A stretch of 31,049 nucleotides of DNA from a virus: positions 1-31,049 of the IMG/VR virus record IMGVR_UViG_3300010153_000055; one strand, 5' to 3'. Positions 1-31,049 of the stretch are shown piece by piece. Every line of letters begins with the position of its first letter. The stretch's first letter is position 1. A program made the position numbers and the translations under genes. A model generated the notes under the pieces. That model was not told where the DNA came from, made no database searches, and worked only from the letters and a program-made list of their open reading frames with translations.

Positions 1-73
1 AAAAAGCAAAGTCACAAAAAAGTGGAGTTATTGGGGATCATTCGAAGTGCCAAGTGCAGACGACTTTGTTTGA
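1..73 (+). CDS. C-terminal end of a truncated gene (putative)
   Basis: Reading frame 2 is open from the left edge to a TGA at 71-73 and gives a 23-residue tail ending FEVPSADDFV. Its aromatic and acidic composition looks more like protein than the other two frames. The stop sits on top of the -35 box of the first promoter, as expected for a tightly packed phage genome. The rest of the gene is outside the window, so no function can be named, and the call rests only on frame quality. Confidence 0.35.
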   Translation, partial: KSKVTKKWSYWGSFEVPSADDFV

Positions 74-98
74 CATAAAAGTCAAAGTTTGATACTAT
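70..98 (+). promoter_or_regulatory. Sigma70-like early promoter P1
   Basis: TTGACA at 70-75, a 17-bp spacer, then TACTAT at 93-98 inside GATACTATTA. The same arrangement recurs at 801-829 and 1906-1934. The -10 ends 31 bases before the ATG at 130, leaving a short leader with an AAAGGA ribosome-binding site. It is probably read by the host RNA polymerase. Confidence 0.75.
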
Positions 99-129
99 TA
101 AGTATAAATAATAATAGAAAGGACTAACA

Positions 130-483
130 ATGCCATTAATAACAAACTCAAGAGGAATGTCTGACGAAGGGTACGCCTCTATCAAAAATCAACTGCAGCT
201 ATTTGGCTTACAGCTTCATGTTTTAGGCATGGCAGTCATTAGCGAAGAAACTTTACCAGAATTAAAATTAAGATATAAATTATTTCACACCATTATAGAT
301 AAACCTATGAGCAATAGCCCAAATGCGTTTGATAATTTCATAGGTTTTGCTATTAATGATGTATATGAAACTAGAATTTCCTGGCTACGCAGAATACTAA
401 AAGCCAATGTCAAGCACTCTTTGTCAACAAAAAAACATAACGAAGAATACTTCAAGTTAGATTGGTCAAATGAGGAAGTATAA
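130..483 (+). CDS. Hypothetical early protein, 117 aa
   Basis: First complete gene after promoter P1, preceded by AAAGGA seven bases from the ATG. The 117-residue product is soluble, predicted largely helical, with no signal peptide, membrane segment or recognisable catalytic motif. Its stop (481-483) overlaps the start of a 50-aa ORF at 470, so the two are translationally coupled. I do not recognise the family. Its position as the first gene behind a strong promoter suggests an early host-interaction or regulatory role, which is inference only. Confidence 0.75.
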   Translation: MPLITNSRGMSDEGYASIKNQLQLFGLQLHVLGMAVISEETLPELKLRYKLFHTIIDKPMSNSPNAFDNFIGFAINDVYETRISWLRRILKANVKHSLSTKKHNEEYFKLDWSNEEV

Positions 484-622
484 AATAAAGTTTCAAAATA
501 CCCAAACATCTTATTATTTAGATGTTGAATTTGGTACTGAAACTGAAGCAGAAGAATACATAGAAATAAACAATCTCAATGGGGGTTATGATTTCTATAT
601 AGTTGAGGAGAGTGAACAATGA
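470..622 (+). CDS. Small acidic hypothetical protein, 50 aa
   Basis: ATG at 470 lies within the last codons of the upstream gene, and the stop TGA (620-622) overlaps the next ATG in an ATGA junction. The product begins MRKYKIKF and has an acidic C-terminal half (TETEAEEYIE, then EESEQ). It is too short for confident family assignment. The two overlapping junctions and the open frame that exactly bridges the two neighbours argue that it is real. Confidence 0.6.
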   Translation: MRKYKIKFQNTQTSYYLDVEFGTETEAEEYIEINNLNGGYDFYIVEESEQ

Positions 623-804
623 TTGTAGATACTATCGTACGAAAAAAAAGAAAATATGTACTGCAAAATAAAAACAATCAAGACACATTAAGCAAATGTG
701 TAAAATGCCATAGAATACATACATTACACATGATGATACAAGTAAATAATTGGGCAAATAGATACAAATGCGTAAAGTGTTTTAATTTGTCTAAACTAAT
801 TTGA
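619..804 (+). CDS. Small zinc-ribbon protein, 61 aa
   Basis: The 61-residue basic protein carries two CxxC knuckles: CVKC near residue 27 and CVKC near residue 52, separated by about 22 residues. This is the layout of a treble-clef/zinc-ribbon fold that would bind one zinc ion. Small proteins of this kind in phage early regions often bind nucleic acid or host RNA polymerase, but nothing in the sequence fixes the partner. The start is coupled (ATGA) to the upstream 50-aa ORF. The stop lies directly before the -35 box of the second promoter. Confidence 0.7.
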   Translation: MIVDTIVRKKRKYVLQNKNNQDTLSKCVKCHRIHTLHMMIQVNNWANRYKCVKCFNLSKLI

Positions 805-829
805 CATAGCATTCTGACTATGATACTAT
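801..829 (+). promoter_or_regulatory. Sigma70-like early promoter P2
   Basis: TTGACA at 801-806, 17-bp spacer, TACTAT at 824-829 within TGATACTATTA. Almost the same box layout as P1. The -10 ends 25 bases before the ATG at 855. The downstream leader contains AAAGGAG. Confidence 0.75.
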
Positions 830-854
830 TAATAATAATCACAAAGGAGTAAAT

Positions 855-1106
855 ATGACCGACCAATTACGAGAATACACACAAGACAAACTAAAAAACC
901 AAAACCATTATACTAAGACTGCTGTTTCCAAAGCAATAGAAATGAAAGACCAAGCTAAATTATTAACTCTTACAGAGTTTGTAGAAAAGTATGGAGAAAT
1001 TAATATAGCAATGTGGTTTGCCTGTAATGATAGTAAAACTATTGATATGGCAGGTACAGATGCTTTACCTAACTATGACTATCAAGGTCATATTTCAACT
1101 AAATAG
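855..1106 (+). CDS. Hypothetical early protein, 83 aa
   Basis: The gene has its own promoter (P2) and a strong AAGGAG ribosome-binding site. The 83-residue protein has a charged, Lys/Gln-rich N-terminal half and a C-terminal half containing LTLTEFVEKYGEI, with no membrane segment. It stands alone between P2 and a roughly 100-base non-coding leader that precedes the membrane-peptide/Gp88 pair. The family is not recognised. Confidence 0.7.
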   Translation: MTDQLREYTQDKLKNQNHYTKTAVSKAIEMKDQAKLLTLTEFVEKYGEINIAMWFACNDSKTIDMAGTDALPNYDYQGHISTK

Positions 1107-1206
1107 ACTATCCCTATAAGATTATTTATTTATTTATACTAACACTATATACTAGGGCTTCCTCGAAAGGGGTTTCTCAGTATAGCATCTATAGGAGATT
1201 TGTCAA

Positions 1207-1272
1207 ATGGAAACATTCGTAGCACTAATAGTTATACTAATTATTATAACTTTAATAAGCACAAAGTCATGA
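1207..1272 (+). CDS. 21-residue membrane peptide upstream of Gp88-like gene
   Basis: ATG at 1207 is preceded by AGGAG (1193-1197) with 9-base spacing, the best ribosome-binding site in this stretch. The 21-residue product starts METFVALIVILIIIT, is almost entirely hydrophobic and ends with the basic STKS, so it is predicted to be a single membrane helix. Its TGA overlaps the ATG of the Gp88-family gene (ATGA at 1269-1272). It may be a genuine micro-membrane protein or a leader peptide that couples translation. No homology can be judged at this length. Confidence 0.55.
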   Translation: METFVALIVILIIITLISTKS

Positions 1273-1901
1273 ATATAAAACAAGCATATGAAATAATTGG
1301 AAGTCTAGGTAAACCTAGTAAGATGCCAGGATTTGCCTATGGCACTCCTGCTGAACTATGTAAGACAGGATCAAAGTTAAGAAAAGTTAAGGGATCAGTA
1401 TGTGCTGATTGCTATGCAATGAAAGGTTGCTATATGTTTAGCAATGTAAAACCTGCATTCTATAAACGATTTGAAGCAATGAAACACCCTAAGTTTGTTG
1501 ATGCTATGACACTAATAATCAAAAGCAAAACAAAGCAAACCAAATATTTTAGATGGAAAGATAGTGGGGATATTGACAGTTTATCAGAACTAGAAAGAAT
1601 AGTTCAAGTATGTCAAAACACACCAAAAGTAAAGCATTGGCTACCTACTAGAGAAGTCAAGATAGTTTCTGATTATCTTAAAATATACAAGACTTTTCCT
1701 AGTAATCTTGTAGTCAGGGCATCATCACCAATGGTCAATGGAGAACCATTACCAAGTTTTCCCAATACCTCAACAGTACATAGCAAAGGCAAAAAATGGT
1801 ATGGGAAGAAATGTATTGCATACAAACAAGACAACGAATGCAAAGATTGTCGTGCTTGTTGGAATACTAAAGTCAAGAACGTAAGCTACAAACAACACTA
1901 G
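1269..1901 (+). CDS. Gp88-family phage protein, 210 aa
   Basis: The product resembles the mycobacteriophage 'gene product 88' family, conserved in many tailed phages and of unknown biochemical function. Visible family hallmarks are KMPGFAYGTPAELCKTG, then SVCADCYAMKGCY, KYFRWKDSGDI and a C-terminal cysteine cluster (CIAYKQDNECKDCRACW). The many conserved cysteines suggest a metal or Fe-S centre. I place the start at ATG 1269, coupled to the upstream membrane peptide, rather than at TTG 1200: the TTG frame extension is low-complexity (Asn/Tyr/Ser-rich), and the good ribosome-binding site serves ATG 1207. Confidence in the family is good; the function is unknown. Confidence 0.75.
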   Translation: MNIKQAYEIIGSLGKPSKMPGFAYGTPAELCKTGSKLRKVKGSVCADCYAMKGCYMFSNVKPAFYKRFEAMKHPKFVDAMTLIIKSKTKQTKYFRWKDSGDIDSLSELERIVQVCQNTPKVKHWLPTREVKIVSDYLKIYKTFPSNLVVRASSPMVNGEPLPSFPNTSTVHSKGKKWYGKKCIAYKQDNECKDCRACWNTKVKNVSYKQH

Positions 1902-1905
1902 ACAT

Positions 1906-1934
1906 TTGACTTAACGATTTGTTTGTGGTACTAT
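1906..1934 (+). promoter_or_regulatory. Sigma70-like early promoter P3
   Basis: TTGACT at 1906-1911, 17-bp spacer, TACTAT at 1929-1934 inside GGTACTATTAA. The -10 ends 25 bases before the ATG at 1960, the same distance as for P2, and the leader carries AAAGGAG. It would drive the 1960-3573 operon that ends in the terminator at 3600-3636. Confidence 0.72.
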
Positions 1935-1959
1935 TAACTAACAATGAAAGGAGCCAACT

Positions 1960-2907
1960 ATGGCAAAAACACTACTAAACAAAGATAGTAGAGCAATACT
2001 ACTAAACTTTGCAAAAGCTAAAATAGCTAAAACAGATACTGCTGAAAAGTCAGTATACCTAGAAGCAAGACAAAAATACTTCGATTCTTTTGAACCTATC
2101 AAAAAATTTGTTTCACAGATTGTGGGGGATCTTTATCCAACGAAAGATATCGAGGTCTTAGACAGGTACAGTCTTAAAGAGAGAGAGTCATGCTTTTGGT
2201 TTAAAGAAGATGCAAATGCTGAACGAGAAGTCTATGTCAGTATGCCACCAAAAGGTTGTGACGAAACAGGACATCACCCATACTATGGTGGTAGGCATGA
2301 CAACAATCATGTAGGTTTACCAAAAGGTGCAGACTCTCGTATCATGATGTTCCATGATGAGATGGTAAGTTCAGGTATAGATGTATCTAACTACCTTAGT
2401 TATCAAAACAATAATGGCAAGAATACAGAAGGCAAGAGAATGTCTTATGGAGATCACTCTACTATCAAAGAGAATATAATGAAGCAAGGCACAAGTCTTT
2501 TTTACGACAATGTTTCTTTTGATGGTATGGAGTTTGATGTTGCTTACAGTAAGTATAGTTGTCATTCGAGAGCAAGATTAGTGACTACTAATCAGATAGA
2601 TACTTTGATGCACAATGCCGAATGCTTTGATAGACTTCAGATAGCTTTTGATCAGATGCAAAAGTCAAGAGAGTCTTTAGTTTCTGCCTACAAAGGTTTG
2701 ATTATGGGTTCAAGACACTTTGAAACTATATTAGAAACTTGGTCAGAAGCAACAGAAATGTCTACACAGATTGGTCGTAAAGGTCAAACTGCTATCAGCA
2801 TTGTATCTCAAGACGCTATTGATCTTATTAAGCAAGACCAAATGAAGCGTAAAGCAAAAGACATGGTGGGTGTTGTTGCAACAGGAGTTGCTAATGCACA
2901 TAACTAG
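1960..2907 (+). CDS. Hypothetical protein, 315 aa
   Basis: First gene of the P3 operon, with AAAGGAG upstream. The soluble 315-residue protein has a His/Gly-rich middle (KGCDETGHHPYYGGRHDNNH, about residues 103-122) that could bind metal. A long helical C-terminal region follows (FDRLQIAFDQMQKSRESLVS and beyond). No nucleotide-binding loop, signal peptide or membrane segment is visible. The last codons overlap the start of the next gene by 14 bases. The family is not recognised; position argues for an early, non-structural role. Confidence 0.75.
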   Translation: MAKTLLNKDSRAILLNFAKAKIAKTDTAEKSVYLEARQKYFDSFEPIKKFVSQIVGDLYPTKDIEVLDRYSLKERESCFWFKEDANAEREVYVSMPPKGCDETGHHPYYGGRHDNNHVGLPKGADSRIMMFHDEMVSSGIDVSNYLSYQNNNGKNTEGKRMSYGDHSTIKENIMKQGTSLFYDNVSFDGMEFDVAYSKYSCHSRARLVTTNQIDTLMHNAECFDRLQIAFDQMQKSRESLVSAYKGLIMGSRHFETILETWSEATEMSTQIGRKGQTAISIVSQDAIDLIKQDQMKRKAKDMVGVVATGVANAHN

Positions 2908-3304
2908 TAGAAATGCTGGTGGTGGGTTTGAATATCAACACGCTAGTGATATTAAGATCAACACATTAGAGTTCACCTTTGATCAGATAGAGTCAGCCTG
3001 GCATCAGTCAGGCGACTCAGGTCAGTTGTGGCAATTATCAATTATTAAAGATGTGTATACATATCATGGCGTACACTTATCTGTAACAAATTGGTTTAAA
3101 CTTGTCAGTTATGAGATGCAAAGATTGAGAGAAGGGCAAGATCCTCAAGTCTATGTGGCAATCAAAAAGTCGAAACACTTTTGGGTTGTTGCCTCTGAGT
3201 GCATTCCTCCATTCCTTCCTAATGGTTTGACTCATTCATTTGATCCTAATAGACCTTATAGTAATACCTACAGTAAACAGACTGTTCGAAATGCCATTAT
3301 ATGA
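2894..3304 (+). CDS. Hypothetical protein, 136 aa
   Basis: I set the start at ATG 2894, which has CAGGAG (about 2880-2885) at proper spacing inside the end of the preceding gene. A longer GTG start at 2870 has no comparable site. The protein contains LEFTFDQIESAWHQSGDSGQ and several aromatic residues in a small globular domain. It has no known catalytic motif and no membrane segment. Its stop overlaps the next ATG (ATGA at 3301-3304). The family is not recognised. Confidence 0.65.
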   Translation: MHITSRNAGGGFEYQHASDIKINTLEFTFDQIESAWHQSGDSGQLWQLSIIKDVYTYHGVHLSVTNWFKLVSYEMQRLREGQDPQVYVAIKKSKHFWVVASECIPPFLPNGLTHSFDPNRPYSNTYSKQTVRNAII

Positions 3305-3573
3305 TTTGGGAACGCAAAGTTAGACTTGCTGAGATCCTACGAGATCGCCACCCTTCTACTGAGTATGAACGCTCAGTAGCAAAGGGTGTGCCGATTAAAT
3401 ATCTTAAACTATTTCAAGAAGTCTTTGTAGCTGCCAAAGGCAGGTCTTTATATACTTACCAATTCCGAGGTAAAAGTAAACCTGGATATCGCAGACAACA
3501 AAGTTATATGCATAGAGATATGGCAGATACTTTTGCTGCCTATCCTAAGTCTAGACCATTTTGGCGAAAATAA
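3301..3573 (+). CDS. Small basic hypothetical protein, 90 aa
   Basis: Last gene of the P3 operon, coupled by ATGA to the upstream gene and followed within 30 bases by an intrinsic terminator. The 90-residue product is rich in Arg, Lys and Tyr (KGRSLYTYQFRGKSKPGYRR), consistent with nucleic-acid binding, although no defined fold is recognised. No cysteines or membrane segments are present. Confidence 0.65.
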   Translation: MIWERKVRLAEILRDRHPSTEYERSVAKGVPIKYLKLFQEVFVAAKGRSLYTYQFRGKSKPGYRRQQSYMHRDMADTFAAYPKSRPFWRK

Positions 3574-3599
3574 TTTAAAAGTTCCCTTTGGGAAATACA

Positions 3600-3636
3600 C
3601 CCAAGAGCCTTGTCCTTTCGGCTCTTGGGTTTTTTT
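3600..3636 (+). terminator. Strong rho-independent terminator
   Basis: A perfect 10-bp stem, CCCAAGAGCC (3600-3609) pairing with GGCTCTTGGG (3620-3629), encloses a 10-base loop and is followed by seven T residues (3630-3636). A small inverted repeat TTCCC/GGGAA (3582-3594) lies just upstream. It separates the P3 operon from the replication operon, whose promoter begins nine bases downstream. Confidence 0.9.
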
Positions 3637-3644
3637 ATGTCTAT

Positions 3645-3672
3645 TTGACAAAGTACAAATATGTGCTATACT
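3645..3672 (+). promoter_or_regulatory. Sigma70-like promoter P4 for the replication block
   Basis: TTGACA at 3645-3650, a 16-bp spacer and TATACT at 3667-3672, with TGTG just before the -10. It is one base shorter in spacing than P1, P2, P3 and P5. It lies immediately after the terminator and directly before the primase gene. The expected transcription start (about 3679) is only a few bases from the ATG at 3682. Confidence 0.75.
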
Positions 3673-3681
3673 CCTAAAACA

Positions 3682-4470
3682 ATGAATTATAATCAACAGC
3701 TAACAATAGTAAAAACATTAATACCACAAGGTGATTTAGACATGAGATTTGATTGTCCATTCTGTCATCATTCCAACACATTTGTAGTCAAGCGAGAGCA
3801 GTCAGAATTAAAATGGTATTGCTTTAGTGCATCATGTTCTGCTCATGGAAAACATGAAGTGGAGATGTCAATGCAACAGGTGGCAGAAACCGTAGTGACA
3901 GAAAACAAAGCAAAGCAAGAAAAAGAAAAGCCTTTTGTATTACCAACAAGTTTTATTTCTGTTTTATCAGAGCAAAAATGTTATGATTATCTTAAAAAAA
4001 ATAATTGTATACAAGCCAAACAAAAAGCAAAGGCAAGTTTCATGTATGATGTAAAGCAACACAGAATTGTATTCTTAATAAAAAACAAAGAAAAGATTTT
4101 AGGTGCAGTTGGTAGGGCATTAACTTCAAAAGTATATCCTAAATGGTATATGTATGGTGGTAAGACTTATCCATTTATTTGTGGAGATAGTGATACTGCA
4201 ATCCTGGTAGAAGATTGTGCAAGTGCCTGTGCTGTATCAAGTGTATATACAGGCGTAGCTTTGATGGGTACAAGTTTACCAGATACTTACATACCGATAC
4301 TTAAAAAAAAGTTTAAGAAAGTTATTGTTGCATTGGACCGGGACGCAACAACTAAATCATTTGACATAAGCGGAAAATTAAGGTATTATGTTAATACAGA
4401 AGTCAAGATATTAGAAGACGATTTAAAATACTACAACGAAAAACAAATAAAGGAGATACTAAATGCATAG
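3682..4470 (+). CDS. DNA primase (zinc-binding plus TOPRIM), stand-alone
   Basis: Synthesises RNA primers for phage DNA replication. An N-terminal zinc-binding motif (MRFDCPFC, then WYCFSASCSAHG) is followed by a linker and a TOPRIM core. The TOPRIM acidic residues are visible in AILVEDCASACAV and in VIVALDRDA, the DxD metal site. In T7 these modules are fused to the helicase as gp4; here the helicase is a separate gene at 6609, so the two probably associate as separate subunits. The ATG at 3661 lies inside the promoter and is rejected. ATG 3682 would give a nearly leaderless message, while ATG 3742 has AAGGTG eight bases upstream and begins exactly at the zinc motif. Confidence 0.85.
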   Translation: MNYNQQLTIVKTLIPQGDLDMRFDCPFCHHSNTFVVKREQSELKWYCFSASCSAHGKHEVEMSMQQVAETVVTENKAKQEKEKPFVLPTSFISVLSEQKCYDYLKKNNCIQAKQKAKASFMYDVKQHRIVFLIKNKEKILGAVGRALTSKVYPKWYMYGGKTYPFICGDSDTAILVEDCASACAVSSVYTGVALMGTSLPDTYIPILKKKFKKVIVALDRDATTKSFDISGKLRYYVNTEVKILEDDLKYYNEKQIKEILNA

Positions 4471-4639
4471 ACTGTACTTAAAACTAACAGAAGAAGAATC
4501 CACAGCATTAGCCTGGGCGATTAAATACTTAAAGATAGAGAACGATTCACTACCTAAAGAAATACAAATGAAAGAAAATGTAATTCAGTCATTAGAAAAC
4601 AAGTTTAATGATAACGCTATAGATACAGGGTGGTACTAA
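4463..4639 (+). CDS. Small hypothetical protein, 58 aa
   Basis: ATG at 4463 is preceded by AAGGAG and overlaps the last eight bases of the primase gene. Its TAA overlaps the ATG of the next gene (TAATG, 4637-4641). The 58-residue product starts MHRLYLKLTEEES and is predicted to be mostly helical, with a Lys/Glu-rich centre. Perfect fit between coupled neighbours supports it. The family is not recognised. Confidence 0.65.
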   Translation: MHRLYLKLTEEESTALAWAIKYLKIENDSLPKEIQMKENVIQSLENKFNDNAIDTGWY

Positions 4640-5139
4640 TGAATATATTCTTTCTAGATAAAAGTCCAGAACTTGCTGCAAAGTATTTGTGTGATAAGCA
4701 TGTTCCTAAAATGCTATTAGAATCTTCACAGATGCTATCAACTGCCATCCAAAGACATTTGGGTGGCACAATAGGTGAGTTATATAAGCCTGCCTATCCT
4801 AAACACCCTATGACTATTTGGGTAGGAGATAACAAAAACAATTTTAAATGGGCACTAAAAAATGCCTCATCTATAAATAAACAATACGAAGTTCGTTTCA
4901 ACAAAAAACACAAATCAAACAGAGTTATAGAATTTATAAAATATTGGGATTTTAGTGACAACATTCCTCAAGGAGATATGACAAATCCTCCTCAATGTAT
5001 GCCAGACGAATACAAAACAAAGAATTATGTTGTTGCGTACAGAAAATATTATATAGGGGACAAAGCATACTTTGCTAAATGGTCTAAAGGTACAGGATCA
5101 CCTTATTGGTGGAAACACGATTGGTTGAAAAATGCTTAG
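4639..5139 (+). CDS. Conserved phage hypothetical protein (MNIFFLDK family), 166 aa
   Basis: The N-terminus, MNIFFLDKSPELAAKYLCDK followed by HVPKMLLESSQML, matches a family I know from many tailed phages as an uncharacterised protein that begins with 'MNIFYLD' and a conserved DKHVVKM-type helix. The C-terminal half has many Trp/Tyr residues (YWWKHDW). I set the start at ATG 4639 (TAATG overlap with the upstream ORF) rather than GTG 4630, because the family begins at this Met. The function is unknown. Location within the replication operon suggests nucleotide or DNA metabolism. Confidence 0.7.
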   Translation: MNIFFLDKSPELAAKYLCDKHVPKMLLESSQMLSTAIQRHLGGTIGELYKPAYPKHPMTIWVGDNKNNFKWALKNASSINKQYEVRFNKKHKSNRVIEFIKYWDFSDNIPQGDMTNPPQCMPDEYKTKNYVVAYRKYYIGDKAYFAKWSKGTGSPYWWKHDWLKNA

Positions 5140-5299
5140 ATCTTTCTTGACAGACGAGTCTACAAATGTTATGGTTAATTATATTTATGCTTATTTAAAA
5201 GATAAGCCGAAAACAAAGAAAAACATCCGTGATGCACTATTGTTAGCACAGACTTCAATAGTCAATCATGTGAGAAAGGGTACAATTGATAAAAAGTAA
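5132..5299 (+). CDS. Small hypothetical protein, 55 aa
   Basis: ATG at 5132 overlaps the last eight bases of the upstream gene, and the frame stays open to TAA at 5297-5299. The 55-residue basic product starts MLRSFLTDESTNVMV and ends GTIDKK. It is probably helical with a helix-turn-helix-like middle (KTKKNIRDALLLAQTSIVNH), which is only suggestive. Its final codons overlap a second small ORF. Confidence 0.55.
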   Translation: MLRSFLTDESTNVMVNYIYAYLKDKPKTKKNIRDALLLAQTSIVNHVRKGTIDKK

Positions 5300-5435
5300 A
5301 GACAAGAAGTGGGCAGAAGACCACTTGATAATAGAAATAGAGGGTCTTAATAAAAAACAAAAAGACGAACTAAGAGATAAAATTATGGAAAAGGCAAGTA
5401 AAAAATTTAGAAAGGTAAAGAATGATAAAAAGTAA
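5286..5435 (+). CDS. Small basic hypothetical protein with TTG start, 49 aa
   Basis: The frame begins at TTG 5286 with AAAGGG a few bases upstream and ends at TAA 5433-5435, overlapping the methyltransferase start by 14 bases. The 49-residue product is highly charged (KKQKDELRDK, KKFRKVKNDKK). The start region TTGATAAAAAGTAAAG is nearly identical to the start of the methyltransferase gene (ATGATAAAAAGTAAAG). This supports use of the TTG and suggests local duplication. The start choice is moderately secure. Confidence 0.5.
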   Translation: MIKSKDKKWAEDHLIIEIEGLNKKQKDELRDKIMEKASKKFRKVKNDKK

Positions 5436-6375
5436 AGTTAATGTTTTATCGCTATTTGATGGCATGTCTTGCGGTCAGATAGCTTTAAAAAATTTAGGAG
5501 TAGAAGTAGGAAAGTACTATGCATCTGAAATAGATAAATATGCTATGAAGATAGCAAAGAAAAACTTTCCTGATATAGTTCATGTAGGTGATGTCACTAA
5601 GTTAGATGCAACAAACCTGGATATAGACTTGCTGATAGGTGGCTCACCATGTCAAGGTTTTAGTTTTGCAGGCAAGCAATTAAAGTTTGATGATCCAAGA
5701 AGTAAATTATTTTTTGAATTTATCAGAGTAAAAGAAGAAACAAAGCCAAGATGGTTCTTGTTAGAAAATGTAAAAATGAAACAAGATGCTCAAGATATTA
5801 TTACTAAATATATGGGAGTAAAACCAATAGAGATAAATTCAAGTTTATTATCTGCACAAAGTAGAAAAAGATTATATTGGACTAATATACCTTTCAATAA
5901 AGATATCGAAGACAAAGGAATACTCTTAAAAGATATTTTAGATAAAGAAACAGACGAAGCTGCAGTTCCTGTTAATCCTAGAAATGCTAGGCACTTTAGA
6001 AGAACAGATCAAAAAGGTTTATGTATGACTGCTACAATGTACAAAGGTGCAGGCAATAATGGGTGTACCCTGGTCGGTATGGCATCAGATATAAATGGAC
6101 ATGATATTCTAAAAAGAATATACAGCCCTGATGGTAAGGCACCTACATTAAATAGTATGGGTGGAGGTAATCGTGAACCGAAAGTTGACATAAGTACAGA
6201 ATATGATATAAATAAAGATAGATGGAGAAAGCTAACAGTCACAGAATGCGAAAGATTGCAAACTGTACCTGTTGGGTATACAGAGGGTGTATCGAATACA
6301 CAAAGATATAAGATGCTAGGAAATGGTTGGACAATAGATGTTATTTCGCATATACTTAAAGGTATGAATATATAA
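5422..6375 (+). CDS. DNA (cytosine-5) methyltransferase, orphan
   Basis: Transfers a methyl group from S-adenosylmethionine to cytosine C5 in a short DNA target. The motifs are in canonical order: I, LSLFDGMSCGQ (residues 9-19); IV, GGSPCQGFSFAG with the catalytic Cys77; VI, ENVK with Glu115; VIII, QSRKRLYW (146-153); IX, TVTECERLQTVP; and X, MLGNGWTIDV at the C-terminus. The 317-aa length is normal for the family, with a short target-recognition domain between VIII and IX. No restriction endonuclease gene is adjacent, so it probably protects phage DNA from host restriction or marks it for packaging or replication. It overlaps the upstream small ORF. Confidence 0.93.
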   Translation: MIKSKVNVLSLFDGMSCGQIALKNLGVEVGKYYASEIDKYAMKIAKKNFPDIVHVGDVTKLDATNLDIDLLIGGSPCQGFSFAGKQLKFDDPRSKLFFEFIRVKEETKPRWFLLENVKMKQDAQDIITKYMGVKPIEINSSLLSAQSRKRLYWTNIPFNKDIEDKGILLKDILDKETDEAAVPVNPRNARHFRRTDQKGLCMTATMYKGAGNNGCTLVGMASDINGHDILKRIYSPDGKAPTLNSMGGGNREPKVDISTEYDINKDRWRKLTVTECERLQTVPVGYTEGVSNTQRYKMLGNGWTIDVISHILKGMNI

Positions 6376-6396
6376 ATAAAGGGAAAGGTAAATAGA

Positions 6397-6609
6397 ATGA
6401 CTCATCAAGAATTTAGAAGTTGGATTATAGACGAACAAGAAAAAGAAGAAAGAGAAGCAATGGGCATAGAAGAAAAAGCAACGACAACAAGAATTTGTAT
6501 GATGTGTAGTAAAGTATTTGAAAGCGAAAGCAAAGTAAATAGAATATGCTCACCATGTAAGCGTACAGACGATTGGACATATGGAAATGATTATGGTATA
6601 TTAAGATAA
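6397..6609 (+). CDS. Zinc-ribbon protein, 70 aa
   Basis: The Glu-rich N-terminal helix is followed by CMMC (about residues 32-35) and, after FESESKVNRI, a second pair CSPC (about residues 50-53), making a one-zinc ribbon. Small proteins with this CxxC-x-F-x-S-nR-CxxC pattern are common in alphaproteobacterial phages and are uncharacterised. The gene is the immediate upstream partner of the helicase: its TAA overlaps the helicase ATG (TAATG at 6607-6611). Role in replication or transcription is inferred only from context. Confidence 0.75.
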   Translation: MTHQEFRSWIIDEQEKEEREAMGIEEKATTTRICMMCSKVFESESKVNRICSPCKRTDDWTYGNDYGILR

Positions 6610-7820
6610 TGATAGAAAAAGAACTTATAAAATTATTACTTAGCAAAGAGTTTTACACAAAAAACAAAGCAAAGTTATCTAAAGAATTATTTACAAATGG
6701 CACAGGCGATTTGTATAACACAATAGCTAAAGCGCATATAGACTCAGATAATGACCTAACATTAAATGAGATATCAACTTTGTATACTGATGTTGATAAT
6801 CCTGCTTTAACTAGGGTAGCAAAACAAAATTTTCAATCTTTGATTGAGGATATAGAATCTGCCTCTTTACCTAATGAAAAAATAGCTAACAATATATTAG
6901 AGTCGTTGTATAAACGAAGACAAGCAAATAAAATTGCTGTATTAGCTACGGAGATTTATAATGGAAAAGAGGCAGATTTTAGTGAGATTAAAAAGTGTTT
7001 AGAGTCATCTATTGATGATGAAGGTGACAACTATGAATATATTACTTCTGATGTGGGTGAGTTAGTGGAACAATTGAAAGACAATACTAAGTTTAAATTT
7101 AACCTAAAGCCATTGCAAGATCGTGTACATGGTATTGGTGAAGGCAATTTAGTTATATTATTTGCTCGCCCCGAAAGTGGTAAGACTGCATTTTGGGTAA
7201 ACCTTATTGCAGGAATAAATGGTTTTGCATCACAAGGTGCAAAAGTTTGTGCTCTGATAAATGAAGAACCTGCCATCAGGACACAAATGAGACTAATCAA
7301 TGCGCATACTGGTATGACATTTGAAGAAATAAAAAACGATACTGCCCTAGCCAATAGGAAATGGGCTGAGATCAAAGAAAATGTAAAGATATTAGATACT
7401 GTTGATTGGGATTTAGTTAAAGTAGATAAGTTAGTAGCGCAAGAAAAGCCTGATATAATCGTAATTGACCAGCTAGATAAAGTTGGAGTTGCAGGAAACT
7501 TTGCTCGTACTGATGAAAAACTTAGGGCTATATATACAGGTGCTAGGGAGATTGCCAAAAGAAACAATTGCTGTGTGATTGCGATCTCTCAAGCATCTGC
7601 TGATGCTCAAGGTAAACTTGACATAACCTTTGATATGATGGAGAATAGCAAAACAGGAAAAGCTGCAGAAGCAGATATTATTATAGGCGTAGGGTATAGA
7701 GACAAGGTGGACATGGATAAAAATCTACGAGGATTAAATATAACTAAAAATAAGATAACAGGGTGGCATGGAATGATACCATGCAATATAATCCCAGAAC
7801 TGTCGAGGTATGAGGAATGA
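6609..7820 (+). CDS. DnaB-like replicative helicase
   Basis: RecA-fold ATPase that unwinds the phage replication fork. The Walker A loop ARPESGKT lies at residues 186-193. The catalytic Glu (NEEP) is near residue 219, Walker B PDIIVIDQLD is at 281-290 and a Gln sensor (IAISQAS) is near residue 328. A C-terminal RGLNITKNK resembles the arginine-finger region of DnaB/T7 gp4 helicases. The N-terminal 140 residues are helical and lack zinc or TOPRIM motifs, consistent with the primase being encoded separately at 3682. The gene is coupled to the zinc-ribbon gene upstream and to the polymerase downstream (ATGA at 7817-7820). Confidence 0.9.
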   Translation: MIEKELIKLLLSKEFYTKNKAKLSKELFTNGTGDLYNTIAKAHIDSDNDLTLNEISTLYTDVDNPALTRVAKQNFQSLIEDIESASLPNEKIANNILESLYKRRQANKIAVLATEIYNGKEADFSEIKKCLESSIDDEGDNYEYITSDVGELVEQLKDNTKFKFNLKPLQDRVHGIGEGNLVILFARPESGKTAFWVNLIAGINGFASQGAKVCALINEEPAIRTQMRLINAHTGMTFEEIKNDTALANRKWAEIKENVKILDTVDWDLVKVDKLVAQEKPDIIVIDQLDKVGVAGNFARTDEKLRAIYTGAREIAKRNNCCVIAISQASADAQGKLDITFDMMENSKTGKAAEADIIIGVGYRDKVDMDKNLRGLNITKNKITGWHGMIPCNIIPELSRYEE

Positions 7821-9853
7821 TCACTACATTTGATGTAGAGACTAGCTTTCAAGTAACTGATGAAGGTAAACTAGACCCATCAGCAAAAAACCCACACAAC
7901 TTTTTAATTTGTATGGGTTTGAATGATGACTATATCTTTTTTAAGCATAATGAGTTCAGGGGAACTCCTGATAGAAAGAGGGTACAAGGTATACTAGATA
8001 AAACTACTCTATTAGTTGGTCACAATATAAAGTTTGACTTAATTTGGTTATGGGAATCTGGATTTTCTTACTCAGGCAGGGTCTATGACACCATGATAGG
8101 CGAATATATGCTTAATAGAGGCTTAAAACGCAGTTTAAAGCTAAAAGATTGCTGTGTTAGAAGAAATGTTACGCAAAAGTCTGATTTAATGGAAGGGTTT
8201 ATCAAAAACAAGACCTCATTTGAGAATGTGCCTATAGGAATGCTAGAAGAGTATGGTAGATTTGATATAAAATCAACACGATCATTGTTTGATGCCCAAA
8301 TAGAACAGTTTAAGATACCTAAGAATAAAAAATTAATAAAAAGTACTAAGATGATGTGTGAGTTTCTAGTTGTATTAGCTAATATGGAAAACAATGGCAT
8401 TTACATTGATGAGGAGGCATTAAAACAAGTAGAAAAGGATTTCCAAGAAGAACAAGACAGACTTCGTGTAGAAATTGATGAAACTATATATAAAAAAATG
8501 GGAGATACTTCTATAAATCCTTCTAGTCCAGAGCAATTGTCCTGGTTAATCTATGGAGCAAAGGTTACTGACAAAAAGAAATGGTCTGTACAATTTAATT
8601 TAGGATTAGACCCATTTACAAAGAAGCCAAAGAGAAGATATCAGTATTCTAAAACAGAAATGAGAAAGATTTTTGATATGTTTTTACAACCTGTGTATAA
8701 AACTAAAGCACAACAATGCCCTACTTGTAATGGAAAAGGGCATATACAAAAGTATAAAGTTAATGGAGACCCTTATAAAAATCTTACTAAGTGTATGGAT
8801 TGTGGAGGCAAAGGTTTTATTTATAAAAATTTAAAAGAAAGAGCAGGATTTAATGCTAAAGTAGAATCTGTTATGGATATTGCTGAAGGCGGTTTTAAAA
8901 CTGATAAAAATACTTTACTCAAAGTGGCAAAAACAGGTAATGAAGAATTGCGAGATTTTATAGAAAAGATATCTAGGTACAATGCTTTAGATACATACTT
9001 AAAAACTTTTGTTGAAGGTATTAAAAAGCATAAAACAGAAGTTAATTATTTGTATCCAAACTTTATGCAATGTATTACAACAACAGGCAGACTATCTAGT
9101 CGTGACCCAAACTTCCAAAATCAACCAAGAGGTGGTACTTTCCCAATACGAAAAGTTATTCGTTCACGATTTGATAATGGAAATATTATGGAGATAGATT
9201 TTGCACAATTAGAATTTAGAACTGCTGTCTTTCTAGCACAAGACAAACAAGGACTAAAAGATATTAATGATGGCGTTGATGTCCATCAATTTACTGCTGA
9301 TACAATAGGGTGTTCCAGGCAACAAGCTAAAGCGCACACATTTAAACCTTTGTATGGTGGGATGTCAGGGACTGAAGATGAAAAGAAATACTATACAGAA
9401 TTTCTAAAAAAATACCCTGACATAAAAGTTTGGCATGATAAGCTGCAAAGTGAGGCAATACGACATAAAGTCATAACTCTACCAACAGGTAGGCAGTACG
9501 CTTTTCCAAGTGCAGAACGCATGCCATGGGGTGGCTCAAGCTTTTCAACACAGATAAAAAACTATCCTGTGCAAGGCTTAGCCACTGCTGACATTGTTCC
9601 TCTAGCATGTATCCTTTCTCAAAAATTGCTAGAGAGCAATGGCACAAAGAGCATCTTAATCAACACAGTGCATGACTCTATAGTCGCTGATGTATTTCCT
9701 GGTGAGGAACAAATAGTAGCCGAGTGTTTAACACAAGGTTGTTTGGGTGTGGTTGATGAACTTATGGAGAGGTATAGTGTTGATTTTGATGTTCCATTAG
9801 AGGTTGAGATAAAGGTTGGACCAAATTGGTTAGACACTACAATTTATCATTGA
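7817..9853 (+). CDS. polA: Family A DNA polymerase with 3'-5' exonuclease and thumb zinc-ribbon insertion
   Basis: Replicative phage polymerase, 678 aa. Proofreading domain: DxE at residues 6-8 (FDVETS), HNIKFD at 69-74 and YGRFD at 146-150. Polymerase domain: motif A IDFAQLEFR with Asp461; motif B R501-K505-F509-Y513-G514; motif C VHDS with Asp620. Phe509 sits where ddNTP-discriminating enzymes have Phe. Unusually, between the thumb helix NPSSPEQLSWLIYG (235-247) and TDKNTLLKVA (362-371) there is an extra segment of about 110 residues. It contains two CxxCxGxG motifs (C301/C304 and C326/C329). No 5'-nuclease domain is present. The end of the gene contains the next promoter's -35. Confidence 0.95.
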   Translation: MITTFDVETSFQVTDEGKLDPSAKNPHNFLICMGLNDDYIFFKHNEFRGTPDRKRVQGILDKTTLLVGHNIKFDLIWLWESGFSYSGRVYDTMIGEYMLNRGLKRSLKLKDCCVRRNVTQKSDLMEGFIKNKTSFENVPIGMLEEYGRFDIKSTRSLFDAQIEQFKIPKNKKLIKSTKMMCEFLVVLANMENNGIYIDEEALKQVEKDFQEEQDRLRVEIDETIYKKMGDTSINPSSPEQLSWLIYGAKVTDKKKWSVQFNLGLDPFTKKPKRRYQYSKTEMRKIFDMFLQPVYKTKAQQCPTCNGKGHIQKYKVNGDPYKNLTKCMDCGGKGFIYKNLKERAGFNAKVESVMDIAEGGFKTDKNTLLKVAKTGNEELRDFIEKISRYNALDTYLKTFVEGIKKHKTEVNYLYPNFMQCITTTGRLSSRDPNFQNQPRGGTFPIRKVIRSRFDNGNIMEIDFAQLEFRTAVFLAQDKQGLKDINDGVDVHQFTADTIGCSRQQAKAHTFKPLYGGMSGTEDEKKYYTEFLKKYPDIKVWHDKLQSEAIRHKVITLPTGRQYAFPSAERMPWGGSSFSTQIKNYPVQGLATADIVPLACILSQKLLESNGTKSILINTVHDSIVADVFPGEEQIVAECLTQGCLGVVDELMERYSVDFDVPLEVEIKVGPNWLDTTIYH

Positions 9854-9878
9854 CAAAGACTAATATATGTGGTATATT
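9850..9878 (+). promoter_or_regulatory. Sigma70-like promoter P5
   Basis: TTGACA at 9850-9855 overlaps the polymerase stop codon. A 17-bp spacer leads to TATATT at 9873-9878. The -10 ends 32 bases before the ATG at 9911, which has GGAGGTG as ribosome-binding site. It would boost expression of the recombination and ssDNA-binding genes independently of P4. Confidence 0.72.
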
Positions 9879-9910
9879 AGATATAACAATAAAGCACTGG
9901 AGGTGCAAAT

Positions 9911-10768
9911 ATGAGTAATGAAGTAAAACCTTTTGAGTCTCTTTCTAACGAAGAGATAATGAAGATGACAGGGCAAGATGACGGATCTCAAATGGGGTCT
10001 GGTACTTTGCCAAGATTGGCAATAAACAGAGCTGCTGAAGATGATGATGGGAATGCCTTGAGAGCAGGGGTATATAATATTTACGATCCTGAATCAGAAG
10101 CTAAAGTCTATAGCTTAAAAGATACAGCAGTACAGTTTCGACCATTTATTAACGCTTATCAATACATGGAATATGACGCAGATGCTAACAAATATGCCTC
10201 TACATCAGTAATCTTTAAATCATGGAAAGATGAGCCTATTGACACAAAAGGGGGAGTACGATGCGGAAAAGTTATTGGTAAAGATAAAGAGCAACTTACT
10301 GAAGCCGAAGTAGACGCACAAAGAAACATAAAATGCTACAGATTAGTGTATGGGCTACTTAGCATGGAGTGTACTAAAGCAGATGGTACAGCAACAACTG
10401 TAACTGAAATGCCTGTTTTATGGCGTGTAACAGGTATGAATTTTAAACCTATTGGAGAAACTCTAAAAGGATTAAAAGGCAGAAATAGTTTGATGTTCAA
10501 TCATGTGCTAAACTTAACCACTAAACGAAAGAAGAGTGGAAGTAATACGTTCTATGTAGCATCTATTGATACTGATAGTAAGCAAGTTGAATTTTCTAAG
10601 AAAGACCTTGAGCATATGGATATGTTTAATGAGTTAATTCAAGATGAGAATAAGAGGATTGCAGAGCAATGGAAACAAGCTAATGCTACTAGTGTAAGAG
10701 ATGATGCTAGTGCTAAGATCGTAGAAGCTGTGGCAGAAGACAGTCCAGAGGAGTTCTTAGCCAACTAA
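9911..10768 (+). CDS. Putative ssDNA-binding-type protein, 285 aa
   Basis: The protein has a strong GGAGGTG ribosome-binding site and its own promoter, implying high expression. It shows an LPRLAINR motif near residue 35, a beta-rich body (VYNIYDPESEAKVYSLKDTA, and WRVTGMNFKPIGETLKGL) and an acidic C-terminus ending DSPEEFLAN. An acidic tail and placement between the polymerase and recombination nucleases are typical of phage single-strand binding proteins. I cannot see an OB-fold signature directly, so the function is inferred from context and composition. The stop overlaps the nuclease ATG (TAATG). Confidence 0.6.
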   Translation: MSNEVKPFESLSNEEIMKMTGQDDGSQMGSGTLPRLAINRAAEDDDGNALRAGVYNIYDPESEAKVYSLKDTAVQFRPFINAYQYMEYDADANKYASTSVIFKSWKDEPIDTKGGVRCGKVIGKDKEQLTEAEVDAQRNIKCYRLVYGLLSMECTKADGTATTVTEMPVLWRVTGMNFKPIGETLKGLKGRNSLMFNHVLNLTTKRKKSGSNTFYVASIDTDSKQVEFSKKDLEHMDMFNELIQDENKRIAEQWKQANATSVRDDASAKIVEAVAEDSPEEFLAN

Positions 10769-11667
10769 TGTCAAACTCTATTTTAAACAGAGTACAAATG
10801 TTTCTCACAGAGGCTAACAAAGCCTCTGTGGGTGTATCTAGTACGATAGTGAATGAGTTTGGAGAAGCGTGTAAAGATGCTTTTAAAAAGCAGTTTACTG
10901 AACAGCGTGATAATAAATTTACAACACGCATGTCAAGTATAGGCAGACCTCTTTGCCAATTACAAATGGAAAAATCTGGAGCAGAGCCAGAACCCATGCC
11001 TTACAATACGAAAATGAGAAACCTATTTGGTGATATGATTGAAGCTGCAGCAGTAGCAATACTAAAAGCTTCAGGAATTAAAGTAGATGATATTCAGAAA
11101 CATGTTAAATATAAATTTGATAATAACGAAGAAATTTCTGGAACATATGATATTAAAATCCAAAATAAAATATATGATATTAAAAGTGCATCGCCCTGGG
11201 CATTTGAACATAAATTTAGTGATGAAGGAGGTTTTGATGCTATACTGAAAGAGGATACTTTTGGATATGTATCTCAAGGATATCTATATTCTAATGCAGA
11301 AAATACAGACTTTGGAGGGTGGATTGCTATTAATAAATCTACAGGAGAATGGGCAGTAACCGAAACACCATTGTCAGACGACCACCATTCACAAGAAGCT
11401 ATTAAGAAAGCTAAAGATAATATGGAAGCGTTAAATTCAAATGCCCCATTTAAAAGACTATTTAAAGATGAAGATGAATACTTTAACAGAAAAGCTACAG
11501 GTAATAAAATATTACCATTGCAATGTAGATTTTGTGCATATAAAAAACCTTGTTGGGGAGAAAAGTTAAAACATTTACCTCAACAACAATCTAAAGCACT
11601 TACTCCTAAATGGGTATGGTATACTGAAGTTAATAATCCTAGGGAGGAAGATGGACACACGAAGTAA
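10768..11667 (+). CDS. Cas4/RecB-like PD-(D/E)XK exonuclease with four Fe-S-type cysteines
   Basis: Predicted DNA exonuclease. The core is visible as SGTYDI (Asp128), YDIKSAS (Asp137-x-Lys139) and a downstream YVSQGYLY helix with Gln170, the QxxxY-like motif of the RecB/Cas4 group. Cys63 lies in SSIGRPLCQ and three further cysteines follow in CRFCAYKKPC (253, 256, 262). One N-terminal plus three C-terminal cysteines is the 4Fe-4S arrangement known for AddB and Cas4. It probably resects DNA ends for phage recombination, with the neighbouring putative ssDNA-binding protein. The end overlaps the next gene by 17 bases. Confidence 0.8.
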   Translation: MSNSILNRVQMFLTEANKASVGVSSTIVNEFGEACKDAFKKQFTEQRDNKFTTRMSSIGRPLCQLQMEKSGAEPEPMPYNTKMRNLFGDMIEAAAVAILKASGIKVDDIQKHVKYKFDNNEEISGTYDIKIQNKIYDIKSASPWAFEHKFSDEGGFDAILKEDTFGYVSQGYLYSNAENTDFGGWIAINKSTGEWAVTETPLSDDHHSQEAIKKAKDNMEALNSNAPFKRLFKDEDEYFNRKATGNKILPLQCRFCAYKKPCWGEKLKHLPQQQSKALTPKWVWYTEVNNPREEDGHTK

Positions 11668-12010
11668 AAAAGCTAAAGGAAGAAGACTGCAAAATTGGGT
11701 AAGAGATAAACTCTTATCTGCATTCCCTTCTTTAACTACTGATGATATATCAGGGGCTATTATGGGAGAAACTGGAGTTGATATTAAATTTTCAACTAGG
11801 GCTAAAGAATTGATACCTTATTCTATAGAATGTAAGAATAAAGAAACATTCAAAGGTATATACGATATTATGGTACAAGCAAATCATCATATAAAAGAAA
11901 ACGAAACAGCAATTGCTGTTATAAAAATGAATCAGCGTGAACCTTTAATGATAGTTGATGCAGAACATTTTATAAATTTAATAAAGGAGAAAAATGCCGA
12001 AAAAAAATAA
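11651..12010 (+). CDS. PD-(D/E)XK resolvase-like endonuclease, 119 aa
   Basis: A small nuclease whose pattern matches a phage family often annotated as Holliday-junction-resolvase-like. The order is AKGRRLQNWV at residues 8-17, then DDISGAIMGETGVDIKFS with Asp44. YSIECKNK follows, with the catalytic Glu60-x-Lys62, and then a Gln-containing helix (MVQANHH). It would cut branched DNA during recombination or before packaging. Start ATG 11651 has GGGAGGAAG upstream and lies inside the end of the Cas4-like gene, so the two nucleases are translationally coupled. Resolvase versus general structure-specific nuclease cannot be separated by sequence alone. Confidence 0.78.
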   Translation: MDTRSKKAKGRRLQNWVRDKLLSAFPSLTTDDISGAIMGETGVDIKFSTRAKELIPYSIECKNKETFKGIYDIMVQANHHIKENETAIAVIKMNQREPLMIVDAEHFINLIKEKNAEKK

Positions 12011-12269
12011 TAGTATAAAAGAAGCTATACTTGTTTCTATTTTACCGACAGATAATGGATTTGCGTGTACTGTGTTGCCTTCAAATAATGCACCACAGGT
12101 AGAGAGTTATGCTGTTGCATTAACAATAGCACATGGAATGGTAAAAGTTTCTGTAGAAGAACCTGATTATATATTTGATAAAGGTATACAAGCTATGCAA
12201 GAAACAAGTAGTGAAAACAGAGTAAGTTTTGAAGATTTATTAACAAAAAGGAAGGAGAAGTTGCACTAA
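11994..12269 (+). CDS. Hypothetical protein, 91 aa
   Basis: Coupled to the resolvase gene (17-base overlap, AAAGGAG upstream) and to the phosphoesterase gene (1-base TAATG overlap). The 91-residue product has a beta-rich N-terminal half (EAILVSILPTDNGFACTVLP) and a charged helical C-terminus (FEDLLTKRKEKLH). No motif is recognised. Confidence 0.7.
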   Translation: MPKKNNSIKEAILVSILPTDNGFACTVLPSNNAPQVESYAVALTIAHGMVKVSVEEPDYIFDKGIQAMQETSSENRVSFEDLLTKRKEKLH

Positions 12270-13015
12270 TGACAACTCATCTAGTAATACCAGACCCTCA
12301 TGTAAAAATGGGAGTAAGCAACGACAGATTTACCTGGGCAGGAAAGTTCGCTAAAGAATTAAATCCTGACATAGTTATTTGTCTAGGAGATTGGGTTAAT
12401 ATGGACTCCCTATCTCATTTTGATAGAGGTAAAAAATCTTTTGAAGGTAGGAGGTATAGAAAAGAAATAGACCATGCAGAAGAAGCTTTAGAATTATTTA
12501 ACAATAGTTTTAAGAATAAACGAACTAGAAAAATCATGTTAGGAGGTAATCATGAGCATAGAATAACGAAGTTTGTTGAAGACAATCCAGAGCTGGAAGG
12601 TACATTGAGTGTTGATGATATTCCCTTTACCAAATACGGGTGGGAATACCATGACTATGAAAGAATAGTAGAACTTGATGGAGTTCTATATTGTCATAAC
12701 ATAGCTAGTGGTGTTATGGGTAAACCTATTAGTGGAGATTACGTTGCTTCTAATTTATTAAAGAAGAACTTTCAATCTGCTACTGTAGGGCATTCCCATT
12801 TATTTGATTATGCAGTTAGATCAATGCACAATGGTAGAAAGATTATGGGATTAAATGCAGGGTGCTATTTAAACCATAAAGAAAGCTTTGCAAAAGGCAC
12901 ACAACATTTATGGTGGAGTGGACTTATTGTAAAGAGAAACGTAGATAAAGGAGAGTATGATTTACAATCTATTAATATAAAGGAGTTGAGAAAAAAATAT
13001 GAAAGACGCAAGTAG
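12269..13015 (+). CDS. Calcineurin-like metallophosphoesterase
   Basis: Two-metal phosphoesterase of the calcineurin/Mre11/PP superfamily, 248 aa. The five metal-ligand blocks are visible: DPH (Asp9, His11), CLGDWVN (Asp41), GGNHEHR (Asn94, His95), YCHN (His143) and VGHSH (His175, His177). The substrate is unknown. Family members act on phosphoproteins, nucleotides or DNA ends, and phage copies in replication/recombination regions are usually unassigned. The first codons overlap the preceding stop (TAATG), and the last 17 bases overlap the DUF6378-like gene, so it is expressed as part of the P5 operon. Confidence 0.88.
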   Translation: MTTHLVIPDPHVKMGVSNDRFTWAGKFAKELNPDIVICLGDWVNMDSLSHFDRGKKSFEGRRYRKEIDHAEEALELFNNSFKNKRTRKIMLGGNHEHRITKFVEDNPELEGTLSVDDIPFTKYGWEYHDYERIVELDGVLYCHNIASGVMGKPISGDYVASNLLKKNFQSATVGHSHLFDYAVRSMHNGRKIMGLNAGCYLNHKESFAKGTQHLWWSGLIVKRNVDKGEYDLQSINIKELRKKYERRK

Positions 13016-13280
13016 TTTATTAAGTATAGCGGATGAACTCGTATCAGGAGATAGAGCAAAAGAGTATGGCGATAAAGAAGTTATGCATAATAATATAGCT
13101 AAACTTTGGTCTGCTTTTTTGAATATAAACATCACAGGACATGATGTTGCTTTGATGATGACGTTATTAAAAATGGCTAGAACGAAAGCCGGGAATGTAA
13201 GTGAAGATACTTATATAGATATGGCAGCATATAGCGCCATAGCAGGTGAATTAAAATATAGGGGGAACGATGGACAATAA
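12999..13280 (+). CDS. DUF6378-like phage protein, 93 aa
   Basis: The sequence shows the hallmarks of a family common in tailed phages: SGDRAKEYGDK near residues 16-26, a central helix with MTLLKMARTKAG, and DTYIDMAAYSAIAGE near the C-terminus. The family looks like an all-alpha MazG/NTP-pyrophosphohydrolase relative, but its activity has not been established to my knowledge. Length agrees with the family. It overlaps both the phosphoesterase gene and the next small ORF. Confidence 0.72.
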   Translation: MKDASSLLSIADELVSGDRAKEYGDKEVMHNNIAKLWSAFLNINITGHDVALMMTLLKMARTKAGNVSEDTYIDMAAYSAIAGELKYRGNDGQ

Positions 13281-13440
13281 CTATTTAATAACACAGGAAC
13301 AAGTAAATACAGTTGTAAAATATATGTTTACTAGACCTTACGCAGAAGTAGTGCAACTTATAAATCTATTAGGCAAACTGCCTAAATTAGATCCTCAGAT
13401 TAGACCTGAGTTTGTTAAGGAAGACGCTAAAAAGAAATGA
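13270..13440 (+). CDS. Small hypothetical protein, 56 aa
   Basis: ATG at 13270 lies in the last codons of the DUF6378-like gene, and TGA at 13438-13440 overlaps the next ATG (ATGA). GGGGG precedes the start. The 56-residue product starts MDNNYLITQEQVNTVVKYMF and ends with a basic KEDAKKK. The pattern of a hydrophobic helix followed by a Pro-rich stretch is unassigned. Confidence 0.6.
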   Translation: MDNNYLITQEQVNTVVKYMFTRPYAEVVQLINLLGKLPKLDPQIRPEFVKEDAKKK

Positions 13441-13655
13441 AGAAAAAAGAGGAGGCTATTCTTTTTAGAACCACTGTTCTTGTAAACGAAAAGGGGGAAG
13501 TAGTAGTCGACCATGAGTCCTTACCTAATGACCAAGTACTTAAGAAACTAGGTAAGGGCTATCATGCAAATTTAATTACTACAATAGTAGGTCATTGTAA
13601 GTCTAAAACTTATGACTTTGATGACTCCCTAAATGTTTTATTAAAAGATTTTTAA
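13437..13655 (+). CDS. Last early-strand gene, hypothetical, 72 aa
   Basis: Coupled by ATGA to the 56-aa ORF. The product begins MKKKEEAILFRTTVLVNEKG and looks like a small alpha/beta protein without known motifs. Its TAA (13653-13655) shares the palindrome TTAA with the stop codon of the opposing late gene, so the two convergent transcription units meet without any spacer. Confidence 0.65.
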   Translation: MKKKEEAILFRTTVLVNEKGEVVVDHESLPNDQVLKKLGKGYHANLITTIVGHCKSKTYDFDDSLNVLLKDF

Positions 13656-14080
13656 GCTATAGCAGGCTTCATTAACCCGGAGTTTGCTGTAGTATTTTGT
13701 ACATTAGGGTCAGGCTGAATATTCATAGCATCTGTCATAGGTGTAGGAATATCTTCAGGAGCAGGAGCCACAAACTCAGGATCACCTTGAGGTACTTTTA
13801 CTGCTTCTTTTTCTTGAGAATTTTGAGTTTCTAAAGGAGAAGGTGGAGACTTTACTTCAGCCATTAATCCAGGACTTGCAGTGGTATCTGGATTTGTAAC
13901 TGCAGCCATAGATCCGTATTCATTTACTAAATCATTAAAATTTAAATCTTTCATAGCTGCTAATAAATCTCCTATAATTAAGGGTCTTGATACATTACCT
14001 TCCATAGGCGTAGTAGGAATTTCTCCTACACTTTCTCTATTTAATTGATCTGTTAATTGTTGTGTGACTGGTAGTGCCAT
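13652..14080 (-). CDS. Proline-rich hypothetical late protein, 142 aa
   Basis: Last gene of the - strand operon. The product starts MALPVTQQLTDQLNRES. Its C-terminal two thirds is low-complexity and rich in Pro, Ala, Glu and Asn (for example DPEFVAPAPEDIPTPMTDAM), so it is probably disordered. No catalytic motif, signal peptide or membrane segment is seen. GGAGAG upstream of the ATG at 14080 acts as a ribosome-binding site. It may be a minor virion or scaffold-like protein. The family is not recognised. Confidence 0.65.
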   Translation of the reverse strand: MALPVTQQLTDQLNRESVGEIPTTPMEGNVSRPLIIGDLLAAMKDLNFNDLVNEYGSMAAVTNPDTTASPGLMAEVKSPPSPLETQNSQEKEAVKVPQGDPEFVAPAPEDIPTPMTDAMNIQPDPNVQNTTANSGLMKPAIA

Positions 14081-14089
14081 TATTCTCTC

Positions 14090-14875
14090 CTATTTTTCCA
14101 TCCGTTTATAAAATTCCCAAGGCATTGCTCCCACAAATGCTTCATAATCAGGTGTTTTTCCTTTTTCTAGAAATCCTTTTGCTTTTTCTATTAAAGTTTT
14201 TTCTTTTGGTTCTAAAAGTTTATTTTTTTCTTCTAGTATTTTTTTAGAAGCATCTATAACTGCTGATGCTAACTTAGGCATATCTTTTTCTAATCTTTCA
14301 TACGTCATAGGTACATTACCATAGATAGAGTCATGAGGATAGCCAATATCTTTTGTTGTTTCTTCAATCCAATCCTTATGCATTTTTTTGCTTTCTGGAA
14401 AAAGCTGCATATCTATAAATCTTACTAATATCTCTTCCCCTAGGGATTTAAAATTTTCGTATTTTCCATAAATAGATTCATTAAAATCTTTAAATATCTC
14501 TGGGTGTTTTTTAAATGCTCTGTGCCTAGCCTCATGCAGCACAACAGTTTTAAAAGCAGGGTCATAACTTGTTACACTAGGGTGATACATTATCCCTAAC
14601 TTGCCTTCTAAGTCAGGTCTAACTCTAGCTACTGATCTGATGCTTTGTCTGTATTCTTCCCCAGAACCCACCTCGCCCATAGTACCTGCAGGCAGGTGGT
14701 ACTTATCTGTTAAAGGCTTTGGAAACATTGCTCCTACATTAACATCAAAACCTAATTGTGCTATAGGGTCTCTAGCTAGATCTTCTTTGAAAAATTCATA
14801 AGAGAATTCTTTTCTAGCTGATGGGGGAGATGTTGGATCATGCTTTGATAAAAATCCTGACTTCCAATCTGACAT
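14090..14875 (-). CDS. HExxH zincin-like protein, 261 aa
   Basis: The central sequence KTVVLHEARHRAFKK contains an HExxH zinc-protease motif (His114, Glu115, His118) preceded by the hydrophobic strand usual in zincins. A downstream acidic helix, SLGEEILVRFIDMQLF (about residues 144-159), could supply the third ligand Glu. The N-terminal region contains polar and Pro-rich stretches; the C-terminal end is Lys-rich. There is no signal peptide. It lies within the lysis/internal-virion region, so it could process virion or host proteins. The start overlaps the stop of the 45-aa membrane protein (TAATG). Activity is predicted from motif only. Confidence 0.65.
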   Translation of the reverse strand: MSDWKSGFLSKHDPTSPPSARKEFSYEFFKEDLARDPIAQLGFDVNVGAMFPKPLTDKYHLPAGTMGEVGSGEEYRQSIRSVARVRPDLEGKLGIMYHPSVTSYDPAFKTVVLHEARHRAFKKHPEIFKDFNESIYGKYENFKSLGEEILVRFIDMQLFPESKKMHKDWIEETTKDIGYPHDSIYGNVPMTYERLEKDMPKLASAVIDASKKILEEKNKLLEPKEKTLIEKAKGFLEKGKTPDYEAFVGAMPWEFYKRMEK

Positions 14876-15012
14876 TACAGTACTTTTGATAAAATAATAA
14901 CTGTAATTATAATTAAACCTGCAGTAATAAGTTTGCCTTTTTTATTAAGACCTTCCCATTTTGTTTTACAAGTTGCATATAAATCTATAACTTTTCCTAA
15001 ATATTTATTCAT
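14875..15012 (-). CDS. 45-aa single-pass membrane protein in lysis region
   Basis: ATG at 15012 (reading leftwards) is preceded by an excellent TAGGAGG at about six bases. The stop overlaps the start of the zincin-like gene. The product begins MNKYLGKVIDLYATCKTKWE and ends with a hydrophobic helix (LITAGLIIITVIILSKVL, residues 28-45), so it is an N-in/C-membrane or tail-anchored peptide. Sitting next to the lysozyme and holin genes, it could be an antiholin, a second holin or a spanin-like accessory protein. None of these can be proved from sequence. Confidence 0.65.
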   Translation of the reverse strand: MNKYLGKVIDLYATCKTKWEGLNKKGKLITAGLIIITVIILSKVL

Positions 15013-15020
15013 ATTTCCTC

Positions 15021-15452
15021 CTATGCATTTTCCATTTGTTGACTTAGTTGTTGTGCTCTATTGGGAGTTTGTTTTGCCCATCTCGAATCGAGCATGGCAA
15101 GAGATGCTCCCTTCATGTCTTTGTTTTGTAAGCAGGCAATCATATCTTTAAATTTAGATACGCCTGCAAAACCCATTTGATAAATCATTTCACATAATAT
15201 GCATTGTGCATCTATGCTTATATTTAAGTTATTATCTTCACAAAACTTCTGAGTAAGTTTCCACGCTTTATCAAAGTCCTCATCAAATAGTTTATCCCAA
15301 CCTTCTTTAGTTGTTGGAGGTACTTCTCCTGGTAACATTTTATGACCATAGCCCCCTGTGTCAAAGCCTAGCGTGTCGACATAGACATCTAATCTATACC
15401 CTTCATGCTCCTTAATTTGTTCTTTTAATTTCTGTATTTGTATACTAATCAT
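15021..15452 (-). CDS. Endolysin, T4-type GH24 lysozyme
   Basis: Muramidase that cleaves the peptidoglycan glycan backbone at lysis. The catalytic triad of T4 lysozyme is conserved in order: Glu in EHEGYRL, Asp in VYVDTLG, and Thr in FDTGGYGH. The C-terminal helical lobe ends with SRWAKQTPNRAQQLSQQM, typical of the family. I use ATG 15452 (AGGAG 11 bases upstream) rather than GTG 15464, which directly abuts that site. No signal peptide is present, so access to the cell wall requires the adjacent holin. Length of 143 aa is normal. Confidence 0.92.
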   Translation of the reverse strand: MISIQIQKLKEQIKEHEGYRLDVYVDTLGFDTGGYGHKMLPGEVPPTTKEGWDKLFDEDFDKAWKLTQKFCEDNNLNISIDAQCILCEMIYQMGFAGVSKFKDMIACLQNKDMKGASLAMLDSRWAKQTPNRAQQLSQQMENA

Positions 15453-15466
15453 TATTGTAAACACTC

Positions 15467-15853
15467 CTATTTTTTAAATAATTTTGCAGCACCTTGTGCT
15501 CCCTTAATTCCAAAGCTTGCGCTTATGGCGATATATAATAAATTGTGATAATATGATGGTAAATCTTGTAAGGCAACAAATCCTTTATGTATATGCTCTT
15601 GCCAAGGAGTAAATACAAGTACAGCAGGTAAAAGTAGCACTACTAAACTTACCTCGTCTTTCCAGGACCCTTTCATCTGATCAACCGCACTGGCTTCCCA
15701 CGAAATTTTTCCTGCGATTTGCTGTTCTTTCAAAGCTTTTGCTGCTTTAATTTCAGTAACAGCTAACTCTGCTTTTGCTTTCTTTGTCTCTACGAATCCT
15801 GTAACAGCATTTCCTGCTACTGATAGTAAAGGTTTAATTAATAATGATAACAT
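15467..15853 (-). CDS. Holin of the GTA 3-TM type
   Basis: The N-terminal hydrophobic helix (SLLIKPLLSVAGNAVTGFV) is followed by a charged Lys/Ala-rich helix and a GSWKDE motif. Two further membrane helices follow (VSLVVLLLPAVLVFTPW, and YYHNLLYIAISASFGIKG), with a Lys-rich C-terminus. The WKDE sequence before the second helix is characteristic of the '3TM holin' family found in gene transfer agents and alphaproteobacterial phages. The gene lies immediately upstream of the lysozyme gene in the direction of transcription, forming a lysis cassette. Length is 128 aa. Confidence 0.78.
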   Translation of the reverse strand: MLSLLIKPLLSVAGNAVTGFVETKKAKAELAVTEIKAAKALKEQQIAGKISWEASAVDQMKGSWKDEVSLVVLLLPAVLVFTPWQEHIHKGFVALQDLPSYYHNLLYIAISASFGIKGAQGAAKLFKK

Positions 15854-15854
15854 A

Positions 15855-18800
15855 TTAGTCTCCTCTATTAAAATTTATAAATGGCTCACGAACTTCTAAA
15901 TCCATATCGTCTATACTTTTCATTATTTTGTCAAAGAAAGTTGCCATAAGTTTGTCTATCTGGGACAATTTAAATTTTTTCATCTGTCCAGACATTTCTT
16001 TATCTTGTATAATAAGATTTCTTTGGGTATTAAGCTTTGCTGCAGTTCTGCCATAGTTCTCTAGTCTACCCGATATTGCTAGTAATTCTAGATTTTCAGG
16101 GTCTTGTAAAAACTCTCTTAATAGTTCTACTTTACCTTCATCTTTAAATTTCATCATTTGATTTCTTGCTTTAGTTGCTTCAGCTTTGAATCTGTAAAAG
16201 TCTGCTTCAGCTTGTGTAAATTTAGGAGGATCTAGTTGTAAGAATCTTTTTATAAAAATAAACTCATCTAATCTTTTATCTGGCATTTCTGCATCAGAGA
16301 ATATATCAAAAGTTTCATCTACTAAATCTAAAAGGTATCCACCCATTGCACCTGTATATGCATTCCAAAAGTTTTCAAACTGTATAGGAGACATTAGGTA
16401 TTTTCTAATTGCAGGAGGAGCGCCTTCAATTGCAGCAGTTATAGTTTTACTACTCCAAGGATAAGATTGACCATAGTCAGGCAAACTGTTTTGCATGTTT
16501 GGAGATATAACAGGAGACCCAAAGAATGTTCTATTTCTTGCTGTATTAAATAAAGGAGATATTACTTGTGGCACATAAGATAGTCTAGCTTGATTTTTTA
16601 ACACTGTCCATGAGGTAAGAAGAAACTGATCTCCATTTTTAGTACCATCTAAAGTTTCTAAAAAGTTTGTTAGTATAGTCCCTATTGCGCCAAATTCAAA
16701 AGGCTTTGGAATCTTAATAAAATTACCATCACCGATAGGTATCATATAATGTAAGTCTCGTATTTGCTGAGATGTGTTTTGATAATTAGGATCATCCTTA
16801 TTAAGAATATGAAGTAGTAAAGAAGGAGCAGCTACATACGCTGTTATTTTAGAAATAACTGCTGCCCTAACTTTAGGACCTTCGTTTTTAAGTGCTCTTA
16901 CAGTCCTATAAATACCTTGAATACCTGCATTTAGAAAGGGAACAGTAGATGTATACTGTCTAAAGAAAGTATTTGCACCATGCATACCAAAATCTACAGC
17001 AACTTCTCTAGAAGCTAAAGCCGATTCTCTTGCAGAATATCCCATCTTTCTAAGCATTGTATACTCTGTAAAACGAGATGCGTTCTCAAAACTTGTGACA
17101 ACTTCACCATACCTATCTATAAATTTTTTAGGTCTATCCAATACATTTTTATAATTAGATCCTAACTTTCTATGAAACTCTTTTAAGAATGTCTCAGATA
17201 CTTCTCCTCTCCATAAAGTAGATCCAAAAGATCCTCCATTTAATTTAAATTCTTCGTAAAGTTCTTTGTAAGTAATTTGTGAACCATCTTTTAGTGTTAG
17301 TCTTGCATTGCTTTGAAATCTTTGAGATGTCTTTACAGCAGTACTTAGCATAGGTATATAGAAAGGATTCTTAGATAGTATAGCTGAAGAAAAAGTATCC
17401 CTTAATAAGTTAGCACCTGCAAAAAATCCTGGGTCCATAGTAACACCTTTGGTCAATAGGTTTTTAAAACCTGCCGCTGCTCTTACAAGGGCATTTGTTT
17501 TAGCAAACTGTTTAGGACTTATAGAATTTAAAGTTAAAAATAAATACTCATTTTTTACGTCATATACTGTAGGTACTATTGTGTCTTCAAGTTCTCCTGT
17601 TTTTTTATTTTTAACTTGTTTATTTCTAAATACAATAAACTGCCTTTGTCCTAAGGGTATATTTTCAGATCTAAACAGAGTAAGTCCATCTAAATCTTCT
17701 AATGTGTTAGGGTCAATAGCTAGAGGTTGTCCATCTTTTTTACTTTTTCTTATAAGGGCAGATTCAATTTCGTTAGACTTTAAAGTTATAGCTTTTAGTT
17801 GCGTTTTTGTATTTTCTCTTGCCCATGCCGTTAAACCTCCGTCTTGTCCTGGTTTTATACCTTTATTGGCTTGGTCTATTAGATCAAAAGTATTTCTTAA
17901 TACATAATTTTTATAAGATGTTGATATAATACTATTAATATTTTCTACATAGTTATCAAATAAATTTCTTAAAGGTAATTCTCCTGCTTTAGGATCAAAA
18001 CCTATAGGTGCAAACTTTGCTTTTCTTTTAACTGCTGATCCCCCACCTCTAGCAAGATTAACTAAGTGCTCATCTGTAGTTAAGTCTCTGTATAAAGGTA
18101 CATAAGGCATTCTAGCTTTTATTAGTTCAGCTTTTCTAGCTGCTGTAATAAGACCTGCGTCTACTGCAAAATCTAATAATTGAGAGTTAAACTCATTTAA
18201 AGCGTTCATTGCATTTTGGTATTCAGGTATCAGGTCACCTTTTTTTGTTTCTGTAAGTAAATCCTTTTTTACCTGATCTGCATTTTTAAATAGACTTTTA
18301 AATTTACCGTCAGATAAAGATAGTAAACTTTTAGCACCTATATAATTAAAAAATTCATCAGCGTTATATTTTTTTCCTAGATTCTTTTGTAATAAAACTT
18401 GAAGACCATCTCCTGATGCTACAGATGACCCATCTTTAAATTTAAATGTTTTTCCAAATAAGAATTGCTCTATCATTCCACCTACAGCAGGTAGGAATCT
18501 AGATTCTGCGTATACTCCTAATTGATCTTTATACTTTGATGCTAATCTAGGTATACTTTTTACCCCTGCTTTTGTAGCAGCTTCTTCTAAAAATCTTAGT
18601 CCTGCATTACTATCTAGATATTGAATAACGCCTTTCTTAACCATAGAACTATTAAAGAAATTGAATTTTAATTTTTCACTAAACGTTTTTTTAGCTGCAA
18701 CAAATTGTTTTACACCTGTAGTGCCTGCAGGTTGTGGTGAAAATACCTCATCAGTTTGAGTTACTAATGATTCTTTGACTTCTGCGTCTGTAGTTCTTGC

Positions 18801-19934
18801 TACCTCTTCATTTTTGCCTCTTCCTACACCTACATTTATATCCTTTTTAATTTTTTTTGCCGCCCCGCTTTGTAGTTTATATGTTCCTCTTCTTATATCT
18901 TCCAAAAATGTATTATAGGAATCAGTTCCAACTTCTCTATTAGGATTATCTAAATCTCTAGTCCTTACTGTTCTATTATTTATCCCTAATTTTTTATTGA
19001 CTTCCATTATATCTAATATTTCAAATCTATTGCCCTTCTTATCAGTATATATTTGTCCTGCTTTAGGTTCTATATCTTCTCCTAGCTTTAATTCTTTTAT
19101 AGCTTTTTTTGCAATACTATCTCTACTCCAAACAAAACCTTTAGCTACGCCATTAGTAAATGCAGGAATAAATGCAGAAGGTATTGCACCTGCAATAATA
19201 TTTTTTAATCTTTCCATTTTAGGATCTCCGTTAGGATCTGTTTGCAACCATTGAGTTAATCCATTTTTTGTAGCAGGAAATCTAACTAGTAAGTCTGCAA
19301 GGTTAGGATCATAAGGAGCAAAGAAAGCGCCATCTGCTAATGCACCTGCGCCTAAAGCAAGACCTGCTGTTTCCTTTCTGTTTAAAGTTTTTTTTATGAA
19401 AGGCTCTCCAAGTTTTTCTGTAAAAGGTTTTTTTAAAACGACAGGCTTTCTACCTACAGTTTTATTAGCTGCATCTATTAATAGTTCTGTTTTTGTTTTT
19501 GTTTCTCTAGGACCCCTAAGTATAACATCAATTTCATCTTTTTTACTTTCTGTTCTTAATATTTTTTGTTTTTTAAATTGGTCTCCTTTTAAATGGGCTT
19601 TTAAACCTTTGGCATTTTTAACAAATAGATAACCCCCTTTAGCTATTTTATAAGCACCTGTATAAGGTATAAAAAATTGTGAAGCAGGTCTTACAAATTG
19701 ACCTATTTTAGTTTTAGCCTCTGGTATTAGATAGCTTATCTCTACTTCTTTATCTTTAGGTACTACAAAATTATAAGCTGATTCTGCAGCATCTACAATT
19801 CCTCCTATAGGTTGTGTAAAAATATCAGATAATAGTTTTTCAGCATAAGGCTGATCTTCTTCTTTTTTATCTCTTTTGTATTGATATTTACCTTCTCTAA
19901 TTTGATTTACTATAGATTCAGTTTTTGTTACCAT
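15855..19934 (-). CDS. Giant putative internal virion protein, 1359 aa (LPD38-like region)
   Basis: Very large, mostly helical, Lys-rich protein just upstream of the lysis genes, where podoviruses encode internal core/DNA-ejection proteins. The N-terminal 160 residues are basic with an amphipathic GAYKIAKGGYLFVK stretch. A segment near residues 830-860, including DPGFFAGANLLRDTFSSAIL, resembles the 'large polyvalent protein-associated' domain LPD38. The C-terminus has charged helices (FYRFKAEATKARNQMMKF). No lytic transglycosylase motif was recognised, unlike T7 gp16. The assignment to the virion interior is inference from size, position and composition. The preceding gene ends only three bases upstream. 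Confidence 0.75.
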   Translation of the reverse strand: MVTKTESIVNQIREGKYQYKRDKKEEDQPYAEKLLSDIFTQPIGGIVDAAESAYNFVVPKDKEVEISYLIPEAKTKIGQFVRPASQFFIPYTGAYKIAKGGYLFVKNAKGLKAHLKGDQFKKQKILRTESKKDEIDVILRGPRETKTKTELLIDAANKTVGRKPVVLKKPFTEKLGEPFIKKTLNRKETAGLALGAGALADGAFFAPYDPNLADLLVRFPATKNGLTQWLQTDPNGDPKMERLKNIIAGAIPSAFIPAFTNGVAKGFVWSRDSIAKKAIKELKLGEDIEPKAGQIYTDKKGNRFEILDIMEVNKKLGINNRTVRTRDLDNPNREVGTDSYNTFLEDIRRGTYKLQSGAAKKIKKDINVGVGRGKNEEVARTTDAEVKESLVTQTDEVFSPQPAGTTGVKQFVAAKKTFSEKLKFNFFNSSMVKKGVIQYLDSNAGLRFLEEAATKAGVKSIPRLASKYKDQLGVYAESRFLPAVGGMIEQFLFGKTFKFKDGSSVASGDGLQVLLQKNLGKKYNADEFFNYIGAKSLLSLSDGKFKSLFKNADQVKKDLLTETKKGDLIPEYQNAMNALNEFNSQLLDFAVDAGLITAARKAELIKARMPYVPLYRDLTTDEHLVNLARGGGSAVKRKAKFAPIGFDPKAGELPLRNLFDNYVENINSIISTSYKNYVLRNTFDLIDQANKGIKPGQDGGLTAWARENTKTQLKAITLKSNEIESALIRKSKKDGQPLAIDPNTLEDLDGLTLFRSENIPLGQRQFIVFRNKQVKNKKTGELEDTIVPTVYDVKNEYLFLTLNSISPKQFAKTNALVRAAAGFKNLLTKGVTMDPGFFAGANLLRDTFSSAILSKNPFYIPMLSTAVKTSQRFQSNARLTLKDGSQITYKELYEEFKLNGGSFGSTLWRGEVSETFLKEFHRKLGSNYKNVLDRPKKFIDRYGEVVTSFENASRFTEYTMLRKMGYSARESALASREVAVDFGMHGANTFFRQYTSTVPFLNAGIQGIYRTVRALKNEGPKVRAAVISKITAYVAAPSLLLHILNKDDPNYQNTSQQIRDLHYMIPIGDGNFIKIPKPFEFGAIGTILTNFLETLDGTKNGDQFLLTSWTVLKNQARLSYVPQVISPLFNTARNRTFFGSPVISPNMQNSLPDYGQSYPWSSKTITAAIEGAPPAIRKYLMSPIQFENFWNAYTGAMGGYLLDLVDETFDIFSDAEMPDKRLDEFIFIKRFLQLDPPKFTQAEADFYRFKAEATKARNQMMKFKDEGKVELLREFLQDPENLELLAISGRLENYGRTAAKLNTQRNLIIQDKEMSGQMKKFKLSQIDKLMATFFDKIMKSIDDMDLEVREPFINFNRGD

Positions 19935-19937
19935 ATA

Positions 19938-22355
19938 CTATTGCTCTTTGGGTCTTCCAGTTGCTCTATCGTGAGTTTTGTCCCATAAAGTTATCCAGTT
20001 TTCTCTAGTCTTGTTACCAAAGAATTTATCACCTATATTAGGCATAGGCTCTACGTGACCTGCAGGTAGAGTAGGACTCTTAAATAACAGATATCCTGTG
20101 TCAGTATCGTATAAACGACCTGCAGCTAAAGACCCACTAGCACTGTCATCTAAAGGAACTACAAAAGTTTCTCTTTGACCTCCTGCACCTGCCCTTATTC
20201 TACTAGATTGAGTATCTGTAAGCGCATCTTTTTCTAACCACTTGGTTACAGCTACACTTTCTTCAGCAGCTTTTACTTCACCTTTTGTTAAGTCAGATGT
20301 AGGCTTATCGAGCATACCAGGAAATAATTCTGGAATTATATAGTTATCCATTACAAAGTCTACATCGCTTGCTATATTATCTCTATCTGGACCTAGATGA
20401 TTCACTAAAGCTGCTACTAAATCATCTCTTTGCTCTGCATCATTAGGATCATTTACATACTGAGATACTATATCATTGATAATAGATTTGGCAGCAGGAA
20501 ATCCACCTTGTGTATTTACCCTAAATATGCCTCCTATTTTTTCTTCAAATGCCTTTTCTTCAGTTTCTAATGTTTTTTGAGTAATATTTTTATACTTATT
20601 AGAAAGATTTATCATATCTGAAGAAGTTCTAAGATTTTCCAAGTCCCTATCAGCTAATTCCTGTGCTTGTGAGGCTATAGTAGTATCTGTTTTGCCAAAA
20701 CCAAATTCCTTTTTAAAATCATCATCCTTCATTTTTGTTAAGATTCCTGTATGAAATTCTATTGCCCTGCCATCTAGATCATTATGATATAATGCAAGTC
20801 TTGAAACCAAATCATTAAGATTAGGAGACATATACTTAGTATAATCACTACCATAAAGTTCTTTTAATATCTCTTCAGAAATATTTTGATCCGAATATCT
20901 ACCTACAAGTTCATTGAAAGCTGCAAATAATGCGCCTGCTTTAGCATTAGTTTCCATCCCCGGCATCTCAATTATAGTGTCATCTCCAACCTGTCTAGTT
21001 CTAATATCATCATTTGTAAGATAGTCACTTACTGTTACAAGAGCATTTATAGCATTATTTGTTTCACCTACTGTAACCTTTATAGGTTTTTTTACATTTA
21101 ATAACTTCTCTGTAGCCTCAATATCACCTGATGATACAGATGATGATTCTTTGGTACTATCAATTAATTGAATGTCATAACCCATATTAGACAGCATTTC
21201 AGTATATTCTTTTATACCAATTTCATAAGCATTAAAGGTAGTCTCTTCACCCCTTCCAGGGACCTGCTGCTGTACTGTTGAAAACTCTGCTAAATCCAAA
21301 TTTGTAATAAGTGCGAGTTCGTTAGGCATACGATTAATACTAATTGTATCCATTCTTGAGGGATCTGTATAAGAAATTCCTACGCCATTAACTGTCCATG
21401 TATTTTTAAGATTTGGGGCTACTACCATATATCTTACATTATAATTTTCCTTAACCCCATCAAATAGTGAAGCTGCTTGTAGTGTTGTAAAATTTTCAGA
21501 ATCATCACCAACATAATCTACACCAAACTGCTTAAAATAATCATCTACAGGCATAGGACCATAATTTGTAGGAACATAATATACACCCCCTTCTTTTTTG
21601 TGAAGTTTTCCCTCACCATCTGTAAAATGATTCAGTTTTGCATATGCGGTTACTATATTCTTGCCATCAAGAGATATAAATTGTTTACCTTCTCCTGCTA
21701 CGTCTGTGCTTGCTTTTCCATGAATCCACTCATGAGGTGTGTAGGTACTATAATCTTCTACTGGTGTGAACATGCCTATAGGACTTACTACTTTCAATGG
21801 TTCTTTGAAAGAAGTTTCAGAAAATTGAGATTTTACAATATTATCTGATATATTGGCGTTTTCTGCTACGTCATTAACTACTTGTTTAGAATCAAATACG
21901 TCCGCTCCTCCTCCTCCTGCGTCTGACCCTACATTATTTATTTTTGATGTATTGGAATTTAATTCAGCTTCCCATACAAACTTTCCTATTAAGTTTGGAT
22001 TGGGATGGAAATTAATTTTAGATTTATGCCATACAGGACTTTGATAAAGTTCTACTCTTTGGCTATACCAAGTATTTAAATAATCAGGACCCATTAAGGC
22101 GAACTGTGCCTCTTGATCTATATACTCTTGAGGAAATCCCATATCTAATAAAATTTTATTCATCTTTTCTTTTTGTTTGTTTGCCTTATCATTTTCTTTC
22201 TTAGCATTAATTTCATATTCTTTTTCCATTAGCGTAATACTATCATTCAATTCAGCTTTTCTTAAATCATCTAATCTTTGTTTTTCATTAATTGCTTGTA
22301 TTTTTGCTACTTCACCTTCAGCAAAACCTTTTGCAAAACTAGTAAAAAATCCCAT
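19938..22355 (-). CDS. Large putative internal virion protein, 805 aa
   Basis: The N-terminus starts MGFFTSFAKGFAEGEVAKIQ, an amphipathic stretch, then a charged coiled-coil region (about residues 20-70, EINAKKENDKANKQKEKM). A long mixed alpha/beta body follows, without recognised catalytic residues. A Gly-rich loop, DAGGGGADVF, occurs near residue 147. It is the upstream partner of the 1359-aa protein, and together they resemble the paired large internal virion proteins of podoviruses. The start overlaps the preceding stop by one base (TAATG) with AAAGGAG upstream. Function is by position only. Confidence 0.7.
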   Translation of the reverse strand: MGFFTSFAKGFAEGEVAKIQAINEKQRLDDLRKAELNDSITLMEKEYEINAKKENDKANKQKEKMNKILLDMGFPQEYIDQEAQFALMGPDYLNTWYSQRVELYQSPVWHKSKINFHPNPNLIGKFVWEAELNSNTSKINNVGSDAGGGGADVFDSKQVVNDVAENANISDNIVKSQFSETSFKEPLKVVSPIGMFTPVEDYSTYTPHEWIHGKASTDVAGEGKQFISLDGKNIVTAYAKLNHFTDGEGKLHKKEGGVYYVPTNYGPMPVDDYFKQFGVDYVGDDSENFTTLQAASLFDGVKENYNVRYMVVAPNLKNTWTVNGVGISYTDPSRMDTISINRMPNELALITNLDLAEFSTVQQQVPGRGEETTFNAYEIGIKEYTEMLSNMGYDIQLIDSTKESSSVSSGDIEATEKLLNVKKPIKVTVGETNNAINALVTVSDYLTNDDIRTRQVGDDTIIEMPGMETNAKAGALFAAFNELVGRYSDQNISEEILKELYGSDYTKYMSPNLNDLVSRLALYHNDLDGRAIEFHTGILTKMKDDDFKKEFGFGKTDTTIASQAQELADRDLENLRTSSDMINLSNKYKNITQKTLETEEKAFEEKIGGIFRVNTQGGFPAAKSIINDIVSQYVNDPNDAEQRDDLVAALVNHLGPDRDNIASDVDFVMDNYIIPELFPGMLDKPTSDLTKGEVKAAEESVAVTKWLEKDALTDTQSSRIRAGAGGQRETFVVPLDDSASGSLAAGRLYDTDTGYLLFKSPTLPAGHVEPMPNIGDKFFGNKTRENWITLWDKTHDRATGRPKEQ

Positions 22356-22861
22356 TATGCATCTCCTTTTGCCATTAATCCTGATGGCTGTTCTTGTAAT
22401 TCTTCTTTAACTTCAGAAACAAATTGCTTTAATCTTTCTTCACTAGGTTTCTCTTCTTTTTCTTTATTTTCCATAGTTTTAAATTTAGTAAATGCTTTAT
22501 GAAACTTGGCATTACTTTGATCTTTTATAAACATTTTTATGTTAGGAATTTGTGCTCTCATTCCTATAGCTAGTATTTGATTAAAAACAACTTCAGATAT
22601 TAATAATGCAACATCCACATTCCATTTACCTTCTGCAAATCCTCCAAATAATATCATACGAGCAATAGCTTCTACAGGTATACCATTTTTTAAAAAGGTA
22701 ATAACCTGATCTAGCATTTTTTCAGTATGTAATCTATTCCAAACATACTCTGATGCTTCGTCTACAGATGTGAATTGCGGAGCATGCTCCCAAGGATAAT
22801 TTCCTGGAGTGTTTGTTAAAGATTGTCCAGGTATTGATGCGTCAAATATATTTTCTTTCAT
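22355..22861 (-). CDS. Hypothetical late protein, 168 aa
   Basis: The product has a hydrophobic helical centre (EAIARMILFGGFAEGKWNVD, then VALLISEVVFNQILAIGM, about residues 60-97) and a charged C-terminus (NKEKEEKPSEERLKQFVSEV), followed by a short Pro/Gly tail. It is likely a minor virion protein of the internal core. The coupled TAATG junctions at both ends indicate co-translation with the 805-aa protein and the 93-aa protein. The family is not recognised. Confidence 0.68.
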   Translation of the reverse strand: MKENIFDASIPGQSLTNTPGNYPWEHAPQFTSVDEASEYVWNRLHTEKMLDQVITFLKNGIPVEAIARMILFGGFAEGKWNVDVALLISEVVFNQILAIGMRAQIPNIKMFIKDQSNAKFHKAFTKFKTMENKEKEEKPSEERLKQFVSEVKEELQEQPSGLMAKGDA

Positions 22862-23142
22862 TATGTTACCTTCCCTGCAATTTTAATTGCATAGGCATCA
22901 GAGTCTGTAAACAAACGTCTTTGCCATAATGCTAGATTTGTTTGTGGGTCAGATGCATCAATGCTTTCTGCTTCTCCTGGAGGAGTACTAGTCTCTATAC
23001 CCACTTCTAGTGTTTTAGTAGAAGGTGCAGTTATAGATGATCTTGCAGATCCTCCAATACCTGTGTCTCCAAAAGCCATACCTAAACCTTTTGATATAAT
23101 ATTTTCTTTACTAAATATATTCCTAAATATATCCCCTATCAT
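22861..23142 (-). CDS. Small hypothetical late protein, 93 aa
   Basis: A 93-residue protein beginning MIGDIFRNIFSKENI with a Gly-rich amphipathic N-terminus and a Ser/Thr/Pro-rich middle (APSTKTLEVGIETSTPPGEA). It ends with a short Trp/Arg-containing helix (NLALWQRRLF). It overlaps both neighbours by a single base (TAATG). AGGAGGT inside the upstream gene's last codons is its ribosome-binding site. It is probably a minor structural protein; no family is recognised. Confidence 0.65.
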   Translation of the reverse strand: MIGDIFRNIFSKENIISKGLGMAFGDTGIGGSARSSITAPSTKTLEVGIETSTPPGEAESIDASDPQTNLALWQRRLFTDSDAYAIKIAGKVT

Positions 23143-24530
23143 TATGGTGTACCTCCTGCATTTGATCCAAACATACCAGAAGCAAACCTTCCAAGCATTT
23201 CGTATAAACTATCCCTTGACTCTTGATCTTGTAAATCAAAAGCTGTTTGTCTTTCTAGTGCAGCTACAGCTAAATTATGCGCTCTATTCATAGAATTTTG
23301 AGCAGCTTCATTTGTCCATGATGCCTCATCCCTCCATTGTTGCCACAAAGATGACATAGCAAAATTAGATATACCTAATGCATTTTGTGCATTAGTTTGA
23401 TTAGCTGCATTAATAGTTGCTGTATTTGCTGTGTTAATTGATCTTCTCCAATTAGCATTAGATTGATCTATAACTTGTTGATTTTGTACATTAAACCTTT
23501 CTCTTTGGTCTGCTAACTGAGAGTTAAATTGATTTATTTGTGCCTCTGTTTGTAAATTAGCCTGTTCTATTGCGGTTTCATTATTAGCATTTTGTGCTGC
23601 AACTTTATTACTTTCTGATGTAGAAAATTGATTCATAGCATCTGACCTTTGGGCATTAGCTGTAGATACAGATGTTGATAAATTTTTATAAAATTGATCT
23701 ACTTGATTTTGACTTGTTGCATTAAATTGTGATGCAGCGTTAGAAGCTGCCTGATCTGAAAATAGTTGTGCTTGTCTTGTTTGTAAGTTTTGAAGATTGG
23801 CTTGTTGATTATTTGATAGATTAGCCATATCCATTTGAAGATAGGATTGCGCATTTTGAACTGCGGCTTGTTGTCTGTTATTAAGGTTCTGAAATATCAT
23901 AGCCTTATAAGTATTAGCATCTGCTGCAGCTATAGGTGTTGCAGAGTTCATAATACCTTCTGCTAAAGCTTCTGCATACATACTAGAAGCACCCATGCCT
24001 CTTTTAGCCATATTAGCTTCTACTAATTTTTGTGCCCCTCTAGCCCATGCAGGTAAATTTTTACCTTGTGTAACAGCATCTGTGACTTGTTGTTGTAGTC
24101 CTTCTAGTTGTCCTGCAACAGTAGCATCGCTAGTTATTTGACCTGTTTGAGCAGTCATAGGTTGTGTAACTGCACCTTGTGCTGCTGTCATAGTGGGAGC
24201 AGTGCCTACCGTAGTAGCTGTATAATTAGCTGCCACTTGTGTAGCAGGGTCTGCTACTTGAATTGATGTAGCAGGTGTAGTTGCTGTAGCTGTTCCTGCT
24301 GTTGCAGTAGGAACTACAGCAACAGGTGTGGTTGTAGAAACTCCTGGTGTAGCTAAAACTTCATCAGTTTGTGCTTGTTGTAAAGAAGGTACCATAACTG
24401 CACTTTGTGGCAATAAAGGATTTACTGTTTGTTTTTTAACAAGATCTAAAGTGTCTTGTGATGTTCCTGCTTGTGGTGAAGGAACTACACCTACAGGTAA
24501 TTGAGCTGCAGGTACTGATTGTGTTGCCAT
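23142..24530 (-). CDS. Ala/Gln/Asn/Thr-rich putative virion protein, 462 aa
   Basis: The first about 150 residues are a low-complexity Thr/Val/Ala/Pro/Gln segment (for example TATAGTATATTPATSIQVAD) and probably disordered. Residues 150-430 form a Gln/Asn/Ala-rich helical region with repeated NxxNQQxxxQNxQ patterns suggestive of a long coiled coil. A Gly-rich tail ends the protein. There are no cysteines and very few charged residues in the first third. It lies at the head of the internal-virion block. A structural (internal core or scaffold) role is inferred. No homologue is named. Confidence 0.7.
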   Translation of the reverse strand: MATQSVPAAQLPVGVVPSPQAGTSQDTLDLVKKQTVNPLLPQSAVMVPSLQQAQTDEVLATPGVSTTTPVAVVPTATAGTATATTPATSIQVADPATQVAANYTATTVGTAPTMTAAQGAVTQPMTAQTGQITSDATVAGQLEGLQQQVTDAVTQGKNLPAWARGAQKLVEANMAKRGMGASSMYAEALAEGIMNSATPIAAADANTYKAMIFQNLNNRQQAAVQNAQSYLQMDMANLSNNQQANLQNLQTRQAQLFSDQAASNAASQFNATSQNQVDQFYKNLSTSVSTANAQRSDAMNQFSTSESNKVAAQNANNETAIEQANLQTEAQINQFNSQLADQRERFNVQNQQVIDQSNANWRRSINTANTATINAANQTNAQNALGISNFAMSSLWQQWRDEASWTNEAAQNSMNRAHNLAVAALERQTAFDLQDQESRDSLYEMLGRFASGMFGSNAGGTP

Positions 24531-24531
24531 A

Positions 24532-24726
24532 TTACTGATCTCCCATTAAATAAGATTCCATCCACATTATTTTTTCTTTAATAACTGCGATGTCTTGTTG
24601 TATTTGTGTTACGCTATCCACTTTTGTTTCTAACGCTTTTACTTTTGTATCAAGCGTTCCATATATAATCCCTACAGCTAAGAGCATGGGTACAAAGCTA
24701 AATAAGAATTTTATATCTATTTTCAT
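24532..24726 (-). CDS. Small membrane-anchored protein, 64 aa
   Basis: N-terminal Lys residues (MKIDIKFL) precede a hydrophobic helix (LFSFVPMLLAVGIIYGTL, residues 8-25), followed by a short heptad-patterned coiled coil (VKALETKVDSVTQIQQDIAV) and a C-terminal WMESYL. This is a single-pass inner-membrane topology with the coiled coil outside the cytoplasm. The start overlaps the stop of the 160-aa protein, which has the same architecture, suggesting a paired complex. Confidence 0.7.
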   Translation of the reverse strand: MKIDIKFLFSFVPMLLAVGIIYGTLDTKVKALETKVDSVTQIQQDIAVIKEKIMWMESYLMGDQ

Positions 24727-25208
24727 TATTTCTTCATACTTGCTAGTGGATTTTCTAAAGCTGTTTGAATTTGTTTTAAAATTTTTTCTTCTAATTGAAG
24801 CATATCTTCCTCTATAGATTTTATTGTTTCTTTTAAATCGTTTGCATTAGTTCTAGAATCTTCTTTAACTCTTGTTTCTACATCCTCTACAATACTTTCA
24901 ATTCTTCTCACATCACCCTTTAAATCATTTTTTAATTCTTTTGCAACGGATGCCACTAAATTTACTTCTTCTAATATCATAGATAATTCCCCTTGTAACA
25001 TAGTTATTTTTTGTTGTACTAATTCTATTCGTTTATCAAATCCACTCATATCTGGGGCTATATATGAATCTATCTTGGCAGACATATCTTGAAATTGTTT
25101 CCATGCCTCAAACCCAACATAAAGAGATGAAATAAGAACCCCAAGAGCAGTTATAACTCCAAAAATTTTACCACCTTTAAATTTTAATCCACCAAATTCA
25201 GCTTCCAT
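24726..25208 (-). CDS. Membrane-anchored coiled-coil protein, 160 aa
   Basis: A short cytoplasmic basic/Gly segment (MEAEFGGLKFKGGKIF) is followed by a membrane helix (VITALGVLISSLYVGFEAW, residues 17-35). A long coiled coil then fills most of residues 45-150 (KRIELVQQKITMLQGEL and onwards). The shape is that of an inner-membrane spanin or a tether, although no catalytic or lipobox motif is present. AAGGAG lies upstream of the start. It is co-translated with the 64-aa anchored protein. Confidence 0.7.
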   Translation of the reverse strand: MEAEFGGLKFKGGKIFGVITALGVLISSLYVGFEAWKQFQDMSAKIDSYIAPDMSGFDKRIELVQQKITMLQGELSMILEEVNLVASVAKELKNDLKGDVRRIESIVEDVETRVKEDSRTNANDLKETIKSIEEDMLQLEEKILKQIQTALENPLASMKK

Positions 25209-25217
25209 TTATTCTCC

Positions 25218-26945
25218 TTAATATTGACTATTAACTAGTTCGTTGTGTAATCCATTACTACCTTCAAATAATAAATATTGACCTATATTATTATTAGTTA
25301 TAACAGAATCAGGTAAAGTTGTATCTGTAAAAAACCCAGGCGCATCTTGCAATACTAAGTTAGTTTCAAAAAAACTTTTAGTATTTCCTAATACTTGCAT
25401 TACTATTAAAGTTTTTAATTGGTTTGTAGCTTCATATCTACCTTTGTCACCCATTTTTTTCACTATCTTTGTAGCTGCTTTTTGTTTAGCACTTGATTCT
25501 TTCTTAGGTTCTTCTTTAATTTCTTTTTTAGGTTCTTCTACTTCTTCAGATTCTGACTTTGATTCAGTTGGTTTGACTTCAGTTTCTTCTGCCTCTTGTT
25601 CAATTTTTTCAGGTTTGGTTTCTGCTTCTTCAGTTTTTTCTTGCTGTTTAGGTTGAGTTTCAGACTCTGATTCTGCCATGTCTTCTGTAGAGGTTTCAGT
25701 TTTTTCTGATTCATTAGACTGAGTATCCATATCCATTTCCATATCAGGTTTATTTTCCACGGTTTGCGGCATATCCATAGTAGTATCTTCTGTTGTTGTC
25801 TCAATAGCTACCTCCATTTGTTGTGGTTCAGGTTTTGGTATATCCATTTCCATTTCAATATCCATTTCAACTGATGCCACAGTTATTTCCATAGGCATTT
25901 CCATGTCCATATCTGTAGAAACCATAGATAAAGTAGAGGGCATATCAGTTGACATATCATAATTCATATCCATTTCTATTTGAAACTCCATTTCAAATTC
26001 TTGCATTTCTGCTTCTACAGATTCAAAAGAAAAATCATCCATTGGCTTTTCTATTGGTTCAAAGTTAAAAAAATCTGGTTCGTCTATTGGTTCATTTAAT
26101 TCAAAGATTGTTTCAACAACATCTATAATCTCTTCTGTTACATCACTATTTAAAGCAATATACATTTCAACTGTAGTAATTTGTTGAGTAACAATTGTGT
26201 CGACAACATTATATAGTACATTTATAGTTACATCATCAAATAAAGGACCTACTGCAAGATTAACATCCCTTCCACCAATTTCTATAATAAGGGTATTTAA
26301 AACTCCACTAAAATCAAAATTACCTGAATACTGTTGGTATCCTGAAGTAACTCCAGATTCAGATAGGATATCAGTTCCTGAAAAGACTTGAATATTATCA
26401 TTACGACCCGTAATATGCATGTAGATACGATCAGCCGAATCTTGTTTATCTACCTTTATAGTATACTGTGTATTTCCTCCATTGTCAATAGTTAAATCAC
26501 TTATATCAATAGTTTGTATAAATGTTGTACCCATACCTGCTACACCCATAGCAGAAGTTGTATTTCCACTTCCTGTAATCGTGGCACACTTATCAGTACC
26601 TAATCCATAACAAGAACTTCCAGTTGGCATACTTGCAGGTCCTTGTCCCCCCCAGTCCAAATCCATATCCCCTTCTTTAGAAGGGACTACAAAATCACTA
26701 CCACTTTCTAGTAAATTACCAGAATCTTGATTAGTAACTGTAGTTGTAGTTATGTCGGTAGTTGTAGTGGTTATAGTTGTAATTCCTGTAGAATCAGAAG
26801 ATGTGTCTTCTGTTATAGTCTCTACTATTATTTCTTCTACACTTGGAGTACATAATCCTAAAGTATTAGTTGGGCAATCTGCTTTTAAGTTATAGTAAAA
26901 GGAGCAAAGCAAAACCACTAAGAGTAAATATTTTAACTTTATCAT
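25218..26945 (-). CDS. Secreted acidic, Met-rich low-complexity protein, 575 aa
   Basis: A Sec-type signal peptide is visible (MIKLKYLLLVVLLCSFYYN, with cleavage plausible after LKA at about residue 22). Next come a Thr-rich linker, a beta-rich domain of about 150 residues (roughly 95-250; IDISDLTIDNGGNTQYTIKV, GPLFDDVTINVLYN) and an extraordinary Asp/Glu/Met-rich region (about 290-400, with MDMEMPMEI and MDIEMEMDI). A Glu/Lys/Ser/Thr-rich stretch and a C-terminal domain (QVLGNTKSFFETNLVLQDAP, ending HNELVNSQY) complete it. The first 56 bases overlap the upstream lipoprotein gene. It is probably periplasmic or outer-surface. Function is unknown. Confidence 0.72.
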   Translation of the reverse strand: MIKLKYLLLVVLLCSFYYNLKADCPTNTLGLCTPSVEEIIVETITEDTSSDSTGITTITTTTTDITTTTVTNQDSGNLLESGSDFVVPSKEGDMDLDWGGQGPASMPTGSSCYGLGTDKCATITGSGNTTSAMGVAGMGTTFIQTIDISDLTIDNGGNTQYTIKVDKQDSADRIYMHITGRNDNIQVFSGTDILSESGVTSGYQQYSGNFDFSGVLNTLIIEIGGRDVNLAVGPLFDDVTINVLYNVVDTIVTQQITTVEMYIALNSDVTEEIIDVVETIFELNEPIDEPDFFNFEPIEKPMDDFSFESVEAEMQEFEMEFQIEMDMNYDMSTDMPSTLSMVSTDMDMEMPMEITVASVEMDIEMEMDIPKPEPQQMEVAIETTTEDTTMDMPQTVENKPDMEMDMDTQSNESEKTETSTEDMAESESETQPKQQEKTEEAETKPEKIEQEAEETEVKPTESKSESEEVEEPKKEIKEEPKKESSAKQKAATKIVKKMGDKGRYEATNQLKTLIVMQVLGNTKSFFETNLVLQDAPGFFTDTTLPDSVITNNNIGQYLLFEGSNGLHNELVNSQY

Positions 26946-27504
26946 TTCTTTCTTTGTGTACTCCTTGATTTAATTCATTAACCAATGCTTGTTTTTCTTT
27001 TTCAATTTTATTCTGTTCTTCTTGTTCTTGTTTTACAAATTCTTCTTCTTTTTTAGCTAATGCTGCAAATACTTGACTACCTTCTGGTACCATATGTGGA
27101 TTATCTAACCATCCTTGTTTGGCATCTTCACCAATGGCTCCCATGTAGGGACAAAATGTAGCTGCCATCCACATTGCATCAAAAATACGATAGTCAGCAC
27201 ATAATGTACTTACCGCAGCTACTCGCATACCCATACCAAATAAACTACGAGATAATTTAATCATCTCACAATTTGCGTCCTTTATAGTTATTCCTGAACT
27301 AATACCTAAGACTTGGGTTTGCACACTTCCAGAATATCCACTGGTACATACATCTGAATTATTAACCACTACGGAAGGACTATTTGCCGTAGGCGGGGTA
27401 TTATTTGTAACTACAGTCGAACTTACTGTATTCGAATCTGCAGCATCTGCTACTGTAAATGTGCAAGAAGTCAATAATATTATAAGTATAAATATATATT
27501 TCAC
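26890..27504 (-). CDS. Lipoprotein-like marine-phage protein, 204 aa, GTG start
   Basis: The N-terminus (MKYIFILIILLTSCTFTVAD) has a positively charged start, a hydrophobic core and LTSC, a lipobox-like cleavage site, so it is probably a lipoprotein. The middle, SGSVQTQVLGISSGITIKDA followed by NCEMIKLSRSLFGMGMRVA and CPYMGAIGEDAKQGW, is a conserved cysteine-containing block that I recognise from uncharacterised marine phage proteins. A Glu/Lys/Gln coiled coil follows, and the C-terminus is hydrophobic (FTLSGFALLLLL). The start is GTG at 27504 in a TAGTG overlap with the upstream stop. Function is unknown. Confidence 0.7.
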   Translation of the reverse strand: MKYIFILIILLTSCTFTVADAADSNTVSSTVVTNNTPPTANSPSVVVNNSDVCTSGYSGSVQTQVLGISSGITIKDANCEMIKLSRSLFGMGMRVAAVSTLCADYRIFDAMWMAATFCPYMGAIGEDAKQGWLDNPHMVPEGSQVFAALAKKEEEFVKQEQEEQNKIEKEKQALVNELNQGVHKERNDKVKIFTLSGFALLLLL

Positions 27505-27719
27505 TAATCTACTTTACTCATAGACCTAATAAATTCTACACCCTCTACAGTTTCTATTTGTGCTTCAACTTTAGCACAAGATATTTGTACTGTATTTGCC
27601 ATATTTCTTTTCATTATTCTTTTCTTTTCAAGACAATCTTTAATACCATCAGTCACAGTATGCTCAATCATAGTACCTTGTGAAAATAATAATAATGCTA
27701 TAATAATTTTAGTGACCAT
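27504..27719 (-). CDS. Small signal-peptide protein, 71 aa
   Basis: The N-terminus MVTKIIIALLLFSQGTMIEH looks like a Sec signal peptide or a single membrane helix. The remaining 50 residues contain two cysteines (IKDCLEKK and ISCAKVEA) that could form a disulfide in the periplasm. It overlaps the upstream coiled-coil gene by 11 bases and abuts the lipoprotein gene. The family is not recognised. Confidence 0.65.
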   Translation of the reverse strand: MVTKIIIALLLFSQGTMIEHTVTDGIKDCLEKKRIMKRNMANTVQISCAKVEAQIETVEGVEFIRSMSKVD

Positions 27720-28071
27720 TTTTATTCTCTCTTATTTTATCTTTTAATTCCTCAACATCATTTTGTAATTTTGAAACTTGGTCTTTTAGAAAATTAATAT
27801 TAACTGTATTAGACATCATAGATTCCATTTCTTTTTGAATACCATCTAACTGTTCTGCCATAAACTCGATTAACATAAATTGCTCTTGGTCTAAAGGAAT
27901 TTGGTCTGCTTGTTTAACTAAATCAGCTTCAAATAAAGTTGCTCTAGTTTCTATATTATTTAATCTTTCAATAACTCCAAAGTACGCCCACACACCGACT
28001 GCTGTGGCTCCGAGTATGCTAAGAAGATTTCTCATAGGCATACTAATAGAAGTATTATCTGATATTTTCAT
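27709..28071 (-). CDS. Membrane-anchored coiled-coil protein, 120 aa
   Basis: A short polar N-terminus is followed by a membrane helix (NLLSILGATAVGVWAYFGVI, residues 13-32) and then a long coiled coil (about residues 75-115, FLKDQVSKLQNDVEELKDKI) with a basic tail. The architecture equals that of the 160-aa protein at 24726 and resembles an i-spanin-like periplasmic tether. The start overlaps the adhesin stop (TAATG). Confidence 0.68.
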   Translation of the reverse strand: MKISDNTSISMPMRNLLSILGATAVGVWAYFGVIERLNNIETRATLFEADLVKQADQIPLDQEQFMLIEFMAEQLDGIQKEMESMMSNTVNINFLKDQVSKLQNDVEELKDKIRENKNGH

Positions 28072-29153
28072 TATCTCGCTGTAGCAGGTACACCTTTACT
28101 ACTTACAAATGGATGTTCTGCAAATGCCATGTAGATGTAGGGTGAACCACTTGCGTTTATGTTGCCACTATTACCTCTAAGTTTAAACCCGTTTGATAAA
28201 ATATCTTCATCAATATTATATTGGTCTGTTTCAGCATCTGATGTATTTGCTCTTATATAATTTGTGATGACATTACTTGTAAATCTAGTTGTATCTATAA
28301 CAATCCAATCATTTCCACCATCTGATGTTCTTTTTATCATTATCCAAGCAGGTTTAAATCCTGTATAAACGAATGTTCCATTAGTACTACCATTACCTGT
28401 ATAAGAACCAAACTTTGAGTAGCCCTGTATAGATGTAAAACAATATGCAATTGCTGTCATACCTGCATCTAAAGCCGCACCTTCTGAATGAGAAAACACA
28501 GTAGATGTAGGGTTAGTATCTCCAAAATACTCCGCATCAGTAAAAGCATTAGTTAGGTTTAAAAATGTTGCACCTAGTCTACCTGTAGCTTGGTGATACA
28601 CATGCCAATTACCTGCATCACTTCTACTTCTTGTAATTATCATGTCTGGTACTGCACCTAAACCATGACTAATAGTAAAATCATTTCCTGAACCAACACT
28701 AGGTGCTGTAAAAGTAACAATACTAAATCCTGCTGTGGTATTTGCTTGATGTGTACTTGCTATAATTTGTGTAGCACCACTACCACTTGCACTTATAGAT
28801 GTTGTAGTTCCACCATTCGCTTTCCATTGCCATGCTACATAAGTTCCACTGGCATTATAATTTCCAGAATTATCCCCTATGGTAAAACCATTACTGTCAA
28901 AACTAGCTAAAATATTAGAGTTGGTATCTTCTGCTTCATTGGCATCTGATTTTAATCTTTTAGTTGAACCTCTATTACTGTCATGTAATCCATGACTACC
29001 TGAACTATCTCTTCTTTTTATCCACACCCAATCAGGTTGAAAATCTCCTGCATTAGCATTATTAGTTATTGCTAGTCCACTTCCAGAATTATTACCAGAA
29101 TATAATCTTGTATGAAAATATGCTGAAGGGTCGTCTATTGTTGTATAAGCCAT
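28071..29153 (-). CDS. DUF7483-type adhesin/tail-fibre protein, 360 aa
   Basis: Probable receptor-binding or tail-associated protein. Repeat units of the form PdWvxIKRR...W.v.d, then dsnGFxlgxxxGNxNASGxxYxaxxW are visible. The first (WVWIKRRDSSGSHGL, then GFTIGDNSGNYNASG) covers about residues 37-114, and the last (PAWIMIKRTSDGGNDWIVID, then GFKLRGNSGNINASG) covers about 265-350. A divergent copy (PDMIITRSRSDAGNWHVYHQ) lies between. This is the DUF7483-type beta fold seen in marine phage fibre regions. It is Gly/Asn/Ser/Thr-rich, without cysteine clusters. Start and stop overlap neighbours as TAATG. Confidence 0.75.
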   Translation of the reverse strand: MAYTTIDDPSAYFHTRLYSGNNSGSGLAITNNANAGDFQPDWVWIKRRDSSGSHGLHDSNRGSTKRLKSDANEAEDTNSNILASFDSNGFTIGDNSGNYNASGTYVAWQWKANGGTTTSISASGSGATQIIASTHQANTTAGFSIVTFTAPSVGSGNDFTISHGLGAVPDMIITRSRSDAGNWHVYHQATGRLGATFLNLTNAFTDAEYFGDTNPTSTVFSHSEGAALDAGMTAIAYCFTSIQGYSKFGSYTGNGSTNGTFVYTGFKPAWIMIKRTSDGGNDWIVIDTTRFTSNVITNYIRANTSDAETDQYNIDEDILSNGFKLRGNSGNINASGSPYIYMAFAEHPFVSSKGVPATAR

Positions 29154-30580
29154 TATCCATGCTCCGCTAAATTTTTAGTACATAATGCAAAAAATCCTGA
29201 TGGTGGTGCGTATTCAAAGTTTCCATATCCATTTGCATCTGCATTACCACTTGATATTGCAAAGGGTGGGTTGCCAAAATTACATTCAACTTGAGTTTCA
29301 TCATCACCACTACCACTATAATCCATAACATGAAAAAAATGAATAGCACCGCTTGTTGATGCTCTCTGTAAATCTGTTGCTTCACTGCCTTGTGCTGTGT
29401 TATTAACATAAAATCTTACTGTATCATTATCGGCATCTAGTGCTATACCAAGAATATCATTTGCACTAGGGTTATCTACATCAACACCACTTGATGAAGA
29501 ACCTGCACCTGTATCATTATTTGAACCATTTAAATAGGTGTAAATGTAACCATCATTAAAACCAAAATCTACACCATCATTAACAACACCATCAGCGTCA
29601 TTGCTTATACCAATATCATCAGTTATACCTGTTCTTAATTTATGTGTATTAAGAACTTTAAATTCTACATACCATTTTCCACTTGTGACACCTATTGTTG
29701 ATGGAACTTTTCCACTTCCACCATTGTGTCCTACAAATTTACAGTTTCCTTCAGATAATACTGTACTACCTTTTCCATGAAATATTGAATTTAGTGTAGC
29801 AAAATTATTTGTTGGTGTGTCTGTAACATGGTCTTTTGAGTCCATTCCACTTCCTGTAAAATTATTACTATTACCTGAACTATCTTCTCCTGCATCACTA
29901 GTATTTTGAAATTCTAAAAAATATCCATTATTTCCAAAAGTTAAATCATTTTTAGCTTCTTTAGGAATCCACACATTATTATCATTAAATTCTCCAAAAT
30001 CACTAGCTGCATATTGTGTACCATCTATAAAATAAAAATCTGCCATATATCCATCAAAATAATTTCCATTTGTATATTGATACTTGGCTACATAATGAAC
30101 AGAACTTGCTTGATTCCAAGCTAAATCTTTATTTTGGTCTGGGTAAGAAGTTTCTGATAAAGAAGTTTGTTGAACACCATTTACATAAATTTTTACTCTG
30201 TTAGTATTTGTTGATTGTGTTGTATCTACTGCACAAACTACATGATACCAAGCAGAAGGGTCACGAAATGCTTTATTTGTTGAAACTCCCATTACCTGCG
30301 TGCTTTCATCATCATACGCATGAAATTGTAATATTTCACTACTACTTGTAAAACCTAAAAATCCAAAAGGATTACCAACAGCACCCCTGTAAGGAGATAT
30401 TAAAGTATTTCCTGTTGCTGTGTTTCCTCTTTTAAACCATAAGGAAATTGTAAATTTATCTATATTTGTTGGAGTTCCAAGAGTATCATGCAAATAAGAA
30501 CTATCATCATCATTAAATCTTAAAGAATTATCTATATCATAGCCACTACTTAGAGTATTTGCTCCTAAGATGCCTACCAT
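29153..30580 (-). CDS. LamG plus SPRY-like adhesin, 475 aa
   Basis: Two lectin-like beta-sandwich domains are visible. A LamG/concanavalin-like domain covers about residues 15-205 (DKFTISLWFKRGN, AWYHVVCAVDTTQ, VKIYVNGVQQ, YFDGYMADFYFIDGTQ). A SPRY-like domain covers about 270-425 (SGKWYVEFKVL, DFGFNDGYIYTYLNG, ILGIALDADNDTVRFYVNN). Such proteins sit in tail fibres or decorate virions and bind host surface glycans. The C-terminus (GNFEYAPPSGFFALCTKNLA) is characteristic of this phage family. It starts one base after the upstream stop. Confidence 0.8.
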   Translation of the reverse strand: MVGILGANTLSSGYDIDNSLRFNDDDSSYLHDTLGTPTNIDKFTISLWFKRGNTATGNTLISPYRGAVGNPFGFLGFTSSSEILQFHAYDDESTQVMGVSTNKAFRDPSAWYHVVCAVDTTQSTNTNRVKIYVNGVQQTSLSETSYPDQNKDLAWNQASSVHYVAKYQYTNGNYFDGYMADFYFIDGTQYAASDFGEFNDNNVWIPKEAKNDLTFGNNGYFLEFQNTSDAGEDSSGNSNNFTGSGMDSKDHVTDTPTNNFATLNSIFHGKGSTVLSEGNCKFVGHNGGSGKVPSTIGVTSGKWYVEFKVLNTHKLRTGITDDIGISNDADGVVNDGVDFGFNDGYIYTYLNGSNNDTGAGSSSSGVDVDNPSANDILGIALDADNDTVRFYVNNTAQGSEATDLQRASTSGAIHFFHVMDYSGSGDDETQVECNFGNPPFAISSGNADANGYGNFEYAPPSGFFALCTKNLAEHG

Positions 30581-30581
30581 G

Positions 30582-31049
30582 TTATACTACCTCGTCTGGA
30601 AACTCGCCTAGTGGTCTTGATGTAACTCCCTCACTATCTGTGGTATATGTTAGTAGAGTTATTAATGCTTCTACATTAGCACATCCGTCTATAGATGTTT
30701 CCATAGCATTGACTTTTGTTCTTACTCCTGCCCTGTATGTTGTAATATTACTAGGTACAGAATAGCTACCAACATCTGCAGCTTTGATGACATACCAATC
30801 TGTCTTAGCTAGTAGTCCTGCAGCTTGTGCATTAAATTGATTTTTGTATTTTGTTTTAAGACCATAGTTAATTACTTGATTACCATCAGAATCTTTTATT
30901 TTATCACCATTCTCATCAACTGCATCTTCGTCTGCAAGTTTCTTAGCAGTTGCTGTTCCATAACTACCTATTACTTTATCACTACCAAATGCATAAGTAA
31001 TATTTGTGTTAACATAAAACTCTTCATCTTTTCTATTAGTGCTATCTAT
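30582..31049 (-). CDS. C-terminal part of a tail-fibre-region protein (partial)
   Basis: An open frame runs in from the right edge (155 residues visible) and ends at TAA 30582-30584, one base before the LamG/SPRY gene. The segment LLAKTDWYVIKAADVGSYSV followed by PSNITTYRAGVR resembles the C-terminal 'tDWYv.R..E.g..iP..i..yR..lR' block seen in phage tail-fibre assembly/tail-fibre C-terminal proteins. The upstream part (DEDAVDENGDKIKDSDGNQV) is acidic. The N-terminus and promoter lie outside the window. Confidence 0.65.
   Translation of the reverse strand: MDSTNRKDEEFYVNTNITYAFGSDKVIGSYGTATAKKLADEDAVDENGDKIKDSDGNQVINYGLKTKYKNQFNAQAAGLLAKTDWYVIKAADVGSYSVPSNITTYRAGVRTKVNAMETSIDGCANVEALITLLTYTTDSEGVTSRPLGEFPDEVV

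Follow-up and report, generated by a model that had tools for sequence, protein, structure and literature searches.

A two-knuckle insert in the H1–H2 thumb loop of HMO-2011-type phage DNA polymerases

Introduction

The HMO-2011-type phages form a dominant and broadly distributed marine group (PMC9038755). Their DNA polymerase contains a central partial DnaJ domain with two CXXCXGXG motifs (PMC6918029; PMC9038755), and the presence of this domain was made a criterion for the HMO-2011 group, in PMC9038755 and likewise in PMC8528129. In the polymerase passages of PMC6918029 and PMC9038755, the domain is placed between the exonuclease and the polymerase domains, and no thumb loop is named. PF00684 is also annotated in this interval in the record of HMO-2011 itself (GenBank GU557055). 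Within the openly readable literature, which does not include the original HMO-2011 paper, we found no paper that tests the insert of HMO-2011 or assigns it to a thumb loop, and the passages covering the HMO-2011-type polymerase assign it no function.

The replicative polymerase gp5 of phage T7 likewise carries an extra segment in its thumb, the thioredoxin-binding loop of 71 residues (PMC3997047). Plant organellar PolI and human Pol theta, both cellular enzymes, have insertions in the polymerase domain which modify DNA handling and which are lysine-rich in the plant thumb; the relevant part of PMC7699545 mentions no zinc knuckle. The extra motif of the Pol I of phage G20c is located at the end of the exonuclease domain, outside the thumb (PMC9629493).

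A sequence-only reading of the DNA analysed here had called the novelty of its polymerase insert uncertain and suggested that related marine phages may share it. The sharing holds, as all 82 aligned HMO-type polymerases keep the knuckles. As for novelty, the annotation in GU557055 and the descriptions in PMC6918029, PMC9038755 and PMC8528129 mean that the insert is already in print. The insert itself is thus known; the loop assignment, the charge and the likely convergence reported below are refinements.

Sequences, alignments and models

The window, as we term the whole stretch of DNA analysed, comprises 31,049 nt (IMGVR_UViG_3300010153_000055, positions 1 to 31,049). Its polymerase was aligned with those of 76 IMG/VR loci and five isolates (82 sequences). 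The 76 loci came from a set of 80, from which L005, L035, L044 and L055 were left out as incomplete; the polymerase of one of them, L002 (L002:1175-3208, IMG/VR contig 3300007963_000520), matches that of the window at all 678 residues (100% identity). Of 80 bacterial PolAs, the 28 whose match ran from residue 39–68 to 670–677 were used. The T7 motif was misplaced in plain pairwise and first-pass alignments, since the inserts of T7 and of the window differ, and was in register when the 28 bacterial PolAs were aligned along. The AlphaFold2 (AF2) model of the window polymerase was calculated from 61 sequences (mean pLDDT 90.4, pTM 0.83). A phylogenetic tree of 64 tips was built without the insert; its rows represent 17 of 80 (18 at an earlier step), 5 of 6 and 0 of 21 loci of the respective locus sets. 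From a further set of 80 loci, 32 were tried, 6 of which were excluded because of in-frame stops, and 13 further zinc-type rows were thinned before tree reconstruction.

Results

The polymerase and its replication module

Judged by its sequence, the window affiliates with the HMO-2011-type marine phages, and its polymerase is a replicative family A enzyme (PolA). In a tblastn search of 50,697 phage records, the closest homologs were the polymerases of HTVC033P and HMO-2011 with sequence identities of 58.5 and 41.5%, respectively, over 99% of the protein, followed by those of the CRP roseophages. Identities to the HMO-2011-type polymerases (12 records, 11 isolates) ranged between 37.5 and 58.5% over 98–100% of the protein. 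In the tree, the window polymerase is located in the part holding HTVC033P. The HMO-2011-type core genes for primase, helicase and DNA polymerase are present together, in the order primase, helicase, polA that is also found in HMO-2011 and HTVC033P (Table 1). A partial DnaJ domain with two CXXCXGXG motifs lies between the exonuclease and polymerase domains, as published for the group. Domain order and knuckles are those of HMO-2011, HTVC033P, CRP-1, CRP-2, CRP-3, CRP-345, CRP-738 and others, with no essential difference, and the window represents one more member. The residues of the 3'-5' exonuclease (D6, E8, D74, Y146 and D150) and of the polymerase (D461, K505 and H619-D620) are intact and identical in all 82 aligned sequences.

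Several further genes were observed in the window. A C5 cytosine-specific DNA methyltransferase (PF00145, E 7.7e-45) is encoded between primase and helicase at 5422-6375, and a protein of 70 aa, weakly matching HNH and Cas12f1-like TNB profiles, at 6397-6609. Genes for a Cas4-domain exonuclease-like protein and a RusA-like resolvase (10768-12010) follow the gene downstream of polA. A protein of 1359 aa (15855-19934) aligns with portions of very large PHROGs (2118-3427 positions); two of these lack an assigned function and one carries the label DNA methyltransferase.

Table 1 Features of the polymerase and its replication module in the window
Feature	Position (nt)	Strand	Basis
DNA primase, same replication module	3661..4470	+	
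DnaB-like replicative helicase, overlaps polA start	6609..7820	+	
Family A DNA polymerase (PolA), 678 aa	7817..9853	+	sequence, residues identical in 82/82
Predicted thumb helix H, residues 199-228	8411..8500	+	AF2 model
Predicted thumb helix H1, residues 238-246, PEQLSWLIY of the NPSSPEQLSWLIYG motif	8528..8554	+	AF2 model, motif alignment
H1–H2 insert, residues 248-361, net charge +15	8558..8899	+	alignment, AF2 model
Predicted beta strand into the knuckles, residues 294-300	8696..8716	+	AF2 model
Knuckle pair (CxxCxGxG, residues 301-333) resembling DnaJ motifs 2-3, presumably one zinc site	8717..8815	+	
Predicted beta strand out of the knuckles, residues 334-342	8816..8842	+	AF2 model
Predicted thumb helix H2, residues 364-373	8906..8935	+	AF2 model, alignment
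Putative ssDNA-binding protein, 285 aa, downstream of polA	9911..10768	+	position and acidic C-terminal tail

Extent and conservation of the insert

The extra segment with two CxxCxGxG knuckles noticed in the sequence-only reading is present in the 678-aa reading frame. Its span, given there as 8564-8896, has to be widened by two codons upstream and one codon downstream. The knuckles read CPTCNGKG (301-308) and CMDCGGKG (326-333), and the codons of C301, C304, C326 and C329 are located at 8717-8719, 8726-8728, 8792-8794 and 8801-8803. All 82 HMO-type polymerases share these four cysteines as well as G306, G317 and G333, and the cysteines are likewise invariant among 27 more divergent ribbons. 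When shuffles of the window polymerase were scored for CxxC instead of the full CxxCxGxG pair, two CxxC lay within 40 aa of each other in 1094 of 200,000, and hence the CxxC spacing alone is only moderately unusual. On the sequence evidence it is conservation, stronger than spacing, which decides that the knuckles are not a product of chance. The insert as a whole is less conserved than its enzyme: mean identity to the window was 49% for the insert vs 62% for the rest, and the insert scored lower in 80 of 80 comparisons.

Searched alone by tblastn, the insert matched 48 records. Twelve matches covered at least 80% of its length, all of them from HMO-type phages, and the remaining 36 were weak (E 0.2 or worse). 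A weak similarity (E 0.2) was observed for the C-terminal stretch of a protein labelled 'DNA polymerase exonuclease subunit' in Pseudoalteromonas phage HP1 (L207:2422-3177).

Position in the thumb

The H1 motif of the window, NPSSPEQLSWLIYG, aligns with FNLSSTKQLQTILFE of E. coli and FNPSSRDHIQKKLQE of T7. With phmmer, NPSSPEQLSWLIYG and the NPSS motif of the window aligned to FNLSSTKQLQTILFE and the FNLSS stretch of the Klenow fragment, ending at 269, and T7 from residue 334 onwards aligned to position 255 of the Klenow chain with the same FN(L/P)SS. This motif (334-338 in T7, FNPSSRDHIQ from 334) follows the extra loop of T7, whereas in the window it precedes the insert. Between H1 and H2, the alignment with the 28 bacterial PolAs gave 114 residues for the window vs 15 for T7, 16 for E. 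coli and 15-21 for the bacterial enzymes, none of which (0 of 28) carries the insert. In the AF2 model, a helix at residues 376-405 follows H2, and the order of the helices agrees with the alignment. Motif alignment, linker lengths and predicted helix order thus place the insert in the thumb, in the loop H1–H2, and the T7 thioredoxin-binding loop in the preceding loop H–H1.

The sequence-only reading was right in assigning the cysteines to the thumb and in regarding the segment as foreign to ordinary PolA proteins. Its more specific placement between helices H and H1, at the position of the T7 thioredoxin-binding domain, took the NPSSPEQLSWLIYG helix for H and has to be corrected: that helix aligns as H1, the loop of T7 precedes it, and the H1–H2 linker of T7 is an ordinary one. 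A T7-equivalent position is rejected on the basis of the phmmer anchors, the motif order in the T7 protein and the bacterial PolA alignment. The T7 domain also differs from the insert of the window in lacking CxxC motifs. Among the best 50 matches in Foldseek and VIA were bacterial, apicoplast and Pol theta polymerases and one from a Thermus phage (G20c); the absence of T7 polymerase from these 50 is uninformative.

Predicted fold and similarity to DnaJ

In the AF2 model, the insert comprises helices at 253-259 and 279-289 and a beta ribbon with the knuckles between its strands (block pLDDT 79-91). This can be read as a ribbon of two strands that a single Cys4 site closes, presumably with one zinc ion. 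We infer zinc at this site from the invariance of the cysteines (82/82) and from profile similarity.

The cysteine-rich domain of DnaJ comprises four CxxCxGxG motifs and two zinc sites. The spacing within the motifs is alike in the window insert, which in contrast has two motifs instead of four and is located inside a polymerase, and no J-domain was among the nine Pfam families matched by the polymerase at E up to 1. The top PDB match of the ribbon profile was the Cys-rich domain of E. coli DnaJ (1exk). The whole-chain E of 2.8e-5 combines three stretches, of which the strongest, motifs 2-3, reached E=0.0023 alone. Further matches were DnaJ A3 (0.0026), anti-TRAP protein (0.0099) and weaker ones including collagen and UvrA. 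PF00684 (DnaJ_CXXCXGXG) matched the whole window polymerase at E=4.4e-6 with 27.3 bits, under its gathering score of 32.7; when the 61-aa ribbon was scanned alone it scored 33.1 bits, and all 27 ribbon sequences gave a match at E up to 0.1. Since the aligned identities are largely Cys and Gly motif letters, common descent from DnaJ is not established.

Knuckle-free inserts in the same loop

Inserts without paired knuckles occupy the loop H1–H2 in other phage PolAs, namely in 28 tree rows with 48-144 residues, including two flanking residues on each side; this set includes L269, whose H1 region aligned poorly, and L215 with a single CxxC. Carriers are some Zobellviridae (Saratov-12, MEP402), KBC54, phages whose records say Autographiviridae (NMeng1, SI01, phiV141, ERS and Acinetobacter phage D2M) and others. 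A glycine- and lysine-rich, GKNKGExKTK-like tip recurs in 25 of the 28, and net charges range from -4 to +9. We met no name for these inserts, found e.g. in L180-L182, L184, L185, L208-L218, L092, L095-L099 and L287, in the parts of the literature covered. In an AF2 model of L180 (18 sequences, pLDDT 82.7), long strands surround a tip with pLDDT under 50. The polA gene itself is interrupted in three phages labelled Zobellviridae, Saratov-12, MEP402 and ICP2 (L089:2450-4543, L091:2489-4600 and L090:2450-5018): it is split into two ORFs in Saratov-12 and likewise in MEP402, where a small gene separates the two, and in ICP2 it is a joined CDS in which an ORF is embedded that the RefSeq record gives as an HNH endonuclease.

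The zinc-type polymerases formed a monophyletic clade (28 tips, support 100) whose sisters are two phages with a short loop, StenR_269 and Vibrio phage 1.015.O, the latter labelled Zobellviridae (support 97). A larger clade (58 tips, support 100) holds the zinc clade, the short-loop pair and the knuckle-free type (28 tips, support 86). On this tree, the simplest reading is an independent enlargement of the H1–H2 loop, the alternative being loss in the short-loop pair. Descent of the zinc insert from a knuckle-free hairpin that was later stapled, both going back to one ancestral insert, would account for the shared loop, and the long strands flanking the low-confidence tip of L180 resemble the predicted strands of the zinc ribbon. 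However, hhalign found no detectable homology between zinc and knuckle-free profiles (probability 0.8-1.3%), in contrast to 96.7% between the two knuckle-free profiles (21 vs 3 sequences). Together with the short-loop sister group, this argues against such a descent, which we regard as unlikely.

Charge of the insert and of neighbouring proteins

The insert of the window has a net charge of +15 vs -6 for the rest of the polymerase, in which no non-overlapping segment of 114 residues exceeds +8. Over the 82 sequences, the means are +15.1 vs -3.2, and the insert is positive in every one. Given the charges of the 28 knuckle-free inserts, enlarged H1–H2 loops are not strongly basic as a rule. A basic linker resembling KKTKTGYS is already found between H1 and H2 in the bacterial PolAs.

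The conserved protein encoded downstream of polA was within reach in 47 of the 82 loci. The acidic excess of its last ten residues ranges from +1 to +5 (mean +3.0; 43 of 47 at +2 or more), although one row, L031, looks like a different protein. With a profile of 24 sequences, nothing in the PDB matched at E up to 5, and the PHROG matches were weak. The one met most often (9 of 24, best E 1.5e-4) is of unknown function; a few single matches labelled structural or tail had E 0.03 or worse. Naming the protein SSB by homology was hence dropped, and the label stands for position and tail only. In 58 helicases, the last ten residues had an acidic excess of -2 to +2 (mean -0.5). The window helicase ends in SRYEE and, at +2, shares the top value with three others (L002, L003 and CRP-3), with no long acidic tail.

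Discussion

The 1996 deletion by Minnick et al. in E. coli Pol I reportedly removed the H1–H2 loop. Truncation of the thumb of this enzyme lowers processivity and fidelity (PMC10061031, citing Minnick 1996). The ordinary H1–H2 loop of PolA may thus be viewed as a short basic element helping to hold DNA, which the insert would lengthen from about 15 to 114 residues by two short helices and a beta ribbon with its end stapled by the four invariant cysteines. Such a long, rigid and positive arm could hold the duplex behind the active site and raise processivity without thioredoxin, resembling the T7 loop in outcome but located elsewhere, and may in addition offer a docking place to acidic-tailed replisome proteins. 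We infer bound zinc, DNA contact and processivity, and consider a zinc-stapled thumb-tip extension gripping duplex DNA the most likely nature of the insert, at a probability of about 0.5. The faster divergence of the insert compared with the rest of the enzyme speaks against a grip on DNA, and its basic surface fits protein docking equally well.

Docking is accordingly the main rival. The insert would mainly bind the acidic C-terminal tail of the putative SSB encoded after polA, and coordinate the replisome instead of gripping DNA. The acidic excess of that tail is consistent with this, the tail of the T7 SSB binds the T7 thumb loop (PMC7699545), and in a model of a C. perfringens PolA its SSB sits at the tip of the thumb (PMC10061031). 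The identity of the partner weakens the case, as no PDB relative of the 285-aa protein emerged at E up to 5, its PHROG matches are weak and L031 appears not to encode it. We consider docking as the main function possible, if rather doubtful. The sequence-only reading had also named the helicase as a partner. In T7, helicase tails do bind basic polymerase patches, one of them near the thioredoxin-binding loop (PMC12593628; PMC7699545). For a T7-style docking here the helicase C-termini give little support, their acidic excess averaging below zero, and it was rejected; the terminus of the window's own helicase, among the four most acidic, speaks against this rejection.

Insertions of cellular polymerases suggest a further role, specialised DNA handling such as strand displacement or lesion bypass, as in plant organellar PolI and human Pol theta. 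In the plant organellar enzymes, thumb insertion 1, which is rich in lysine, supports translesion synthesis (PMC7699545). In the HMO-type enzymes, however, the exonuclease residues are intact in 82 of 82 sequences and polA belongs to a primase-helicase-polA module, which together point to replication, and specialised handling appears very unlikely. The similarity to the DnaJ Cys-rich domain, the best profile match of the ribbon, could also be taken literally, the knuckle then acting as a co-chaperone that recruits host DnaK to the phage replication fork, and DnaJ has a role in lambda replication (PMC9038755). With two of the four DnaJ motifs, no J-domain among the matched Pfam families and alignment identities to 1exk that are largely motif letters, this is hardly to be expected.

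Returning to the DNA-gripping arm, a wider view can be put forward as a tentative possibility. Thumb-tip arms would have arisen independently at two loops, at H–H1 in T7 and at H1–H2 at least twice, as a knuckle-free form in a broad clade and as the zinc-stapled basic form of the HMO-2011 type, the latter being a built-in, thioredoxin-independent processivity clamp. The positional analogy to the T7 loop, tempting as it is, is corrected by the H1–H2 placement, and the same loop proves to be enlarged in other phage PolAs too. The insert serves as a marker of the HMO-2011 group. Its placement between H1 and H2 and the concentration of the enzyme's net positive charge within it make its function directly testable. 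If the proposal is true, a dominant group of marine phages would have a processivity clamp built into its polymerase.
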